Under the pieces are notes generated by a model, which was not told the DNA's origin, did no database searches, and saw only the letters and a list, made by a program, of their open reading frames with translations. Shown one piece after another: positions 1 through 64,000 of a stretch of DNA of 64,000 bases; positions within the stretch are counted from its first letter, which is position 1; every line of letters starts with the position of its first letter. The stretch covers positions 1,240,001 through 1,304,000 of the forward strand of contig NZ_CP027942.1 of the NCBI RefSeq assembly GCF_005484985.1, read 5' to 3'. A program made the position numbers and the translations under genes. The stretch is from Agrococcus sp. SGAir0287 (GTDB lineage Bacteria; Actinomycetota; Actinomycetes; Actinomycetales; Microbacteriaceae).

Positions 1-622
1 GCGACCACCCGTCGACCTCGCGCTCCACGCCGGCACGTCGACGGTCGTCACGGGTCCCAACGGCGCAGGCAAGTCGACCCTGGCGCTCACGATGGCGTCG
101 CTGCTGCCGAGGCTCGGCGGTGACCTCGTCGCGGCGCCCGCGCTCGCCGGCGACCTCGGGCCCGATCCGGCCCGCTGGCGCTCGAGCGCGCTCGCGACGC
201 GCATCGGCACGGTCTTCCAGGAGCCGGAGCATCAGCTCGTGGGCCGCACGGTGCGCGAGGAGCTCGCCGTCGGGCTGCGGGCGATCGGCCTGCCCGTGTC
301 GAGGCACGCGGCGCGGATCGACGCGCTGCTCGCGCGCCTGCGGCTCGACCGGCTCGCGGATGCGCATCCCTTCACCCTGTCGGGCGGCGAGCAGCGCAGG
401 CTCTCCGTCGCGACGGTACTCGCGACGGGCCCGCGCGTCGTCGTGCTCGACGAGCCGACCTTCGGTCAGGACCGCCGCACGTGGCGCGAGCTCGTCGGCC
501 TCATGGCCGAGCTCGTCGCCGACGGCGTCGCGCTGCTGTCGGTGTCGCACGATGCGGACGTCGTGCGCGTCCTCGGCGCGGGCACCCCCTCCGACCGCGT
601 CGTGCACCTGGACGCCGCATGA
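1..622 (+). CDS. ECF transporter ATPase (partial, 5' end outside window)
   Basis: This is the C-terminal part of an ABC ATPase of the energy-coupling-factor type, which powers vitamin or metal uptake with EcfT and a substrate-binding S component. The reading frame is open from base 2. Visible motifs are Walker A GPNGAGKST, a Q-loop QEPEHQLVGRTVREEL, the signature LSGGEQRRLSVA, Walker B VVVLDEPTFGQD and an H-loop SVSHD. The QEPEHQ Q-loop is typical of ECF ATPases. It may be the second half of a fused EcfA1A2 protein, because the N-terminus lies outside. Its stop overlaps the start of ecfT (ATGA), so the two are translationally coupled. Confidence 0.9.
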   Translation, partial: RPPVDLALHAGTSTVVTGPNGAGKSTLALTMASLLPRLGGDLVAAPALAGDLGPDPARWRSSALATRIGTVFQEPEHQLVGRTVREELAVGLRAIGLPVSRHAARIDALLARLRLDRLADAHPFTLSGGEQRRLSVATVLATGPRVVVLDEPTFGQDRRTWRELVGLMAELVADGVALLSVSHDADVVRVLGAGTPSDRVVHLDAA

Positions 623-1395
623 CCGCAGGCCGCACCGCACCGCCCACGCGCCTCGACCGCGTGAACCCCGTGACGCCCTTCCTCGCCGCCGTCGTGCTGT
701 CGCTGCCGCTGCTCGTCACGATCGACGTCGTGAGCGCCGCCGTGGCGCTCGTGCTCGGCGTCGCCGGACTGCTCGCCGCTGGCCTTCGCCCGGGCACGAT
801 CGTGCGCCGCACGTGGCCCGTGCTCGTCGCCGCGCCGCTGTCGGGCATCAGCATGCTGCTCTACGCCGAGCCGGCCGGTCGCATCCACCTGCGCGTGTGG
901 CTCGCCGTCGTGAGCGACGACTCGATCGCGCTCGCGACCGCGATCGTCGTGCGCGTGCTCGCCATCGGCGTGCCGACCCTCGCGATCCTCGCAGGGCTCG
1001 ACGCGACGAGGCTCGGCGACGGCCTCGCCCAGGTGCTGCGGCTGCCTGCGCGCTTCGTGCTCGCGGCGCTCGCGGGCATCCGCCTCTTCGGGGTCCTGCG
1101 CGAGGACTGGGATGCGCTCGCCGCCGCCCGCCGCGCGCGGGGCCTCGGCGATGGCGGCCGCGTCCGGCGCTGGGCGGGCATGGCCTTCACGGTGCTCGTC
1201 ATCGCCGTGCGCCGCGGCGGCCGGCTCGCGACGGCCATGGAGGCGCGCGGGTTCGGGCACGGCGAGCGCACCTGGGCGCGCCCGTCGCGGCTCGGTGCGC
1301 CCGACGCGGTGCTGCTGGGTGCCGCCGTCGGCATCGTCGTCGCGGCCCTCGGTGCCGCGGTCGCGACGGGCTCGTTCCGCCTGGTGGGCACGTGA
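619..1395 (+). CDS. ecfT: ECF transporter transmembrane component EcfT
   Basis: The 258-residue protein is the transmembrane subunit that couples ATP hydrolysis by EcfA to the substrate-binding component of a vitamin or metal importer. It has a long hydrophobic N-terminal half and a CbiQ-like C-terminal region with coupling-helix motifs AARRARGLG and TAMEARGFG, which carry the two A-R-G signatures of the family. The start at 619 gives an ATGA overlap with the ATPase gene and is preferred to an upstream methionine that would overlap the ATPase by over 130 bases. The substrate cannot be told because the S component is not in the window. Confidence 0.88.
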   Translation: MTAGRTAPPTRLDRVNPVTPFLAAVVLSLPLLVTIDVVSAAVALVLGVAGLLAAGLRPGTIVRRTWPVLVAAPLSGISMLLYAEPAGRIHLRVWLAVVSDDSIALATAIVVRVLAIGVPTLAILAGLDATRLGDGLAQVLRLPARFVLAALAGIRLFGVLREDWDALAAARRARGLGDGGRVRRWAGMAFTVLVIAVRRGGRLATAMEARGFGHGERTWARPSRLGAPDAVLLGAAVGIVVAALGAAVATGSFRLVGT

Positions 1396-1868
1396 GCCGC
1401 CTCTGGCTGCTCGACGGCCGCTCGGGGTCGGGCAAGACCGTGCTGGCCGACGCGCTCGCCGCGGAGCTCGGCGGCGTCGTCGTGCACATGGACGACCTGT
1501 ACCCGGGCTGGGACGGGCTCGACGCGGGATCGCGGTACGCCCTCGAGCGGATCCTCGCGCCGCTCGCACGCGGCGAGGACGCCGTGTGGCGACGCTGGGA
1601 CTGGGCCGCGCACGCGCGGGCCGAGGAGCATCGGCTGCCAGCGGGCAGCGCGCTCGTGCTCGAGGGATGCGGGGCGCTGTCGCGCGCGTCGGCACCGCTC
1701 GCCGAGCGGGCGCTCTGGCTCGACTGCGACGAGCCGACGCGTCGAGCGCGGGCGCTCGCGCGCGACGGCGTCGACGACTGGTGGGAGCGGTGGCGGGCGC
1801 AGGAGGACGCGTTCTACGCGCGCGAGGGCTCCCGGGGGCTCGCGACGGAGGTGCGCGGCTGTCCGTGA
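1392..1868 (+). CDS. small P-loop NTPase/uridine kinase-like protein
   Basis: A 158-residue nucleotide-binding protein with Walker A GRSGSGKT near the N-terminus and a following HMDDLYPGW motif. The acidic pair after strand 2 resembles uridine kinases and related small-molecule kinases. The rest is rich in Arg and Trp and gives no substrate clue. It starts with GTG inside the ecfT stop (GTGA overlap), so it is the third gene of the transporter operon; such P-loop proteins sometimes salvage the imported vitamin, but that is only inference here. The length is short for a full uridine kinase. Confidence 0.7.
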   Translation: MSRLWLLDGRSGSGKTVLADALAAELGGVVVHMDDLYPGWDGLDAGSRYALERILAPLARGEDAVWRRWDWAAHARAEEHRLPAGSALVLEGCGALSRASAPLAERALWLDCDEPTRRARALARDGVDDWWERWRAQEDAFYAREGSRGLATEVRGCP

Positions 1869-1903
1869 GCGCCGACCTCGGCATCGCATGCCACGATGTC
1901 GGC

Positions 1904-2929
1904 ATGGCTCGACGACGACTGCCGGCTCCCCGCACGATCGATCCGCGTGACGCGCCCTCGCTGCGGTGGGGCATCCTCGGCCCCGGCGGCATCGCCTCGG
2001 CGATGGTCGAGGCGCTGCAGCAGGGCACGGGCCAGCAGGTCGTCGCCGTCGGCGGCCGCTCGGCCGAGCGCGCCGCGGCGTTCGCGCAGCGGCACGGCAT
2101 CGGCGCGTCCGGCGACCAGGACTGGCTGCTCGCGCAGGACGTCGACGCGATCTACGTCGCCTCGCCGCACTCCGCGCACCACGCGCAGGCGCTCGCCGCG
2201 ATCGACGCCGGTCGTGCGGTGCTCGTCGAGAAGGCCTTCACGCGCAACGCGGGCGAGGCCGTCGAGGTGCTCGATGCCGCCCGCCACGCGGGCGTCGCCG
2301 TCGCCGAGGCGATGTGGTCGCGCTACCTGCCCGGCTACGACGTCGTGCGCCGCGCCGTCGAGGAGGGCGTCCTCGGCGAGCTCAGGTCCGTGACCGCCGA
2401 CCACGGGCAGCTGCTGTGGCCGGATGGACCCGCGCGGCTCGCCGAGCCCGCGCTCGCCGGCGGCGCGCTCCTCGACCTCGGGGTCTACCCCATCCATCTC
2501 GCGGCGATGCTCATGCCCAAGGTCGAGCGCGTGCACGCCGTCGGTGCCCGCACGGAGCTCGGCGTCGACGAGCAGGAGGTCGTGACGCTCGCCGGTCCGG
2601 GCGGCGTGCTCGCGACATGCCAGGCGTCGATGTCGGCGAAGAGCCCGACGACGGCGGTCGTCGCCGGCACCGCGGCGCGACTCGAGCTCGCCGGCGACTT
2701 CTACCGCCCGACGACCATCCGGCTCGTCGCGCCGGACGGCGAGGTGCTCGACGCCTTCGAGCCCGACGAGCGCGAGCACGGGCTGCGCTACGAGGCCGTC
2801 GCGCTCGCGCGCGCCGTCGCGGCAGGGGAGCGGGAGACGCCGGAGGTCCCCTGGAGCGAGACGATCCGCGTCATGCGCATCATGGACGACGTGCGCGCCC
2901 AGCTCGGGGTCGTGCTGCCGGGGGAGTGA
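1904..2929 (+). CDS. Gfo/Idh/MocA family oxidoreductase
   Basis: A 341-residue NAD(P)-dependent oxidoreductase of the glucose-fructose oxidoreductase/inositol dehydrogenase superfamily. The N-terminal Rossmann motif WGILGPGGIASAMVEAL is clear, followed by AVGGRSAERAAAFA and the VLVEKAFTRNAGEA segment, whose EK-x-F corresponds to the conserved EKP catalytic/cofactor motif with Pro replaced by Ala. The second domain carries GGALLDLGVYPIHLAAML, matching the conserved G-x-x-x-D-x-G-x-Y/H helix. The substrate is probably a sugar, polyol or dihydrodiol, but nothing nearby identifies it. ATG 1904 is chosen; CACGAT lies six bases upstream and could be a weak -10. Confidence 0.85.
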   Translation: MARRRLPAPRTIDPRDAPSLRWGILGPGGIASAMVEALQQGTGQQVVAVGGRSAERAAAFAQRHGIGASGDQDWLLAQDVDAIYVASPHSAHHAQALAAIDAGRAVLVEKAFTRNAGEAVEVLDAARHAGVAVAEAMWSRYLPGYDVVRRAVEEGVLGELRSVTADHGQLLWPDGPARLAEPALAGGALLDLGVYPIHLAAMLMPKVERVHAVGARTELGVDEQEVVTLAGPGGVLATCQASMSAKSPTTAVVAGTAARLELAGDFYRPTTIRLVAPDGEVLDAFEPDEREHGLRYEAVALARAVAAGERETPEVPWSETIRVMRIMDDVRAQLGVVLPGE

Positions 2930-2941
2930 GCCGCGCGGGCG

Positions 2942-3304
2942 TCAGGCCCAGCCGAGGCGATGCAGCTCGTCGTCGTCGATCCCGTAGAAGTGCGCGATCT
3001 CGTGCACGAGCGTCGTGTGCACCTCGTCGTGCAGCTCCTCCATCGACGAGCAGCGCTCGAGGTGCGCCTCCCGGAACACGACGATGCGGTCGGGCAGCTC
3101 GCCGAACCCGTAGTGGCCGCGGTCGGTGATCGCGACGCCCTCGTAGATGCCGAGCAGGTCCTCGCTCTCGTGGCGGTCCTCGACGAGGAAGACGACGTTG
3201 TCGAGCCCGTCGACCATGTCGTCGGGCAGGGCGTCGAGCTCGTCGGTGACGATCGCCTCGAACTCCTCGGGGCTCACGGGGAACGGCATCGGCATCCCCG
3301 TCAC
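2942..3304 (-). CDS. small metallopeptidase-like protein (zincin fold)
   Basis: A 120-residue protein with a zinc-protease signature, VHEIAHFYGIDDDELHRLG, near its C-terminus: HExxH plus a downstream Asp-rich turn that fits the small actinobacterial zincin family (PF06262 type). The N-terminal part is acidic. Whether it is a real peptidase is not known for the family. It lies 27 bases downstream of the desaturase gene on the same strand and could be co-transcribed with it. A second methionine three codons later is also a possible start. Confidence 0.75.
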   Translation of the reverse strand: MTGMPMPFPVSPEEFEAIVTDELDALPDDMVDGLDNVVFLVEDRHESEDLLGIYEGVAITDRGHYGFGELPDRIVVFREAHLERCSSMEELHDEVHTTLVHEIAHFYGIDDDELHRLGWA

Positions 3305-3331
3305 GCTACCCGTCGCGCCCGTCGGCCGCGC

Positions 3332-4426
3332 TCAGCGCCGCCGGAGGCGCTGCACGAGCGGGCAGTCGAAGGGGTCGCGCGCCTGCAGCCCCACGTCGTT
3401 CAGGTAGCGGATGACGATGGCGTACGACTGGACCAGGGTCGCCTCGGTATACGGGATGCCGTGGGTCGCGCAGTGCGCGCGGACGAGGTCGCGCGCCTTC
3501 GCGAGGTGCGGGCGCGGCATGCTCGGGAAGAGGTGGTGCACGACCTGGTGGTTCAGGCCGCCGTAGAGGGCCGTCGCCCACCAGCCGCCGCGGATGTCGC
3601 GGGAGGTGCGCACCTGCTTCGTGAGGAAGTCGAGTCGCTCGTCCGCGCCGACGAGCGGCATGCCCTTGTGGTTCGGCGCGAACGACGCGCCCATGTACAC
3701 GCCGAAGACCGCGAGCTGCACGCCCAGGAACGCGAAGGCCATGCCGATCGGCAGCAGCGCGAACAGCGCGCCGAGGTACAGGGCCCATCGAGCGGCCATC
3801 ATGCCGAGCTCGATCCAGCGTCCCGCGACCGGCTGCCGCGACACGAGCAGCTGCAGTCCGCGCAGGTGGAGGTTCACGCCCTCGAGGGTCAGCAGCGGGA
3901 AGAAGAGCGCGCCCTGGCGCCGTGTGAGCGCGGCGAGGAGGCCGGTCTGCCGCGCGGCATCCTCGGGCAGGAACGAGACGGTGTCCCACTCGACGTCGGG
4001 ATCGTGGCCGCGGCGGTTGGGGTTCGCGTGGTGGCGCGTGTGCTTCGTCATCCACCAGGCGTAGCTGATGCCGACGACGCCGACGGCGAGGATGCGGCCC
4101 AGACGATCGTTCGCAGGGCCGGACGCCAGGATCTGGCGATGCGAGGCCTCGTGGCCGAGGAACGCGAACTGCGTCAGCAGGACGCCGAGGGCGCCGGCGA
4201 CCGCGAGCTGCCACCACGAGTCGCCCAGCAGCACGAACGCGACGCCGAGGCCGACGAGCGCGAGGGCGAGGCCCGCGCAGAGAAGGACGTAGAACGCGCG
4301 CGTGCGGCTGAGGAGGCCGCGCTCCTGCACCGCGGAGCGCAGCGCCGAGAACGTCGACGGGCCGCGCGCCGCGCCGGTCGCCTTCGTCGTGCGGATCGGC
4401 CCCAGGCCGTCGAGCGTGATCGTCAT
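3332..4426 (-). CDS. membrane fatty acid desaturase
   Basis: A 364-residue integral membrane di-iron desaturase that introduces double bonds into acyl chains, acting in the membrane with an electron donor. All three histidine boxes are present: HEASH (residues 92-96), HTRHH and a C-terminal HQVVHH. Hydrophobic segments flank the boxes as expected for the PF00487 family. ATG 4426 is chosen because GGGAG sits eight bases upstream; an upstream ATG at 4441 lacks a ribosome site. A -10-like TAGCGT (4488 to 4483) and an imperfect palindrome lie upstream, suggesting regulated expression. The desaturation position cannot be deduced. Confidence 0.88.
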   Translation of the reverse strand: MTITLDGLGPIRTTKATGAARGPSTFSALRSAVQERGLLSRTRAFYVLLCAGLALALVGLGVAFVLLGDSWWQLAVAGALGVLLTQFAFLGHEASHRQILASGPANDRLGRILAVGVVGISYAWWMTKHTRHHANPNRRGHDPDVEWDTVSFLPEDAARQTGLLAALTRRQGALFFPLLTLEGVNLHLRGLQLLVSRQPVAGRWIELGMMAARWALYLGALFALLPIGMAFAFLGVQLAVFGVYMGASFAPNHKGMPLVGADERLDFLTKQVRTSRDIRGGWWATALYGGLNHQVVHHLFPSMPRPHLAKARDLVRAHCATHGIPYTEATLVQSYAIVIRYLNDVGLQARDPFDCPLVQRLRRR

Positions 4427-4482
4427 CGTGTGGGCTCCCATGGATCGTGCACCGATCCGATCCCCGCCGAGCCGATGTCCCC

Positions 4483-4511
4483 ACGCTAGCGAACTGCGTA
4501 TGCCATATGCA
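4483..4511 (-). promoter_or_regulatory. desaturase promoter with imperfect palindrome
   Basis: On the minus strand TAGCGT (4488-4483) can serve as -10. Just upstream, 4495-4511 (TGCGTATGCCATATGCA) is a 17-base imperfect palindrome with half-sites TGC-TAT/ATA-GCA. It spans the spacer and the expected -35 position, which suits a repressor operator. It is AT-rich against a GC-rich background. A second inverted repeat, GCATCC-5-GGATGC, lies at 4523-4539. Confidence 0.45.
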
Positions 4512-4677
4512 GAGCGCATCGAGCATCCATCGAGGATGCAGGGGCGATGCATGGCGGACCTCCATGCGCCCGGGCGGGGGACGGGCGCGCCGTCGCCGGG
4601 GGACGTCCGCGAGCGGGCGGCCCGCCGTCCGGGGGACGCTTCGCACGAGGCTGGGCGAAGGGCGCCGCGCCCGCGCC

Positions 4678-4683
4678 TACCAT
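4678..4683 (+). promoter_or_regulatory. -10 box TACCAT, probable leaderless start
   Basis: TACCAT ends five bases before the ATG at 4689, so transcription would start at or next to the start codon. Confidence 0.45.
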
Positions 4684-4688
4684 GACGC

Positions 4689-6026
4689 ATGCTCCTGCGG
4701 CAGGTACCGCCAGCCGGCCTCGACGTGCGCGTCGAGCCGAGCGCGATCGCGCCCGGTCGCGGCCAGCGCGTGCTCATGGTCGTCATCGCGGTCGCGACCT
4801 TCGGGCCCTACGTCGTCGGCAGCATCCGCACCGAGCAGCTCGTCGTCTACGGTCTCCTCGTCCTCACGCTGCCGTTCGCGCTCCCGCGGCTGCAGACCCG
4901 CGGCGGACTCCGACTGCTCGTGCCGTGGGCGCTCTACGCGCTCGTCGCATCGCTGAGCCTCCTGCCAGGGCCATCGTCGATCGCGCCGTACCCGGCCGGG
5001 TCGCTGCTGGCCGGCTACGACAACGTGCTCCTGCCGCTCGCGATCCTGCTGCTCGTGTGGACGCTCGTGCCAGCCGAGCGCGCGCTCGTCGCGCTGCGAG
5101 CGTTCGCGGCCGCCGTCGCGGTCGGCGCGGCCGCGAACGCCGTGCTCGCGATGATCGGCGTCGTCGTCGACCTCTCGCCGCTGCTGCGTCCGTTCTGGAC
5201 CGGCGACGGCAGCGACTCCGTCGCGGTGCTGGCCGCCGAGCTCGGCAGGCTCGGCGGCGTCTTCAACCAGCCCGTCGAGGCGGGGATCGTCTACGGCATC
5301 GGCGGGCTGTGCGCCGTGTACGTCTGGCGTGAACGGCCGGTGCTGCTCGCGACCCTCGTCGCGATCATCACGATCGGAGGGCTCCTCAGCGTCTCGAAGG
5401 CGTTCATCCTCGGCGCCATGCCGTTCGTGCTGCTCGCCTGGCTGTGGTCGCAGCGCGGTCACCGCCGGGTCGTCGCGCTGCTCGTCGGGCTCCTCGCGCT
5501 GCTCGCGGTGCTGCAGTCGGGACTCGTCGAGCGGTGGGCGGGCTTCGACTACCTCACCCGCCTGCTCGACCCCTCCGGCGGTCTGCTCGACTTCTACAGC
5601 GCGGGTCGCTTCGCCGAGCGGTCGACCTTCTCGGAGGTCGTGGACGCCGCGCTCGCGCACAGTCCGCTCGTCGGCGTCGGTCCTGGAGGCTGGGCGGTGG
5701 CCTACGACGGGGCCGTGGCGGAGGCGCTCGTCGTCGCCGGCGTGCTCGGGCTCGCGCTCTACGCGGCCACGATGCTCGGCATCCTGTCGCTCGCGCGGAC
5801 AGGCGGCGAGGAGGGACGCTTCGCCCTGCTGCTCGGCATCGTCGTGCTCGGCGGCTGCCTCGGCTTCTCGCCGCTCACGGCGAATCGCGTGGCGACGATC
5901 GTCTGGGTGCTCGCAGCGCTGCTCGTGCTCGTGCGCGCGCATCGGCAGGAGGCGCCCGCGGAGACGACGAAGGCCGCCCTCGTGACGAGGACGGCCTTCG
6001 CGAAGCGGGTGAGTAACGGGGCTTGA
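4689..6026 (+). CDS. O-antigen ligase-like polytopic membrane protein
   Basis: A 445-residue protein with about ten or more hydrophobic segments. The pattern resembles the O-antigen ligase/polymerase superfamily (Wzy/WaaL type): membrane helices, then a loop with FYSAGRFAERSTFSEVV and HSPLVGVGPGGWAVAY, matching the usual S-x-GR...P-x-x-G-x-G-x-G layout. It could polymerise or ligate a surface glycan, but no polysaccharide genes are nearby. The last nine codons run through a hairpin and overlap the 3' end of tRNA-His on the other strand, so the annotated C-terminus is real only if translation continues to 6026. Confidence 0.6.
   Translation: MLLRQVPPAGLDVRVEPSAIAPGRGQRVLMVVIAVATFGPYVVGSIRTEQLVVYGLLVLTLPFALPRLQTRGGLRLLVPWALYALVASLSLLPGPSSIAPYPAGSLLAGYDNVLLPLAILLLVWTLVPAERALVALRAFAAAVAVGAAANAVLAMIGVVVDLSPLLRPFWTGDGSDSVAVLAAELGRLGGVFNQPVEAGIVYGIGGLCAVYVWRERPVLLATLVAIITIGGLLSVSKAFILGAMPFVLLAWLWSQRGHRRVVALLVGLLALLAVLQSGLVERWAGFDYLTRLLDPSGGLLDFYSAGRFAERSTFSEVVDAALAHSPLVGVGPGGWAVAYDGAVAEALVVAGVLGLALYAATMLGILSLARTGGEEGRFALLLGIVVLGGCLGFSPLTANRVATIVWVLAALLVLVRAHRQEAPAETTKAALVTRTAFAKRVSNGA
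5970..5998 (-). terminator. hairpin downstream of tRNA-His
   Basis: Inverted repeat with arms AAGGCCGCCCTCG and CGAGGACGGCCTT (one mismatch) and a three-base loop. It lies ten bases past the 3' end of tRNA-His on the minus strand and within the last codons of the plus-strand membrane protein gene, and could terminate either transcript. Confidence 0.6.
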
Positions 6027-6081
6027 ACCCGCGACCTCCTAGACCACAACCAGGCGCTCTACCAGCTGAGCTATACCCACC
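6008..6081 (-). tRNA. tRNA-His (GTG)
   Basis: The minus strand folds as a full cloverleaf: acceptor GTGGGTA/TACTCAC, D-arm, anticodon stem CCTGG/CTAGG with loop TTGTGGT (anticodon GTG), and T-arm with TTCGAAC-type loop. A genomic G lies at position -1 opposite C73, the identity feature of tRNA-His. CCA is not encoded. It lies 32 bases downstream of oligoribonuclease on the same strand. Confidence 0.95.
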
Positions 6082-6113
6082 GCACGTGTGCCTCGCGGCA
6101 CAACTCGGACAGT

Positions 6114-6752
6114 CTACGACACATCCCGGCCCTGCGACGACAGCGCGTCGGCGAAGGATGCGACGACCTCCTCCGAGGCCCGCCTGGCGGCGTCGCTCGT
6201 CACGTCCTCCTGCGTGAAGACGGCCTTGCGGTAGTACTGGAGCTCGCGCACGGACTCGAGGATGTCGGCGAGCGCGCGGTGACCGCCGGCCTTCTCGGGC
6301 GCCTGGAAGTAGGCGCGCGGGTACCAGCGGCGCGAGAGCTCCTTGATGCTCGACACGTCGATCGAGCGGTAGTGGAGATGCTGGTCGACGCGCGGCATGT
6401 AGCGCGCGAGGAACATGCGGTCGGTGCCGATGGTGTTGCCACCGAGCGGCGCGGAGCGCTCGAGCGGCACGAAGCGCCGGATGTACTCGAGCACCTGCGT
6501 CTCGGCCTCCTCCAGCGGCAGGCCGCCCGGGATGAGGCGATCGAGGCCGCTCGTGGCGTGCATGGTGCGCACGAAGTCGTCCATGTGCTCGAGCGCAGCA
6601 TCCGACGCCCTGATGACGAGCTCGATGCCGGGGTCGATCACCTGCAGCTCGAAGTCGGTGACGAGGACCGCGACCTCGACGAGCTCGTCGATCGAGGGGT
6701 CGAGGCCCGTCATCTCGCAGTCGATCCAGACGATGCGGTCAGCGGCAGGCAC
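6114..6752 (-). CDS. orn: oligoribonuclease
   Basis: A 212-residue 3'-5' exoribonuclease that degrades oligoribonucleotides of two to five bases to mononucleotides in the last step of RNA decay. It is a DEDDh enzyme: the first motif IVWIDCEMTGL gives Asp11 and Glu13, the NTIGTDRMFLARYMP block follows, and the catalytic His and last Asp lie in EKAGGHRALADILES. The length is typical of Orn. The downstream neighbour is tRNA-His and the upstream one a PPOX protein, all on the minus strand. Identification is secure. Confidence 0.95.
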   Translation of the reverse strand: MPAADRIVWIDCEMTGLDPSIDELVEVAVLVTDFELQVIDPGIELVIRASDAALEHMDDFVRTMHATSGLDRLIPGGLPLEEAETQVLEYIRRFVPLERSAPLGGNTIGTDRMFLARYMPRVDQHLHYRSIDVSSIKELSRRWYPRAYFQAPEKAGGHRALADILESVRELQYYRKAVFTQEDVTSDAARRASEEVVASFADALSSQGRDVS

Positions 6753-6762
6753 GTCGTCGAGC

Positions 6763-7302
6763 CTAGCCGTCGCCCCCGCGGGGCTGGTCGTCGCGCATGC
6801 GGAAGCGCGTGCAGTCGGTGGGGAAGTCGAACCACGCGAGGGCGCGGTGCGGTCGCAGCACCCGCAGGCCGCCGCCGTCCTCGTCAGCCCAGGCGTCGGC
6901 CGCGGGTGCGTAGCCGTCGTCGTGGTACTTCGCGAACGCGGCCGCGAGGCGTGCGCCGAGCCCGTCGGCGTCCGCCCGCGTCGCGGTCGACCGGCCCTCG
7001 ACGATGACGACCTCGGTGCCCGACTCCAGCGTGAGCGTCACCGCCGGGTTCGCCTCGGCGTTGCGCGCATGGCGCGTCGTGGCCGCGCCGTCGTACCAGA
7101 ACGCGCCGTCGACCCACACGCCCCAGCGAGGCACGACGTGCGGCGTGCCGTCCGGCCGCACGCTCGCGAGCCAGTAGTGGCGCGCCACCACGAGCCGCCG
7201 CTCGACGACCTGCCACGGCAGCACGCCATCGGTCGTCTCCGGCAGGCCGTAGCCCTCGGGCATCGTCGGGCGGTCGACGGTCGGTCCTGGTGCGCTGCGC
7301 AT
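6763..7302 (-). CDS. pyridoxamine 5'-phosphate oxidase-fold (PPOX) protein
   Basis: A 179-residue split-barrel protein of the PPOX superfamily, which in actinobacteria includes F420- or FMN-dependent oxidoreductases and haem-binding proteins. Supporting segments are HYWLASVRPDGTPHVVPRWG near the N-terminus, HARNAEANPAVTLTLESG and VIVEGRSTATRADADG. The LASVRPDGTPHVVP strand-turn is typical of this fold. The cofactor cannot be told. ATG 7302 is used; ATG 7263 (MPEGYG) is an alternative. It lies ten bases from orn and directly downstream of the tRNA-Arg fragment repeats. Confidence 0.75.
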   Translation of the reverse strand: MRSAPGPTVDRPTMPEGYGLPETTDGVLPWQVVERRLVVARHYWLASVRPDGTPHVVPRWGVWVDGAFWYDGAATTRHARNAEANPAVTLTLESGTEVVIVEGRSTATRADADGLGARLAAAFAKYHDDGYAPAADAWADEDGGGLRVLRPHRALAWFDFPTDCTRFRMRDDQPRGGDG

Positions 7303-7353
7303 CCTCGCATCGTGGTCGTGACCACCGACACGGGTCTGCAGGCGCAGCAGCAT

Positions 7354-7657
7354 CTCCGTGGCGCCCCCGGCGCGACTCGAACGCGCAACCGTCGGATGAG
7401 AAGGCCGATGCTCGGCGACGTGCGTGCTTCTCCGTGGCGCCCCCGGCGCGACTCGAACGCGCAACCGTCGGATGAGAAGGCCGATGCTCGGCGACGTGCG
7501 TGCTTCTCCGTGGCGCCCCCGGCGCGACTCGAACGCGCAACCATCGGATGAGAAGGCCGATGCTCGGCGACGTGCGTGCTTCTCCGTGGCGCCCCCGGCG
7601 CGACTCGAACGCGCAACCGTCGGATGAGAAGGCCGATGCTCGGCGACGTGCGTGCTT
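7354..7657 (-). repeat. four tandem 76-bp repeats of a truncated tRNA-Arg
   Basis: Units begin at 7354, 7430, 7506 and 7582 and the series runs into the intact tRNA-Arg, whose 3' end forms the start of a fifth unit at 7658. On the minus strand each unit holds the tRNA-Arg sequence from the end of the D-arm to the 3' end including encoded CCA, followed by 23 bases replacing the acceptor 5' strand and D-arm. All four have C instead of A at position 37, next to the TCT anticodon, so they share an ancestor different from the intact gene. They are otherwise identical apart from one G-to-A change near 7543. They cannot form a full cloverleaf. Confidence 0.92.
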
Positions 7658-7662
7658 CTCCG

Positions 7663-7738
7663 TGGCGCCCCCGGCGCGACTCGAACGCGCAACCGTCGGA
7701 TTAGAAGGCCGATGCTCTATCCATTGAGCTACGGGGGC
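7663..7738 (-). tRNA. tRNA-Arg (TCT)
   Basis: Full cloverleaf on the minus strand: acceptor GCCCCCG/CGGGGGC with G73 and encoded CCA (7663-7665), D-arm GCTC...GAGC, anticodon loop CTTCTAA with anticodon TCT, and T-arm GCGCG-TTCGAGT-CGCGC. The anticodon stem TCGGC/TCCGA has a C-T mismatch next to the loop. It is the intact member upstream of four truncated tandem copies. Confidence 0.95.
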
Positions 7739-7803
7739 AGTGCCTCGATCCTACGAGCGCCGCGCATCCCGCCGGCCCCTCGGTCGACCACAGGCCGGTC
7801 GCC

Positions 7804-7809
7804 TAGGGT
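7804..7809 (+). promoter_or_regulatory. -10 box TAGGGT, probable leaderless start
   Basis: TAGGGT ends six bases before the GTG of the DedA gene at 7816, with no Shine-Dalgarno sequence between. Confidence 0.55.
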
Positions 7810-7815
7810 GAGGCG

Positions 7816-8511
7816 GTGCACATCACGACGCTCGCCGCCGCCGCCTCGACCTCGTCCGACGAGCTGACCGGCGTCGCCGCCTGGGCCGTCGGCCTCATGG
7901 AGACCATCGGCGCGCCAGGGGCCGCGGTCGCGATCGCCGCGGAGAACCTGTTCCCGCCCATCCCGAGCGAGGTCATCCTGCCGCTCGCGGGCTTCACGGC
8001 GGCGCAGGGCGGGTTCACGCTCGCGGAGGCGCTCATCTGGACGACGGTCGGGTCGGTCGTCGGGGCGCTCGCCCTCTACCTCGTCGGGCGGCTGCTCGGC
8101 CACGACCGCGTGGTGTGGATCGCCGAGCGCATGCCCCTCGTGCGCGCCGACGACGTGCACAAGACCACCGCGTGGTTCCGCAGGCACGGCGGCAAGGCGG
8201 TGCTCCTCGGTCGCGTGCTGCCGATCTTCCGCAGCCTCATCTCGATCCCCGCCGGCATCGAGCGCATGCCGATCTGGAAGTTCCTCGCGCTCACCACCAT
8301 CGGGTCCGGGGTCTGGAACACCATCTTCGTCATGGCTGGCTTCGTGCTCGGGCGCAACTGGCACGCGGTCGAGCCGTATGCCGACGTGCTGCAGTGGGTC
8401 GTCGTCGCGGCTGTCGTGGTCGTGCTCGTGGTCTGGGTCGTCCGCAGGATCGCCGACGACCGCCGACGCCGCCTCGCGGGTCTCGATCCCGAGAGCGGCG
8501 AGCCGGTCTGA
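7816..8511 (+). CDS. DedA family membrane protein
   Basis: A 231-residue integral membrane protein of the DedA/VTT family, thought to be lipid flippases or proton-linked transporters that keep membrane homeostasis. Family features are the NLFPPIPSEVILPLAG motif (re-entrant helix) near the N-terminus, the VGSVVGALALYLVGRLLG helix, and the basic motif FRRHGGKAVLLGRVLPIFRS with IPAGIERMP following. A last hydrophobic helix precedes an Arg-rich cytoplasmic tail. It starts with GTG and appears leaderless. The substrate is unknown. Confidence 0.9.
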   Translation: MHITTLAAAASTSSDELTGVAAWAVGLMETIGAPGAAVAIAAENLFPPIPSEVILPLAGFTAAQGGFTLAEALIWTTVGSVVGALALYLVGRLLGHDRVVWIAERMPLVRADDVHKTTAWFRRHGGKAVLLGRVLPIFRSLISIPAGIERMPIWKFLALTTIGSGVWNTIFVMAGFVLGRNWHAVEPYADVLQWVVVAAVVVVLVVWVVRRIADDRRRRLAGLDPESGEPV

Positions 8512-8580
8512 CACGCCCGGGCTCGCGCGCATCCGCGTCGTGGGTGCGGATCGGGAATGGATGCTCGCGCACCTGAGTTG

Positions 8581-8592
8581 TTCGAATTCGAA
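8581..8592. promoter_or_regulatory. perfect palindrome TTCGAATTCGAA before yceI
   Basis: A 12-base perfect palindrome in an AT-rich patch 64 bases before the YceI start. Its position and base composition fit a MarR- or TetR-type operator; no regulator gene is adjacent. Confidence 0.45.
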
Positions 8593-8655
8593 GCAGGCGG
8601 CAACGCAGTCCGCGTCGCGCGCCGCTGCATCTCGAACCCCGGACGAGGAGTCACC

Positions 8656-9213
8656 ATGACCGACACGATCACCGCCGCGCAGATCCCCGGCTACGCCCCC
8701 GGCACGTACGCCATCGACACGAGCCACTCGACCGTGAGCTTCTCGGTGCGCCACGTCGTCGCCAAGGTCCGCGGCGTCATCGAGCACATCGAGGGCACCA
8801 TCGTGCTCGCCGACGACCCGGCCGCATCGACGGTCGAGGCGACGGTCGACCCCGCCACGATCAACACCCGCAACGCCGACCGCGACGCGCACCTGCGCTC
8901 GGGTGACTTCTTCGCCACCGACGAGCACCCGCAGTGGACCTTCCGCTCCACCGGCGCGCGCCTGGTCGGCGGCGAGTACGTCGTCGACGGCGTGATCCAG
9001 ATCCGCGGCGTCGAGCGCGAGATCTCGCTCGCGCTCGAGGTCGGCGGCTTCGGCACCGACCCCTTCGGCAACCGCCGCGTGGGCGCGACCGCGTCGTTCG
9101 TCATCAGCCGCGACGAGTACGGCATCTCGTTCAACCAGACCCTCGAGACGGGCGGCCTCATGCTCGGCGACGAGGTCAAGGTCGAGGTCGAGATCTCGGC
9201 GATCCAGCAGTAG
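8656..9213 (+). CDS. YceI family protein
   Basis: A 185-residue lipocalin-like protein of the YceI family, whose members bind polyprenoid or amphiphilic ligands. The family signatures are visible: YAIDTSHSTVSFSVRHVV at the start, then STVEATVDPATINTRNADRD, AHLRSGDFFATDEHPQWTF and a C-terminal GISFNQTLETGGLMLGDEV. No signal peptide is present, so it should be cytoplasmic, as in other actinobacterial members. ATG 8656 is preceded by GGACGAGGAG. A 12-base palindrome upstream suggests induction by a repressor-controlled signal. Confidence 0.9.
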   Translation: MTDTITAAQIPGYAPGTYAIDTSHSTVSFSVRHVVAKVRGVIEHIEGTIVLADDPAASTVEATVDPATINTRNADRDAHLRSGDFFATDEHPQWTFRSTGARLVGGEYVVDGVIQIRGVEREISLALEVGGFGTDPFGNRRVGATASFVISRDEYGISFNQTLETGGLMLGDEVKVEVEISAIQQ

Positions 9214-9216
9214 CGC

Positions 9217-9459
9217 CTACCCCTGGCGGAAGCAGTCGATCGCGTCGTCGATCGACCAGAACTCCCCCAGGGAGAGGTATCGGTGGCTCCTCGGCAGCAG
9301 CCGGCGCGCGCGGAAGCGATCGCCGTCTGCGCCGGGGAGCCGTTCGATGTGGCCGACGACGTCGCCGCTCGCGCGCGACACGCGCCACATCGACTCGTTG
9401 ACCTGCGCCATGGCGATGCCGAAGCGCGCGGGCAGATACGCGGTGCTGGTGGTGGACAT
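9217..9459 (-). CDS. uncharacterised 80-residue protein behind a candidate SOS box
   Basis: I do not recognise this family. The protein has no membrane segment, no signal peptide and no cysteine cluster; it is basic in the middle (RFRARRLLPRSHRYLSLG) and ends with FWSIDDAIDCFRQG. GAAGGAGG sits about eight bases upstream of ATG 9459, so it is probably translated. The interest is its promoter: a LexA-like palindrome at 9502-9517 contains the likely -10 of this gene, and the divergent neighbour is an SSB. A role in the DNA damage response is inferred from this context alone. Confidence 0.7.
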   Translation of the reverse strand: MSTTSTAYLPARFGIAMAQVNESMWRVSRASGDVVGHIERLPGADGDRFRARRLLPRSHRYLSLGEFWSIDDAIDCFRQG

Positions 9460-9501
9460 CCCTGCCTCCTTCGTCGATCGCCGGCCGGCCCCGGGACGCC
9501 T

Positions 9502-9517
9502 TCGAACGTACGTGCGA
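9502..9517. promoter_or_regulatory. candidate LexA/SOS box
   Basis: TCGAAC-GTAC-GTGCGA matches the actinobacterial SOS palindrome TCGAAC-N4-GTTCGA at all but one base. On the minus strand it contains TACGTT (9510-9505), a good -10 for the small gene starting at 9459. The SSB start lies 165 bases away on the other side. Confidence 0.6.
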
Positions 9518-9681
9518 CCACCGACATCGAGGCCGGCGACGGCGCGGACGGTCGCAGCGCTCCGGAGCCGCACCGCGCCTCCCGCGTCGGCGCGGGCGGA
9601 CTGCGGCTCCACAGCACGTCGCCGTCCACATCTCGACGGCCCCTGCCGGGACCCGTCGGCGGCGCAGGCGAAGGTGCTCGC

Positions 9682-10197
9682 ATGACCGATCGCATCACCA
9701 TCGAGGGCACGGCGGGCACGACCCCGCAGCTGCGCACCATCCCGTCCGGGCGCCAGGTCGCGAACCTGCGCGTCGCATCCACCCTGCGCAAGCAGGATCC
9801 GGCGACGGGCCAGTGGTCCGACGCCGGCACCAACTGGTACTCCGTCGCCGTGTGGGGCGACCTCGCGGCGCACGTCGTCGACTCCATCCGCCAGGGCGAC
9901 CCCGTGCTCGTCGTCGGGAGGCAGCGGATCGTCGCGTGGGGCGACGCCGATCGCCCGTCGACGACGGTCGAGATCGACGCGGAGGCCATCGGCCACTCGC
10001 TGCGCTTCGGCACCACGTCGTTCCAGCGCGTGTCCCGCGCCGCCGCGGACGCCGCGTCCGCGGCGCAGCCCGCTGCCGGCGGCCAGCCCGCCGTCGACGA
10101 GCAGGGATGGGCGACGCCGGGCGGCACGAGCGACGCCCACCAGTCGAGCGCGCCGCAGCCCGCCCTCGTCGGCGCCGACGTGGAGACGCCCTTCTGA
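9682..10197 (+). CDS. ssb: single-stranded DNA-binding protein (second SSB)
   Basis: A 171-residue SSB with an OB fold at residues 1-110: TIPSGRQVANLRVAST, an NWYSVAVWG strand and an AIGHSLRFGTTSF segment. A disordered Ala/Gln/Pro-rich tail follows, ending in DVETPF, a weakened version of the usual acidic DDDIPF tip that recruits repair proteins. The main replication SSB normally sits between rpsF and rpsR; this copy does not, so it is probably an accessory SsbB used in repair or DNA uptake. No clear ribosome site precedes ATG 9682. A hairpin terminator follows. Confidence 0.88.
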   Translation: MTDRITIEGTAGTTPQLRTIPSGRQVANLRVASTLRKQDPATGQWSDAGTNWYSVAVWGDLAAHVVDSIRQGDPVLVVGRQRIVAWGDADRPSTTVEIDAEAIGHSLRFGTTSFQRVSRAAADAASAAQPAAGGQPAVDEQGWATPGGTSDAHQSSAPQPALVGADVETPF

Positions 10198-10200
10198 GCT

Positions 10201-10237
10201 CCCGCGCGCCGACGTGGCAGGCGCGTCGGCGTGCGGG
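10201..10237 (+). terminator. hairpin after ssb
   Basis: Arms CCCGCGCGCCGACG (10201-10214) and CGTCGGCGTGCGGG (10224-10237) pair over 14 positions with one G-T wobble. It starts three bases after the ssb stop; there is no T-tract. Confidence 0.6.
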
Positions 10238-10329
10238 CCCGGTCGGGCGCGCTCGTGAGGCTGCCCCGCTCGGTAGGCTGCACTGGGTCGCGCCCGTGCG
10301 ACCGGGGATCCGACCGCGAAGGGAGTGCG

Positions 10330-10776
10330 ATGCGTCGTCAGGCAGCGCTGCTCGCAGCAGGGATCGTCGCGACGCTCACGCTCACGCTCGCGGGCTGCTC
10401 GGGCGACGGCGCGCCCGCGCCCTCGACGCCCGCATCCACCGCGCCGGCACCGAGCGAGGCCGACCCCTCCACGCCGCCGACGGGCGCCGCTGCGCTCGAG
10501 CAGCAGTTCGCCGACGTGCTCGCCGCCAACGACGTCGCCGGGCAGCCCGACGGCGAGGCGGTGGTCGGCGCTCTCGAGGCCGCCGGCTTCGACCCGGCCG
10601 CCATCGAGCGAGGCGAGGACGTCGACGTGCAGGGCCAGCCGGTCTTCCTCATGGCCGTGGCGGTGCGCGTCGACGGCGAGTGCTTGCTCGGCCAGGTCGG
10701 CCAGGGATCGCCGACGGTCACGATCGTGCCCGTGCTCGGCACCGGCACGTGTCTCGTGGCGCCGTACCGAGCCTGA
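10330..10776 (+). CDS. small secreted lipoprotein of unknown function
   Basis: A 148-residue protein with a lipoprotein signal peptide: basic MRRQ, a hydrophobic core and lipobox LAGC, so it should be anchored on the outer face of the membrane. A Pro/Ala/Ser/Thr-rich linker follows, then a compact domain of about 90 residues with two cysteines (GECLLGQ and GTCLVAP) that may form a disulfide. The function is unknown. A TAGGCT -10 candidate lies at about 10272, giving a leader of roughly 45-50 bases. Confidence 0.75.
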   Translation: MRRQAALLAAGIVATLTLTLAGCSGDGAPAPSTPASTAPAPSEADPSTPPTGAAALEQQFADVLAANDVAGQPDGEAVVGALEAAGFDPAAIERGEDVDVQGQPVFLMAVAVRVDGECLLGQVGQGSPTVTIVPVLGTGTCLVAPYRA

Positions 10777-10808
10777 CGCGCGCGGCATCCGAGGCCGCCG
10801 CGGGCCCG

Positions 10809-10814
10809 TAGACT
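10809..10814 (+). promoter_or_regulatory. -10 box TAGACT, probable leaderless start
   Basis: TAGACT ends seven bases before the ettA ATG at 10822. Confidence 0.5.
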
Positions 10815-10821
10815 CGTGGGC

Positions 10822-12504
10822 ATGGCCGAGTACGTGTATTCGATGGTGCGCGCCCGCAAGACGGTGGGCGACAAGGTGATCCTCGACGACGTGACCACGG
10901 CGATCCTGCCGGGCGCGAAGATCGGCGTCGTGGGTCCCAACGGCGCCGGCAAGTCGACGATCCTCAAGATCATCGCCGGGCTGGACCAGCCGTCGAACGG
11001 CGAGGCGCGGCTCTCGCCGGGCTACTCCGTCGGCATCCTCATGCAGGAGCCGGAGCTCGACGAGTCGAAGACCGTGCTCGAGAACGTCCAGGAGGCGTTC
11101 GGCACCATGCGCGGCAAGATCGACCGGTTCAACGAGATCTCCGCCGAGATGGCGAACCCCGACGCCGACTTCGACGCGCTCATGGCCGAGATGGGCACGC
11201 TGCAGGAGGAGATCGACGCGGCCGACGCGTGGGATCTCGACTCGCAGCTCGAGCAGGCGATGGACGCGCTGCGCTGCCCGCCGGGCGACTGGTCGATCGA
11301 GAACCTCTCGGGCGGCGAGCGCCGTCGCGTCGCGCTGTGCAAGCTGCTGCTCGAGAAGCCCGACCTGCTGCTGCTCGACGAGCCGACGAACCACCTCGAC
11401 GCCGAGAGCGTGCAGTGGCTCGAGCAGCACCTGGCCAAGTACCCGGGCGCCGTCATGGCCGTCACGCACGACCGGTACTTCCTCGACCACGTCGCGACGT
11501 GGATCTGCGAGGTCGACCGCGGCCGCCTCTACCCCTACGAGGGCAACTACTCGACGTACCTCGAGAAGAAGCGCGAGCGCCTCCAGGTGCAGGGCAAGAA
11601 GGACGCCAAGCTGCAGAAGCGCCTGTCGGAGGAGCTCGAGTGGGTGCGCTCGAACGCCAAGGGTCGTCAGGTGAAGTCGAAGGCCCGCCTCGCCCGCTAC
11701 GAGGAGATGGCGGCGGAGGCCGAGCGCACGCGCAAGCTCGACTTCGAGGAGATCCAGATCCCCGCGGGACCGCGCCTGGGCTCGGTCGTGCTCGAGGCGA
11801 AGGACCTGCAGAAGGGCTTCGAGGACCGCGTGCTCATCGACGGCCTCTCGTTCACGCTGCCGCGCAACGGCATCGTCGGCGTCATCGGCCCGAACGGCGT
11901 CGGCAAGTCGACGCTCTTCAAGACGATCGTCGGCCTCGAGCCGCTCGACGGCGGCGACCTGAAGATCGGCGAGACGGTGAAGATCTCGTACGTCGACCAG
12001 GGCCGCACGAACCTCGACCCCGAGAAGACGCTCTGGGAGGTCGTGTCGGACGGCCTGGACTACATCCAGGTCGGCGCGACCGAGATCCCCAGCCGCGCCT
12101 ACGTGTCGCGCTTCGGCTTCAAGGGACCGGACCAGCAGAAGAAGGCCGGCGTGCTCTCCGGCGGCGAGCGCAACCGCCTGAACCTCGCGTTGACCCTCAA
12201 GCAGGGCGGCAACCTGCTGCTGCTCGACGAGCCGACGAACGACCTCGACGTCGAGACGCTCGGCAGCCTCGAGAACGCGCTGCTCGAGTTCCCCGGCTGC
12301 GCCGTCGTCGTCACCCACGACCGGTGGTTCCTCGACCGCACCGCGACGCACATCCTGGCGTACGAGGGCACCGACGAGGATCCGTCGAACTGGTACTGGT
12401 TCGAGGGCAACTACGAGGCGTACGAGGAGAACAAGATCGAGCGCCTCGGTCCCGACGCCGCGAAGCCGCATCGCTCGACGTACCGCAAGCTCACGCGCGA
12501 CTGA
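10822..12504 (+). CDS. ettA: energy-dependent translational throttle protein EttA (ABC-F)
   Basis: A 560-residue cytoplasmic ABC-F ATPase that binds the ribosomal E site and gates the first peptide bond according to ATP/ADP level. It has two ABC domains and no membrane part: first Walker A GPNGAGKST with signature LSGGERRRVAL and Walker B LLLLDEPTNHLDAES, then an Arg/Lys-rich linker (KLQKRLSEELEWVRSNAKG) and a second set, GPNGVGKST, LSGGERNRLNLAL and LLLLDEPTNDLDVET. The length and arm/linker organisation match EttA. ATG 10822 (MAEYVYSM) is preferred to GTG 10816. Confidence 0.95.
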   Translation: MAEYVYSMVRARKTVGDKVILDDVTTAILPGAKIGVVGPNGAGKSTILKIIAGLDQPSNGEARLSPGYSVGILMQEPELDESKTVLENVQEAFGTMRGKIDRFNEISAEMANPDADFDALMAEMGTLQEEIDAADAWDLDSQLEQAMDALRCPPGDWSIENLSGGERRRVALCKLLLEKPDLLLLDEPTNHLDAESVQWLEQHLAKYPGAVMAVTHDRYFLDHVATWICEVDRGRLYPYEGNYSTYLEKKRERLQVQGKKDAKLQKRLSEELEWVRSNAKGRQVKSKARLARYEEMAAEAERTRKLDFEEIQIPAGPRLGSVVLEAKDLQKGFEDRVLIDGLSFTLPRNGIVGVIGPNGVGKSTLFKTIVGLEPLDGGDLKIGETVKISYVDQGRTNLDPEKTLWEVVSDGLDYIQVGATEIPSRAYVSRFGFKGPDQQKKAGVLSGGERNRLNLALTLKQGGNLLLLDEPTNDLDVETLGSLENALLEFPGCAVVVTHDRWFLDRTATHILAYEGTDEDPSNWYWFEGNYEAYEENKIERLGPDAAKPHRSTYRKLTRD

Positions 12505-12505
12505 C

Positions 12506-12976
12506 ATGGTCGAGCCCGCGGGTGCGCGCATGCGCGTCGCCGTGCCGATGCGCTGGCGCGACCAGGACGCGTTCCAGCACGTCAACAACTCGACGATGCT
12601 CACGATCCTCGAGGAGGCGCGCGTGCGCGCGTTCTTCCGCACGGGCGACGAGGATGCGCCAGCGACCGCCATCCTCGACCCGGGGCTCGACGCCGGCACG
12701 CTGACACTCATCGCGAGCCACCACGTCGAGTACCTCGCGCCCGTGCCGTACCGGCGGGCACCGCTCGAGGTCGACATGTGGTTCTCGCGCATCGGCGGCT
12801 CGAGCGTCGAGCTCTGCTACGAGGTGAGCGACGAGCCCGGCGGGCGCGTCGCGGTGCGTGCCGCATCGACGTTCGTCATGGTCGACGTCGACTCGGGCAG
12901 GCCGCGCAGGCTCACCGACGACGAGCGCGCCGCGTGGGAGCCCTTCGTCGGCGAGCCGCTGACGTTCCGGCGCTGA
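12506..12976 (+). CDS. acyl-CoA thioesterase (hotdog fold)
   Basis: A 156-residue 4-hydroxybenzoyl-CoA-thioesterase-type protein that hydrolyses acyl-CoA esters. The catalytic region MRWRDQDAFQHVNNSTMLTI shows the D-x-D/Q-x-x-x-HVNN pattern of the family, followed by EEARVRAFF; the beta-sheet segment HHVEYLAPVPYRR is also typical. It begins one base after the ettA stop and so shares its transcript. The acyl substrate is unknown. An internal start at ATG 12530 is possible. Confidence 0.82.
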   Translation: MVEPAGARMRVAVPMRWRDQDAFQHVNNSTMLTILEEARVRAFFRTGDEDAPATAILDPGLDAGTLTLIASHHVEYLAPVPYRRAPLEVDMWFSRIGGSSVELCYEVSDEPGGRVAVRAASTFVMVDVDSGRPRRLTDDERAAWEPFVGEPLTFRR

Positions 12977-13036
12977 CCGCGAGCGGGGCCCGGCCGCCGG
13001 TCGCTACGCTGACGAGCACCGACGGAAGGACCAGCG

Positions 13037-14563
13037 ATGACCTCCACTGCCGAGCACACGGCGCAGGCGACGACGATCGAGCCGATCCCGCATTGGATCG
13101 GCGGCGAGCGCCGCACGGCGACGGGAGGCCGCACGGCCCCCGTCTTCGACCCCGCGCTCGGCCGGCAGATCCGCGAGGTCCCGCTCGCCACCGCCGAGGA
13201 GCTCGGCGAGGCGGTCGCGATCGCGAAGGCCGCCGCTGCGGGCTGGCGCGACACGTCCGTCGCGAAGCGGCAGCAGGTCATGTTCGCGTTCCGCGAGCTC
13301 GTCGCGGCGCGCAGGCAGGAGCTCGCCGAGGTCATCACGAGCGAGCACGGCAAGGTGATCTCGGATGCGCTCGGCGAGGTCGCGCGCGGCCTCGAGGTCG
13401 TCGAGCTCGCCACGGCGTTCCCGCTGCTGACGAAGGGCGAGTTCACCGAGAACGTGTCGACCGGCGTCGACGTGTACTCGCTGCGCCAGCCGCTCGGCGT
13501 CGTCGGCATCATCTCGCCCTTCAACTTCCCCGCGATGGTGCCGCTGTGGTTCGCGCCGATCGCGATCGCGGCGGGCAACGCCGTCGTGCTCAAGCCGAGC
13601 GAGAAGGATCCGTCGGCGTCCATCCTCATCGCCGAGCTCTACCGCGAGGCGGGCCTGCCCGACGGCGTCTTCAACGTCGTCCACGGCGACAAGGAGGCCG
13701 TCGACGCGCTGCTCACGCATCCCGACGTCGCCGCCATCTCGTTCGTCGGGTCGACGCCGATCGCCCAGTACGTCTACGAGACGGCATCGCGCGAGGGCAA
13801 GCGCGTCCAGGCGCTCGGCGGCGCGAAGAACCACATGCTCGTGCTGCCCGACGCCGACCTCGACCTCACGGCCGACGCCGCGGTGAACGCCGGCTTCGGC
13901 TCGGCGGGCGAGCGCTGCATGGCGATCTCCGTCGTCGTCGCGGTCGAGTCGATCGCCGACGAGCTCGTGGAGCGCATCGCGGCGAAGATGGCAGGCATCC
14001 GCACGGGCGACGGCCGCCGGTCGTGCGACATGGGTCCGCTCATCACGCAGGTGCATCGCGACAAGGTCGCCGGCTACCTCGACGTCGCGACGGCGGACGG
14101 CGCGACGCTCGTCGTCGACGGGCGCGATGCGGAGTTCGACGGCGAGCCGGACGGGTTCTGGCTCGGTCCGACGCTCGTCGACCACGTCGACCCGTCGTCG
14201 GCCGTGTACCGCGACGAGATCTTCGGGCCCGTGCTCTCCGTGGTCCGCGTCGCCAGCTACGAGGAGGGCATGGCGCTCATCGCGGCGAACCCGTATGGCA
14301 ACGGCACCGCGATCTTCACGAACGACGGCGGCGCCGCGCGCCGCTTCCAGCACGAGGTCGAGGTCGGCATGGTCGGCGTCAACGTGCCGATCCCCGTGCC
14401 CGTCGGCTACTTCTCGTTCGGCGGCTGGAAGTCGTCGATCTTCGGCCAGGGCAAGGCCTATGGCCCCCACGGCTACCAGTTCTTCACGCGCGAGAAGGTC
14501 GTGACGAGCCGCTGGCTCGACCCGAGCCACGGCGGCCTCAACCTCGGCTTCCCGCAGAACTGA
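13037..14563 (+). CDS. mmsA: CoA-acylating methylmalonate-semialdehyde dehydrogenase
   Basis: A 508-residue aldehyde dehydrogenase that oxidises methylmalonate or malonate semialdehyde to propionyl-CoA or acetyl-CoA with NAD, in valine or inositol breakdown. It has IISPFNFPAMVPLWF, KPSEKDPSAS, FVGSTPIAQYVYE and the catalytic segment FGSAGERCMAIS with Cys294. The GERCMA motif, instead of the G-Q-x-C of ordinary ALDHs, marks the CoA-dependent subfamily. GGAAGGACC precedes ATG 13037, with TACGCT at 13006 as a -10. No other valine or inositol genes are adjacent. Confidence 0.93.
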   Translation: MTSTAEHTAQATTIEPIPHWIGGERRTATGGRTAPVFDPALGRQIREVPLATAEELGEAVAIAKAAAAGWRDTSVAKRQQVMFAFRELVAARRQELAEVITSEHGKVISDALGEVARGLEVVELATAFPLLTKGEFTENVSTGVDVYSLRQPLGVVGIISPFNFPAMVPLWFAPIAIAAGNAVVLKPSEKDPSASILIAELYREAGLPDGVFNVVHGDKEAVDALLTHPDVAAISFVGSTPIAQYVYETASREGKRVQALGGAKNHMLVLPDADLDLTADAAVNAGFGSAGERCMAISVVVAVESIADELVERIAAKMAGIRTGDGRRSCDMGPLITQVHRDKVAGYLDVATADGATLVVDGRDAEFDGEPDGFWLGPTLVDHVDPSSAVYRDEIFGPVLSVVRVASYEEGMALIAANPYGNGTAIFTNDGGAARRFQHEVEVGMVGVNVPIPVPVGYFSFGGWKSSIFGQGKAYGPHGYQFFTREKVVTSRWLDPSHGGLNLGFPQN

Positions 14564-14570
14564 CGCCGGC

Positions 14571-14609
14571 CCTCGCCCGCGCGCGCCGCGTCAGCGCTCG
14601 CGGGCGAGG
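14571..14609. terminator. hairpin between convergent genes
   Basis: Perfect 11-base arms CCTCGCCCGCG (14571-14581) and CGCGGGCGAGG (14599-14609) with a 17-base loop. The right arm lies in the last codons of the leftward acetyltransferase gene; the hairpin can stop both transcripts. Confidence 0.6.
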
Positions 14610-15166
14610 ATCGCCCAGATCTCCGTCGAGCCGAGCTCTCCGGTCGCGCCGTTGACGCCGTCCTCGAGCAGCACGGCCTCGCGGCGCATCCCCAGCCGCT
14701 CGGCGATGCGCGCCGAGGCCTGGTTCTCGTGGTCGAGCACGGCGGTCACGCGGTGCGCGCCGATCGCGAGAGCGAGGTCGAGCGCGGCCCGCCCGGCCTC
14801 GAGGGCGTAGCCGCGTCCGCGGTGCTCGGGTGCGAGGATCCAGCCGATCTCCGCCTGGCGGGCGGCGGCATCCGTCAGCTTCACGACGGTCTCGCCGACG
14901 AGCGCGCCGGCGTGCTCGATGGCGATGCCGTATGCGTCGCCGTCCTTCGCGAGCACGGGCGCCTCGGACACGCGCGCCGCCAGCTGCTGCTCGGTGAGCG
15001 GCGGACGCCACAGGTAGCGCACGGTGGCCGGATCCGACTGGTAGGCGCGGAACGCGTCGAGGTCGTGCGGCGCGAACGCGCGCAGCACGAGCCGGTCGGT
15101 GCGCAGCGGCAGCGCGGCGTCGAGGATCGCGGTCGCGGCGGCGGGGTCGATGGGCGCGACGGGCAC
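14591..15166 (-). CDS. GNAT family N-acetyltransferase (RimJ/RimL type)
   Basis: A 191-residue acetyltransferase that would move an acetyl group from acetyl-CoA to an amine or protein N-terminus. The N-terminal LRTDRLVLRAFAPHDLDAFR is typical of the RimJ/RimL subgroup, and the acetyl-CoA loop reads EIGWILAPEHRGRGYALEAG, followed by NQASARIAERLGMRREA. The GTG at 15166 is chosen: it lies two bases after the stop of tesB with GAGGG upstream. The target is unknown. Confidence 0.85.
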   Translation of the reverse strand: MPVAPIDPAAATAILDAALPLRTDRLVLRAFAPHDLDAFRAYQSDPATVRYLWRPPLTEQQLAARVSEAPVLAKDGDAYGIAIEHAGALVGETVVKLTDAAARQAEIGWILAPEHRGRGYALEAGRAALDLALAIGAHRVTAVLDHENQASARIAERLGMRREAVLLEDGVNGATGELGSTEIWAILARER

Positions 15167-15168
15167 GC

Positions 15169-16077
15169 TCAGCCCTCGCTGGGCAGGCGCACCATGCCCT
15201 CCTGCGCGACCGTCGCGACGTGCCGGCCGTCGCGATCGTGGATGCGTGCGAGCGTGAGGCCGCGACCGCCGCCGGTCGACGAGACCTCGAAGGTCATGAG
15301 CAGCCAGTCGTCGACGCGCGCCGGTCGGTGCCACCACACGGCGTGGTCGAGGCTCGCGACCTTGATGTCGCGCGACGCCCATGCGTAGCCGTGCAGGCGC
15401 AGCACGGGCTCGAGGATCGCGTAGTCGGAGAGGTAGGCGAGGGCGGCGCGATGGCTGGCGTCGTCGTCGCCGACGGGGCCGATCGCCTTGATCCACACGT
15501 GCTGCACGCCCGTGCGCGGCCTATCGCGGTCGTGCAGGTACACGGGCCCTTCGACGTGCCGCAGGTCGAACGGCCGACCGCGCGACCAGTGCTGCGCGAC
15601 GGGGTGGTCGATGCCGCCGAGCAGCTCGGCCGCCGACGGCAGCGACTCGGGGTCGGGCATGCCCTCGGGCATCGGCGTGGACGACTCCGCGCCACCGTCG
15701 TCGTGCTGGAACGACGCGATCATCGACAGGATCGGCACGCCGCCCTGGTACGCCTGCGTGCGACGCGTCGCGAACGAGCGGCCGTCGTGGATGCGGTCGA
15801 CCGAGAACGTGATGCGCTGCGAGACGTCGCCGGGGCGCAGGAAGTACCCGTGCACCGAGTGGATGCGGCGATCGTCGTCGACGGTGCGCTGCGCGGCGAC
15901 GACCGCCTGCGCCATGACCTGCCCGCCGTAGACGCGGCCGAGGGGCATCCAGTGGCTCGGCCCCGTGAAGATGTCCTCGCTCGTGCGCGCGCCGGTGTCG
16001 ACGAGGTCGAGGGTGTCGCGCAGCAGCGCCATGGGGTCGGACGGCGGCGGCGGGGGCAGGTCGGGCGCGGCGGTCAC
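15169..16077 (-). CDS. tesB: acyl-CoA thioesterase II
   Basis: A 302-residue double-hotdog thioesterase that hydrolyses medium- and long-chain acyl-CoAs. Family segments are VYGGQVMAQAVVAAQRTV, RRIHSVHGYFLRPGD and RSFATRRTQAYQGGVPILS in the first fold, then YLSDYAILEPVLRLHG and SLDHAVWWHRPARVDDWLL in the second. The second gives the Asp of the catalytic Asp-Gln-Thr/Ser triad region. GTG 16077 is chosen because TAGGCT lies seven bases upstream; ATG 16032 is an alternative. The acetyltransferase follows two bases downstream, so the two form an operon. Confidence 0.92.
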   Translation of the reverse strand: MTAAPDLPPPPPSDPMALLRDTLDLVDTGARTSEDIFTGPSHWMPLGRVYGGQVMAQAVVAAQRTVDDDRRIHSVHGYFLRPGDVSQRITFSVDRIHDGRSFATRRTQAYQGGVPILSMIASFQHDDGGAESSTPMPEGMPDPESLPSAAELLGGIDHPVAQHWSRGRPFDLRHVEGPVYLHDRDRPRTGVQHVWIKAIGPVGDDDASHRAALAYLSDYAILEPVLRLHGYAWASRDIKVASLDHAVWWHRPARVDDWLLMTFEVSSTGGGRGLTLARIHDRDGRHVATVAQEGMVRLPSEG

Positions 16078-16084
16078 GGCTGCC

Positions 16085-16090
16085 AGCCTA
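16085..16090 (-). promoter_or_regulatory. -10 box TAGGCT for tesB, probable leaderless start
   Basis: On the minus strand TAGGCT ends seven bases before GTG 16077. Confidence 0.5.
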
Positions 16091-16125
16091 GCCAGCGCCG
16101 GCGTGGTCGTCGGACGCTCGCGCCG

Positions 16126-16131
16126 TACGCT
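16126..16131 (+). promoter_or_regulatory. -10 box TACGCT, probable leaderless start
   Basis: TACGCT ends six bases before ATG 16138. It faces the tesB promoter across about 35 bases. Confidence 0.5.
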
Positions 16132-16137
16132 GGAGGC

Positions 16138-16752
16138 ATGCCCTCCCTGCTCGCGGTCGACGATCGCGCCCGCGCCGACGTGCGCACGCTGCTCGGGCGC
16201 GCCGGACGGTTCGGCGAGTCGAGCGTGCGGCTCACGGCGCACGGCGACGTCGTGCTCGTGACGGTGCCGCTCACGGTCTCGAGCGGCCTGCTCGACGCCG
16301 GCCCGACGATCCTCGGGATGCGTGCCGTGCGCATGCGGGCCGCAGCCGACTTCGACGCGGTCGTGCCCGCCGACGCCGTCATGGACGCGCTCGGCGAGGG
16401 CGCCGACCTCGACGTCCCCGCGGCCGAGACGCTGCCCGCCTGGGCGTCGGTGTCCGCACCGCGCACGGGCTGGCAGCCGCTCGGCGAGGTCTCGGCCGAC
16501 GACGTGCGGCTCGGGTCGAGCGCCGCGGCCGCGCGCGTCGAGCGCGAGCTGCCCGCGAGTCCGGGCGACGCGGTCGTGCGCCGTGTGCGCCGGGCCTTGT
16601 GGAGCCAGGGGCTCGAGGGGCATCCGCTCACGCTCGGCCATTGCGCCGCGCTCGAGGGCCTCGGCTTCCTCGGTGCCGACCCCGTGTCCGTGACGGGCGT
16701 GGGTGCCTGGACGCGCGCGTCGACGCGCCTCGGCGACGTGCTCGTGCGCTGA
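16138..16752 (+). CDS. conserved hypothetical protein
   Basis: A 204-residue soluble protein that I cannot assign. It has an even mix of short hydrophobic strands and Arg/Asp-rich loops and no signal peptide, membrane segment or known catalytic motif. A segment VVLVTVPLTVSSGLLDAGPT is strand-rich, and the C-terminal half carries VVRRVRRALWSQGLEGH. It is divergent from tesB and convergent with the FAD dehydrogenase gene, so it is a one-gene unit. The downstream hairpin includes its stop codon. Confidence 0.7.
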   Translation: MPSLLAVDDRARADVRTLLGRAGRFGESSVRLTAHGDVVLVTVPLTVSSGLLDAGPTILGMRAVRMRAAADFDAVVPADAVMDALGEGADLDVPAAETLPAWASVSAPRTGWQPLGEVSADDVRLGSSAAAARVERELPASPGDAVVRRVRRALWSQGLEGHPLTLGHCAALEGLGFLGADPVSVTGVGAWTRASTRLGDVLVR

Positions 16753-16779
16753 CGGCGCCGACGAGCCGTCAGCGCACGA
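16742..16779. terminator. bidirectional hairpin carrying both stop codons
   Basis: A perfect 15-base stem (16742-16756 with 16765-16779) and 8-base loop. The stop of the rightward gene (16750-16752) is in the left arm and that of the leftward gene (16769-16771) in the right arm; both proteins end Val-Arg because the arms are complementary. Confidence 0.75.
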
Positions 16780-18409
16780 TCGCGCGGCCCGCGCGCAGCC
16801 CCGAGTGCAGGCAGCCCCCGAGGAACGTGCCCTCGAGCGAGCGGTAGCCGTGCACGCCGCCGCCGCCGAAGCCGGCCGCCTCGCCGACGGCGTAGAGGCC
16901 CGGGATCGGGCCGGTCGTGCCGTCCGGACGCGTGCCGAGCACGCGCGCGTCGAGGTCGGTGAGGATGCCGCCGAGCGACTTCCGCGTGAGGGTGCGCAGG
17001 CGGAACGCAACGAGCGGCGCGTGCGCGGCATCCGTGATGCGGTGCGGGGGAGCGGTGCGCACGAGGCGCTCGCCGACGAGCTCGCGTGCCGCGTTAATCG
17101 CGGCGATCTGCGGATCGGTGCCCGGTGCGTCGATGCCGCGGTCGCGCTGCTCGACCGCGCGGCGCACGCGTGTCGCATCCAGGCCCGGCTCGAGCGCGCG
17201 CATGCCATCGAGCAGCGCGTCGAGCGTCGGGGCGACGACGACGTCCTCGCCGTGGTGCAGGAACCCCTGCACGCCGACCGAGCCGTGCCGGATGCGGTCG
17301 AGCACGAGCCGGAGGCTGCGGTCGGTGAAGTCGGGGTTCTGCTCTGAGCCCGACAGCGCGATCTCCTTCCGCAGGATCGTCGAGGTGAGCACGAACCACG
17401 AGTGCTCGTGGCCGCCGCGACGCAGGTGCTCGAGCGTCCCGAGCGTGTCGAAGCCGGGGTAGAGGGGCGCTGGCAGCCGGTCGCCGACGCTGTCGACCCA
17501 CAGGCTCGAGGGGCCGGGGAGGATGCGGATGCCGTGGTGCGGCCACACGGGATCCCAGTTCTGCAGGCCCTCGGTGTAGTGCCACATGCGATCGCGGTGC
17601 ACGACGTGCGCGCCCGCGGCCTCGGCGACGTCGAGGCCGCGACCGTCGACGTGCGCGGGCACGCCGACGAGCGGGGCGGTCGGCATGGCGCCGAGCCGCT
17701 CGGGCCAGTCGCGCGCGACGGCCTCGAGCGCACCGCCCGTGCCGCCGGTGGCGACGACGACGTGGTCGGCCGTGAGCACGAAGTCGCCGACGACGTCGCG
17801 ATTCGACGACTCGCCGCGTACGGCCACGTCGGACGCGAGCACCGCGCCGCGCGCGCCCGTCACGCGCCCGTCCTCGACGACGAGCGCGTCCACGCGGTGG
17901 CGCATGCGGATCGTCACGAGCCCCGCTGCGACGCCGTCGCGCGCGGCGCGCGTGAACGGGGCGACGACGCCGGGGCCGGAGCCCCACACGATGTGGAAGC
18001 GCGGCACCGAGTTGCCACGCGTGCCGTCGCCGCGCTCCGCGTGGCCGACGACGGGGAAGAACCGAACGCCCAGGTCGTGCAGCCATCCGCGCGCCTCGCC
18101 CGCCGCGAACTCGACGAACGCGTCCGCCCACTGCCTGCCCCACTCGTCGCCCGCGTCGTCGAAGCCCGCCGTGCGGAACCAGTCGTCGCGAGCGAGCTCG
18201 AGCGAGTCGCGGATGCCGAGACGGCGCTGCTCGGGCGAGTCGACGAGGAAGACGCCGCCGAACGACCACCACGCCTGTCCGCCGAACGAGGCTGCGGGCT
18301 CCTGGTCGACGATCGTCACGGTGCGCCCGGCGCGCACCGCCTCCCGTGCGGCGACGAGGCCGGCGAGGCCGGCCCCGATGACGAGCACGTCGCTGTGCGT
18401 GGTGGGCAC
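16769..18409 (-). CDS. FAD-binding dehydrogenase (FAD-dependent oxidoreductase 2 family)
   Basis: A 546-residue flavoprotein of the fumarate reductase/3-ketosteroid dehydrogenase superfamily. The N-terminal dinucleotide fold is VLVIGAGLAGLVAAREAV followed by VTIVDQEPAASFGGQAWWS. A second GG-type motif, HVVVATGGTGG, and the C-terminal FAD clamp GLYAVGEAAGFGGGGVHGYR with LEGTFLGGCLHSGLRAG are clear. The substrate is unknown; a steroid-type or unspecific ketone/enone substrate is plausible. It begins nine bases after the truncated haemoglobin stop and is the last gene of the pepN operon. Confidence 0.85.
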   Translation of the reverse strand: MPTTHSDVLVIGAGLAGLVAAREAVRAGRTVTIVDQEPAASFGGQAWWSFGGVFLVDSPEQRRLGIRDSLELARDDWFRTAGFDDAGDEWGRQWADAFVEFAAGEARGWLHDLGVRFFPVVGHAERGDGTRGNSVPRFHIVWGSGPGVVAPFTRAARDGVAAGLVTIRMRHRVDALVVEDGRVTGARGAVLASDVAVRGESSNRDVVGDFVLTADHVVVATGGTGGALEAVARDWPERLGAMPTAPLVGVPAHVDGRGLDVAEAAGAHVVHRDRMWHYTEGLQNWDPVWPHHGIRILPGPSSLWVDSVGDRLPAPLYPGFDTLGTLEHLRRGGHEHSWFVLTSTILRKEIALSGSEQNPDFTDRSLRLVLDRIRHGSVGVQGFLHHGEDVVVAPTLDALLDGMRALEPGLDATRVRRAVEQRDRGIDAPGTDPQIAAINAARELVGERLVRTAPPHRITDAAHAPLVAFRLRTLTRKSLGGILTDLDARVLGTRPDGTTGPIPGLYAVGEAAGFGGGGVHGYRSLEGTFLGGCLHSGLRAGRAIVR

Positions 18410-18418
18410 GTCGGCCTC

Positions 18419-18820
18419 CTAGAGGGTCGTCGGCGGGTCGGTGCGGAACGCGGGATTGCGATTCACCATCGCGTGCGCGGCGCGGTCGAGGTAGTCGAGC
18501 AGCTCCTCGCGCAGCAGCGGCGGTGGATCGGCGACGTCGACGGCGGCGCGCATGTGGTGCAGCCACCGATCGCGCGCCTCCGGGTCGATCGGGAACGGCG
18601 CGTGCCGCATGCGCAGCCGCGGATGCCCGCGCTGCTCGGAGTAGGTGCCGGGGCCGCCCCAGTACTGCTCGAGGAAGCCCGTGAGCCGTTCCTTCGCGCC
18701 GGCGTAGTCGTCCTGCGGATACATGGGTCGCAGCACGTCGTCCGTCCAGACGCCGGCATAGAACGCGTCGACGAGGCGCTCGAAGAACGCTCGGCCGCCG
18801 ACCTGCTCGTAGAACGTCAC
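18419..18820 (-). CDS. glbO: group II truncated haemoglobin
   Basis: A 133-residue globin of the TrHbO class, which binds oxygen with high affinity and is linked to redox protection in actinobacteria. Recognisable parts are [36 protein letters not shown], the [20 protein letters not shown] block with the invariant Trp/Gly and Tyr, and the proximal His in [12 protein letters not shown] 18820 follows the mscS stop by one base, so the two are coupled. It lies between a channel gene and a flavin dehydrogenase. Confidence 0.93.
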
Positions 18821-18821
18821 G

Positions 18822-19787
18822 TCAGTCCTGCCTCGGCACCTCGGCCGTGCGCGGCGGGCGTGCGCCCGAGACGCTCGCGGCACCCTCCATGCCCTCGAGC
18901 ACGACCTGCGCGAGGGAGGGGAGGGGGATGCCGGCGGCGCGCAGGTCGCGCGCGAGCCTCGCGCGCAGCTCGCGGGCGACGTCGTCGCGCGACTGCGTGC
19001 GCACCTTCATCGTGACGCGCACGACGATGACGTCGTCCGACACCGACTCGATGCCCCACAGCTCGGGCTCGCCGATGACGCGCGTCGCCCACTTCGGCTC
19101 CGCGGCGAGCGCGCGCGCCGTCGCGAGGATGCGCTCCTGCGCGCCGTCGACGTCCGCCTCGTACGGGATCCCGAGGTCGACGACGACGCGCGCCCAGCCC
19201 TGCGACATGTTGCCGACGCGGTTCACCTCGCCGTTGCGCACGTACCAGAGCGTGCCGTTGACGTCGCGCACCTGCGTCACGCGGATGCCCACCTGCTCGA
19301 CGACGCCCGTCGCCATGCCGAGGTCGACGATGTCGCCGATGCCCAGCTGGTCCTCGAGCACCATGAGCAGCCCCGTCAGCACGTCCTTCACCACGTTCTG
19401 CGCACCGATGCCGAGCGCGGCGGCGAAGAGGCCCGCCGCGGTGATGAGCGCGGATCCGGAGATGCCCACGAGCGAGAGCACGGTGATGAGCGTCACGATG
19501 ACGATGAGCCAGGCCGCGACGGTGCGCAGCACGCCGCCCATCGCCTTCGTGCGCTGCACGATGCGCACGTGGTAGAGCGGCGAGCGCTGCAGAGCCTCGG
19601 TGTCGGCGACCGACGCCTTGCGCTTGGCACCCGAGACGATGTTCTGCACGACGCGGTCGATGATCGTGCGCACGATCCACCACACGATCGGCGCGAGCAG
19701 CAGCACGGCTGCGATCGCGATGATCGGCCCCCAGAACGGCAACGCCGCGTTGAGGGCTCCGAGGAGCGTCCCGCTGGTGTCCGGCAT
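18822..19787 (-). CDS. MscS-type mechanosensitive channel
   Basis: A 321-residue small-conductance mechanosensitive channel that releases solutes on hypo-osmotic shock. It has an N-terminal membrane helix, a second helix around [20 protein letters not shown], and the pore-lining TM3 with small residues, [20 protein letters not shown], followed by [19 protein letters not shown], the hallmark of MscS. A soluble beta and alpha/beta cytoplasmic domain follows. The ATG shares one base with the pepN stop (TGATG), indicating coupled translation. Confidence 0.92.
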
Positions 19788-22333
19788 CAGCGCTGCCGGT
19801 CTCGCTCCTGCACGCGCAGCGCGCGCTCCACGCCCGCGAGCTGCTCCTGCACCAGGCGGCGCAGCGCCGGCACCTCCGGGTGCTCGTCGAGCCAGCGGCG
19901 CGTCGCAGCCGCGAGCTCCTCGCTCGCGACGACGGCCGGGTAGAGGCCCACGATGAGGCCCTCGGCGATCTGGTACGTGCGCGACTCCCAGATCGGCACG
20001 AGCGCCGCGTGGTAGCGGTCGATCAGGGTGGCGAGGTCGGCGGGGTCGTTCACGTGCTGCAGGCCCATGCCCGTGTAGCGCACGATGAGGTTCGAGGCGC
20101 CCGCGGCGTCGGCGACCGACGCGAACGCGCGCTCCTTCGCCTCGGCCGTCGGGATCGTCGCCCGAGCGCGCGCGGCGAACTGGCGGCCGGTCGCCGTGTC
20201 GTCCGTCGCGAGCAGCGCGTCGATCTCCGCGTCGCCTGCGGCGCCGTTCAGCACGACGCCGTCGAGGATCTGCCAGCGCAGGTCGGCATCGACCTCGAGG
20301 CCCTTGAGCGTCTCGGAGCCGTCGAGCAGACCCTGCAGCGTCGCGACGTGGCTCGCCGAGGAGGCGAGGCCCGCGAAGGCCTGCACGAGCTGCAGCTGCA
20401 GGTCGGAGCCTGCCTTCGCGTGCCTCGCGAGCTCCCACAGCCGGTCGCCGGTCGTCTCGATCAGCCCGGCACGACGCTCGGGCGCGACGAAGGTGCGCAC
20501 GGTCTGCGCGAGCTGCGCGAGCGCGAGGCGCACGGTCGTCGACTCGGTCTCGGCGCCGACGTTCGCGAGCACGAGCTCGACGTAGTCGCTCGCGGGCGTC
20601 TCGCCGTCGCGCGTCGCATCCCACGCCGCTCCCCACACGAGCGCGCGGGCGAGCGGGTCCTCGATGCGCGACAGCCCTGCGAGCGCGACCGAGGTCGACC
20701 GCTCGTCGAGGCGGATCTTCGCGTACGCGAGGTCGTCGTCGTTGAGGAGCACGAGGTCGGGGCGCTGGTGGCCGACGAGCTGCGGCACCGGCGTCGAGGC
20801 CCCGTCGATGTCGAGCTCGACGCGGTGGATGCGCTGCAGGCGGCCCTTGCGCTCGGCGTAGAAGCCGACGGCGATGCGGTGCGGGCGCAGCGTCGGGTGC
20901 TCGGCCGTGGCCGTCTGCTCGATCGAGAACGCGGTGATGATGCCGTCCTGCGTCGTGGCGAGCTCGGGACGCAGGGTGTTCACGCCGGCGGTCTCGAGCC
21001 ACTGCGACGCCCACCCGGCGAGCTCGCGCCCGCTCGCGGCCTCGAGCTCGACGAGCAGGTCGGAGAGCTCCGTGTTGCCGTAGGCGTGCTTCCGGAAGTA
21101 CTCGGCGAGGCCGCGCATGAAGGCCTCGAGGCCCACCCAGGCGACGAGCTGCTTCAGCACCGAGCCGCCCTTGGCGTACGTGATGCCGTCGAAGTTGACC
21201 TGCACGTCCTCGAGGTCGCGGATCTCGGCGACGATGGGATGCGTCGAGGGCAGCTGGTCCTGCCGGTACGCCCAGGTCTTCTCCATCGCCTGGAACGTCG
21301 TCCACGCGTGGCGCCACTCGGTGGCCTCGGCCGTCGCGAGCGTCGACGCCCACTCGGCGAACGACTCGTTGAGCCACAGGTCGTTCCACCAGCGCATCGT
21401 GACGAGGTCGCCGAACCACATGTGCGCGAGCTCGTGCAGGATCGTCACGACGCGGCGCTCGCGGATGGCGTCGGTCACCTTCGAGCGGAAGACGTACGCC
21501 TCGGTGAACGTCACGCATCCCGCGTTCTCCATCGCGCCGGCGTTGAACTCGGGCACGAAGAGCTGGTCGTACTTGTCGAACGGGTAGGGCGTCTGGAAGT
21601 GCTCCTCGTAGAACGCGAAGCCCGCCTTCGTCGTCGCGAAGATCGCGTCGGCGTCCATGTGCTCCGCGAGCGAGGCGCGGCAGAAGATGCCCAGCGGGAT
21701 CTCCTCGCCGGAGGCGCTCGTCAGCGCGTCGCGCGTCACCCAGTAGGGGCCGGCGACGATCGCGGTGATGTACGACGAGATGCGCGGCGTCGCGCCGAAG
21801 CGCCACGTGCCGACCTCGCCCTCGACGGTCGGCTCGGGCGTGGGCTGGTTCGAGACGACCTGCCAGCGCGCGGGCGCCGTGATCGTGAAGGCGAACGTCG
21901 CCTTGAGGTCGGGCTGCTCGAACACGGCGAACACGCGCCGCGAGTCGGGCACCTCGAACTGCGAGTAGAGGTAGACCTCGCCGTCGACGGGGTCGACGAA
22001 GCGGTGGAGGCCCTCGCCGGTGTTGACGTACAGCGCGTCGGAGACGACGGTGAGCTCGTTCTCGACCTGCAGGCCGGGCAGAGCGATGCGCGGCCCGTCG
22101 ACGACCTCGGCGACGTCGAGCGCGACGCCGTTGAGCGTCACGGCGTGCACCTCGCGCGCGATGTGGTCGATGAAGGTCGACGCACCGGCCTGGTGCGCGG
22201 AGAAGCGCACGGTCGTCGTCGAGCGGAACACCTCGTCGCCTGTCGTGAGGTCGAGCGCCACGTCGTACGACTGGACGTCGATGAGCGCGGCGCGCTCCTG
22301 GGCCTCCTGGCGGGTGAGGTTCTCTGCGGGCAC
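19787..22333 (-). CDS. pepN: aminopeptidase N (M1 family)
   Basis: An 848-residue cytoplasmic zinc aminopeptidase that removes N-terminal residues from peptides. The substrate motif is FNAGAMENAGC; the zinc site is HELAH at 300-304 with Glu301 catalytic and Glu323 in NESFAEW as third ligand, and a C-terminal ERAP-like helical domain completes the usual length. It is the first gene of a leftward operon with mscS, glbO and the FAD dehydrogenase. GAGCC stands just ahead of ATG 22333, with AAGGAGCCAGCGTG as ribosome site. Confidence 0.95.
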   Translation of the reverse strand: MPAENLTRQEAQERAALIDVQSYDVALDLTTGDEVFRSTTTVRFSAHQAGASTFIDHIAREVHAVTLNGVALDVAEVVDGPRIALPGLQVENELTVVSDALYVNTGEGLHRFVDPVDGEVYLYSQFEVPDSRRVFAVFEQPDLKATFAFTITAPARWQVVSNQPTPEPTVEGEVGTWRFGATPRISSYITAIVAGPYWVTRDALTSASGEEIPLGIFCRASLAEHMDADAIFATTKAGFAFYEEHFQTPYPFDKYDQLFVPEFNAGAMENAGCVTFTEAYVFRSKVTDAIRERRVVTILHELAHMWFGDLVTMRWWNDLWLNESFAEWASTLATAEATEWRHAWTTFQAMEKTWAYRQDQLPSTHPIVAEIRDLEDVQVNFDGITYAKGGSVLKQLVAWVGLEAFMRGLAEYFRKHAYGNTELSDLLVELEAASGRELAGWASQWLETAGVNTLRPELATTQDGIITAFSIEQTATAEHPTLRPHRIAVGFYAERKGRLQRIHRVELDIDGASTPVPQLVGHQRPDLVLLNDDDLAYAKIRLDERSTSVALAGLSRIEDPLARALVWGAAWDATRDGETPASDYVELVLANVGAETESTTVRLALAQLAQTVRTFVAPERRAGLIETTGDRLWELARHAKAGSDLQLQLVQAFAGLASSASHVATLQGLLDGSETLKGLEVDADLRWQILDGVVLNGAAGDAEIDALLATDDTATGRQFAARARATIPTAEAKERAFASVADAAGASNLIVRYTGMGLQHVNDPADLATLIDRYHAALVPIWESRTYQIAEGLIVGLYPAVVASEELAAATRRWLDEHPEVPALRRLVQEQLAGVERALRVQERDRQR

Positions 22334-22386
22334 GCTGGCTCCTTCGCGATGCTTCGTGGGCGTGCGCTCCAGCGTAGTCGCGCGGC

Positions 22387-22392
22387 TACGCT
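22387..22392 (+). promoter_or_regulatory. -10 box TACGCT, probable leaderless start
   Basis: TACGCT ends six bases before GTG 22399. Confidence 0.5.
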
Positions 22393-22398
22393 GGCATC

Positions 22399-23004
22399 GT
22401 GACTCAGGTACGCATGTGGTTCGACCCCACGTGCCCGTGGGCGTGGATGGCGTCGCGGTGGCTCGGCGAGGTGGCCGGCACGCGCGGATTCGACGTCGAC
22501 TGGCGCGTCATGTCCCTCGCGATCCTCAACGAGGGCCGCGACCTGCCGGAGGAGTACGCGAAGCGCATGCCACGCTCGCTGCGCCTCACCCGGCTCGTCA
22601 TCGCCGCCCGCGAGACGGCGGGGGAGCAGGCCGTGAAGCCGCTCTACGACGCGCTCGGCTCGCGCATCCACCCCGGCGAGCGACGCGACTTCGACGCCAT
22701 CGTCGCCGAGGCGCTCGCCGAGGTCGGCCTCGACGCCGCGCTCGCGGACGAGACCGACGCGTACGACGCGCAGCTGCGGGCGAGCCACCAGGAGGCCATC
22801 GACCTCGTCGGCGACGACGTCGGCACGCCCGTCGTCGCGGTCGACGACGTCGCCTTCTTCGGCCCCGTCGTGAGCCCCGCGCCGACGGGCGACGAGGCGC
22901 TGCGCCTCTTCGACGGCGTCGTCGCCGCGGCGAGCGTGCCCGGCTTCTTCGAGCTCAAGCGCTCGCGCACCGTGGGGCCGCTGCTCCACGAGGGCGCGCA
23001 GTGA
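22399..23004 (+). CDS. mycothiol-dependent nitroreductase-like protein (Rv2466c family, DsbA fold)
   Basis: A 201-residue DsbA-fold oxidoreductase closely resembling Mycobacterium Rv2466c: WFDPTCPWAWMASRW near the N-terminus, VMSLAILNEGRDLPEEY, GTPVVAVDDVAFFGPVVSP and FFELKRSRTVGP at the end. In Rv2466c the enzyme uses mycothiol to reduce disulfides and activates nitro drugs. Here the active site reads C12-P-W-A, so the second cysteine of the usual C-P-W-C is Ala, which means a monothiol mechanism. Its GTGA stop overlaps the rpiB start. Confidence 0.85.
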   Translation: MTQVRMWFDPTCPWAWMASRWLGEVAGTRGFDVDWRVMSLAILNEGRDLPEEYAKRMPRSLRLTRLVIAARETAGEQAVKPLYDALGSRIHPGERRDFDAIVAEALAEVGLDAALADETDAYDAQLRASHQEAIDLVGDDVGTPVVAVDDVAFFGPVVSPAPTGDEALRLFDGVVAAASVPGFFELKRSRTVGPLLHEGAQ

Positions 23005-23483
23005 GGATCCACGTCGCGACCGACCACGCCGGCTTCGAGTACTCGAAGACGCTCGTCGCGCACCTCGAGGCCGCGGGCCACGAGGTCGTCGACCACGGCC
23101 CGACGGCCTTCGACGCCGAGGACGACTACCCCGCCTTCTGCATCGCGGCCGCCCGTGCCGTCGTCGTCGACCAGCGCGCGGGCGTCGAGGCCCTCGGGGT
23201 CGTCTTCGGCGGCTCGGGCAACGGCGAGCAGATCGCCGCGAACAAGGTCGAGGGCGTGCGGGCCGCGCTCGTGTGGAGCGTCGCGACGGCAGAGCTCGCG
23301 CGCGAGCACAACGACGCGAACGTCATCGCGATCGGCGCGAGGCAGCACGACGAGGCCGAGATGCTCGCGCTCATCGATCGCTTCCTCGCGACGCCGTTCT
23401 CGGGCGTCGAGCGCCATGCGCGCCGCATCGCGCAGCTCGCCGAGTACGAGACGACGGGCCGCATCGCGGGCCTGCTCGACTGA
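23001..23483 (+). CDS. rpiB: ribose-5-phosphate isomerase B
   Basis: A 160-residue RpiB/LacAB-family isomerase that interconverts ribose 5-phosphate and ribulose 5-phosphate in the pentose phosphate pathway. It begins RIHVATDHAGFEY and has VVDHGPTAFDAEDDYPAFC, the GVVFGGSGNGEQIAANK phosphate/catalytic loop and HNDANVIAIGARQ. Like other actinobacterial RpiB it lacks the Cys of the E. coli loop (GSGNGE), so Glu acts as the base. The GTG at 23001 overlaps the upstream stop by four bases. Confidence 0.95.
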   Translation: MRIHVATDHAGFEYSKTLVAHLEAAGHEVVDHGPTAFDAEDDYPAFCIAAARAVVVDQRAGVEALGVVFGGSGNGEQIAANKVEGVRAALVWSVATAELAREHNDANVIAIGARQHDEAEMLALIDRFLATPFSGVERHARRIAQLAEYETTGRIAGLLD

Positions 23484-23501
23484 CGGCGCGGCACCGCAGG
23501 C

Positions 23502-24476
23502 ATGCCCGAGGGCCACTCCGTCCACCGCATCGCGCGGCAGTTCGCCGCGAACTTCGTCGGCGATGCGTGCGCGCTGTCCTCACCGCAGGGCCGCTTCGCC
23601 GAGGGCGCGGCATCGCTCGACGGGCGCACGATGACGGCGTCGCGCGCGATCGGCAAGCACCTGCTGCTCGACTTCGATGGTCGCTGGCTGCACGTGCACC
23701 TCGGCATCTACGGCGCGTGGGACTTCGCCGGCGCGATCGCCGAGGACGCCACGCTGCGCTCCGCGGGCGGACGCGCCGGGCAGACGGGCATGCGCGGCAC
23801 GGTCGCCGACGGCGCCTTCGAGCACTCGCTCGCCTCGATCGGCGCGCCGAGGCTCGCGCGGCTGCGGATGGGCGAGGCCGAGTCGGCGCTCGAGGCGACC
23901 GACTTCCCGCCGCCGCCCGTCGGGCAGGTGCGCGTGCGCATCCTCACGCCGACGGCGGTCGCCGACCTGCGCGGCCCGACGGTCTGCGAGGTGCTCGAGG
24001 CCGACGAGGTGGAGGCCGTCGCCGAGCGGCTCGGCCCCGACCCGGAGGCGCTCTTCGAGTCGAAGGCCGCCGCCGAGCGACGCTTCGCCCTGCGCGCCGG
24101 GCGGTCGCGGCAGCCGATCGGCCAGCTGCTCATGGATCAGACGGTCGTCGCCGGCATCGGCAACGTCTACCGCGCCGAGCTGCTCTTCCGCGCCCGGATC
24201 TCCCCGCACCGCACGGGGCGCTCGCTGTCGCAGGACGAGCTCCGCGGCCTCTGGCGCGACTGGGTGCGGCTGCTGCGCATCGGCGTCGAGACCGGGCAGA
24301 TGCTCACGATCGACGGGCTCCGCGGAGCGCGCCTCGAGCGCGCGATGGCGAGCCGAGCCGACCGGCACTGGGTCTACAAGCGCGAGGGGCTGCCGTGCCT
24401 GCGGTGCGGCACGACGGTCGCGCTCGAGGTCATGCAGCAGCGCAAGCTGTACTGGTGCCCCGGGTGCCAGCTCTGA
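23502..24476 (+). CDS. nei: Fpg/Nei family DNA glycosylase (endonuclease VIII type)
   Basis: A 324-residue base-excision repair enzyme that removes oxidised bases and cuts the abasic strand. The N-terminal PEGH places it in the Nei branch, with Pro2 as nucleophile and Glu3. The helix-two-turn-helix with conserved Asn reads QTVVAGIGNVYRAELLFRA, and a C-terminal zinc finger has CLRCG...CPGC. The N-terminus and length resemble Mycobacterium Nei2. It lies 18 bases after rpiB and is probably in the same operon. Confidence 0.92.
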   Translation: MPEGHSVHRIARQFAANFVGDACALSSPQGRFAEGAASLDGRTMTASRAIGKHLLLDFDGRWLHVHLGIYGAWDFAGAIAEDATLRSAGGRAGQTGMRGTVADGAFEHSLASIGAPRLARLRMGEAESALEATDFPPPPVGQVRVRILTPTAVADLRGPTVCEVLEADEVEAVAERLGPDPEALFESKAAAERRFALRAGRSRQPIGQLLMDQTVVAGIGNVYRAELLFRARISPHRTGRSLSQDELRGLWRDWVRLLRIGVETGQMLTIDGLRGARLERAMASRADRHWVYKREGLPCLRCGTTVALEVMQQRKLYWCPGCQL

Positions 24477-24495
24477 CGCTGCCGGAGCCGGGCCG

Positions 24496-25116
24496 CTAGC
24501 GGAACCGGTACTCGCTCGTGCCGTCGCCGATGACCCACGAGCCCTCCGGCGCGTTCTCGGGCACCTGCACCACGATCTCCGCGGTCACCGACTCGCCGAT
24601 CTGGATCTCGGGGTAGTAGCCGAGGTCGTCCGGCGCTGCGATGAGCGCGCCCGAGTTCTGGTCGTACCGCGGCGCGTTGTCCGGCTGGTAGGCGAAGGCC
24701 ATGTCGTAGTACGGGTGCGTCGTGACGACGCCGACGTTGCGGATCGTGAGCTCGAGGATGACGGCGCGCAGGCCCTGCGTCGGCTGGTAGCCGTTCTGCT
24801 GCACGATCGAGTCGGCAGGGTCGATCGAGCGCAGCGGCGTGATCTCCCACGTCGTGCCCTGGTCGGTGTGGATCGTGATCGTGTCGCCGTAGGCGAAGTC
24901 GCCGGGGGCCGTCGTCGGCACGGGCGGCACGCTCGGCCCCGCGGTCGACGGCGGATCCGTGAGGTTCGGGAAGGCGGGCGTCGACGATGCGTTCGGGATG
25001 TCGGGGTCGCTGGGCGCCACGACGGGCGCCGGCACGCAGGCGACGATGAGGCCCACGGCGACGGCGACGAGGCCGAGTCCGGCGAGCCGGCTGCCTGCGC
25101 TCGGGCGGATGCTCAC
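24496..25116 (-). CDS. lipoprotein with a DUF4352-like domain
   Basis: A 206-residue predicted lipoprotein: the signal segment RLAGLGLVAVAVGLIVAC ends in a lipobox with Cys27, followed by a Pro/Ser/Thr linker. The C-terminal domain (TTWEITPLRSIDPADS, LRAVILELTIRNVG, then SVTAEIVVQVPEN) resembles the immunoglobulin-like DUF4352 type of extracellular domains. The function is unknown. GTG 25116 is chosen with GGGAG eleven bases upstream. It is divergent from the glycoside hydrolase gene and convergent with nei. Confidence 0.72.
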   Translation of the reverse strand: MSIRPSAGSRLAGLGLVAVAVGLIVACVPAPVVAPSDPDIPNASSTPAFPNLTDPPSTAGPSVPPVPTTAPGDFAYGDTITIHTDQGTTWEITPLRSIDPADSIVQQNGYQPTQGLRAVILELTIRNVGVVTTHPYYDMAFAYQPDNAPRYDQNSGALIAAPDDLGYYPEIQIGESVTAEIVVQVPENAPEGSWVIGDGTSEYRFR

Positions 25117-25185
25117 GTGCGACGTGCTCCCGTCTGCTCTCGCGGTCGCCGTCGGCGACGCGCTGTCGAGACCACGATAGGTGGG

Positions 25186-25191
25186 TAGCCT
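25186..25191 (+). promoter_or_regulatory. -10 box TAGCCT, probable leaderless start
   Basis: TAGCCT ends six bases before GTG 25198 of the glycoside hydrolase gene. Confidence 0.55.
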
Positions 25192-25197
25192 GAGCGC

Positions 25198-26595
25198 GTG
25201 CGTCAGCTGCCCCAAGACTTCACGCTCGGCGCCGCCACGGCGGCCTACCAGATCGAGGGCGCCGCCCACGAGGGCGGGCGCACCGACTCCATCTGGGATG
25301 CGTTCGCACGCGTGCCCGGCGCCGTCGTCGACGGCCACGACGGCGAGGTCGCGTGCGACCACTACCACCGCTACCGCGACGACGTGCGCCTCATGGCTGA
25401 CATGGGCGTGCAGTCGTACCGCTTCTCGACCAGCTGGTCGCGCGTGCGTCCGGACGGCGGCGAGGTGAACGAGGAGGGGCTCGACTTCTATCGGCGGCTC
25501 GTCGACGAGCTGCTCGACGCGGGCATCGCCCCGTGGCTGACGCTCTACCACTGGGACATGCCGCAGGCGCTCGAAGAGCGCGGCGGATGGACGTCGCGCG
25601 AGACGGTCGACCGCTTCACCGAGTACGCCGCGACGGTCGTCGAGGCGCTCGGCGACCGCGTGCCGACGATCACGACGCTCAACGAGCCGTGGTGCTCGTC
25701 GTTCCTCTCGTACACCGCGGGCGCGCATGCGCCCGGGCGGCGCAGCGTGCGCGACGGCCTCGTCGCCGGTCACCACCTCCTGCTCGCGCACGGGCTGGGC
25801 GTCGACGTCATCCGCGCCACGGCGCCCGACGCGTGGGTCGGCATCACGCTGAACCTCACGGTCGCCGACCCCGTCGACCCCGACAGCGAAGGCGACCGCG
25901 ACGCGGCGCGCCGCATCGACGGGCAGTTCAACCGGTTCTTCCTCGACCCCATCTTCCGCGGCGCGTACCCGGAGGACCTCATGGCGGACGTCGGGCACCT
26001 CGGCCTCGCGGATGCGATCCAGCCGAACGACCTCGGCTCGATCTCGGCGCCGATCGACGTGCTGGGCGTGAACTACTACCACGGCGACGCCGTCTCGTTC
26101 GAGGCGCCGGCGGTGCCGCTGCAGCAGGATGCGCCGACGAGCCGTGAGCTGCGCTCGCCGTATCCCGCCGCCGACGGCGTGCACGCGCATCCGCGAGGGC
26201 TGCCGGTGACGTCGATGGGGTGGGAGGTGCAGCCCGAGGGGCTCACGCGCCTGCTGCAGCGCGTGCACGAGGAGTACGCCGGTCCGGCCCTCGTCGACCT
26301 GTGGGTCACCGAGAACGGCGCGGCGTACGACGACGTCGTGGCTGCCGACGGCGCCGTGCACGACGCCGAGCGCGTCGCGTTCCTCGAGGCGCACCTCGGT
26401 GCCGTCCTCGACGCGATCGACGCCGGCGTGCCCGTCGAGGGCTACTTCGCCTGGTCGCTGCTCGACAACTACGAGTGGGCGTGGGGGTACCACAAGCGCT
26501 TCGGACTCGTTCGCGTCGACTACGACACGCAGGAGCGCACGCCCAAGGACTCCGCGCTCGCCTTCCAGCGCATCGCGCGCGACCGCGCGCTCTGA
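25198..26595 (+). CDS. family 1 glycoside hydrolase (beta-glucosidase)
   Basis: A 465-residue cytoplasmic GH1 enzyme that hydrolyses beta-glucosides and related disaccharides with retention. The N-terminal FTLGAATAAYQIEGA is the family start; the acid/base Glu163 is in TLNEPW and the nucleophile Glu372 in WVTENG. The glycone site W in YFAWSLLDNYEWAWGY is also present. The start matches the family start almost exactly, which supports GTG 25198. No sugar transporter is adjacent. Substrate specificity within GH1 is open. Confidence 0.95.
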   Translation: MRQLPQDFTLGAATAAYQIEGAAHEGGRTDSIWDAFARVPGAVVDGHDGEVACDHYHRYRDDVRLMADMGVQSYRFSTSWSRVRPDGGEVNEEGLDFYRRLVDELLDAGIAPWLTLYHWDMPQALEERGGWTSRETVDRFTEYAATVVEALGDRVPTITTLNEPWCSSFLSYTAGAHAPGRRSVRDGLVAGHHLLLAHGLGVDVIRATAPDAWVGITLNLTVADPVDPDSEGDRDAARRIDGQFNRFFLDPIFRGAYPEDLMADVGHLGLADAIQPNDLGSISAPIDVLGVNYYHGDAVSFEAPAVPLQQDAPTSRELRSPYPAADGVHAHPRGLPVTSMGWEVQPEGLTRLLQRVHEEYAGPALVDLWVTENGAAYDDVVAADGAVHDAERVAFLEAHLGAVLDAIDAGVPVEGYFAWSLLDNYEWAWGYHKRFGLVRVDYDTQERTPKDSALAFQRIARDRAL

Positions 26596-26657
26596 CGGCG
26601 TTCGACCTCCCGGCCGAGACCGCGCGCGCCCTCCATCGGGAGGCACGGCACCGCGGC

Positions 26658-26663
26658 TATGGT
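26658..26663 (+). promoter_or_regulatory. -10 box TATGGT, probable leaderless start
   Basis: TATGGT ends six bases before ATG 26670. Confidence 0.5.
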
Positions 26664-26669
26664 TCCCCC

Positions 26670-27359
26670 ATGGACTCCCGCACCGCGGCGATCGTGCTGC
26701 GCCTGGCCGGCGCCACGCTGTCGCTGTTCGCCGTCGGCTACCAGCTGCTCGCCGTGCACATCCCGCTCGGCTACAGCGTGCTGAACTTCTTCTCGTACTT
26801 CACGAACCTGTCGAACATCATGCTCTCGATCGTGTTCCTCGTGAGCGCGATCCGGCTCATCCGCGGGCGCCTCGACCCGAGCGCGACGGACGTCGCGGTG
26901 CGCGGCGGCGTGGTCGTCTACATCCTCTTCGTCGGCCTCGTGTTCAACACGCTGCTCACCGACGTCGACCTCGGCACCCTGCGGCCGTGGGTCAACGGCA
27001 TCGTGCACTTCGTCGTGCCCGTGCTGGGACTCGTCGACTGGATCCTCTGGCCGCCGAGGCGTCGGCTGCCGTTGTCCGTGATCGGCTGGTGGATGATCTG
27101 GCCCGCCGTGTACGCGATCGCCGCCGTCGTCCGCGGCGGGTTCGTCGACGGGTTCTACCCGTATCCCTTCTTCGACCCGGCGCGATCGGGCGGCTACGGC
27201 GGCGTGCTGCTGCTCTGCCTCGCGATGGTCGTCGGATTCCTCGTGCTGTCGCTCGTCGTGTGGGGCCTCGGGAACTGGCTGCACGGGCGTCGCTGGGAGG
27301 ACGAGGCGGAGGAAGGCGGCGCCGGCGCCGCCGAGCCGGACGCGGTCGGGCGCGCGTGA
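26670..27359 (+). CDS. Pr6Pr-type membrane protein, copy 1
   Basis: A 229-residue protein with about six membrane helices, of the Pr6Pr type related to FAR-17a/AIG1-like proteins. Recognisable features are FFSYFTNLSNIMLSIVFLVS, GLVFNTLLTDVDLGTLRPWV, HFVVPVLGLVDWILWPPRRR and WPAVYAIAAVVRG. The conserved His and Asp/Asn within helices hint at hydrolase or lipid-related activity, as in eukaryotic AIG1 relatives, but no function is established in bacteria. Its stop overlaps the start of a close paralogue (GTGA). Confidence 0.75.
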   Translation: MDSRTAAIVLRLAGATLSLFAVGYQLLAVHIPLGYSVLNFFSYFTNLSNIMLSIVFLVSAIRLIRGRLDPSATDVAVRGGVVVYILFVGLVFNTLLTDVDLGTLRPWVNGIVHFVVPVLGLVDWILWPPRRRLPLSVIGWWMIWPAVYAIAAVVRGGFVDGFYPYPFFDPARSGGYGGVLLLCLAMVVGFLVLSLVVWGLGNWLHGRRWEDEAEEGGAGAAEPDAVGRA

Positions 27360-28024
27360 GCGGCGCGCACACGTCGCGCGTCGTCGCGATCGCGCTGCGG
27401 CTCGGCGCCGCCGCGCTGTCGATCACGGCGATGACGTACCAGCTCGTCGCGGTCCACATCCCACGCGGCTACAGCGTGCCCGACTACTTCTGGTACTTCA
27501 CGAACCTCTCGAACATCATGATCTCGATCGTGTTCGTCGTGAGCGCCGTGCGGCTCATCCGCGGCCGGACCGATCCGTCGTCGACCGACGTCGCGCTGCG
27601 CGGCGCGGCCGTCGTCTACATCGCCTTCGTCGGCCTCGTGTTCAACACGCTGCTCACCGACGTGGACATCTCGAGCATCACCCCGTGGGTCAACACCGTC
27701 GTGCACTTCGTCCTGCCGGCAGCGGGCATCGTGGACTGGATCCTCTGGCCGCCGCGGCGGCGCATCCCGCTGCGCGTCGTCGGCTGGTGGATGGTGTGGC
27801 CGGCCGTCTACGCCGCGGCGTCGCTCGTGCGCGAGGCGCTCACCGGCTGGTACGCCTACCCGTTCTTCTCCGACGACGCCGTCGGCGGCTACGGCGTCGT
27901 CGTAGCGCTCGTCGGCGTCATGATCGTCGGCTTCGCGCTGCTCGCACTCGGCGTGCGCGCGGTCGGCAACGCCCTGGGTGCGCGGCGCTGGCATCGGGAG
28001 GCCGAGCCGGCCGCGGCCGGCTGA
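27356..28024 (+). CDS. Pr6Pr-type membrane protein, copy 2
   Basis: A 222-residue paralogue of the preceding gene, with the same blocks in the same order: YFWYFTNLSNIMISIVFVVS, GLVFNTLLTDVDISSITPWV, HFVLPAAGIVDWILWPPRRR and WPAVYAAASLVRE. Identity is high through the helices and low at both ends, so this is a tandem duplication retained with selection on the membrane core. The GTG at 27356 overlaps the first copy's stop. The two may form a heterodimer or act on different substrates; neither can be judged here. Confidence 0.75.
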   Translation: MSGAHTSRVVAIALRLGAAALSITAMTYQLVAVHIPRGYSVPDYFWYFTNLSNIMISIVFVVSAVRLIRGRTDPSSTDVALRGAAVVYIAFVGLVFNTLLTDVDISSITPWVNTVVHFVLPAAGIVDWILWPPRRRIPLRVVGWWMVWPAVYAAASLVREALTGWYAYPFFSDDAVGGYGVVVALVGVMIVGFALLALGVRAVGNALGARRWHREAEPAAAG

Positions 28025-28044
28025 GACGCGCGGAGGAGGTCGGT

Positions 28045-28118
28045 TGGAGGGGGTGACGGGAATCGAACCCGCGCCACCAGTTTGGAAGACTGGAGCTCTA
28101 CCATTGAGCTACACCCCC
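28045..28118 (-). tRNA. tRNA-Gly (TCC)
   Basis: Complete cloverleaf on the minus strand: acceptor GGGGGTG/CACCCCC with T73 and encoded CCA (28045-28047), anticodon loop CTTCCAA giving anticodon TCC, and T-arm GCGGG-TTCGATT-CCCGT. It stands between two rightward genes. Confidence 0.95.
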
Positions 28119-28243
28119 GGCGCTGCGCGGCCGGGCCGCGCGACCTCTCCACGCTACACGCTCGTCGGGATCCATCCGTCGCACCGCTCCGAACCACATC
28201 ACGAGGCCGACGATCACACGCGGTCGACGACGGAGGGCGGGCG

Positions 28244-29830
28244 ATGATGGCACGGCACGACAGCAGGCGCGGCGGACGGCGGTTCCTGCTCTGGGGCGCG
28301 CTCTCGGGCATCGCGAGCGGGCTCGTGTTCCTCGGCGTCGCCGAGGCCGTCGCGTTCTTCGTCTCGCCGACCGCGAGCCCGATCCTCGCGGTCGGCTCCT
28401 TCGTCATCGACGTCGTGCCGCAGCCGATCAAGGAGCTCGCGATCTCGACGTTCGGCGACGCCGACAAGGTCGCGCTGCTCGCCGGCCTCGGCCTCGCCGT
28501 GGCCATCGCGTCCGCGCTCGGCGGCGTCCTGCAGCTCGTCCGGCCGCCGCTCGGCGTCGCCGTCGTGCTGCTCGCGGGCGCCCTCGCGACCGCAGCCGCC
28601 GTGACGCGCACCGGCGGCGCTGCGCTCGCGTTCCTGCCGACGGTCCTCGGCGCCCTGGCCGGCGCCGCGCTGCTCCTGGTGCTCGGGCGACGGCTGCGCG
28701 GCTGGCGCGACGGCGCACGCACGGGCGCCGGCGCCGAGCGCGCGTCGCGCACCGCTGCGGTCGATCGCCGGCAGTTCCTCGTCATCACGGCCGTCTCGAG
28801 CGTCGTCGCGGTCGCCGCCGGCGTCGGCGCACGCCTCGCCTCGGCCGCCACCTCCTCGATCGAGGCCATCCGCGACGCGCTGCGACTGCCGACCCCCGGC
28901 TCGACGGTCACGATCCCGGACGGCGCCGAGCTCGACATCCCGGGGCTCTCGCCGCTGTTCACGCCGAACGCCGACTTCTACCGCGTCGACACCGCGCTCA
29001 CGGTGCCCGCGGTGGATCCCTCCTCCTGGCGGCTCGTCATCGACGGCATGGTCGACCAGCGCGTCGAGCTCTCCTTCCAGGACCTCGTCGACATGGGGGT
29101 CGACGAGTACGTCATCACCCTCACGTGCGTCTCGAACCAGGTCGGCGGCGGGCTCGTCGGCAATGCGACGTGGCTCGGCGTGCCCATCCGCGACGTCCTC
29201 GCGATGGCGGGCGTGCAGAGCGGGGCGGACATGGTCCTGTCCGAGAGCGTCGACGGCTACACCGCGAGCACGCCGCTCGCATCGCTCACGGACGACTCGC
29301 TCGACGCCATCCTCGCGATCGGCATGAACGGCGAGCCGCTGCCGCTCGAGCACGGCTTCCCCGTGCGCATGGTCGTGCCGGGCCTGTACGGCTACGTCTC
29401 GGCGACGAAGTGGGTCACGCGGCTCAAGGTGACGACCTTCGCGCAGGACGAGGCCTACTGGACGCCGCGCGGCTACAGCGCCCAGGCGCCCATCAAGCTC
29501 TCCTCCCGCGTCGACACGCCGCGCTCGGACACCCCGATCGACGCCGGCACCGTCGCCATCGCGGGCATGGCGTGGGCGCAGACGGTCGGCATCGAGAAGG
29601 TCGAGGTGCAGATCGACAACGGCGACTGGCAGCAGGCGACCCTCTCGACGGCCGTGAACGACGACACATGGGTGCAGTGGTACCTCGAGTGGGACGCGAC
29701 GCCGGGCACCCACTACATCGCCGTGCGCGCCACGGACAAGGCGGGGATGCTGCAGGTCGAGGAGCGCGCCCCGATCGCGCCGGACGGCTCGACCGGCTGG
29801 CAGCGGCCGCTCGTCACCGTGCGGGGCTGA
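28244..29830 (+). CDS. membrane-anchored molybdopterin-dependent oxidoreductase (sulfite oxidase type)
   Basis: A 528-residue protein. The N-terminal third has about four membrane helices; a linker then leads to a sulfite-oxidase-type molybdopterin domain with the Mo-ligating Cys295 in ITLTCVSNQVGG and segments VPAVDPSSWRLVIDG, HGFPVRMVVPGLYGYVSATK and KWVTRLKV. A C-terminal dimerisation domain (GIEKVEVQIDNGDW) follows. The catalytic part should face outward, reached through the membrane anchor. GGAGGGCGGGCG precedes ATG 28244. It stands next to cofactor synthesis genes. The substrate is not known; many bacterial members reduce methionine sulfoxide or other S/N-oxides. Confidence 0.9.
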   Translation: MMARHDSRRGGRRFLLWGALSGIASGLVFLGVAEAVAFFVSPTASPILAVGSFVIDVVPQPIKELAISTFGDADKVALLAGLGLAVAIASALGGVLQLVRPPLGVAVVLLAGALATAAAVTRTGGAALAFLPTVLGALAGAALLLVLGRRLRGWRDGARTGAGAERASRTAAVDRRQFLVITAVSSVVAVAAGVGARLASAATSSIEAIRDALRLPTPGSTVTIPDGAELDIPGLSPLFTPNADFYRVDTALTVPAVDPSSWRLVIDGMVDQRVELSFQDLVDMGVDEYVITLTCVSNQVGGGLVGNATWLGVPIRDVLAMAGVQSGADMVLSESVDGYTASTPLASLTDDSLDAILAIGMNGEPLPLEHGFPVRMVVPGLYGYVSATKWVTRLKVTTFAQDEAYWTPRGYSAQAPIKLSSRVDTPRSDTPIDAGTVAIAGMAWAQTVGIEKVEVQIDNGDWQQATLSTAVNDDTWVQWYLEWDATPGTHYIAVRATDKAGMLQVEERAPIAPDGSTGWQRPLVTVRG

Positions 29831-29859
29831 GATGCGCCGCTCGCGAACGCCGTCGCGCG

Positions 29860-29865
29860 TAGGGT
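29860..29865 (+). promoter_or_regulatory. -10 box TAGGGT, probable leaderless start of mog-moaE
   Basis: TAGGGT ends six bases before ATG 29872. Confidence 0.55.
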
Positions 29866-29871
29866 GAGCGC

Positions 29872-30351
29872 ATGCCGCACCTCTCCGCCGTCATCACCGT
29901 CTCCGACCGATCCGCGAGCGGCGCACGCCGCGACGCGGGCGGCCCCATCGCCGTCGACGCGTTGCGCGCCGCGGGCTTCGACTGCCCGGACGCGACGATC
30001 GTGCCCGACGGCGTGGACAGCGTGGCCGAGGCGCTGCGCGCCGCGATCGCCGGGGGCGCCCGCGTGGTCGTGACGACGGGCGGCACGGGCCTCGCGCCGC
30101 GCGACGTGACGCCGGAGGGCACGGCGCAGGTGCTCGACGTGCACGTGCCCGGCATCGCCGAGGAGCTGCGCAGGCTCGGCACCGCCGAGCTCCCGCAGGG
30201 CATGCTCTCGCGCGGCCTCGCCGGCATCGCGCAGGGCGCGCTCGTCGTCAACCTGCCGGGATCGCCGAACGCGGTGACGACGGGGATGCCGGTGGTGCTG
30301 TCGGTCGCGGCCCACGTCGTCCATCAGCTCGACGGCGCCGACCACCCGTGA
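29872..30351 (+). CDS. mog: molybdopterin adenylyltransferase MogA/MoaB
   Basis: A 159-residue enzyme of the MogA/MoaB family that adenylylates molybdopterin before molybdenum insertion. It begins HLSAVITVSDRSASGARRDA and carries the conserved VVVTTGGTGLAPRDVTPE and VNLPGSPNAV motifs. The Asp in TPE and the TTGGTG loop bind the pterin substrate. Its GTGA stop overlaps the moaE start. It separates the molybdoenzyme from moaE and so couples enzyme and cofactor synthesis. Confidence 0.93.
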   Translation: MPHLSAVITVSDRSASGARRDAGGPIAVDALRAAGFDCPDATIVPDGVDSVAEALRAAIAGGARVVVTTGGTGLAPRDVTPEGTAQVLDVHVPGIAEELRRLGTAELPQGMLSRGLAGIAQGALVVNLPGSPNAVTTGMPVVLSVAAHVVHQLDGADHP

Positions 30352-30773
30352 GCGTGCGCCTCGCGCGCATCGGGGACGCGCCGCTCGACGTCGCCGAGCA
30401 CCTCGACGCCGTCGACGACGCCGCGGCGGGCGCGACGACGTCGTTCGTGGGGCGCGTGCGCGACCACGATCCCGATGCCTCGGGCGCCGTCGTCGCGCTC
30501 GAGTACTCCGCGCATCCCGACGCCGCAGCGACGCTGCACGCGATCGCCGAGCGCGCCGTCGCCGGGACGGGGGCGAGCGTCGCCGTGAGCCACCGCGTCG
30601 GGAGGCTCGCCGTCGGCGACCTCGCCGTCGTCGTGGCGGTCTCCTCGCCCCACCGCGCGGAGGCGTTCGACGTCTGCCGCGCCGTCATCGAGACCATCAA
30701 GACGGACCTGCCGATGTGGAAGCGCCAGGTGGAGGCCGACGGCACGACCGCCTGGAAGGGACTCGGCGGCTGA
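30348..30773 (+). CDS. moaE: molybdopterin synthase catalytic subunit
   Basis: A 141-residue MoaE, the large subunit of molybdopterin synthase, which inserts two sulfurs from MoaD thiocarboxylate into precursor Z. Landmarks are TTSFVGRVRDHDP, VALEYSAHPDAA, VSHRVGRLAVGDLAVVV and the catalytic Lys segment IKTDLPMWKRQVEADG. It begins with GTG inside the mog stop. The partner moaD lies convergent, just across a hairpin. Confidence 0.95.
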   Translation: MSVRLARIGDAPLDVAEHLDAVDDAAAGATTSFVGRVRDHDPDASGAVVALEYSAHPDAAATLHAIAERAVAGTGASVAVSHRVGRLAVGDLAVVVAVSSPHRAEAFDVCRAVIETIKTDLPMWKRQVEADGTTAWKGLGG

Positions 30774-30805
30774 GCCGCGCTCGTCGTGCCCGGTCGTCAG
30801 CCGCC
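30765..30805. terminator. hairpin between moaE and moaD carrying both stop codons
   Basis: Nine-base arms GGCGGCTGA (30765-30773) and TCAGCCGCC (30797-30805) hold the two stop codons; both proteins end Gly-Gly. Confidence 0.5.
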
Positions 30806-31030
30806 CGCGAACGGGGGCAGGACGTCGACGAGCACGTCGTCGCCCAGCGGTGCGTCGTCGTCGACGCGTGCGCCGTCGACGAGGACGGCGCAGCGGGGGA
30901 GGATGCCGCCGAGGCCGGGGCGCTCGCGCGTGAGCGCCTCGCGGAGCGCGCCGAGCGTAGGCTCATGGCGCTGCTCGCTCGCGACGCCCGCGAGCTCCTC
31001 GGCGGCCGCGAAGTAGCGCACGCGCGTCAT
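30797..31030 (-). CDS. moaD: molybdopterin synthase sulfur carrier subunit
   Basis: A 77-residue ubiquitin-like MoaD whose C-terminal Gly-Gly (LPPFAGG) is adenylylated by MoeB and turned into a thiocarboxylate that gives sulfur to MoaE. The N-terminal VRYFAAAEELAG and LVDGARVDDDAPLGDDVLVD blocks fit the family. Its start overlaps the moaC stop (ATGA). It is the last gene of the leftward moeB-moeA-moaC-moaD operon. Confidence 0.92.
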   Translation of the reverse strand: MTRVRYFAAAEELAGVASEQRHEPTLGALREALTRERPGLGGILPRCAVLVDGARVDDDAPLGDDVLVDVLPPFAGG

Positions 31031-31509
31031 CGCTCGCCCGTCTCGTCGCGGGTCCAGGCGCCCGATCGGCCGCCCTCCTTCGCCGTGATGCGGACGTGCT
31101 CGATCGACGTCGCGCGATCCATGCCCTTCACCATGTCGACGATGGCGAGGGCCGCGACGGAGACCGCCGTGAGCGCCTCCATCTCGACGCCGGTGCGGTC
31201 GGCCGTGCGCACGGTCGCGGCCACCTCGACGCCCCCGTCGACGACCTCGAGGTCCACGACGGCCCCGTGCACGCCGATGACGTGCGCGAGCGGCAGCAGG
31301 TCCGGGGTGCGCTTCGCGGCCTGGATGCCGGCGATGCGCGCGACGGCGAGCACGTCGCCCTTCGGCGCGGAGCCGTCGCGGAGGATCTGGACGACCTCGG
31401 GCGAGCAGCGCACGAACCCGCGTGCGCTCGCCGAGCGCACGGTGGGCTGCTTCGCCGTCACATCCACCATGCGCGCGTGGCCGGCATCGTCGAGGTGCGT
31501 GAGGCTCAT
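31027..31509 (-). CDS. moaC: cyclic pyranopterin monophosphate synthase
   Basis: A 160-residue MoaC that converts the MoaA product to cyclic pyranopterin monophosphate (precursor Z). Signatures are LTHLDDAGHARMVDVTAKQP, the LLPLAHVIGVHGAVVDLE block, and MEALTAVSVAALAIVDMVK with the catalytic Asp/Lys. The ATG overlaps the moeA stop by four bases and the stop overlaps the moaD start, so the whole operon is tightly coupled. Confidence 0.95.
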   Translation of the reverse strand: MSLTHLDDAGHARMVDVTAKQPTVRSASARGFVRCSPEVVQILRDGSAPKGDVLAVARIAGIQAAKRTPDLLPLAHVIGVHGAVVDLEVVDGGVEVAATVRTADRTGVEMEALTAVSVAALAIVDMVKGMDRATSIEHVRITAKEGGRSGAWTRDETGER

Positions 31510-32738
31510 GCGATCAGCATGACATCGACGAGGTCGCCGACCGCCACGGCCTCGACCTCGGCGGGCACGACGACGTAGGCCTCGGCGCGCCCGAGCCCGC
31601 CGGCGAGGTGCGAGCCGGAGCCGCCCGCGGAGGCGGGCGCGACGGTCCAACGAGCGGGATCGCTGCGATCGACGACGGCAGGCAGGTGCTGGCGTCGCCG
31701 AGGCGGCGTCGTCCATCCCTGGGTCGCGGGCAGGCGCAGGCGCGGTCGCTCGCCGCCGACGCGGCCCTGCATCGCCAGCAGCGCGGGGCGCACGAAGGTC
31801 TCGAACGAGACGGCGGCGCTCACCGGATTGCCGGGCAGGCCGACGAGCACCGTGCCGCTCGGCAGCCGTCCGAGGCCCTGCGGCTTGCCCGGCTGCATCG
31901 CGACGCGCACGAAGTCCATCGCGTCGGCGAGCTCGGTGCGGACGACCTCGTAGGCACCGGCGCTCACGCCGCCGGAGAGGATCACGAGGTCGGTGCGCGC
32001 CAGCTCGTCGACGAGGCGCCGCAGGCCGGCGCCCTCGTCGTCGATCGTCGCCTGCAGCACGACGTCCGCGCCGGCGTCGCGGGCGAGCGACGCGAGCAGC
32101 ACCCCGTTGGAGTCGGGGATGCGGCCGCGCGTCAGGGCCGCGCCGGGCTCCACGAGCTCCGAGCCGGTCGACACCACCGCGACCCGCGGGCGCTCGGAGA
32201 CGACGAGCTCGCCGACGCCCGCTGCCGCCGCCGCCGAGCACTGCAGGGGGCCCATCCGCACGCCCGCCTCGAGCACCACGTCGCCGCGGCGCACGTCCTG
32301 CCCCGCGCGCCGCACGAAGACGCCCGCGGCGCGCGGAGCGGCGACGACGGCCGCCGTGTCGAGCGAGTCGGCGAGGCCGCCGAGGGTGTCCTCGAAGGGC
32401 ACGATCGCGTCGGCGTCGCTCGGCAACGCGGCGCCCGTCATGATGCGTGCCGCCTGTCCGGCCTCGAGACGAGGATCCGCGCCGCTGCCGGCGGGCACGT
32501 CGGCGACGACGGCGAGTCGCACGGGCGCGTCGGCGCTCGCAGCGGCGACGTCGGCGTGGCGCACGGCGAAGCCGTCCATCGCCGAGTTGTCGAACGCCGG
32601 GATGTCGTTGGCGGCGAGCACCGGTACGCGCAGGACGGCGCCGTGCGCCACCTGCACCGGCACGACGCGCGTGCCCAGCGGGCGCACGAGCGCGAGCACG
32701 GCGCCGAGGTGCTCCTCGACGGTGCGCATCCCGCTCAT
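31506..32738 (-). CDS. moeA: molybdopterin molybdenumtransferase
   Basis: A 410-residue MoeA that inserts molybdate into adenylylated molybdopterin. Conserved parts are IPAFDNSAMDGFAVRH, RIMTGAALPSDADAIVPFED, STGSELVEPG, the MoCF core VILSGGVSAGAYEVV and the GLPGNPVSAAVSFE loop, followed by a beta C-terminal domain. ATG 32738 overlaps the moeB stop. Its product is the mature cofactor, which the nearby oxidoreductase would take. Confidence 0.94.
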   Translation of the reverse strand: MSGMRTVEEHLGAVLALVRPLGTRVVPVQVAHGAVLRVPVLAANDIPAFDNSAMDGFAVRHADVAAASADAPVRLAVVADVPAGSGADPRLEAGQAARIMTGAALPSDADAIVPFEDTLGGLADSLDTAAVVAAPRAAGVFVRRAGQDVRRGDVVLEAGVRMGPLQCSAAAAAGVGELVVSERPRVAVVSTGSELVEPGAALTRGRIPDSNGVLLASLARDAGADVVLQATIDDEGAGLRRLVDELARTDLVILSGGVSAGAYEVVRTELADAMDFVRVAMQPGKPQGLGRLPSGTVLVGLPGNPVSAAVSFETFVRPALLAMQGRVGGERPRLRLPATQGWTTPPRRRQHLPAVVDRSDPARWTVAPASAGGSGSHLAGGLGRAEAYVVVPAEVEAVAVGDLVDVMLIA

Positions 32739-33835
32739 GCCGGCCGCCCTTCCTGTCCGAGGGCTTCGATGCCGCCGGCCAGGACGGATGCCTCGACGCC
32801 CATCTCGCGCAGCGCAGCCGCGGCACGGACGGCGCGCGGTCCGCGCTGGCACACGACGACGACGGGGCCGGGGCCGACCGCGTCGGGCCTCGCGAGCAGG
32901 TCGGCGAGCGGCAGGAGCACGGATCCGGGGATGACCCCCGTCGCCGTCTCGGCGGGCTCGCGGACGTCGAGGATCGTGGCCCCTGCCGCCTGCGCCGCGA
33001 GGGCGTCGGCCAGGGCGACGTGCGGGATGGTGGGTCGCGTCGGCGCCGCGGCCGGGGTCCGGCTGACGCGCGACGACCGCAGCGGCACCTCGCTCTGCCG
33101 GCCCTGCAGCGCGTCGACGACGACGACGCGGCCGAGCAGCGGCTCGCCGATGCCGGCGACGAGCTTCACGACCTCGAGGGCCATGAGGCCGCCGACCTGC
33201 AGGCACAGCGCACCGAGCACGCCCACCTGCGCGCACGTCGGCACGTCGCCGACCGTCTCGGGCGGGTAGAGGTCCGTCAGGAGCACCGGATCGGCACCCG
33301 CGGGCGGCCGCGACCACAGCACGGTCACCTGCGCGTGGAACTCCTGCACCACGCCCCACACGAGCGGCACGCCCAGGCGCTCGCAGGCGGCCGCGACGTC
33401 GGCGCGCGTCGCGAACGCGTCGGACCCGTCGACGACGACGTGGGCGCCGGCGAGCAGGGTCTGCGCGTTCGTCGCGTCCAGCCGGTCGTGGATCTCGCGC
33501 ACGTGCGTCTCGGGCGAGAGGTCGGCGGCGACGCGCGCTGCGGAGGCCGTCTTCCGTGCGCCGACGTCGGCGAGCCGGTGCAGCACCTGCCGCTGCAGGT
33601 TCGAGGAATCGACGACGTCGTCGTCGATCACCGTCAGCGTGCCGACGCCGGCGGCGGCGAGTGCGAGGACGACGGGGGAGCCGAGGCCACCGGCGCCGAC
33701 GACCGCGACGTGGGCGGCGGCGAGGCGACGCTGGCCGACCTCGCCGAAGCCCGCGAGCACGGCATGCCTCGCGGTGCGCGCGCGCTCGGCGTCGCTCAGG
33801 GACTCGACGGGCTCGACCAGCGGCGGCAGCGGCAT
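32735..33835 (-). CDS. moeB: MoaD-activating adenylyltransferase with C-terminal rhodanese domain
   Basis: A 366-residue MoeB/MoeZ-type fusion. The N-terminal ThiF-like domain (VAVVGAGGLGSPVVLALAAA, DDDVVDSSNLQRQVLH) adenylylates the Gly-Gly end of MoaD, and the rhodanese domain with Cys329 in VVCQRGPR supplies sulfur. The usual zinc C-x-x-C is absent: the position reads VLLTDLYPPET, while the later VPTCAQVGVLG Cys is kept. It heads the leftward moeB-moeA-moaC-moaD operon and is divergent from the regulator-mod operon. Confidence 0.92.
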   Translation of the reverse strand: MPLPPLVEPVESLSDAERARTARHAVLAGFGEVGQRRLAAAHVAVVGAGGLGSPVVLALAAAGVGTLTVIDDDVVDSSNLQRQVLHRLADVGARKTASAARVAADLSPETHVREIHDRLDATNAQTLLAGAHVVVDGSDAFATRADVAAACERLGVPLVWGVVQEFHAQVTVLWSRPPAGADPVLLTDLYPPETVGDVPTCAQVGVLGALCLQVGGLMALEVVKLVAGIGEPLLGRVVVVDALQGRQSEVPLRSSRVSRTPAAAPTRPTIPHVALADALAAQAAGATILDVREPAETATGVIPGSVLLPLADLLARPDAVGPGPVVVVCQRGPRAVRAAAALREMGVEASVLAGGIEALGQEGRPA

Positions 33836-33841
33836 GCCGCA

Positions 33842-33847
33842 AGGCTA
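33842..33847 (-). promoter_or_regulatory. -10 box TAGCCT for moeB, probable leaderless start
   Basis: On the minus strand TAGCCT ends six bases before ATG 33835. Confidence 0.55.
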
Positions 33848-33886
33848 GGCCGTGCGCCCATGGATCGGACGTCGTGCCGCGATCCG

Positions 33887-33929
33887 CCGCATCTGCGGCT
33901 CCGAACCCTCTCCATGCGACGCAGATGCG
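33887..33929. promoter_or_regulatory. two CGCA-NN-TGCG palindromes in the mod/moe divergent promoter
   Basis: CGCATCTGCG (33888-33897, extended to 12 bases as CCGCATCTGCGG) and CGCAGATGCG (33920-33929) share the palindromic frame CGCA-NN-TGCG. Their centres are 32 bases apart, about three helical turns. The second abuts the -10 TACGTT (33932-33937) of the regulator gene. This is a candidate operator for the adjacent HTH-TOBE regulator. Confidence 0.55.
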
Positions 33930-33931
33930 AC

Positions 33932-33937
33932 TACGTT
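33932..33937 (+). promoter_or_regulatory. -10 box TACGTT of the regulator-mod operon, probable leaderless start
   Basis: TACGTT ends six bases before ATG 33944. Confidence 0.55.
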
Positions 33938-33943
33938 CGGGCC

Positions 33944-34336
33944 ATGACCTCCTATCGTGTGGCCGAGGCGGCCCGACTGCTCGGCGTCAGCGACGACACG
34001 GTGCGTCGCTGGGTCGAGCAGGGCGCGCTGCCGACGACGGGCGAGAGCCCCGTGCGCATCCCCGGCGCGCCGCTCGCGGCCCACGCCGCCGCGCTCGCGA
34101 GCGCCGCGGCCGATCCCACCGACGTGCTCTCGAGCGCACGCAACCGCTTCGTCGGGCTCGTGACGCGCGTGCAGCGCGACGGCGTGATGGCGCAGGTCGA
34201 CCTGCAGGCGGGGCCGCATCGCGTCGTGTCGCTCATGTCCGCCGAGGCGGTCGACGACCTCGCCCTCGAGCCGGGCTCGCTCGCCGTCGCCGTCGTCAAG
34301 GCGACGACGGTCATCGTCGAGGCGCCGAGCCGATGA
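33944..34336 (+). CDS. HTH-TOBE molybdate-responsive regulator
   Basis: A 130-residue protein with an excisionase/MerR-type helix-turn-helix at residues 1-45 (YRVAEAARLLGVSDDTVRRW, then VEQGALPTTGESPVRIP) fused to one molybdate-binding TOBE/Mop domain at about 60-130 (SARNRFVGLVTRVQRDGVMA, then ALEPGSLAVAVVKATTVIVE). It is an alternative to ModE, with one TOBE domain instead of two. Its ATGA stop overlaps modA, so the sensor is made with the transporter. Paired palindromes in its own promoter suggest self-regulation and control of moeB. Confidence 0.85.
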   Translation: MTSYRVAEAARLLGVSDDTVRRWVEQGALPTTGESPVRIPGAPLAAHAAALASAAADPTDVLSSARNRFVGLVTRVQRDGVMAQVDLQAGPHRVVSLMSAEAVDDLALEPGSLAVAVVKATTVIVEAPSR

Positions 34337-35139
34337 GCGCCGCAGCCCGGCCGTCGCGCGCACCGATCGCCGCAGCAGTCGCCGCCCTGACCCTCGCCCT
34401 CGCGGGCTGCGCGAGCGCGCAGGACGCACCGACCGCCTCGTCCCAAGCCACCGAGGGGACCGCCCTCGACGGCGAGCTCACGATCTTCGCCGCCGCCTCG
34501 CTCACGACGGCGTTCGACGAGCTCGCCGCCGAGTTCGAGGCGCAGCATCCGGGCGTCGACGTGCGCCCCATCGCCTACGACGGCTCGTCGACGCTCGCGA
34601 CCCAGATCGTCGAGGGCGCGCCGGCCGACGTCTTCGCCTCCGCCGACGAGGCGACGATGGCCCGCGTCGTCGAGGCCGGCCTCGCGACCGATCCCGTGGC
34701 GTTCGCGACGAACACGCTCGTGCTCGTCGTGCCGATCGGCGACCCCGGCGACGTCGAGGGCCTGGACGGCCTCGCCGATCCGGATCGCACCGTCGTGCTG
34801 TGCGCGCCCGAGGTGCCGTGCGGCGCCGCGTCGCAGGCGCTGCTCGAGGACGCCGGGGTCGTGCCGTCGATCGACAGCGCCGAGCAGTCCGTCACCGCCG
34901 TCCTGGCGAAGGTCGCCGCGGGCGAGGCCGACGCCGGACTCGTGTACGTCACCGACGCGGCGGCCAGCGCCGACGTCGAGTCCATCGAGGTCGCGGGGGC
35001 CGAGCAGGTCGTGAACACGTATCCGATCGTCGCCCTCGACGACGCGGCCGATCCGGACGTCGCCGCGGCCTTCGTCGCGTTCGTGACGAGCGAGGAGGGG
35101 CGCGCGGTGCTCGCCGGCCTCGGCTTCGGCGCGCCGTGA
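34333..35139 (+). CDS. modA: molybdate ABC transporter substrate-binding lipoprotein
   Basis: A 268-residue molybdate/tungstate-binding protein. The signal peptide ends in lipobox LAGC, so it is membrane-tethered. The mature part has ELTIFAAASLTTAFDELA, the oxyanion site Ser in YDGSSTLATQIVEGAPADVF, and LVYVTDAAASADVES. The start overlaps the regulator stop and the stop overlaps modB (GTGA), giving a chain of coupled genes. Confidence 0.93.
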   Translation: MSAAARPSRAPIAAAVAALTLALAGCASAQDAPTASSQATEGTALDGELTIFAAASLTTAFDELAAEFEAQHPGVDVRPIAYDGSSTLATQIVEGAPADVFASADEATMARVVEAGLATDPVAFATNTLVLVVPIGDPGDVEGLDGLADPDRTVVLCAPEVPCGAASQALLEDAGVVPSIDSAEQSVTAVLAKVAAGEADAGLVYVTDAAASADVESIEVAGAEQVVNTYPIVALDDAADPDVAAAFVAFVTSEEGRAVLAGLGFGAP

Positions 35140-35954
35140 GCGCCGTGACGGATGCGGCGAGCGGCCGCGGCTTCGTGCCTCGATCGCTGCTCGTGCCCGT
35201 CGTGCTCGGCATCGCGCTGCTCGTGGTGCCGCTCGTCGCGCTCGTCGGACGTGCCGACTGGTCGACGATCGTCGACGACGTCACGGCGCCCGCGGCGCTG
35301 TCGGCGCTCGGGCTCTCGCTGCAGACCGGGCTCGCGGCCACGGCGCTCTGCGTCGTCCTGGGGGTGCCCATCGCGCTCTGCATCGCGCGCGCTGGGGATC
35401 GGCTCGCAGCGCTGCTGCGCGCCATCGTGACCGTGCCGCTCGTGCTGCCGCCCATGGTCGGCGGCGTCGCGCTGCTCTTCCTCTTCGGCCGCACCGGGTG
35501 GCTCGGCCCGATCCTCGCCGACTGGGGCTTCCGCGTGCCCTTCACGACGCCGGCCGTCGTGCTCGCGCAGACCTTCGTCGCGCTGCCCTTCCTCGTGCTC
35601 GCCGTGGAGGGCGCCGTGCGCTCGGTCGGCGTCGGCTACGAGGAGACGGCCGCGGCGCTCGGCGCGGGACGCTGGCGCATCCTGCTGCGGGTCACCCTGC
35701 CGCTGGCCGCACCGGGGCTCGTCGCCGGCGTCATCCTCTGCTTCGCCCGCGCGATCGGCGAGTTCGGCGCGACGGCGCTGTTCGCAGGCAACGCCCCGGG
35801 CGTCACGCAGACGATGCCGCTCGCGATCTACACGGCCTTCAACGGCGCGGGCGTGAGCCAGGACACGGCCATCGCGCTGTCGCTGCTGCTGCTCGTCACG
35901 TCCGTCGCCGTCCTGCTCGTCGTCCGCGCGTGGCGTCCTGGAGCGCCGCGGTGA
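35136..35954 (+). CDS. modB: molybdate ABC transporter permease
   Basis: A 272-residue inner-membrane permease with about six helices. The EAA-type cytoplasmic loop reads GYEETAAALGAGRWRILLRV, with TLPLAAPGLVAGVILCFARA following, and AIGEFGATALFAG is the conserved ModB helix. GTG 35136 overlaps the modA stop. It passes molybdate delivered by ModA, driven by ModC. Confidence 0.93.
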   Translation: MSAVTDAASGRGFVPRSLLVPVVLGIALLVVPLVALVGRADWSTIVDDVTAPAALSALGLSLQTGLAATALCVVLGVPIALCIARAGDRLAALLRAIVTVPLVLPPMVGGVALLFLFGRTGWLGPILADWGFRVPFTTPAVVLAQTFVALPFLVLAVEGAVRSVGVGYEETAAALGAGRWRILLRVTLPLAAPGLVAGVILCFARAIGEFGATALFAGNAPGVTQTMPLAIYTAFNGAGVSQDTAIALSLLLLVTSVAVLLVVRAWRPGAPR

Positions 35955-37051
35955 CGACGGCGGGGCTCGACGCCGAGCTCGTCGTCGAGCGCGGCGACCT
36001 CGTGCTCGACGCGGCGATCGAGGTCGACGCGGGCGGCGTGCTCGCCGTCATGGGGCCGAGCGGCGCCGGCAAGTCGACGCTGCTGCGCACGCTGGCCGGC
36101 CTCCTCCGCCCGACGCGCGGCAGCGTCCGCATCGGCGATCGCGTCGTCGACGATGCGCGCATCAGCGTCGCGCCCATGCACCGCGGCGCCGTGCTGCTCG
36201 GCCAGGACGCCCGGCTGTTCCCGCACCTGTCGGCGTCGCAGAACGTCGCCTTCGGCCTGCGATCGCACGGCGTGGGCGGCAGGGAGGCGCGCATCCAGGC
36301 ACGCGCGTGGCTCGATCGCGTCGGCCTCGGTGCGCTCGCCGAGCGGCGACCGGCGGCGCTCTCGGGCGGGCAGCAGCAGCGCGTCGCGCTCGCGCGCGCC
36401 CTCGCAGCCGCCCCCCGCCTCCTGCTGCTCGACGAGCCCCTGACGTCGCTCGACGCCGAGACGGCGGCCGACGTGCGGGCGGTGCTCGCCGAGCAGGTCG
36501 CCGCGACGCGCACGACGACGGTGCTCGTGACCCACGACGTCATCGACGCCGTCGCCGTGGCCGACGACCTCGCGATCCTCGAGCAGGGCCGCATCGTGCA
36601 GCACGACGCCGTCCGCCGCGTGCTCGAGGCGCCGGCGAGCCGCTTCGCCGCGGCGATCGCGGGGCTCGTGCGGCTCACGGGCACGCAGGACGGCGGCGTG
36701 TGGACGTCGGACGACGGCGATGTCGTGCTGCGTCCGGCGTCCCAGCGCGACGCACGCGGGGCGACGCCACGTGCGTCGGCCGCCGTGTTCCCGCCGTCCG
36801 CCGTGGCCGTGCGCGCACCCGGCGACGCCGTCGGTGCGGCCGACCACGGATCGGTCGACGCGTGGCGCGCGCGCATCGTGCGCATCGAGGCGACGCTCGG
36901 CGGCGTGCGGATCGTGACCGCGACGCGTGCCGGCGGCCAGACGGTCGCGGCGGAGGTGCCGATCGCGCAGGCCGCCGCGCTCGCGGTCGCGCCCGGCGAC
37001 GAGGTCGAGCTGCACGTGCCGCGCGATGCCGTGCGCCTCGTGCAGCGCTGA
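35951..37051 (+). CDS. modC: molybdate ABC transporter ATP-binding protein
   Basis: A 366-residue ATPase with Walker A GPSGAGKST, signature LSGGQQQRVALARAL, Walker B LLLLDEPLTSLDAET and H-loop LVTHD. The C-terminal 120 residues form a TOBE-type domain (AWRARIVRIEATLGGVRIV, then VAPGDEVELHVPRDAVRL), which may bind molybdate and inhibit transport. GTG 35951 overlaps modB. A hairpin and a new promoter follow before moaA. Confidence 0.93.
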   Translation: MTTAGLDAELVVERGDLVLDAAIEVDAGGVLAVMGPSGAGKSTLLRTLAGLLRPTRGSVRIGDRVVDDARISVAPMHRGAVLLGQDARLFPHLSASQNVAFGLRSHGVGGREARIQARAWLDRVGLGALAERRPAALSGGQQQRVALARALAAAPRLLLLDEPLTSLDAETAADVRAVLAEQVAATRTTTVLVTHDVIDAVAVADDLAILEQGRIVQHDAVRRVLEAPASRFAAAIAGLVRLTGTQDGGVWTSDDGDVVLRPASQRDARGATPRASAAVFPPSAVAVRAPGDAVGAADHGSVDAWRARIVRIEATLGGVRIVTATRAGGQTVAAEVPIAQAAALAVAPGDEVELHVPRDAVRLVQR

Positions 37052-37092
37052 CCGGTACGGAGCGGACGGCCCACCGGATGGGTCGTTGCGCC

Positions 37093-37130
37093 ACGGGCGG
37101 ACGCGGGATCGTCGAACCCCGCGCGCCCGT
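37093..37130 (+). terminator. hairpin between modC and moaA
   Basis: Stem ACGGGCG/CGCCCGT and CGCGGG/CCCGCG (two-base bulge, 10-base loop). It lies 42 bases after modC and just before the moaA leader promoter, whose -35 would fall inside it. Confidence 0.5.
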
Positions 37131-37139
37131 CGATGCCGG

Positions 37140-37145
37140 TAGCGT
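37140..37145 (+). promoter_or_regulatory. -10 box TAGCGT of the moaA leader ORF
   Basis: TAGCGT ends six bases before ATG 37152, the same geometry as the leaderless promoters in this window. Confidence 0.5.
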
Positions 37146-37151
37146 CGGGGC

Positions 37152-37193
37152 ATGGAGCCGGCGCGCACGACGCGGGGCGAGGCGCGCGCATGA
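37152..37193 (+). CDS. 13-codon leader ORF overlapping moaA
   Basis: ATG 37152 opens a 13-codon frame (MEPARTTRGEARA) whose TGA overlaps the moaA ATG as ATGA. Upstream, TAGCGT sits six bases before this ATG, not before moaA, so ribosomes on a leaderless transcript would first translate the leader and then restart at moaA. The peptide is Arg-rich. It may couple or attenuate moaA translation. There is no other proof that it is translated. Confidence 0.5.
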   Translation: MEPARTTRGEARA

Positions 37194-38272
37194 CCGCGAC
37201 GCCCGTCTCGATCGGTCGTCGCCGGCCGGACGTCGAGTCGGCCGAGACCGGCTCGGGCCCGCTCGTCGACGGCTTCGGCCGCGTGCACCGCGACCTGCGC
37301 ATCTCGCTCACCGACCGGTGCTCGCTGCGCTGCACGTACTGCATGCCCGAGCAGGGGATGGAGTGGCTCGCCCGGTCGAGCATCCTCACGCTCGACGAGA
37401 TCGAGCGCGTCGCGCGCGTCGCCGCGGCGTCCGGCATCACGACCCTCCGGCTCACCGGTGGCGAGCCGCTGCTGCGTCCCGACATCGTCGAGGTCGTCGC
37501 CCGGCTCTCGCGCATCGTCGGCGTCGACGGCGAGCGGCTGCACGTCGCGATGACGACGAACGGCATCCGGCTCGCGGCGCTGCTGCCCGCGCTCGTGGAT
37601 GCGGGACTGTCACGCCTCAACGTCTCGATCGACACGATCGACCGCGAGCGCTTCGCCGCGCTCACCCGCCGCGACCGCCTCGCCGACGTGCTCGAGGGCA
37701 TCGAGGCGGCGCGCGCGTCGCGCCTGCGGCCGCTGAAGCTCAACGCCGTCGCGATGCGCGGCGTCAACGACGACGAGCTCGTCGACCTCGTGGCGTTCGC
37801 GATCGCGCACGACGCGCAGCTGCGCTTCATCGAGCAGATGCCGCTGGATGCCGGCCACACGTGGGATCGCGCGTCGATGGTCACGCGCGAGGAGATCCTG
37901 ACGGCGCTCTCGGCACGGTGGGAGCTCGTCCCCGTGCCCGGACGGGGCGGCGCGCCGGCCGAGCGCTGGACGCTCGCCGGCACGGCGGACGGCGATGGCC
38001 GCCCGTACACCGTGGGCGTCATCGCCTCGGTGACCGCACCCTTCTGCGGCGACTGCGACCGTCTGCGGCTCACCGCCGACGGGCAGCTGCGCAACTGCCT
38101 GTTCTCGACGAGCGAGTACGACCTGCTGCCCGTGCTGCGCGGCGCCGACCCGAGCGACGCGGCGATCGACGCCGTGCTGCGCGCGTGCATCCGCGGCAAG
38201 CTGCCCGGCCATGCCATCGACGATCCTGGCTTCCTGCAGCCGTCGCGCGGGATGAACGCCATCGGCGGCTGA
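37190..38272 (+). CDS. moaA: GTP 3',8-cyclase (radical SAM)
   Basis: A 360-residue radical SAM enzyme that, with MoaC, makes precursor Z from GTP. The SAM cluster is C44-x3-C48-x2-C51 in TDRCSLRCTYCMP, with LRLTGGEPLLRPD after it. The C-terminal cluster appears in APFCGDCDRLRLTADGQLRN with a third Cys in NCLF, and the protein ends in Gly-Gly. ATG 37190 overlaps a leader ORF. A strong hairpin follows. It completes the moaA-C-D-E, moeA, moeB, mog set in the window. Confidence 0.95.
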   Translation: MTATPVSIGRRRPDVESAETGSGPLVDGFGRVHRDLRISLTDRCSLRCTYCMPEQGMEWLARSSILTLDEIERVARVAAASGITTLRLTGGEPLLRPDIVEVVARLSRIVGVDGERLHVAMTTNGIRLAALLPALVDAGLSRLNVSIDTIDRERFAALTRRDRLADVLEGIEAARASRLRPLKLNAVAMRGVNDDELVDLVAFAIAHDAQLRFIEQMPLDAGHTWDRASMVTREEILTALSARWELVPVPGRGGAPAERWTLAGTADGDGRPYTVGVIASVTAPFCGDCDRLRLTADGQLRNCLFSTSEYDLLPVLRGADPSDAAIDAVLRACIRGKLPGHAIDDPGFLQPSRGMNAIGG

Positions 38273-38291
38273 GTCCTCACCGCGCACGCGA

Positions 38292-38321
38292 GACGGGGCC
38301 GGCCCGAAGGCCGACCCCGTC
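38292..38321. terminator. bidirectional hairpin after moaA and the fasciclin gene
   Basis: Arms GACGGGGCCGGCC and GGCCGACCCCGTC flank a short CGAA loop (one base bulged). It stands between two convergent genes. Confidence 0.7.
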
Positions 38322-38358
38322 CCATCCCGTGTCGATCAGAGGATGCGCGAGCGCATCA

Positions 38359-39036
38359 TCACATCGGGGGCATCAGCACCTGGTCGATGAGGTAGACGGT
38401 CGCGTTCGCCGTCTGGACGCCACCGCAGATGACGGTCGCGGTGTCGTTGACCATGATGTCGTCGCCCGAGCCCGTGACGGTCAGCGTGGCGCCGTTGAGC
38501 GTGGTGTGCTCGCCGTCGATGTCGTCGGGAGCGATCTGGCCCTCGATGACGTGGTACGTCAGCACCGAGGTCAGCGTGGCAGCACCCTCGGGCGTCTGCA
38601 GCGTGGCGACGGTGTCGGCCGGCAGGGCGGCGAACGCGTCGTCGACCGGCGCGAAGACCGTGTACTCGCCGCTGTTCAGCGTGTCGACGAGGTCGACGTC
38701 GGGGTTCAGCTGGCCCGACACGGCAGCCGTGAGCTGCGTGAGGAGCGGGTTGTTCGAGGCCGCCGTGGCGACGGGGTCCTGCGACATGCCCTCGACCGAG
38801 CCGGCGCCGTCGGGCACCTGCTCCGCGTAGGCGGCGCAACCCGAGCCGACGAGGTTCGCAGCCGGGTCCATCGACGAGTCGGACTCCATCGGCGACGACG
38901 AGGCCGACGACTCCGGGGCCTCGGACTCGCCCGAGCCGGAGCCCGAGTCCGAGCCGGTCGAGCAGCCGACGAGGGCGAACGTCGCGACGCCTGCCATGAC
39001 GAGTCCCGCGGTGAGCGGGTTCTTCCGGGTGAGCAT
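38359..39036 (-). CDS. fasciclin-domain lipoprotein
   Basis: A 225-residue cell-surface lipoprotein of the MPB70/MPB83 type: signal with lipobox LVGC, a Ser/Glu/Asp-rich linker, and one fasciclin (FAS1) domain with [20 protein letters not shown] and [17 protein letters not shown]. Such domains mediate adhesion. GGAGAGCTGTG precedes ATG 39036. A SigK-type promoter lies at 39102-39127, matching that of sigK nearby, so it should be a SigK target. It was probably co-inherited with sigK/rskA. Confidence 0.9.
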
Positions 39037-39101
39037 CACAGCTCTCCTTCCACTGTCCATCGCTGGAACGGGTTCCCGGCGAACGCCGGGCATGTCATTG
39101 C

Positions 39102-39127
39102 TTCGGAGCACCGGTCGGGATGGATTG
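39102..39127 (-). promoter_or_regulatory. SigK-type promoter of the fasciclin gene
   Basis: On the minus strand CAATCC (39127-39122), then 15 bases, then CCGAA (39106-39102). The same elements with the same spacing occur before sigK. The Mycobacterium SigK consensus has a CCATCC-type -35 and a CCGAAT-type -10. Confidence 0.65.
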
Positions 39128-39197
39128 GAAGTCGGTCGGATGGCATCGGATGAGGAGCCCCTCCATCCGCGAGGGAGGTCGGCTCCGAAGCACGCAC

Positions 39198-39238
39198 GCA
39201 CGGCGGAGGTGCCTCCTGTCCTCGCACCTCCGCCGTGC
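39198..39238 (-). terminator. strong hairpin after the gene at 39240
   Basis: Perfect 15-base arms (39198-39212 and 39224-39238) with an 11-base loop, one base after the stop of the leftward gene. It separates that gene from the fasciclin promoter. Confidence 0.75.
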
Positions 39239-39239
39239 C

Positions 39240-39938
39240 TCACCCCCCGGAGCGCTCCTCGCCCCGCAGCGGCCACGACCGCCATCGGACACCTTGGCGG
39301 GCGTCCAGGATCGCGCCGATCTCGGCGCGTCGTGCTGCGTCGTGCTCGATCGTCCACCCGCTCGACGAGCCCTCCGGTGCCTCGACGGCGACGCCGACGC
39401 GATCGTCGTCGAGCGACTCCTGGAGTCGGCCGTCAGCCACCGCGAGCACGAATCGCTCGAGCTCGTCGGCCGCCCGATCCCACGTCTCGTCGCACGCCTC
39501 GCATCCGCAGACGGGTGCCACCGCGCGGGCGTCGGCGCCGGCGCGCACGATCACGCTCGGGTAGACGGTCCAACCGATCGTGAGCCCTGCCGCGTCGTCG
39601 CAGGCGGGACGCAGCCGCACGGCTCGCAGCACCACCCGCGCCGAGCCCGGCAGGAGCGTGGCGCCGTCGACGGACTCGGCGAACACGTCGTACGTCGAGA
39701 GGAGGTGGGCGACGAGTGCGTCAGCGACGGCATGGAGCGGTGCGAAGCGCTCGGGATGGGCGTCGACCGAGTACGCCTCCTCCGGAGGTCCGTCCCACCC
39801 CCACCGCTCGCCGTATGGGATCGGCGCGCCGTCGTGGTCGAGGACCGGCGGCGCGGCGATCGCGGGGCGGGCATACGGCGGCACGGCCGCATCCTCCCAC
39901 CGGTCTGCCGCGCGCACGACGAACGCCCCCGGCTCCAT
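39240..39938 (-). CDS. uncharacterised conserved protein
   Basis: A 232-residue soluble protein of unknown function. It contains [20 protein letters not shown], a two-cysteine pair with a helix behind it that could bind a metal, and [12 protein letters not shown] near the start. There is no membrane segment or signal. The ATG at 39938 lies in the loop of a perfect 10-base hairpin that follows rskA, so the start may be hidden, or the true start may be a later GTG within the first codons. It lies 33 bases downstream of rskA. Confidence 0.6.
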
Positions 39939-39950
39939 CGAGCCGGGGGC
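39925..39950 (-). terminator. hairpin after rskA with the next gene's start codon in its loop
   Basis: Perfect 10-base arms GCCCCCGGCT (39925-39934) and AGCCGGGGGC (39941-39950) enclose the loop CCATCG (39935-39940), which on the minus strand carries the ATG of the following gene (39938-39936). Confidence 0.7.
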
Positions 39951-39971
39951 GTCGTCGTGCGGGCCTGGGAC

Positions 39972-40781
39972 CTACGTGGTCATGACGAGGATCGGCTGCG
40001 ACGTGGGCTGCTCGGAGCCGCCCTCGGGCTCGACGGTCACCGCGACGCCCTCGCCCTCGTGCATCTCGCCGTCGAGGGCGTGCACGACGCTGCCGTCGCC
40101 GCCCGCGAAGGTGCCCGCGGGGATCGGGTCGCCCTCGGCGGGCATGAACCACGCCTGGTAGGTCTCGTCGGCGTCGAGCGCCGCCAGGCCCTCGACGACG
40201 AGCGCGGCATCGCCCTGCTCGAGCGACCAGAGCAGCGTCGCGCGCGCACCGTCCGGCAGCGATGCGGTCTGGGTGCGGACGTCGGCTGCGTGCACGAGCG
40301 TCGACACGGGATCGGGCGTGCGGATGGCCTGCCCGATGCCGATGCCGCCCACGAGCAGCACGACGGCGGCAGCGGCAGCCGCGAGCAGCGACGCCGGCCG
40401 CCGGAACCAGCGGCGGCGCGCCTCGAGCGAGCGCGGACCCTCGATCGTCGAGCCGCCGCCGACCAGCTCGGGCTCGCGGTCGCCGTCCTCCGCCGCCTCC
40501 TGCGAGCGCCGACGCTCCATGCGCGTGACGTTCGGCGCCTCCTCGGCGGCGATCTGCTCGGGCGAGAGCTGCTCGGTCGACGCGATCTGCGCGAGGATGC
40601 TCGCACGCAGCGCGGCGGGCGGCTCCGCGGCGATGGGCTCCGAGAGCGCGGCGGCCGCCTCCTGCATGCTCGCGAGCTCGGCGAGCGCCTGGTCGTCCGC
40701 GGCGGCGTCGAAGCGCCGCCGCTCCTGCGGGCCGAGCGCGTCGAGCGCCCGGGCCGCGATGTCGTCGTCGCGATCGGTCAT
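39972..40781 (-). CDS. rskA: anti-sigma factor RskA
   Basis: A 269-residue one-pass membrane protein that holds SigK inactive. The cytoplasmic N-terminal part contains LDALGPQERRRFDAA and an acidic helix; a single hydrophobic segment (SLLAAAAAAVVLLVGGIGIG) is near residue 135; the extracellular RskA domain (DETYQAWFMPAEGDPIPAG, then GVAVTVEPEGGSEQPTSQP) is typical. Release of SigK follows proteolysis in Mycobacterium. The ATG shares a base with the sigK stop, so the pair is translationally coupled. Confidence 0.93.
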   Translation of the reverse strand: MTDRDDDIAARALDALGPQERRRFDAAADDQALAELASMQEAAAALSEPIAAEPPAALRASILAQIASTEQLSPEQIAAEEAPNVTRMERRRSQEAAEDGDREPELVGGGSTIEGPRSLEARRRWFRRPASLLAAAAAAVVLLVGGIGIGQAIRTPDPVSTLVHAADVRTQTASLPDGARATLLWSLEQGDAALVVEGLAALDADETYQAWFMPAEGDPIPAGTFAGGDGSVVHALDGEMHEGEGVAVTVEPEGGSEQPTSQPILVMTT

Positions 40782-41380
40782 CACGACACCCCCAATGCGG
40801 CGCGCAGACGGATCATGCCGTCCCGCAGCCTCGTCTTCACCGTGCCGAGCGGCGCGTCCAGCCGCTCGGCGATCTCCGTCTGCGTCAGCCCGCCGAAGTA
40901 GGCGAGCACGATGGCCTCGCGGTGCGCGTCCGTGAGCGTCGCGAGGGCCGCGCGGACGCGGTCGCCCTCGACCTTCACGTCGACGGTCTCGCTCACGACG
41001 TCGAACGGCGCCGCGGAGTCGCGGATGCCGATGCGCTCGTCGCGATCGCGCTGCGCCTGCGACGACCGCACGCGATCGACGGCCTTCGAGTGCGCGAGCG
41101 CGAGCGACCAGCCGACGGCGGAGCCGCGGGAGGGGTCGAAGGACCGCGCCTTGCGCCACATGTCCACGAACACCTCCTGGGTCACCTCCTCCGCCTGCGA
41201 GCGATCGACGAGCACGCGCAGCACGAGTCCGAAGACCCGGGCCGACAGCGCGTCGTAGACGACCGCGAACGCCTCGCGATCGCCGCCGGCGACGCGCACG
41301 AGCGCCTCGTCGACGTCGGTCGCCCGCCGCGACGACGTCACGGGGCTGGGCTCGGGCACGGACTGCACGCGCACCAGCAT
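40781..41380 (-). CDS. sigK: ECF sigma factor SigK
   Basis: A 199-residue ECF sigma factor. Region 2 covers FAVVYDALSARVFGLVLRVL and AEEVTQEVFVDMWRKA; region 4 has LTDAHREAIVLAYFGGLTQT then EIAERLDAPLGTVKTRLRDG. ATG 41380 is preferred because GGAGG lies about ten bases upstream and the SigK-type promoter would give a leader of roughly 55 bases; an upstream ATG at 41434 has none of this. It is cotranscribed with rskA and seems to control its own operon and the fasciclin gene. Confidence 0.93.
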   Translation of the reverse strand: MLVRVQSVPEPSPVTSSRRATDVDEALVRVAGGDREAFAVVYDALSARVFGLVLRVLVDRSQAEEVTQEVFVDMWRKARSFDPSRGSAVGWSLALAHSKAVDRVRSSQAQRDRDERIGIRDSAAPFDVVSETVDVKVEGDRVRAALATLTDAHREAIVLAYFGGLTQTEIAERLDAPLGTVKTRLRDGMIRLRAALGVS

Positions 41381-41442
41381 CCCACGCCGTCCTCCAGCGC
41401 CCTGGGATTGCCAGGAGGCCGGGATCGTCGTCACGCAGCGTG

Positions 41443-41468
41443 TTCGGAGCGGCTCGCATGGCGGATTG
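41443..41468 (-). promoter_or_regulatory. SigK-type autoregulatory promoter of sigK-rskA
   Basis: CAATCC (41468-41463), 15 bases, CCGAA (41447-41443) on the minus strand. The element and spacing are identical to those at 39102-39127 before the fasciclin gene. Confidence 0.65.
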
Positions 41469-41500
41469 CCAGGGTCGACCGACGCCGGCGGGCGGTGGGA

Positions 41501-41506
41501 TAGGAT
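41501..41506 (+). promoter_or_regulatory. -10 box of tRNA-Pro
   Basis: TAGGAT lies 36 bases before the tRNA 5' end. No clear -35 was found. Confidence 0.4.
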
Positions 41507-41542
41507 CGCTCGGTGCGGCTCCTGCCTGGAGCCAGGCGCCCA

Positions 41543-41617
41543 CGGGGCGTAGCTCAGCCTGGCTAGAGCACCCGCTTTGGGAGCGGGAGGCCGCGGGTTC
41601 GAATCCCGCCGCCCCGA
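41543..41617 (+). tRNA. tRNA-Pro (TGG)
   Basis: Cloverleaf with acceptor CGGGGCG/CGCCCCG and A73, D-arm GCTC...GAGC, anticodon stem CCCGC/GCGGG with loop TTTGGGA (anticodon TGG), and T-arm GCGGG-TTCGAAT-CCCGC. CCA is not encoded. The trigger factor gene follows, as in many actinobacteria. Confidence 0.95.
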
Positions 41618-41663
41618 CCCCGCACGACGACCACCCGAATCCGATCATCAGGAGACGACCCAC

Positions 41664-43016
41664 GTGAAGACCACGGTCGAGCAGCTCGAGCCGACGCGCG
41701 CGAAGCTCACCATCGCGGTGACGCCCGAGGAGCTGCGTCCCGCCATCGACGCTGCCTACAAGGAGATCGCGGAGCAGATCCAGATCCCCGGCTTCCGCAA
41801 GGGCAAGGTCCCTGCCGCCATCATCGACCAGCGCATCGGGCGCGACCAGGTGCTGAGCCAGGCCGTGTCGGAGTCGATCGACGAGCACTACCGCGCCGGC
41901 GTGGCCGAGTCCGGCATCAAGCCCCTCGGACGCCCGAGCGCCGACATCGCCACGTGGCCCGAGGTGAAGGACTACTCCGGCGACCTCGTGCTCGAGATCG
42001 AGGTCGACGTCCGCCCCGACTTCGAGATGCCGACCCTCGAGGGTCGCGTCATCGAGGTCGCCCCCGTCGCCATCGGCGACGAGGCCGTCGACGCCGAGCT
42101 CGACACGCTGCGCTCGCGCTTCGGCACGCTCGTCACCGTCGACCGCCCGGCCGCCAAGGGCGACTTCGTGACCCTCGACCTCGTCGCCACGATCGACGGC
42201 GCCGAGGTCGATCGCGCCTCGGGCGTCTCCTACGAGGTCGGCTCGGGCGAGCTGCTCGACGGCATCGACGACGCGGTCGAGACGCTGACGGCCGGCGAGG
42301 AGACCACCTTCACGTCGACGCTCGTCGGCGGCGAGCACGCCGGGGCGGACGCCGAGGTGGCCGTCACGGTCACCGCCGTGAAGGAGCGCGAGCTGCCGGA
42401 GGCGGACGACGACTTCGCGCAGATGGCGAGCCAGTTCGACACGATCGCCGAGCTCCGCGAGGACCTCGCGTCGACCGTGGCGCGCCGCGAGACGCTGCGC
42501 CAGGCGCAGGACGCCCGCCAGGCGCTGCAGGAGGCGCTCGTCGCCGACGCCGACATCCCCGTGCCGACGCAGGCCGTCGAGGACGAGGTGCACCGTCACC
42601 TCGAGAGCGAGAACCGCCTCGAGGACGACGTCCATCGCGCCGAGGTGCAGGAGGAGACGCAGAAGCAGATCCGCTCCGGCATCCTCTTCGATCGCATCGC
42701 CGAGGAGCAGGACCTGCAGGTCTCGCAGACCGAGCTGTCGCAGTACGTCATGCAGATGGCGGCCCAGTACCAGATGCCGCCGCAGGAGCTCGTCGAGATC
42801 CTCCAGCAGAACGGCCAGCTGCCCACGATCCTCGCGGACCTGCTCCGCGGCAAGGCGCTCACGTGGGCGCTCGGCCAGGTCGAGGTCAAGGACGCGAACG
42901 GCGAGACGATCGACCTGTCGGAGTTCACGCAGACGGAGCCCGAGACGACCGAGAGCGACGTCGAGGCGGCCATCCGCCAGGCCGAGGCGCGCATCGCCGC
43001 CGACGCGCAGGACTGA
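41664..43016 (+). CDS. tig: trigger factor
   Basis: A 450-residue ribosome-bound chaperone/prolyl isomerase that meets nascent chains at the exit tunnel. The N-terminal ribosome-binding signature is IPGFRKGKVP at residues 41-50; the FKBP-like PPIase domain (GDFVTLDLVATIDGAEVDRA, then YEVGSGELLDGIDDAVETLT) is in the middle; and a Gln/Glu-rich helical C-terminal chaperone domain follows. GTG 41664 is preceded by AGGAGACG. It starts the tig-clpP1-clpP2 region, typical of actinobacteria, and ends in a very stable terminator. Confidence 0.96.
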   Translation: MKTTVEQLEPTRAKLTIAVTPEELRPAIDAAYKEIAEQIQIPGFRKGKVPAAIIDQRIGRDQVLSQAVSESIDEHYRAGVAESGIKPLGRPSADIATWPEVKDYSGDLVLEIEVDVRPDFEMPTLEGRVIEVAPVAIGDEAVDAELDTLRSRFGTLVTVDRPAAKGDFVTLDLVATIDGAEVDRASGVSYEVGSGELLDGIDDAVETLTAGEETTFTSTLVGGEHAGADAEVAVTVTAVKERELPEADDDFAQMASQFDTIAELREDLASTVARRETLRQAQDARQALQEALVADADIPVPTQAVEDEVHRHLESENRLEDDVHRAEVQEETQKQIRSGILFDRIAEEQDLQVSQTELSQYVMQMAAQYQMPPQELVEILQQNGQLPTILADLLRGKALTWALGQVEVKDANGETIDLSEFTQTEPETTESDVEAAIRQAEARIAADAQD

Positions 43017-43022
43017 CCGGCC

Positions 43023-43056
43023 GAAGGGGCCCGACCGCTCGCGGTCGGGCCCCTTC
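43023..43056 (+). terminator. terminator of tig
   Basis: Perfect 15-base stem (43023-43037 with 43042-43056) and four-base loop CTCG, seven bases after the stop; arms begin GAAGGGGCCC and end GGGCCCCTTC, followed by GTCG instead of a T-run. Confidence 0.85.
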
Positions 43057-43110
43057 GTCGTCCCCGCACGCCTGCGGCGAACAGCGCCCGGGCGGCGCGT
43101 TCCACCCCCA

Positions 43111-43116
43111 TAGGGT
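43111..43116 (+). promoter_or_regulatory. -10 box TAGGGT of clpP1-clpP2
   Basis: TAGGGT precedes the clpP1 start by 23 bases, leaving a short leader with AAGGAG. Confidence 0.5.
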
Positions 43117-43139
43117 TGCACCGAACGAAGGAGCATGAC

Positions 43140-43736
43140 GTGGCTGAAACCGCCTTCCCGCCCACCGTCTTCGACAGGCTGCTGCGAGACCGCATCATCT
43201 GGCTCGGCGAGGACGTGCGCGACGACAACGCGAACGAGATCTGCGCGAAGATCCTGCTGCTCGCGGCCGAGGATCCCAACAAGGACATCTACCTCTACAT
43301 CAACTCGCCCGGCGGCTCGGTCACGGCGGGCATGGCGATCTACGACACCATGCAGTTCGTGCCGAACGACATCGTCACGGTCGGCATCGGCATGGCGGCG
43401 TCCATGGGGCAGCTGCTCCTCACGTCCGGCACGATCGGCAAGCGCTACATCACGCCCAACGCCCGCGTGCTCCTGCACCAGCCGCACGGCGGCTTCGGCG
43501 GCACGTCGAGCGACATCCAGACCCAGGCGCAGCTCATCCTCGACATGAAGCGCCGCCTCGCCGAGATCACGGCCGAGCGCACGGGCAAGACCGTCGAGCA
43601 GGTCAACGCCGACGGCGACCGCGACCGCTGGTTCACGGCGCAGGAGGCGCTCGAGTACGGCTTCGTCGACCACCTCCGCGCGTCGGCGTCCGACGTGTCC
43701 GGCGGTGGCGGCACCGACCAGGAGGAGAACCGATGA
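43140..43736 (+). CDS. clpP1: ATP-dependent Clp protease proteolytic subunit 1
   Basis: A 198-residue serine protease subunit of the Clp machine. The triad Ser88 (GMAASMGQ) and His113 (LLHQPHGG) is visible, with [19 protein letters not shown] between the handle and active site. In actinobacteria ClpP1 and ClpP2 form a mixed tetradecamer fed by ClpX or ClpC. GTG 43140 is chosen with AAGGAG upstream; the ORF could be extended to 43116 without support. The clpP2 start overlaps its stop by four bases. Confidence 0.94.
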
Positions 43737-44395
43737 CCCCCACGTTCCAGGCCGGCGGCCAGTCGCTCGCCCTGCCGCAGTCGCGCTACATCCTGCCGCA
43801 GTTCGAGGAGCGCACGCCCTACGGCTTCAAGCGCCAGGACCCGTACAACAAGCTCTTCGAGGACCGCATCATCTTCCTCGGCGTGCAGGTCGACGACGCG
43901 TCGGCCGACGACATCATGGCCCAGCTGCTCGTCCTCGAGTCGCAGGACCCCGAGCGCGACATCGTCATGTACATCAACTCGCCCGGCGGCTCGTTCACCG
44001 CCATGACGGCGATCTACGACACGATGCAGTACATCCGTCCGCAGGTGCAGACGGTGTGCCTCGGCCAGGCCGCGTCGGCCGCGGCGGTGCTGCTCGCCGC
44101 CGGCGAGCCCGGCAAGCGCCTGGCGCTGCCGAACGCCCGCATCCTCATCCACCAGCCCGCGACGTCCGACGCGTCGCGCGGCCAGGCCTCGGACATCGAG
44201 ATCCAGGCGCGCGAGGTGCTGCGGATGCGCGAGTGGCTCGAGGAGACGCTCGCGTCGCACACCAAGCAGGAGGTCGCGAAGGTGTCGAAGGACATCGAGC
44301 GCGACACCTTCCTCTCTGCGGAGGAGGCGCGCGAGTACGGCATCATCGACCAGGTGCTCACGTCGCGGAAGACCCAGCCGGCGCTGCTGGGCTGA
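43733..44395 (+). CDS. clpP2: ATP-dependent Clp protease proteolytic subunit 2
   Basis: A 220-residue ClpP paralogue with catalytic Ser115 (GQAASAAAV) and His in [26 protein letters not shown] and [20 protein letters not shown] show the loop differences typical of ClpP2. It is translated from an ATGA overlap with clpP1, so the two subunits are made together. The clpX gene lies downstream across a CopC gene on the other strand. A strong terminator follows. Confidence 0.94.
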
Positions 44396-44414
44396 GACCC
44401 TCCCGACCACGCAC

Positions 44415-44441
44415 GAAGGCCCCCGCGACGCGGGGGCCTTC
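44415..44441 (+). terminator. terminator of clpP1-clpP2
   Basis: Perfect 12-base arms GAAGGCCCCCGC and GCGGGGGCCTTC with loop GAC, starting 20 bases after the clpP2 stop and before the convergent CopC-like gene. Confidence 0.8.
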
Positions 44442-44464
44442 GTCGTGCGCCGGTGCGGACGTCG

Positions 44465-45160
44465 TCAGGGTGCGTCGGTCCCGCCGTCGTCGGAGCCCGC
44501 ATCCCTGCCGCGGCGGCCCCGGAGGGTCGCGACGAGCACGCCGACGACGCCCGCGACGAGCGCGAGGCCGATGCCGATCCACGCGAAGGGGGAGAGGCCG
44601 CCCTCGTCGTCGCCGCCGGTGGGCGGCGTCGACGGCGCCGTGCTCGACGACGGCGGCTCGCTCGTCGTCGACGGCTCGGCCGAGGCGGATGCGGAGGGCT
44701 CGGGCGACGCGCTCGGCTCCGCGCTGGGCGACGCGCTCGGCGTCGGCGCGGCGGCACCGCAGACGGGCGCGCCGGCGGTGCCGGGCACCTCGACGGCGTC
44801 GGGTCCGGGCTGCCACGCGAACGTCACGACGCCCTCGATCGGGTGGCCGTCGGCCGAGACGAGCCCGTAGCGCATCGTGTAGAGGCCGGCCTCGCCGAGC
44901 GCCGCGGTCGTCGAGAGCGTGGGGCCCTGCGCGCTCGTGCAGCCGTCGCCGTAGTACAGGCCGGCCTGGTCGGTGATGAGGATGACGTTCGACGTGGAGC
45001 CGTCGATCGCGAGCACGTCCTCGCTCGCCGTCACGGTGAAGGCCGCGGGGACCGACGTGATCGTCGCGCCGTCCTGCGGGTTCGTGTCGACGATCGTCGC
45101 GTGGGCAGGCAGGGGCAGGACGAGCGCCGCGGCGGCGGCGAGGGCGAGGGTCGGGATCAC
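44465..45160 (-). CDS. CopC-domain membrane-anchored protein
   Basis: A 231-residue exported protein: signal peptide, then a CopC domain beginning at the mature N-terminus (AHATIVDTNPQDG, with His as the first copper ligand), RYGLVSADGHPIEGVVTFAW near its end, a long Ser/Pro/Glu linker and one C-terminal helix with a basic tail. CopC proteins bind copper outside the membrane; here it is tethered by the C-terminal helix, as in many actinobacteria, and no CopD is adjacent. GTG 45160 has TAGCGT six bases upstream. Confidence 0.85.
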   Translation of the reverse strand: MIPTLALAAAAALVLPLPAHATIVDTNPQDGATITSVPAAFTVTASEDVLAIDGSTSNVILITDQAGLYYGDGCTSAQGPTLSTTAALGEAGLYTMRYGLVSADGHPIEGVVTFAWQPGPDAVEVPGTAGAPVCGAAAPTPSASPSAEPSASPEPSASASAEPSTTSEPPSSSTAPSTPPTGGDDEGGLSPFAWIGIGLALVAGVVGVLVATLRGRRGRDAGSDDGGTDAP

Positions 45161-45166
45161 GCATCC

Positions 45167-45172
45167 ACGCTA
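45167..45172 (-). promoter_or_regulatory. -10 box TAGCGT, probable leaderless start of the CopC gene
   Basis: On the minus strand TAGCGT ends six bases before GTG 45160. Confidence 0.5.
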
Positions 45173-45275
45173 GCCGCGCGCGTGCCGGCGCGAACCGACG
45201 CCACGCGTCATGCTGCACGATCCTGTCGGCGCGCGGCGCTAGGCTCTCACTCACCGACGGGGAAGGAGCGGTGCC

Positions 45276-46553
<1,278 letters not shown>

Positions 46554-46586
46554 TCCGCACGACTGCGTTCGCGCCGAGGATCGAAG

Positions 46587-46605
46587 TAAGGGTAGCCTTG
46601 CCTGT
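46587..46605. promoter_or_regulatory. IdeR/DtxR-type iron box over the siderophore transporter promoter
   Basis: TAAGGGTAGCCTTGCCTGT matches the 19-base TTAGGTTAGGCTAACCTAA consensus at 12 positions. It contains TAGCCT (46593-46598), which ends seven bases before the GTG at 46606, so repressor binding would cover -10, start site and start codon. Confidence 0.7.
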
Positions 46606-47415
46606 GTGACCGATCCGCAGCGCCTCTCCGCGACCGACCTGCGCCTGGCGTACGGCAGGCGCGACGTCGTGCACGACGCGTCGATCACGCTGGAGCCGGG
46701 GCGCGTGACCGTGCTCGTCGGCCCGAACGGCAGCGGCAAGTCCACGCTCCTGCGCGGGCTCACGAGCCTCCATCGGCCGGCCGACGGCGCGATCGTCTAC
46801 GGCGACGGCACCCTCGCCGCGGACCTCAACGAGCGTCAGCTCGCGCAGCGCGTGGCGATGCTGGCCCAGTCGCGGCCGACGCCGTCGGGCGTCACGGTGC
46901 GCGAGATCGTCGAATACGGGCGCTTCCCGCATCGCGGACGCCTGCGCCGACGCGACCCGGAGGGTGCCGCGATCGTGGACCGGGCCCTCGCGGCGACGGG
47001 CGTCGCCGACCTCGCCGACCGTCCGGTCGCCGAGGTCTCCGGCGGGCAGCGCCAGCGCGTGTGGCTCGCCTCCTGCCTCGCCCAGCACACGGGCATCGTG
47101 CTGCTCGACGAGCCGACCACCTACCTCGACCTGCGCTTCCAGATCGAGATCCTCGACATCGTGCGCGAGCTCGCCGACGACGGCGTGGCAGTGGGCGTGG
47201 TGCTGCACGACCTCGACCAGGCCGCCGACGTGGCCGACGACGCCGTGCTGCTCGTCGACGGCCGCATCGTCGCCTCCGGCGCTCCGCGCGAGGTGCTGAC
47301 CGCCGAGCGCCTGAGCTTGGCGTACGGCGTCGCCATCGACGTCGCGACCGACTCGGATGGGCATCTGCGCATCCGTCCGACGCGTCGCAGGCGACGCATC
47401 CACGCCGCCGCCTGA
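46606..47415 (+). CDS. iron-siderophore ABC transporter ATP-binding protein
   Basis: A 269-residue FecE/FepC-type ATPase: Walker [11 protein letters not shown]-loop [14 protein letters not shown], signature [15 protein letters not shown], Walker [18 protein letters not shown]-loop VVLHDLDQ. The TTYLD Walker B and [12 protein letters not shown] segment are characteristic of siderophore/haem uptake. It begins at GTG 46606 directly on an iron box. The binding lipoprotein and fused permease follow. Confidence 0.92.
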
Positions 47416-47464
47416 CGCGGCCACCCAGCGGCGCGCATCGGCGCGCCCGACGAGAGGAACGACC

Positions 47465-48439
47465 ATGCGTCGCACCATGACCATGGCGGCCGCTGCGGCC
47501 GCCGTCGCGCTCGCCCTGACGGGCTGCGGCACCACCGAGGCGCCCGAGGAGGAGGGTGCCGCCTCCGGCGACACCGTCACGGTGACGGACGCCCGCGGCG
47601 TCGAGGTCGAGGTCCCGGCGAACGCCGAGCGCGTCGTCGCGCTCGAGTGGGTCGCGGTCGAGCACGTGCAGACGGTCGGCCTCGAGCTCGCCGGCGTCGC
47701 CGACGTCGAGGGCTACGAGGACTGGTCGGGCACGGGCGAGCCGCTCGAGGGCGATCCGGTCGACGTGGGCACGCGCGGCGAGTCGAGCATCGACGCCATC
47801 GCCGAGATCGCGCCCGACCTCATCATCGGCGTGCAGGGCGGCACCGACGAGCAGGTCGAGCAGCTCGAGGCCATCGCCCCCGTCGTCATCCTGCAGGCCG
47901 CCGACGCGTCGGCGCCGCTCGACACGATGCTCTCCGACCTGCGGCTCGTCGGCGAGGCCACGGGCCGCGAGGACGAGGCCGAGGCCGCCATCGCGGACTT
48001 CGAGGCGCACCTCGACGAGCTGGAGACCACGGTCGAGGATGCCGGGCTCGCAGATACGCCCATCGCGCACCTCGACGGGTACGAGAACGGTGGCCAGGTC
48101 GAGATCCGGACCTACGAGGACGGCTCGCTGCTCGCGGCCGCCGCCGATCGCATCGGCTTCGCGAACGCGCTCACGGGCGAGGGCGACCCGCAGTACGGCC
48201 TCGGCATCACGGACGTCGAGGGGCTCACGGACCTCCCCGACGACGCGCAGATCGTCTACATGACGGTCGGCGACCGCGACGTGTTCTCGCAGGACCTGCT
48301 CTCCAACGCGATCTATACGGGACTCGTGGCGGTGCAGGAGGGCCACGTGCACCGTCTGCCCGACGGCATCTGGCTCTTCGGCGGCGTCCACTCGGTGTCC
48401 ATGTACCTCGACGAGCTCGTCGCAGCCGTCCAGGCATGA
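47465..48439 (+). CDS. iron-siderophore ABC transporter substrate-binding lipoprotein
   Basis: A 324-residue FecB/FepB-type protein with lipobox LTGC, then ERVVALEWVAVEHVQTVGLE at the start of the first lobe. Further blocks are IAEIAPDLIIGVQGGTDEQV, QLEAIAPVVIL and LVAVQEGHVHRLPDGIWLFG. Members of this group with the EWVAVE motif bind ferric siderophores such as hydroxamates. GAGAGGAACGACC precedes ATG 47465. The stop overlaps the permease start. Confidence 0.9.
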   Translation: MRRTMTMAAAAAAVALALTGCGTTEAPEEEGAASGDTVTVTDARGVEVEVPANAERVVALEWVAVEHVQTVGLELAGVADVEGYEDWSGTGEPLEGDPVDVGTRGESSIDAIAEIAPDLIIGVQGGTDEQVEQLEAIAPVVILQAADASAPLDTMLSDLRLVGEATGREDEAEAAIADFEAHLDELETTVEDAGLADTPIAHLDGYENGGQVEIRTYEDGSLLAAAADRIGFANALTGEGDPQYGLGITDVEGLTDLPDDAQIVYMTVGDRDVFSQDLLSNAIYTGLVAVQEGHVHRLPDGIWLFGGVHSVSMYLDELVAAVQA

Positions 48440-50511
48440 GCACGGCGACCGCGAGCGCTCCGACGCCGGCGCCCGCGCGGCGCATCGGCGCCGGCGTCGG
48501 AGCGCTCGCGGTCGCCCTCGTCGTGCTCCTCGCGCCCCTGGCCGTCTGGCACCTCTCGCAGGGCACGACGTCGCTCGGCTTCGGCGACGTCGTCGCGTGG
48601 GCGCTCGGCGACCGCACCTCCGACGCGATCCTGCAGGACGGTCGCGTGCCCAGGCTCGCCGCGGCGCTCGTCGTCGGGCTGGCGCTCGGCGTCGCCGGCT
48701 ACGCGATGCAGTCGCTCGTGCGCAACCCGCTCGCGTCGCCCGACACGCTCGCGGTCAACGCCGGGGCCGCAGCCGCGCTCGGCGTCACGGCGGCCCTCGG
48801 CATCACGCTGCCCTTCGTCGGCGGGGCGGCGCTCGCCTTCGTCGGCGGCCTCGCCGCCGCGGCCGTCGTCGTCGCCATCGGGCGCGGCAAGGGGCAGAGC
48901 ACGCGGATGATCCTCGTCGGCACCGCGTTCGCGCTCGCGTTGCAGAGCGTCGTGGTCGTCACGATCCTGCTCGCAGAGCAGCAGACCCGCGGCCTGTACG
49001 CGTGGGGCGTGGGGCGGCTGTCGCAGAACGGCATCGACACCGTCGCGCAGGCGCTGCCCGTCGTCGCCGTGAGCGTCGTCGTGCTGCTGCTCCTCGCACG
49101 CAGGCTCGACCTCCTCGCGCTCGGCGAGGACACGGCCTCGCTGCTCGGGGTCGGGGTGCGCTCGCTGCGCCTCTCCACGCTGCTCGCGGCCGTGCTGCTC
49201 GCGGCGAGCGCCGTCGCGATCGCCGGCCCCATCGGCTTCGTGGGTCTCGCGGCGCCCGCCGCCATCCGACTCCTCGGCTCGCGCGTGTCCGGGCTGCATC
49301 GGCACGTCGTCGCGCTGCCGATCGCGGGCCTCGCGGGCGCGGTGCTCGTCGTGGGCGCCGACGTGCTGCTGCGCGCCGTGCTGCAGGGCCGCGCCTCGCT
49401 CGACGTGCCGACCGGCGTCGTCACGAGCATCCTCGGCGCCGTCTTCCTCGTCGTGCTCGCACGCACGCTGCCGGGCGCGAACCAGGCCGAGCAGATGGCG
49501 GGCCTCGGCGAGCGCTCCGTCTTCCGGCGCGCGTGGATCCCGATGGCGATCGCGGGCGCCGTGCTCGTCGCAGTCGTGGTCGTGGCGCTGCTCGTCGGCG
49601 GGCGCCCGATGCTGCTCGGCGACCTCGTCAACTGGCTGCAGGGCGTCGCCGGCCGCGAGGTCACCCTCGCGCTCGACGTGGGTGCGCCGCGCGTCCTCGC
49701 AGGCGTGCTCGCCGGTGCGGCGCTCGCGCTCGGCGGCTCGCTCGTGCAGACCGTGGCGCGCAACCCGCTCGCCGACCCGTACCTGCTGGGCGTCGCGAAC
49801 GGCGCGGGCCTCGGCGCCGTCACGGTCATCACGCTGTCGGCCGCAGCCTCCGGCTGGCTCATCGCCGGCGGTGCGCTCGTGGGCGCCGTGCTCGCCGCCG
49901 GCATCGTGCTCGCGGTCACGGGCTGGCGGATGCTCGGCACGCTGCGGCTCGTGCTCACGGGCATCGGGGTGAGCGCCGCCTTCGGCGCGCTGACGAGCCT
50001 GCTCATCACGACGACGGATCCGTGGAACGCGTCAAAGGCGATCGTGTGGCTCGGCGGCAGCACCTACGGCCGCGGCTTCGAGGACTCGCTGCCCGTGCTC
50101 GTCGCGATCGTCGTGTGCGGCGCGCTGGCGTGGGGCATGCGGCACGACCTCGACCTCGTGCAGCTCGATCAGGACACGCCACGCCTGCTCGGCGTGCGCC
50201 TCGCACGCATGCAGCTCGTCGCCCTCGTGCTCGCCGTGCTCCTCACGGCGACCGCGGTCGCGGCCGTCGGCGTCGTCGCGTTCGTGGGCCTCATCGCGCC
50301 GCACGCCGCTCGCTCGCTCGTCGGCTCGGCGCACCACCGCTTCGTGCCGCTCGCCATCCTGCTCGGCGCCGCGCTCGTCGGCACCGCCGACCTGCTCGGG
50401 CGACGCCTCATCTTCCCCGAGCAGCTGCCCGCCGGCGTCATGACCGCCATCGTCGGCGTCCCCTACTTCATCCTGCTCGTGCTGCAGTCCAGGCGCGTGC
50501 GCCAGGGCTGA
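48436..50511 (+). CDS. fused FecCD-type siderophore permease
   Basis: A 691-residue protein with two complete FecCD permease units in tandem, each of about eight to ten helices. The first has GLALGVAGYAMQSLVRNPLA and GPIGFVGLAAPAAIRLL; the second has GAALALGGSLVQTVARNPLA and GVVAFVGLIAPHAARSL. The two halves replace the usual FecC/FecD heterodimer and would give the whole membrane channel from one chain. ATG 48436 overlaps the upstream stop. A perfect 30-base inverted repeat sits in the first 27 codons. Confidence 0.92.
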   Translation: MSTATASAPTPAPARRIGAGVGALAVALVVLLAPLAVWHLSQGTTSLGFGDVVAWALGDRTSDAILQDGRVPRLAAALVVGLALGVAGYAMQSLVRNPLASPDTLAVNAGAAAALGVTAALGITLPFVGGAALAFVGGLAAAAVVVAIGRGKGQSTRMILVGTAFALALQSVVVVTILLAEQQTRGLYAWGVGRLSQNGIDTVAQALPVVAVSVVVLLLLARRLDLLALGEDTASLLGVGVRSLRLSTLLAAVLLAASAVAIAGPIGFVGLAAPAAIRLLGSRVSGLHRHVVALPIAGLAGAVLVVGADVLLRAVLQGRASLDVPTGVVTSILGAVFLVVLARTLPGANQAEQMAGLGERSVFRRAWIPMAIAGAVLVAVVVVALLVGGRPMLLGDLVNWLQGVAGREVTLALDVGAPRVLAGVLAGAALALGGSLVQTVARNPLADPYLLGVANGAGLGAVTVITLSAAASGWLIAGGALVGAVLAAGIVLAVTGWRMLGTLRLVLTGIGVSAAFGALTSLLITTTDPWNASKAIVWLGGSTYGRGFEDSLPVLVAIVVCGALAWGMRHDLDLVQLDQDTPRLLGVRLARMQLVALVLAVLLTATAVAAVGVVAFVGLIAPHAARSLVGSAHHRFVPLAILLGAALVGTADLLGRRLIFPEQLPAGVMTAIVGVPYFILLVLQSRRVRQG
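48444..48516. repeat. perfect 30-bp inverted repeat inside the permease 5' end
   Basis: Arms 48444-48473 and 48487-48516 are perfectly complementary over 30 bases, with a 13-base loop (48474-48486). The repeat begins eight bases into the permease coding region. The mRNA would form an extremely stable hairpin right after the start codon. Confidence 0.9.
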
Positions 50512-50515
50512 CGCA

Positions 50516-50545
50516 GCGCCGCGACCTCACTCGAGGCCGCGGCGC
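50516..50545. terminator. hairpin between the permease and M3 peptidase genes
   Basis: Arms GCGCCGCG (50516-50523) and CGCGGCGC (50538-50545) with a 14-base loop lie between the convergent stops. Confidence 0.5.
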
Positions 50546-52557
50546 CGCAGCAGCGGCGCGAGCTCCGCGTCGCGGCCGCGGAAGTCGCGGTACGCCTCGA
50601 GCGGGTCCTTCGAGCCGCCGACGCCCAGCAGCCGGTCGCGGAACCGCTGCCCCGACTCGCGCGTGGCGCCGTGCTCCTCGAACCACTGCACGGTGTCGGC
50701 GTCGAGCACCTCGGACCAGATGTACGAGTAGTACGCCGCGGAGTAGCCGCCCGAGAAGACGTGCTGGAAGTAGCCGGACGAGTAGCGCGTCGGCACGGTG
50801 TCGAGGAGGAGCCCGACGCGCTCGAGCGCCGCGCGCTCGAACGCGGCGACGTCCTGCACCTGCTCGCCGGGCGCGAGCGAGTGCCACGCCTGGTCGAGCA
50901 GCGCGGCCGCGAGGTACTCGCTCGTCGCGTGGCCCTGGTCGAAGGTCTCGGTCGCGCGGATGCGCTCGAGCACGTCGGCGGGGATCGGCTCGCCGGTCTC
51001 GACGTGGCGCGCGTAGCGCTCGACGATGCCGGGCCACAGCATCCACATCTCGTTCACCTGGCTCGGGAACTCGACGAAGTCGCGCGGCACGTTCGTGCCG
51101 GCGACGCTCGGGTAGCCGACGATCGCGAACAGGCCGTGGAGCGCGTGCCCGAACTCGTGGAAGAGCGTGTTCGTCTCGTCGAACGTCAGCAGCGTGGGGG
51201 AGCCTGCGGGCGGCTTCGGCACGTTGAGGTTGTTCATGACGACGGTCGGATGCCCCAGCAGGCGGTTCTGCGAGATGAGCGGGTTCATCCACGCGCCGCC
51301 GCGCTTCGAGTCGCGCGTGTGGAGGTCGAGCAGATACAGGCCGACCTCGCTGCCGTCGGCGTCGTGCACCTCGAAGACGCGGACGTCGGGGTGGTAGCCG
51401 TGCAGGTCGTCGCGCTCGGTGAACGTGACGCCGTAGATCTGGGTCGCGGCGGCGAAGACACCGTCCTGCAGCACGCGCTCGGCCGGGAAGTACGGCTTGA
51501 GGGCCTGCGTGTCGACGTCGTAGCGGGCCGTGCGCAGCCGCTCGGTCCAGAACGCCCAGTCCCACGATGCGAGCTCGTAGCCCTCGCCGGCCTCGTCGAC
51601 GAGCGCCTGCAGGTCGGCGGCCTCCGCCGCCGCGTTGCGCGCCGCGGCCGGCGCGAGGCGCGAGAGCATGGCGTCGACCGCCTCGGGCGTCTTCGCCGTC
51701 GCCTCCGCCGTCACGACGTGCGCGTGCGTGGGGAAGCCGAGCAGGGCGGCGCGCTCGGCGCGCAGGGCCACGATCTCGAGGATCACGGCGCGGTTGTCGT
51801 GCGCGTTCCCGCGCGTGCCGCGCGCGAGGGAGGCCTCCATGATGCGCTGGCGCAGCGCGCGGTTCGTGAGCTGCGCGAGCCAGGGATGGCCCGAGAACAG
51901 CGGCAGGGTGATGAGGTGCTTGCCCTCGAGGCCGCGGTCCGCGGCGGCCTGCGCTGCCGAGGCGATGTCGCCGGCCGACAGACCGTCGAGCTCCTCGGCC
52001 GCGTCCACGACGACCGCGAGGTCGTTCGTGTCGGCCTGCAGCTGCTGGTCGAACGTCGTCGTGAGGGTCGCGAGGCGCTGGTTCAGCTCCTTGAGGCGCG
52101 TCGTGCTCGCCTCGTCGAGGCCGGCGCCCGCGAGCGTCATGCGCAGGTGCCACTGCTCGACGACCCACGCCTGCTCGGGCGTCCATGCCGGATCGGGGTG
52201 CTCGTGGAGGTGGGAGATGCGCGCGTAGAGCGCGGGGTCGAGCTCGATCGCGTCCGAGTGCGCCGCCCAGCGCGGCGCGATCTCGGCCTCGAGCTCGTCG
52301 AGGAACGGCGTCGTGTCGGCGGAGGAGAGCGCGAAGAAGACGTGGCCGACGCGCTCGAGGATCGCACCGGACGCCTCGAGCGGCGCGATGGTGTCGTCGA
52401 ACGTCGGCGTGCCCTCCTGCGTCGTGATCGCGGCGATCTCCTCGAGCTGCTGCGCGAAGCCCGCCTCGAACGCCGGCCGGTAGTGCTCGTCGCGGATGTC
52501 CGCGAACGGCGGCAGCTGGTAGGGCAGGGGGGAGGGCTCGAAGAAGGGGTTCCGCAT
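50527..52557 (-). CDS. M3 family metallopeptidase (oligopeptidase/Dcp type)
   Basis: A 676-residue zinc peptidase that degrades oligopeptides in the cytoplasm. The zinc site is HEFGH at 467-471 within NTLFHEFGHALHGL, with the third ligand Glu in FVEFPSQVNEMW; YSSGYFQHVFSGGYSAAYYS is the conserved substrate-tyrosine region. The length and N-terminal NPFFEPSPLPYQLPPF start resemble Dcp/OpdA. There is no signal peptide. A single-gene transcript between a permease and a kinase gene is likely. Confidence 0.93.
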   Translation of the reverse strand: MRNPFFEPSPLPYQLPPFADIRDEHYRPAFEAGFAQQLEEIAAITTQEGTPTFDDTIAPLEASGAILERVGHVFFALSSADTTPFLDELEAEIAPRWAAHSDAIELDPALYARISHLHEHPDPAWTPEQAWVVEQWHLRMTLAGAGLDEASTTRLKELNQRLATLTTTFDQQLQADTNDLAVVVDAAEELDGLSAGDIASAAQAAADRGLEGKHLITLPLFSGHPWLAQLTNRALRQRIMEASLARGTRGNAHDNRAVILEIVALRAERAALLGFPTHAHVVTAEATAKTPEAVDAMLSRLAPAAARNAAAEAADLQALVDEAGEGYELASWDWAFWTERLRTARYDVDTQALKPYFPAERVLQDGVFAAATQIYGVTFTERDDLHGYHPDVRVFEVHDADGSEVGLYLLDLHTRDSKRGGAWMNPLISQNRLLGHPTVVMNNLNVPKPPAGSPTLLTFDETNTLFHEFGHALHGLFAIVGYPSVAGTNVPRDFVEFPSQVNEMWMLWPGIVERYARHVETGEPIPADVLERIRATETFDQGHATSEYLAAALLDQAWHSLAPGEQVQDVAAFERAALERVGLLLDTVPTRYSSGYFQHVFSGGYSAAYYSYIWSEVLDADTVQWFEEHGATRESGQRFRDRLLGVGGSKDPLEAYRDFRGRDAELAPLLRRRGLE

Positions 52558-52586
52558 GCCGCCAGCCTAGGTGCGGGCCGCGCGCC

Positions 52587-52592
52587 TACGAT
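52587..52592 (+). promoter_or_regulatory. -10 box TACGAT of the kinase gene, probable leaderless start
   Basis: TACGAT ends seven bases before GTG 52600. Confidence 0.45.
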
Positions 52593-52599
52593 GACGACC

Positions 52600-53607
52600 G
52601 TGCGCATGAGCGGTCGGTACGTCCTCGTCGACGAGATCGGTCGTGGCGCGTACGGGGTGGTCTGGCGGGCGTGGGACGGCCGCGACCACGTGTGGCGCGC
52701 CGCGAAGGTGCTGCGCGAGGCCGACGCGGTCTTCCTGCTGCGCTTCCTGCGGGAGCAGGCCGTGCGCATCCGGCATCCGCACGTCGTCACCCCCGTCGGC
52801 TGGGCGGGCGACGACGAGGGCGTGCTGCTGACGATGCCGCTCGTCGCGGGCGGCTCGCTGCTGCAGCTGCTCGACGAGCGCGGCACGCTGCCGGCGCCGT
52901 GGGCCGCGCGCGTGGCACTGCAGCTCGCGGACGCCCTGTCGGCGGTGCACGCGGAGGGCGTGACGCATCGCGACGTGAAGCCCGGCAACGTGCTGCTGCG
53001 ACCGACGGGCGCGGGCGAGCCGCACGCGTACCTCGGCGACTTCGGCATCGCGCGGCGCGAGGAGGATCCGCGGCTCACGGAGGGCTCGCTCGTGCTCGGC
53101 ACCCGCCGCTACCTCGCTCCCGAGGCGTGGGAGGCCGGCTCGACGGCGCCGCCGATCGACGTGTTCGCCGCCGGCGTGCTGCTCGCGCAGCTGCGGCTCG
53201 GCCTCGCCGCCGACGCCCCGGCCCTGCGCGCCGCGCCCCCGGAGCCGCTGCTCGCGATCGCCGCCGCGATGACGCACGAGGATCCCGCGGCGCGACCGAC
53301 GCCCGCGCAGGTGCGCGCGGCGATCGATGCGACGGGCCTCGCCCATGCGCCGCTCGACGGCTCGGTCGTCGTGCCGGACCGCCTGCCGCCGCTGCCCGCC
53401 GGCTGGACGGCCGAGGGGCCGGGCACCGACGAGACCGGACGCTGGCAGCGTGCCGCCGAGGCGGCGAGCGCGCTGCGCATCCAGGCATCCGCGCCCACGG
53501 CACCGCCCGCTCGCGCGTCGCGTCGCGGCCTGCTGCTGCCCGCCGCGCTCGTCACGGTGGGCGCGGCGCTGTGCGCCGCTGCGGTCGCGCTGCTGCTGCC
53601 GCGCTGA
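52600..53607 (+). CDS. membrane-anchored Ser/Thr protein kinase
   Basis: A 335-residue Hanks-type kinase: glycine loop EIGRGAYGVVWRAWDG, ATP Lys in RAAKVLRE, catalytic loop THRDVKPGNVLL, DFG in LGDFGIARREED and an APE motif YLAPEAWE. A proline-rich linker leads to one C-terminal membrane helix (LLLPAALVTVGAALCAAAVA) without a sensor domain outside. Three starts are possible (52591, 52600, 52606); GTG 52600 fits the spacing rule to TACGAT. A von Willebrand A protein follows, which may be a partner or target. Confidence 0.9.
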   Translation: MRMSGRYVLVDEIGRGAYGVVWRAWDGRDHVWRAAKVLREADAVFLLRFLREQAVRIRHPHVVTPVGWAGDDEGVLLTMPLVAGGSLLQLLDERGTLPAPWAARVALQLADALSAVHAEGVTHRDVKPGNVLLRPTGAGEPHAYLGDFGIARREEDPRLTEGSLVLGTRRYLAPEAWEAGSTAPPIDVFAAGVLLAQLRLGLAADAPALRAAPPEPLLAIAAAMTHEDPAARPTPAQVRAAIDATGLAHAPLDGSVVVPDRLPPLPAGWTAEGPGTDETGRWQRAAEAASALRIQASAPTAPPARASRRGLLLPAALVTVGAALCAAAVALLLPR

Positions 53608-53683
53608 GGCGCCCGACGCGTTCGGCGTCGTCGCAGCACGGGCGGGTACCGTGACGTCCGCCTGGACGAGCGGAGGATGGGCG

Positions 53684-55528
53684 ATGCGGACGACGTGGAT
53701 GCGCGCGGGCGCTGCCGTGCTGACGGGTGCCCTCGCGGCGACGGGAGCGGGCGTCGCCGCCGCGGCTCCCGCACCGGGGGACGAGGTCGACGACGCGCGG
53801 CTCGTGCTCCTGCTCGACGCATCCGGCTCGATGGCCGAGCCCGACGCGAGCGGCGCGCCACGGATCGACGCCGCCCGCACCGCGCTCGACGCGGCGATCG
53901 GCGCGCTCGACGACGACGCGCAGGTCGGCTTCCGCGTGTTCGGCGCGACGGTGGTGGGCCAGGAGACGGCGGGCGCGTGCGAGGACACGCAGCAGGTGGT
54001 GCCGGTGGGCGCCGTAGACCGCGACGCGCTCGCGGACGCCGTCGACGCGTACGAGCCGTACGGGGAGACGCCGATCGGCGCCGGTCTCCTCGGTGCCGCC
54101 GCGGACCTCGGCGACGAGGGCCGCCGCACGATCCTGCTCGTCTCCGACGGCCTGTCGAACTGCCAGCCCGACCCGTGCGAGGTCGCGGCGTCGCTGCAGG
54201 CCGCGGGCGTCGAGCTCGTCGTGAACGTCGTCGGCCTCGACGTCGACGCGGCGGCGCGCGCCCAGCTGTCGTGCATCGCGAGTGCGACCGGGGGCTCGTA
54301 CGTCGATGCCGACGACACCGACACCCTCACCGCCGCGATCGGCGCGCTCGCCACTCGCGCCTTCCGTCCCTTCGCCCTCACCGGCGAGCCGATCGAGGCG
54401 GGTGCGACCGAGCAGGACGCCACCGCGCTCGCCACCGGCTCCTGGCTCGGGACGCTCGGCTCGACCGACGGCTACTACCGCCTCGAGCGCACGATCCCCG
54501 GGTCGACCCTCCACGTCGGGCTGACGACCCTCAACGGCACGGACGCGTACGAGTCCATCTTCGCAGCGGCGTACCCGCCGGGCGGCGAGTCGCGGTCCGG
54601 CTTCCGCTGCGCCGAGGGCGTCGCGACCGGCGGGTCGTCGAGCGAGGCGAACCGCCTCGCGGCGACGGCGCTCGTCGTCTCCGACGGGCTCGCGCAGGGC
54701 GACGTCGATGCCGCGTGCATGGAGGGCGACGTCATCCTCGAGGTGCGCGACGGCGGGGCGCTCGCCGGCCAGCGCGTCGAGATCGTCGTGACGGAGGAGC
54801 CGCCGATCGTCGCGGGGCAGGATCTGCCGCCCGCGGCGACCGAGGCCGGCGAGGGATGGTCGCTCGCCGCCGCCGCGACGGTCGACGACCTCGTGCCCGG
54901 CACCGCCTTCTCGGACGCGCCGACGATCGAGCCCGGCGTGGCGTACGCGCTCGACGTGGCGCCGGGGGAGTCGCAGACGCTCGCGATCGAGGTCGGATGG
55001 GGGCAGGAGCTGCGCATCCAGGCCGACGTGCCGACGAGCCCGCCGGGGCTCGACGGGCTCTTCGTGACGCTCGACGTCGCCGATCCCTACCGCGCCGACG
55101 TGCTCGCGGGGAACGTGGGGCCGGACTTCGTGCGGCTCGCTCCCGGCACGATCCCGACCATGACGGTCGCGGTCCCTCCCGTGGCGTACGCGAGCCGCAC
55201 GGCGTCGTGCGCGTCGACGTGCCCGTCGATCGCCGGGACGTACACGATCGTCGTGTCGGCGAGCGGCGCCGCGACGCCGATGACGAGCACGATCCCGTAC
55301 ACGCTCACGACGGCGCTGGAGGGCGAGGCCGGTCCCGGCCCCGAGTACGTCGCGCCGCCGCCGCAGCCGGCGACGTCGGATGCGGCGGCGGCGGGCGGCT
55401 CGGACGACGCGGCGACCGGCCCTGACGTGCTGGGCATCGTGCTCGGGACCGTCGGCCTCGTGCTCGTCGGCGTCGGCGTCGCGATCGCCGTGCGGCGTCG
55501 GCGCGGCGGGCGCCCCGCGGCGTCGTAG
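53684..55528 (+). CDS. von Willebrand factor A domain protein, secreted and membrane-anchored
   Basis: A 614-residue protein with a signal peptide, a VWA domain beginning at about residue 40 (ARLVLLLDASGSMAEP with the MIDAS motif D-x-S-x-S, and later TILLVSDGLSNCQPDPCEV), a large beta-rich region to about 540, a Pro/Ala linker and one C-terminal helix with an Arg-rich end. It lies outside the cell on a C-terminal anchor. It follows the Ser/Thr kinase gene by 76 bases; a shared role in envelope signalling is inferred. GGAGGATGGGCG precedes ATG 53684. Its TAG stop is part of the next gene's -10. Confidence 0.85.
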   Translation: MRTTWMRAGAAVLTGALAATGAGVAAAAPAPGDEVDDARLVLLLDASGSMAEPDASGAPRIDAARTALDAAIGALDDDAQVGFRVFGATVVGQETAGACEDTQQVVPVGAVDRDALADAVDAYEPYGETPIGAGLLGAAADLGDEGRRTILLVSDGLSNCQPDPCEVAASLQAAGVELVVNVVGLDVDAAARAQLSCIASATGGSYVDADDTDTLTAAIGALATRAFRPFALTGEPIEAGATEQDATALATGSWLGTLGSTDGYYRLERTIPGSTLHVGLTTLNGTDAYESIFAAAYPPGGESRSGFRCAEGVATGGSSSEANRLAATALVVSDGLAQGDVDAACMEGDVILEVRDGGALAGQRVEIVVTEEPPIVAGQDLPPAATEAGEGWSLAAAATVDDLVPGTAFSDAPTIEPGVAYALDVAPGESQTLAIEVGWGQELRIQADVPTSPPGLDGLFVTLDVADPYRADVLAGNVGPDFVRLAPGTIPTMTVAVPPVAYASRTASCASTCPSIAGTYTIVVSASGAATPMTSTIPYTLTTALEGEAGPGPEYVAPPPQPATSDAAAAGGSDDAATGPDVLGIVLGTVGLVLVGVGVAIAVRRRRGGRPAAS

Positions 55529-55531
55529 GCT
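55526..55531 (+). promoter_or_regulatory. -10 box TAGGCT overlapping the upstream stop codon
   Basis: The TAG stop of the VWA gene (55526-55528) forms the first half of TAGGCT, which ends six bases before GTG 55538. Confidence 0.5.
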
Positions 55532-55537
55532 CGCGGG

Positions 55538-56335
55538 GTGAGCGACGTCGTCTACTCCCACGGTCACCACGAGTCCGTCACGCGCGCGCACGCGGCGCGC
55601 ACCGTGCAGAACTCCGCCGCCTACCTCGTGCCGTACCTCGAGCCGGGCCAGCGCATCCTCGACGTCGGATGCGGGCCGGGGTCCATCACGATCGACCTCG
55701 CACGGCGGGTCGGCGACGGCGAGGTCGTGGGCGTCGATGCGAGCGCCGAGGTGGTCGCGCAGGCACGGGCCCTCGCGGAGACGTCGGGCGTGACGAACGT
55801 GCGCTTCGAGGTCGGGGACGCGTACGCGCTGGGCGCCGCCGACGGCGCGTTCGACGTCGTGCACGCGCATCAGGTGCTGCAGCACCTCGGCGACCCCGTC
55901 GCAGCGCTCGCGGAGTGGCGGCGCGTCACGTGCGGCATCGTGGCGGCGCGCGACGTCGTCTACTCGGCGACGACGATCCATCCGGCGAGCGAGGCCCTGA
56001 CCGAGTGGCGACGCATCATCGTCGCGCTGCAGCGCGCCAACGGCGGCGAGGCCGACGCGGGATCGCACCTGAAGGCGTGGGCGCGCGCCGCGGGCTTCGC
56101 GTCCGTCGCGACCGACGTCGAGACGTGGTGCTTCGAGAGCGACGCCGCCCGCGCGTGGTGGGGAGGCCAGTGGGCCGAGCGGGCGCTCGCGTCGAGCTTC
56201 GCGTCCGGCACCGACGCGCACGGGCTCGCGACCCACGAGGACCGCGTGGCCATCGCGGACGCGTGGAAGGCGTGGGCGGCCGATCCCGACGGGTGGATGG
56301 CGATGATCCACGGCTGGATCGTCGCGCGCGGCTGA
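55538..56335 (+). CDS. SAM-dependent methyltransferase
   Basis: A 265-residue class I methyltransferase of the UbiE/methyltransf_11 type: motif I ILDVGCGPGSITIDLARRVG, an acidic end of strand 2 in VVGVDASAEVVAQA, and a motif DGAFDVVHAHQVLQHLGDP. The N-terminus SHGHHESVTRAHAARTVQNS matches a group of actinobacterial/fungal enzymes of unknown substrate. It has its own promoter across the VWA stop. The convergent partner is a small gene at 56357. Confidence 0.85.
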   Translation: MSDVVYSHGHHESVTRAHAARTVQNSAAYLVPYLEPGQRILDVGCGPGSITIDLARRVGDGEVVGVDASAEVVAQARALAETSGVTNVRFEVGDAYALGAADGAFDVVHAHQVLQHLGDPVAALAEWRRVTCGIVAARDVVYSATTIHPASEALTEWRRIIVALQRANGGEADAGSHLKAWARAAGFASVATDVETWCFESDAARAWWGGQWAERALASSFASGTDAHGLATHEDRVAIADAWKAWAADPDGWMAMIHGWIVARG

Positions 56336-56360
56336 GACGCCGCGGCCGCCGCGGACTCAG
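56332..56360. terminator. bidirectional hairpin carrying both stop codons
   Basis: CTGAG/CTCAG and CCGCGG/CCGCGG pairs form a stem with a three-base loop; the stops of both convergent genes (56333-56335 and 56357-56359) lie in the outer arms. Confidence 0.6.
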
Positions 56361-56584
56361 TCCCGCTCGACGAGCACGCCGTCGTCGGCGAGGGTGATGC
56401 GGGTGCCGTCGTCGCACTCGACGACGGGCGATCCCTCGAGGTAGGTGAGCGTCCAGCCCCACCCCGTCGTGTCCGCGCCGAGGTCGACGAGCGTGCGCTC
56501 CTCCGCCGCGATCGCCTCGCGCACGACCGGCGGCAGCGACGCGGGTGCGTCGCCGCCGACCGGCCAGCGGGAGCCGATCTGCAT
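56357..56584 (-). CDS. small uncharacterised protein downstream of valS
   Basis: A 75-residue acidic soluble protein with no motif I recognise; Trp-rich GWGWTLTYLEG and DDGTRITLADDGVLVER suggest a small beta-sheet domain. It begins 16 bases after the valS stop on the same strand, so the two are probably cotranscribed. Codon use looks like that of neighbouring genes. The function is unknown. Confidence 0.6.
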   Translation of the reverse strand: MQIGSRWPVGGDAPASLPPVVREAIAAEERTLVDLGADTTGWGWTLTYLEGSPVVECDDGTRITLADDGVLVERD

Positions 56585-56600
56585 CAGCGATCCGCGTCCA

Positions 56601-59174
56601 TCAGCGACCCGCCTGCTGCTCCGACTCGGGCGCGAGCTCGATCGAGCGCACGGCGATCTCGTCGCCCGCGACGATCTCCAGGTGCTCGATGCGGCCGACG
56701 TCGGCCAGGTCGTGCGCGGCCTGCTCGAGGAGCCCGAGCTGCGTCGAGGGCGCCGCGAGCACGGCGTGCCGCACGGGCGTGCGCTGGCTCGCCTTCGCGT
56801 CCGACTTCGCGCGGCGGATGCCGATGAGCGCCTCCGACACGGCGGGCAGCAGCCCCGTGGGGCTCGCGCTCGTCGGCAGGTCGGCCCGGGTCGGCCACGC
56901 CGCGACGTGGATCGAGCCCTCGTGCGTCCACGACCAGACCTCCTCGGTCGCGAACGGCAGCACGGGTGCGAGGAGGCGCAGCAGCACGTCGATCGCCGCG
57001 CGCAGCGCGCCGATCGCGGAGGCGCGGCCGATCTCGTCGCCCTGGTACGCGCGCTGCTTCACGACCTCGAGGTAGTCGTCGCAGAACGTCCAGAAGAACG
57101 TCTCCGTGAGCTCGAGGGCCCGCGCGTGGTCGTAGCGCTCGAGCGCCGCGGTCGCCTGGTCGACGACCTGCCCGAGCTCGGCGAGCATGTCGATGTCGAT
57201 CGGGTTCGCGATCTCGCCCGGCTCGCCCTCCATCTGGTACACGAAGCGCGCCGCGTTCAGCACCTTCATCGCCAGGCGACGACCGATCTTGATCATCTTC
57301 GGGTTCTGCGGGTCGAGCGTCGCGTCGACGCCGAGGCGCGACGACAGCGCCCAGTAGCGCACGCCGTCGGCGCCGTGCTCCTCGAGCATGCCGAGCGGCG
57401 TGACGACGTTGCCCTTCGACTTCGACATCTTCTTGCGGTCGGGATCGAGGATCCAGCCCGAGATGGCCGTGTGCCGCCACGGCGCCCTGCCGCCCTCGAA
57501 GAGCGCTCGCAGCGCGGTCGAGAACAGCCAGGTGCGGATGATGTCCTGGCCCTGCGGGCGCAGGTCGAACGGCGCCACGAGGTCCCAGAGCTCGTCGTCG
57601 ACGCCGCCCCAGCCGCCGGCGAGCTGCGGGGTGAGGGACGACGTCGCCCACGTGTCCATGATGTCGACCTCGCCGACGAAGCCGCCCGCCTGGCCGCGCT
57701 GCGAGGCGTCGAAGCCATCGGGGACGTCGGTCGACGGATCGACGGGGAGCTGCGACGGGTTCGGCAGCAGCACGTCGTCGAAGCGCGTCTCGCCGTCCTC
57801 GCCCACGCGGTACCAGACGGGGATGGGCACGCCGAAGAAGCGCTGACGCGAGATGAGCCAGTCGCCCGCGAGGCCCTGCACCCAGTTCTCGTAGCGCACG
57901 CGCATGTGGTCGGGGTGCCACTCGATGCCGCGCCCGAGCTCGAGCAGGCGCTCGCGCAGCTCGGCGTCGCGGCCGCCGTTGCGGATGTACCACTGCCGCG
58001 TCGAGACGATCTCGAGCGGCTTGTCGCCCTTCTCGTAGAACTTCACGGGATGCGTGATGCGGCGCGGCTCGCCGACGGTGCGACCCGCCGCCGTCAGCGC
58101 GGCGACGATCGCCTCCTTGGCGGAGAACACGGTCTTGCCCGCGAGCTCCGCGTAGAGCGCCGTGCCCGCCTCCGAGACGATGGCGCTCGGCGCCTCGGCG
58201 AGGAAGCGGCCGTCGAAGCCGATGACGGCGCGAGCGGGCAGGTCGAGCTCGCGCCACCAGATCACGTCGGTCATGTCGCCGAACGTGCAGATCATCGCGA
58301 CGCCCGTGCCCTTGTCGGGCTGCGCGAGGTGGTGCGCCACGAAGGGCACCTCGACGTCGAAGACCGGCGTGCGCACCGTCGTGCCGACGAGGTGCCGGTA
58401 GCGCTCGTCGTCCGGATGCGCGACGACCGCGACGCACGCGGGCAGCAGCTCGGGGCGCGTCGTGTCGATGCGCAGGTCGCCGTCGGTGCTCGTGAACAGC
58501 AGCGTGTGGAACGTGCCGGGCTGCTCGCGGTCCTCGAGCTCCGCCTGCGCGACGGCGGAGCGGAACGTCACGTCCCACAGCGTCGGCGCGTCCGACTGGT
58601 AGGCCTCGCCGCGTTCGAGGTTGCGCAGGAACGCGCGCTGGCTCGTCGCGCGCGCATGGTCCGAGATCGTGCGGTACGTCTGCGACCAGTCGACCGACAG
58701 GCCGAGCGTGCGCCACAGCTCCTCGAAGCGACGCTCGTCCTCCTCGGTGAGGCGCTCGCACAGCTCGATGAAGTTCTGCCGCGACACCGGCACCTGCTGC
58801 GCCTTGGCAGGTGCGTCGCCGTCGAACGGCGGCGTGAAGCCCGGGTCGTACGGCAGCGCGGGGTCGACGCGCACGCCGTAGTAGTTCTGCACGCGGCGCT
58901 CCGTGGGCAGGCCGTTGTCGTCCCAGCCCATCGGATAGAAGACCGTGCGACCGCGCATGCGCTGGAAGCGCGCGATGACGTCGGTGTGCGAGTACGAGAA
59001 GACGTGGCCGACGTGGAGCGATCCGGAGGCGGTCGGCGGCGGCGTGTCGATCGAGTAGATCGTCTCGCGGCTCTGGCCCGTGCGGTCGAACCGGTACGTG
59101 CCCTCCTGCTCCCAGCGGGCGTCCCACTTGGCCTCGAGTCCCTCGAGGGCGGGCTTCTCCGGCATGGCGCTCAT
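56601..59174 (-). CDS. valS: valyl-tRNA synthetase
   Basis: An 857-residue class I synthetase that charges tRNA-Val and edits threonine. HIGH is HVGH at 54-57 and KMSKS is at 582-586; the editing domain (RIDTTRPELLPACVAVV, then GTGVAMICTFGD) and tRNA-binding helical domain are complete. The C-terminal coiled coil of E. coli ValRS is missing, so it is of the short type seen in many actinobacteria and in archaea. AAGGGGACGCC precedes ATG 59174. No T-box was seen upstream. Confidence 0.96.
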   Translation of the reverse strand: MSAMPEKPALEGLEAKWDARWEQEGTYRFDRTGQSRETIYSIDTPPPTASGSLHVGHVFSYSHTDVIARFQRMRGRTVFYPMGWDDNGLPTERRVQNYYGVRVDPALPYDPGFTPPFDGDAPAKAQQVPVSRQNFIELCERLTEEDERRFEELWRTLGLSVDWSQTYRTISDHARATSQRAFLRNLERGEAYQSDAPTLWDVTFRSAVAQAELEDREQPGTFHTLLFTSTDGDLRIDTTRPELLPACVAVVAHPDDERYRHLVGTTVRTPVFDVEVPFVAHHLAQPDKGTGVAMICTFGDMTDVIWWRELDLPARAVIGFDGRFLAEAPSAIVSEAGTALYAELAGKTVFSAKEAIVAALTAAGRTVGEPRRITHPVKFYEKGDKPLEIVSTRQWYIRNGGRDAELRERLLELGRGIEWHPDHMRVRYENWVQGLAGDWLISRQRFFGVPIPVWYRVGEDGETRFDDVLLPNPSQLPVDPSTDVPDGFDASQRGQAGGFVGEVDIMDTWATSSLTPQLAGGWGGVDDELWDLVAPFDLRPQGQDIIRTWLFSTALRALFEGGRAPWRHTAISGWILDPDRKKMSKSKGNVVTPLGMLEEHGADGVRYWALSSRLGVDATLDPQNPKMIKIGRRLAMKVLNAARFVYQMEGEPGEIANPIDIDMLAELGQVVDQATAALERYDHARALELTETFFWTFCDDYLEVVKQRAYQGDEIGRASAIGALRAAIDVLLRLLAPVLPFATEEVWSWTHEGSIHVAAWPTRADLPTSASPTGLLPAVSEALIGIRRAKSDAKASQRTPVRHAVLAAPSTQLGLLEQAAHDLADVGRIEHLEIVAGDEIAVRSIELAPESEQQAGR

Positions 59175-59267
59175 GGCGTCCCCTTCTCGCTCTGCGCGGC
59201 ATCGTGTCCGTGGATGCCTGGTTGTGCGCTCGAGTCTATCGATCCGCGATGGATCGGGCGGACCGGG

Positions 59268-59477
59268 TCAGGGCGCGTCGTCGCTCGGCGGCGCGTCGGG
59301 GTAGCGCCGCTCGCGGCTGGGCTTGATCACCAGGATGAGTGCGAACGCCAGCGTGCCGATCGACCCCATGAGCAGCACGTCCCGCACGAGCATGTGCTCC
59401 ATCGTCATGCCGACGAGGCCGAGCACGGCGGCGACGGCGACGAGGATCCAGGTGGCGCGGGGGATGCGGCGCAGCAT
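59268..59477 (-). CDS. small two-helix membrane protein
   Basis: A 69-residue protein with two hydrophobic helices, TWILVAVAAVLGLVGMTMEH and VLLMGSIGTLAFALILVI, and a charged tail RERRYPDAPPSDD. The helices lie close together, forming a hairpin in the membrane. I do not recognise the family. It is 34 bases downstream of the mycothiol-dependent enzyme and 93 bases before valS, on the same strand. Confidence 0.7.
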   Translation of the reverse strand: MLRRIPRATWILVAVAAVLGLVGMTMEHMLVRDVLLMGSIGTLAFALILVIKPSRERRYPDAPPSDDAP

Positions 59478-59511
59478 GCCTCGAGCGTAGCCAGCGGGGG
59501 GTGCTGGCCGG

Positions 59512-60216
59512 TCAGGGCGCGAGGGGCAGCGCGAGCACGGAGCGGCCGACGGTGACGTCGCCCGACCAGCGCAGGCGGGGGTCGTCGGCCGGGATGCGGT
59601 GCCACAGCGCGAGCGCGAGCGCTTCGGCGTCGCCGGCGAGCGTCGTCGCCGCCTCGCCGCCCAGAAGCCAGGTGCCGCCGCCGTCGGCGACGAGGGCGAG
59701 CCCGAGGTCCGGGGCGACGACGCGGCCGAGCCGTAGCTGCCTGGGCCACAGTGTGCCGACGACCTCCTCGATGCCATCGGCGGCGAGGCCCGCGTCGAGG
59801 GACGGCGCATCCCCGAGCGCGACGGCCGCGTCCCACGCGTGGATCGCGTGCTCGTGCGCCTGCCTGCGGATCCAGAAGCCGACGGTCCTCGGCGGCGCCA
59901 TCGTCCACGCGGGCGTCGCCGGGTCGACCGCGAGCGCCTCGAGCAGCGCCTGCGCCGAGCCCGCGAGCCACGCGGCGAGGCCCGCGTCGTCCGGCACGCG
60001 CGGCGCGGGCGCGTCGCCGTCGCCATGCGCGAGGGCGTGCAGCACCCACCGCTCGATCCCGCCGACGTGCGCGACGAGGTCGCGCAGCGACCAGCCCGGG
60101 CACGAGGGCACGGGAGCATCCCACGCGTCCTCGTCGTCGGCGCGGCGCGCGAGCGCGACCATGGCGCGCACCTCGCGGGCCAGGTGGATGCGCAGGTCGG
60201 GCGGCGGGATGGTCAC
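59512..60216 (-). CDS. maleylpyruvate isomerase family mycothiol-dependent enzyme
   Basis: A 234-residue protein of the DinB/MDMPI superfamily, which in actinobacteria use mycothiol and a divalent metal for isomerisation or S-transfer. The N-terminal domain carries VPSCPGWSLRDLVAHVGGIE, with the first metal His in AHVGG, and the others in RQAHEHAIHAWDAAVALG; the C-terminal half fits the MDMPI C domain. Which reaction it does is unknown. GTG 60216 is chosen. It supports an organism that makes mycothiol. Confidence 0.85.
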   Translation of the reverse strand: MTIPPPDLRIHLAREVRAMVALARRADDEDAWDAPVPSCPGWSLRDLVAHVGGIERWVLHALAHGDGDAPAPRVPDDAGLAAWLAGSAQALLEALAVDPATPAWTMAPPRTVGFWIRRQAHEHAIHAWDAAVALGDAPSLDAGLAADGIEEVVGTLWPRQLRLGRVVAPDLGLALVADGGGTWLLGGEAATTLAGDAEALALALWHRIPADDPRLRWSGDVTVGRSVLALPLAP

Positions 60217-60260
60217 GAGCCGATCGTGCCATCCGCCGCCCGCGTGCGCGATCGGTCGCG

Positions 60261-61592
60261 TCAGACGCGCACGGCCTCCCGTGCGGGCTCCGCGAGCGCC
60301 GCGTCGGCCTCCTCGTCGCCGAGCTTGCGCATCGACCGGGCCGCGAGGGCGCCGACGAGCGTCGCGAGCGACAGCGCCGCGAGCACGACGCCGGGGTGCC
60401 ACCACGCGCCGGCGGTGGCCTCGCCGAGCGCGTCGGTGACGAGCGGGATGAAGCCCGAGACGACGGCCGCGACCGCGTACGCCATCGACAGCGCCGAGTA
60501 CGCGTGCCGTCCGCGGAAGAGCTCGCTCATGGTGCCGCCGAGCGCCGCCCACGACGCCGTCGGCAGCACGCCGCCGACGAGCATCATCGTGACGAGGAAC
60601 GCGAAGCTCGCGCTCGAGAGCAGCCAGTACATGGGGAAGGCGATCGCGAGGGTGCCGATCGCGCCGATCGCGACCACGGTCGGCGAGCCGATGCGGGTCG
60701 CGAGCCAGCCGAAGGCCGGCACCGTCACGAACTGCAGGAGACCGCCGATCGTGGCGGCGAGCAGCAGCTGCATGGGGTCGAAGCCGAGCGACTCGGCGCC
60801 GTAGTCCATCGTGTAGGTGTTCATGAGCGAGTACGAGCCGATGCCGAGCAGCGCCGTGAGGATCGCGACGACGAAGGCGGCCGGCTGGCGCACGATGGCG
60901 GCGACGACGGGCACGCGCTCGCGCTCGCCGCGACGCTCGAGGGCCTGGAAGACGGGCGTCTCGTCGACCGACGCGCGCAGGTAGAGCGACACGGCGATGA
61001 GCGGGATCGCCACGAGGAAGGGGATGCGCCAGCCCCACGCCGACACCGCCTCGGGGCCGAGCCCGAAGAACAGCGCGAGCATGAGGCCGCCCGCCGCGAC
61101 GGAGCCGATGGGGGAGCCGAGCTGCGGCAGCGAGGCGAAGAACGGCCGGCGGCGCGCGTCGGCGTGCTCGGTCGCGAGCAGGATCGCCCCACCCCACTCG
61201 CCGCCGAGCGACAGGCCCTGCACGACGCGCAGCAGCACGAGGACGACGGCGCTCATGGCGGCCCACTCGGTGCCCGTGGGCAGCAGGCCCACGAGCCCCG
61301 TCGCGACGCCCATGAGCGTCACGGTGAGGATCAGCGTGCGGCGCCGACCGAGGCGGTCGCCGAGGTGCCCGAAGAGCACCGCGCCGATCGGACGCACGAC
61401 GAAGGCGATGCCGATGGTCGCGAACGCCGCCAGCTGCGCGCCGGCGTCGCCGAGCGCCGAGAAGAAGAAGGGGCCCGCGAAGAACGCGGCGAAGTACGAG
61501 TAGACGTAGAAGTCGTACGACTCGAGCGCGGTGCCGATCGTGGCTGCCGCGGCGACGCGGCGGGGGCTCGAGGTGCGCGAGATGCTGCTCAC
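60261..61592 (-). CDS. MFS transporter, metabolite:H+ symporter (MHS) family
   Basis: A 443-residue 12-helix transporter of the ProP/ShiA-type MHS family. The N-terminal GTALESYDFYVYSYFAAFFA is the family signature; the loop 2-3 motif is GHLGDRLGRRRTL, followed by LRVVQGLSLGGEWGGAILLA. The substrate is probably an organic acid or osmolyte. GTG 61592 with TTGGAG upstream is preferred to the ATG at 61664, which would overlap the tetR start. It is divergent from a TetR regulator, which probably controls it. Confidence 0.88.
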   Translation of the reverse strand: MSSISRTSSPRRVAAAATIGTALESYDFYVYSYFAAFFAGPFFFSALGDAGAQLAAFATIGIAFVVRPIGAVLFGHLGDRLGRRRTLILTVTLMGVATGLVGLLPTGTEWAAMSAVVLVLLRVVQGLSLGGEWGGAILLATEHADARRRPFFASLPQLGSPIGSVAAGGLMLALFFGLGPEAVSAWGWRIPFLVAIPLIAVSLYLRASVDETPVFQALERRGERERVPVVAAIVRQPAAFVVAILTALLGIGSYSLMNTYTMDYGAESLGFDPMQLLLAATIGGLLQFVTVPAFGWLATRIGSPTVVAIGAIGTLAIAFPMYWLLSSASFAFLVTMMLVGGVLPTASWAALGGTMSELFRGRHAYSALSMAYAVAAVVSGFIPLVTDALGEATAGAWWHPGVVLAALSLATLVGALAARSMRKLGDEEADAALAEPAREAVRV

Positions 61593-61645
61593 GGATGCTC
61601 CAAGGAGATGGTGGATCGGGTCCAGGAACGCCGTGGGCCCTCGCA

Positions 61646-61651
61646 TACTGT
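61646..61651 (+). promoter_or_regulatory. -10 box TACTGT of the tetR gene, probable leaderless start
   Basis: TACTGT ends six bases before ATG 61658. A short inverted repeat ACTGTAGT overlaps it. Confidence 0.5.
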
Positions 61652-61657
61652 AGTGCC

Positions 61658-62200
61658 ATGGCATCAGGCGTCCGCGGCAGGCCGCGCTCCACCTCGGTCC
61701 CGGACCTCGAGGAGGCGGCGGTCGAGCTCTTCCTCGAGCAGGGCTACGAGTCGACGTCGATCGACGACATCGCGCGGCGCGCGGGCATCTCCCGCAGCGC
61801 GTTCTTCGGCTACGTCGGCGCGAAGTCCGACCTCCTGTGGCACGACGTCGACCAGGTGCTCGGGCGCATCAGCCTCGCGGACGGCATGGATCGCGCAGCC
61901 GTCGTCGATGCGATCGCGGCGGCGCTCGAGCCGTGGGGCGATCGTGTGCCCTGGATGCTGCGCGAGACGGCGATCATGGGCACCGACCAGGTGCTGCGCC
62001 AGTCGGTCTTCGAGCGCCTCGAGCCGCTCGTCGCTCGCATCGAGCGCACCCTGCGGGCCCGTGAGGGCCGCGCGGCGCTGCACGTCGCCGCCGCGCTCGT
62101 CACCGCCGCCGCGACCGCGGTCGTCGAGTGGTCGCAGGACGGTCGCGCGCGCGGCCCGGCGGCCGACGCCGTGCGCCGTGCGGGCGCTGCCCTGGGCTGA
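61658..62200 (+). CDS. TetR family transcriptional regulator
   Basis: A 180-residue repressor with an N-terminal helix-turn-helix: AAVELFLEQGYESTSIDDIA, RRAGISRSAFFGYVGAKSDL. The C-terminal ligand domain is helical and Ala-rich. It is divergent from the MFS transporter gene with about 65 bases between starts, so it probably represses that gene and itself. The inducer is unknown. Confidence 0.88.
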   Translation: MASGVRGRPRSTSVPDLEEAAVELFLEQGYESTSIDDIARRAGISRSAFFGYVGAKSDLLWHDVDQVLGRISLADGMDRAAVVDAIAAALEPWGDRVPWMLRETAIMGTDQVLRQSVFERLEPLVARIERTLRAREGRAALHVAAALVTAAATAVVEWSQDGRARGPAADAVRRAGAALG

Positions 62201-62233
62201 GCCGGTCCGGGCCGAGACGCCACGACCCGCTCG

Positions 62234-63079
62234 TCAGGCGTGGACCTCGAGCACGCGGAACAGCGCCTCGTGCAGCGGCGACGCGGGGTAGGGCTCGCCG
62301 TCGATCGCCGTGATCGCCGCGGCGAGCCTGCCCGAGGAGACGAGCCAGCCGCCGCGCGCTCGTGCGAGGTCGTCGCGGACGAGCGGGGCGTGGCGGACGG
62401 TCAGCCCGGCCGCGGGGGCGTCGCGCTCGAGCTGCTCGAGCGTGATCGACGCGAGGATGCCGTCCTGCTCGGGCGTGAGCAGCTCGCCGTCGACGTCGAG
62501 CACGAGCGTCGACGTCGGGCCCTCGAGGAGCCGACCCGACGGAGCGACGAAGAGCACGTCGTCGGCGCCGTGCTCGAGCGCGTGCCGCCTCGCCGCCATG
62601 TTGATCGCGTACGACAGGCTCTTCGCGCCGGGCAGCAGCCACGGCATCGACGCCACGACCTCGCCGTCGAAGCCGCGGTCGAGCAGCTGCACGCGCACCC
62701 CCGACGTGCGCTCCGCGATCACGGAGGCGGACAGCGCCTGCAGCAGGACGTAGGCCGTGGCGGGGCCGCCGCCCTCGGGGCCGCGCGTGAGCACGAGGCG
62801 TGCGACGGCCTCGGGTGCCGCATCCCAGTCCCAGGCCGCCACGAGCGCGTCGATCGCCCGGCGGTAGCCGTCGCGGTCGGGCTGCGGCAGCGCGAGGAGC
62901 CGCGCCGATCGTGCGAGCCGATCGAGGTGCGCGTCGGCGTCGCGCAGCGCTCCGCGACGCACGAGCGTCGCGTCGAAGACGCCGTCGCCGCGCACGACCC
63001 CCAGGTCGTCGGCTCGGACGATGGGCGTGGCCACGTCGACGATCGATCCGTCGAGCAGCGCGAGCAGGGGAGCGGTCAT
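62234..63079 (-). CDS. PLP-dependent class IV aminotransferase/4-amino-4-deoxychorismate lyase
   Basis: A 281-residue fold-type IV PLP enzyme. The PLP lysine lies in LLPGAKSLSYAINMAARRHA, the phosphate-binding segment is SGRLLEGPTSTLVLDVDGEL, and GVVRGDGVFDATLVRRGALR is at the N-terminus. This pattern is shared by PabC (folate synthesis), D-amino acid and branched-chain aminotransferases; the LLPGAKSLSYA form with Ala/Ser favours PabC. No folate genes are adjacent. Confidence 0.83.
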   Translation of the reverse strand: MTAPLLALLDGSIVDVATPIVRADDLGVVRGDGVFDATLVRRGALRDADAHLDRLARSARLLALPQPDRDGYRRAIDALVAAWDWDAAPEAVARLVLTRGPEGGGPATAYVLLQALSASVIAERTSGVRVQLLDRGFDGEVVASMPWLLPGAKSLSYAINMAARRHALEHGADDVLFVAPSGRLLEGPTSTLVLDVDGELLTPEQDGILASITLEQLERDAPAAGLTVRHAPLVRDDLARARGGWLVSSGRLAAAITAIDGEPYPASPLHEALFRVLEVHA

Positions 63080-63111
63080 GCCTGCAGGCTACGAGGCATG
63101 CGGGTGCGCGG

Positions 63112-63564
63112 TCACTGCGCCGCGCAGTACGCCTGCAGCTCGTCGACGGCGGGCTGCACGTCGACGGCCGCCTGCGACAGCGCGTCGATCGCGCCCTGCG
63201 TGTCACCCTGCGCGATCGCGGACTGCGCGTCCTCCACCGCCGTCGTCGCGACCGACGTCACGGCGTCGACGCGCTCCGCGAGCTCGGGATCGGTCACCTG
63301 GTCGCCGAGCGTCGACACGCGGTCGACGATCCCGGGCACCGAGGCGAGGGCGCCGAGGGGGTCGCTGCCGAAGCGCGTCGCGAGCTCCGACACGTCGGCC
63401 ATGAGCTGCTGCGCGTCCGCGAGCACCTGGTCGCACTGCGCCGACGTGCTCGCCTCGACCGTCGGCGTCGGACTCGTCGAGGGGTCGGGCTGGCCGCCGC
63501 CGGAGCAGGCCGTGAGCATCGCGATCGCCGCGAGGGCGAGGGGGACCGTGGTGCGGATGCGCAT
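63112..63564 (-). CDS. small secreted lipoprotein of unknown function
   Basis: A 150-residue lipoprotein: signal with lipobox LTAC, a short Ser/Pro/Thr linker, then a helical domain with AQCDQVLADAQQLMADVSEL and a matching C-terminal Cys (LQAYCAAQ), which may form a disulfide. Heptad-like helices dominate. Its ATG 63564 has TACGGT seven bases upstream and a GGAGG, so both leaderless and led starts are possible. An upstream ATG at 63591 is an alternative. The function is unknown. Confidence 0.72.
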   Translation of the reverse strand: MRIRTTVPLALAAIAMLTACSGGGQPDPSTSPTPTVEASTSAQCDQVLADAQQLMADVSELATRFGSDPLGALASVPGIVDRVSTLGDQVTDPELAERVDAVTSVATTAVEDAQSAIAQGDTQGAIDALSQAAVDVQPAVDELQAYCAAQ

Positions 63565-63571
63565 GACCTCC

Positions 63572-63577
63572 ACCGTA
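63572..63577 (-). promoter_or_regulatory. -10 box TACGGT, probable leaderless start
   Basis: On the minus strand TACGGT ends seven bases before ATG 63564. Confidence 0.45.
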
Positions 63578-63634
63578 AGACGCGATCCCATGCGGCACCT
63601 GTGTCGACCGGTGGAGCGGCCCGCTCCGCGAGGC

Positions 63635-63640
63635 GTAGGA
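63635..63640 (+). promoter_or_regulatory. -10 box TAGGAT of the ileS T-box leader
   Basis: TAGGAT would start the transcript near 63647, just before the T-box stem I. Confidence 0.5.
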
Positions 63641-63646
63641 TGGGAG

Positions 63647-63847
63647 CACAGACGTCGATCCGGCCATCACCGGGGAGTCCTCGGCAGAACGGCACGATCC
63701 CGCCAGGGTGAGCGCCCAGTAGATCCGAGCGGGTCCGGCCCGTCACAGCCGAAGAGCGAGCGGCAGCCCTCCTCGAGGGTCTGCAAGCCGGGTGGTACCG
63801 CGCGAGAGCGTCCCGGCTCTTCGTCGGCAGCAGCAGCTGGACAAGAG
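63647..63847 (+). ncRNA. T-box riboswitch of ileS (translational, very short stem I)
   Basis: The T-box motif GGGTGGTACCGCG (63790-63802) is unmistakable. Stem I is very short, with an ATC specifier codon at 63666-63668 in a loop (cggccATCaccgg), as in actinobacterial ileS T-boxes that sense uncharged tRNA-Ile. There is no terminator; instead CTCTT (63817-63821) can pair either with GAGAG (63804-63808) in the tRNA-bound form or with AAGAG (63843-63847) at the ribosome site, so control is of translation. Confidence 0.85.
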
Positions 63848-63854
63848 GAGTCGA

Positions 63855-64000
63855 GTGGACGAGCAGCGCTACCCCAGGCACGGCGGCACCGTCGCGCCCA
63901 CCCCGTCGTTCCCCGCGGTCGAGGAGGGCATCCTCGCGTTCTGGAAGGGCGACGGCACCTTCCAGGCGTCGATCGATCGCCGCGACGGCTGCGAGGAGTG
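63855..64000 (+). CDS. ileS: isoleucyl-tRNA synthetase (partial, 3' end outside window)
   Basis: Only the first 48 codons are inside the window. The segment [19 protein letters not shown] followed by RRDGCEE is the typical IleRS N-terminus, and YPRHGG and TPSFPAVEE agree. The GTG at 63855 is preceded by AAGAGGAG (63843-63850), which is controlled by the T-box upstream. The sequence matches actinobacterial IleRS, about 1,100 residues long, so almost all of the gene is missing. Confidence 0.85.

Follow-up and report, generated by a model that had tools for sequence, protein, structure and literature searches.

Tandem copies of a tRNA-Arg(TCT) 3′ part with an altered base 37 in Agrococcus and related Actinobacteria: candidate attachment-site cores with a disabled crossover region

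Four 76-bp units lie directly behind the gene for tRNA-Arg(TCT) in Agrococcus sp. SGAir0287 (G000), on the minus strand and running to lower coordinates, within the stretch of 64,000 nucleotides analysed here (the window). With moderate confidence, we read this array as amplified attB cores whose crossover region is disabled and which are kept in step with the tRNA. The units would be tandem copies of the attB core from the 3′ part of tRNA-Arg(TCT), in which the core would have been changed from TAATC to TCATC (position 37), so that tyrosine integrases acting at the anticodon loop would no longer use them. The copies would be kept identical to the 3′ half of the resident tRNA, presumably by recombination with it, and C37 would be retained, since any A37 copy would serve as a live attB and expose the locus to insertion and to site-specific rearrangement beside an essential tRNA. 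Copy number would shift by ordinary unequal exchange, and the array would act, if at all, as DNA. We infer that base 37 matters through the integrase and that selection keeps C37.

The array and its surroundings

The features of the locus are as follows, unit borders being counted from the end of the preceding CCA.

7663..7738, minus strand: intact tRNA-Arg(TCT), presumed live attB, a role deduced from relatives
7707-7701, minus strand: anticodon loop CTTCTAA of the intact tRNA-Arg(TCT), base 37 being A at 7702
7698..7703, minus strand: TAATCC, tRNA positions 36-41, the crossover core position according to the junctions of the G312 and G849 prophages (TAATCT there)
7587..7662, minus strand: unit 1, with a 21-nt spacer (7642-7662) and 55 nt of tRNA 3′ part; C37 at 7626
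7511..7586, minus strand: unit 2, with one extra substitution; C37 at 7550
7435..7510, minus strand: unit 3; C37 at 7474
7359..7434, minus strand: unit 4; C37 at 7398
7353..7358, minus strand: spacer start CGGAGA, repeated behind unit 4; the native flank begins here

Each unit consists of the 21-nt spacer followed by 55 nt that match the tRNA from about position 22 to CCA, save for the change of A37 to C (four of four). Units 1, 3 and 4 are identical, and unit 2 has one additional change. Tandem Repeats Finder (TRF) gives a repeat at 7353-7717 with a period of 76 and a score of 716. Partial spacers like the one that ends the array also close the arrays of some relatives. The sequence and TRF thus confirm the four tandem 76-bp tRNA-Arg 3′ fragments behind an intact tRNA-Arg described in the original prediction, whose unit starts (7354, 7430, 7506 and 7582) denote the same four units in another register, and the A37-to-C change is indeed common to all four and absent from the intact gene. 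The array had also been placed on the tRNA strand, before PPOX and orn genes; it is followed by a PNPOx-like ORF (PF01243) and then by an RNase_T exonuclease (PF00929, orn-like), both on the minus strand. We think that the period equals the length of a tRNA by coincidence, as other Arg arrays have 49-94 bp from the tRNA to the first unit.

A divergent gene with a VTT domain lies on the side of tRNA-Arg opposite to the array. This DedA-like gene is divergent and upstream of tRNA-Arg in the window (7738-7816) and in L002, L003 and L010, and it is downstream of and co-directional with tRNA-Arg in L009, L020 and L021. Additionally, no stop codon interrupts the array in any minus-strand frame (window 6763-7692), so that automatic ORF calls fuse it with the PNPOx-like gene into 309 aa.

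Distribution, base 37 and agreement with the resident tRNA

Arrays were searched for with a pattern of three T-loops spaced 47-76 bp, blind to base 37, which matched 4 of 24 genomes at genus level, 32 of 398 at family level and 19 of 396 at order level. After filtering, arrays were retained at tRNA-Arg(TCT) in 12 genomes, at Lys(TTT) in 3 and at Thr(TGT) in 1, and further arrays at tRNA-Ser(GGA) in 6, tRNA-Val(GAC) in 3 and tRNA-His in 1. From the family matches, 11 of the 32 genomes were dropped (ordinary tRNA clusters, protein genes and the repeats of G315, for which no tRNA was found), and the remainder comprises 10 Arg, 1 Lys, 6 Ser, 3 Val and 1 His. The matched string alone served to judge two genomes, G197, which was dropped, and G196, which was kept as Val. 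The genus search added G018 (Arg), G008 (Arg and Lys) and G021 (Lys), which completes the 12 Arg and 3 Lys genomes, while the 19 order matches comprise four known array genomes, a new one (G436, Thr) and 14 that were left uncounted, 11 of them judged by matched strings alone. Arrays are mostly found in Microbacteriaceae, the family searched most, and the Thr(TGT) array is the sole one outside it in the T-loop pattern searches. When named genomes were scanned with C37 as a fixed letter, 46 stretches matched. The ones located directly behind tRNA-Arg come, among others, from Frigoribacterium, Microcella, Microterricola, Plantibacter, Leifsonia and Mycetocola and, outside Microbacteriaceae, from Aeromicrobium and one Nocardioidaceae MAG.

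Arrays of the same design with other spacers occur in other genomes, but their distribution is patchy. G022 and G009, of the same genus, have an identical tRNA-Arg and the best other matches to the locus, and both are devoid of units. In 15 genomes of the genus of G261 (Frigoribacterium), between 0 and 3 units were counted, one case being masked and one interrupted. G261 has the same array sequence as Frigoribacterium sp. ACAM 257, and G272 the same as Microterricola pindariensis. Spacers differ between lineages and are identical within most of the arrays read. We infer that Arg arrays were born independently at least in G000, in G018/G008, in the TCTCTTGG clade, in two Aeromicrobium, in one Nocardioidaceae and in one further lineage, the Aeromicrobium and Nocardioidaceae births resting on the search with C37 fixed; to these may be added two or three births for Lys and one for Thr.

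Some arrays at other tRNAs have features of their own. In the tRNA-Ser(GGA) arrays (L047, L051, L052, L053, L059 and L075), the T-arm and acceptor are kept and the variable arm has been turned into a similar GTG-n-CACA form in several genera. The units of the tRNA-Val(GAC) arrays (L049, L066 and G196) hold an inverted copy of the T-stem, with a strong hairpin in L066 (by eye).

The intact tRNAs at the Arg, Lys and Thr array loci read TAATC at positions 36-40 (the tRNA of G187 is masked), and the units read of all 16 array cases at these tRNAs (12 Arg, 3 Lys and 1 Thr, not selected on base 37) have C37. By script, 55 of 55 units had C37 in 15 cases, with 5 of about 10 units read in the Arg array of G008; the units of G181, the sixteenth case, gave no script reading and have C37 by eye. 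The units read TCATC or, in 3 of the 7 Lys units of G021, GCATC, T36 being lost as well. Lys and Thr units carry further loop changes, C37-A38 being common to all units read. When C, G or T was allowed at position 37 (A excluded and neighbouring letters fixed), 59 matches to tRNA-Arg 3′ halves were obtained in 29 of the 398 family genomes, 59 with C and none with G or T, genomes within one clade not being independent. Arrays of A37 units at Arg, Lys or Thr tRNAs were absent from the genus, family and order T-loop searches; two A37 copies are seen in 8 genomes of the order sample, and these could be att sites or second tRNA genes alike. The Ser, Val and His arrays do not clearly follow the C37 rule, as C37 was seen by eye in two of the six Ser arrays and is lacking from the Val and His units. 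Any mismatch in the core should disable the site, yet the arrays show only C, which counts against the preferred reading; our guess is that C would give the least tolerated heteroduplex.

Outside base 37, the copies follow the resident tRNA, as indicated by 30 distinct pairs of an Arg tRNA and its first unit, many of them from the TCTCTTGG clade. At the free positions 44, 48, 51, 52, 59 and 62-73, agreement was found in 30 of 30 pairs, and it holds where the tRNAs differ between species. Agreement was 26, 29 and 29 of 30 at positions 41-43 and ranged from 2 to 28 of 30 at positions 22-31 (numbered on from base 32), tRNA identity starting at the anticodon loop in most Arg units. Because A37 was required of the tRNA and TTCTCATC of the unit, the comparison carries no evidence on base 37. 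The distance from the tRNA to the first unit was 49-94 bp in the Arg pairs (150 bp screened), and the only larger distances in the loci compared were 127 bp (with a missed variant unit in between), 699 bp and 965 bp.

Integrases and prophages at the array loci

tRNA genes are among the main docking sites of prophages. For actinophage tyrosine integrases, the common cores listed in Table 2 of PMC10865867 measure 33-52 bp and correspond to the 3′ half of the tRNA gene when the tRNA is rebuilt. They are shortened to about 8-17 bp when it is not rebuilt and a phage tRNA replaces it (PMC10865867); the insertion then breaks an essential tRNA, which is known as tRNA-dependent lysogeny (PMC10865867). 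The core of phage Fionnbharth has CTT as its conserved left end, and Lys-TTT is a listed integration target (PMC10865867), Arg(TCT) being absent from Table 2 of that paper. The units described here span the anticodon loop to the tRNA 3′ end and coincide with this published core block. Their core is not identical to the attB of the tRNA, as base 37 differs in all four units here and in the 55 units of the 15 cases.

Two prophages indicate how such loci are used. In G312, of the same genus as G272, tRNA-Arg(TCT) is split at TAATCTCTTGGTCGC, and attR is directly followed by two C37 units. In Microcella alkaliphila G849, the split is at TAATCT, and one C37 unit directly follows attR. Each prophage carries a tyrosine integrase (PF00589) and its own tRNA-Arg(TCT). 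The left arms of attR in both are unlike the units and do not account for the first copy, which may have begun as an att scar or as a duplication. Additionally, the C37 form of tRNA-Lys was found in three stretches of IMG/VR, each at an attR-like junction in which the phage end CTCGACGCA is followed by CTTTTAATCC, a spacer and 1, 1 and 2 C37 units, respectively, with a PF00589 gene ending 74-75 bp away; these three junctions are those examined among 96 stretches matching the Lys A37 pattern, and they present the attR-like side only, attL not being seen.

All five prophages at C37 array loci therefore lie in the A37 tRNA copy and none of the five in the neighbouring C37 unit. The chance of this outcome under equal choice is 1/72, for a sample of five prophages found through C37 patterns. 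That the units are inert towards phages is supported by these five natural events; the arrays did not stop the five prophages. Among the three roles suggested in the original prediction, attachment sites in series comes closest to the data: the copied block is the core region of tyrosine integrases, but the copies do not seem to behave as live sites.

The integrase of the G849 prophage has relatives in other phages, among them Microbacterium phage Min1 (52%) and Arthrobacter phage Elesar (41%). In the latter, a tRNA-Arg gene adjoins the related tyrosine integrase (28252-29248, L369), which suggests that Elesar may share the life style of the G312 and G849 prophages. In these two prophages (L343/L344 and L345/L346, respectively), the split in the anticodon loop and the tRNA-Arg(TCT) beside the integrase correspond to tRNA-dependent lysogeny.

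Several known systems resemble these arrays in part. The attB/attP cores of actinophage tyrosine integrases (PMC10865867) cover the same part of the tRNA, which runs from the anticodon loop to the 3′ end; unlike the cores described there, the copies found here stand in tandem beside the tRNA, are mismatched at base 37 where the array is of the Arg, Lys or Thr type, and were left unused by five prophages. The G312 and G849 prophages break tRNA-Arg(TCT) and bring their own tRNA, as in tRNA-dependent lysogeny (Guerrero-Bustamante and Hatfull, mBio 2024), but the latter concerns the phage side, whereas the array belongs to the chromosome and adjoins the target, and no description of it was found in that paper. 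Remnants of attR and tandem accretion also line up displaced tRNA 3′ halves along a single strand; the arrays differ in that they lack an integrase and have C37, mostly identical spacers and short units (49-94 bp from the tRNA to the first unit for Arg). The rtT repeats of the E. coli tyrT operon are likewise tandem repeats behind a tRNA gene that contain a tRNA 3′ end, but their units are longer and include only about 19 bp of tRNA. To our knowledge, they have no anticodon part and no invariant core change. In the literature searched, no description of such arrays beside tRNA genes was found.

If selected, a recurrent array of docking-site copies that share one mismatch would suggest that hosts respond by altering or multiplying their attachment sites. 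Should they be passive, the arrays still provide naturally occurring mismatch variants of integrase cores and point to tRNA genes on which integrases exert pressure.

Alternative explanations

A tentative possibility, which we regard as unlikely, is that the array is a fossil, that is, the tRNA 3′ half of an attR left by a decayed element, which then grew as a neutral minisatellite and took C37 from the att arm of the element. Tandem elements at tRNA-Arg and tRNA-Lys genes have been published (PMC3218068), and the start of tRNA identity at the anticodon loop in most Arg units is as expected from such an origin. Moreover, C37 and A37 copies occur on one contig, with PF00589 genes 0.2-4 kb away, in Nocardiopsis (G656 and G662) and Actinomadura (G651), and C37 sites can therefore be element borders. 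However, the matches in 40 Nocardiopsis genomes are mostly A37 (63 of 73, intact genes included, with 9 C37 and 1 G37), and tRNA sequence runs on to the left of C37 in G000 and G018, so that C37 is not at the junction. The short distances from the tRNA to the first unit also argue against this origin, as does the scarcity of integrases, since G000 has only two Phage_integrase (PF00589) genes, about 53 kb and about 680 kb from the array. No tyrosine integrase was found within about 53 kb of the array, nor was an integrase or other element found between the copies, whose spacers are 21 nt long (tyrosine integrases searched).

The screen of viral contigs, which covers viral elements, points the same way. 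None of them has an Arg 3′ half in which position 37 is C, G or T, against at least 120 halves with A. A looser C37 pattern gave seven further viral matches, with no A37 copy within 400 bases, which look like other tRNAs or fragments, and the G37 version of this pattern matched 28 viral stretches. When the locus was compared with phages and plasmids by BLAST, no record covered 80% of it, and the matches listed were single and tRNA-sized. Two further candidates were discarded: that C37 is the usual letter of Arg attP (no viral contig), and that a resident tyrosine integrase maintains the array, each of G000 and G181 having just two PF00589 genes.

Up to eight tRNA-Arg 3′-half matches per genome occur in Nocardiopsis (including G656, G662, G663 and G881), several in series with integrases, and this series is an accretion of elements at tRNA-Arg(TCT). 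In Frigoribacterium G643 (L293), a two-gene cargo joins an array unit that is cut just behind the core, behind tRNA-Arg; it consists of a ParA-like ATPase and a below-cut-off HEPN (RiboL-PSP) match, with no integrase or second junction found within 20 kb. This joint, like the C37 copies near PF00589 genes in Nocardiopsis and Actinomadura, speaks against the preferred reading.

Within the preferred reading, the units may serve as integrase decoys, binding the integrase or attP without completing recombination, or may persist simply because they are inert. The stronger proposal, that the arrays are an anti-integration device of Actinobacteria, in which tandem decoy att sites maintained by conversion and carrying a fixed C37 mismatch would let the integrase start and then stall, is doubtful in our opinion. 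If true, it would lower prophage insertion into an essential tRNA.

We also consider it unlikely that ordinary tandem duplication, unrelated to phages, gave rise to the units and that C37 is a chance founder change spread by unequal exchange. The near-identity of the units within G000, the range of 0 to 3 units across the 15 Frigoribacterium-genus genomes and the lineage-specific spacers would all be expected from such a process, and the reading of the array as a harmless expansion may hold. Nevertheless, different lineages show the same A-to-C change at one and the same position, whether the array is of the Arg, Lys or Thr type, and C was seen 59 times at base 37 against no G and no T. In addition, the copies track the resident tRNA at variable positions, yet no A37 array was found at the three tRNAs. 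Amplification from a mutant truncated copy, as originally predicted, fits G000 taken by itself, but A37C also recurs beside Lys and Thr tRNAs and in further lineages, and a founder accident alone does not explain this. Our preferred reading remains that of amplified attB cores whose crossover region is disabled.

An RNA device is improbable. It would require that read-through from tRNA-Arg yields 3′ halves that decoy processing, modification or anticodon nucleases, with C37 preventing N6-modification of A37. The array does lie on the tRNA strand directly behind the tRNA, tRNA-Arg(TCT), Lys(TTT) and Thr(TGT) are all expected to carry t6A37, and 22 of 30 units could still form three of the five anticodon-stem pairs and 5 of 30 could form four, as intact tRNAs do. 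By contrast, the RNA of one unit folds worse than its shuffles (z +1.7), whereas the intact tRNA folds better (z -2.1), and a tRNA-processing decoy, as had been suggested, is therefore unsupported. In most units, the 5′ strand of the anticodon stem is unlike that of the tRNA, the T-loop of some Frigoribacterium units has been rewritten, and no promoter- or terminator-like match was found in the array region. The intact tRNA is the sole match at the locus above the Rfam gathering score.

An assembly or annotation artefact is hardly credible: some arrays do run into contig ends (e.g., L197/L219), but G000 is a single contig of 3,084,767 bases, and the same design recurs in many genomes with differing spacers and unit counts.

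Four narrower ideas on the origin of the units or of C37 were rejected. Reverse transcription of a mature tRNA with a modified A37 does not fit units that end in genome-encoded flanks (CACC, CACT and GCGC) and not always in CCA. An origin of C37 in the trailer, at the junction of a duplication, does not hold for G000 and G018, whose units extend the tRNA sequence to the left of C37. Removal of a TAA stop is contradicted by the TGA carried by several spacers, and CRISPR-like spacer capture by the identity of spacers within most arrays read.

A further variation was observed in the Frigoribacterium genus, where about 20 nt replace the T-loop in the units of L272, L275, L276, L279 and L281, both sides being still tRNA-like. 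Four of these five replacements contain TGATGA.
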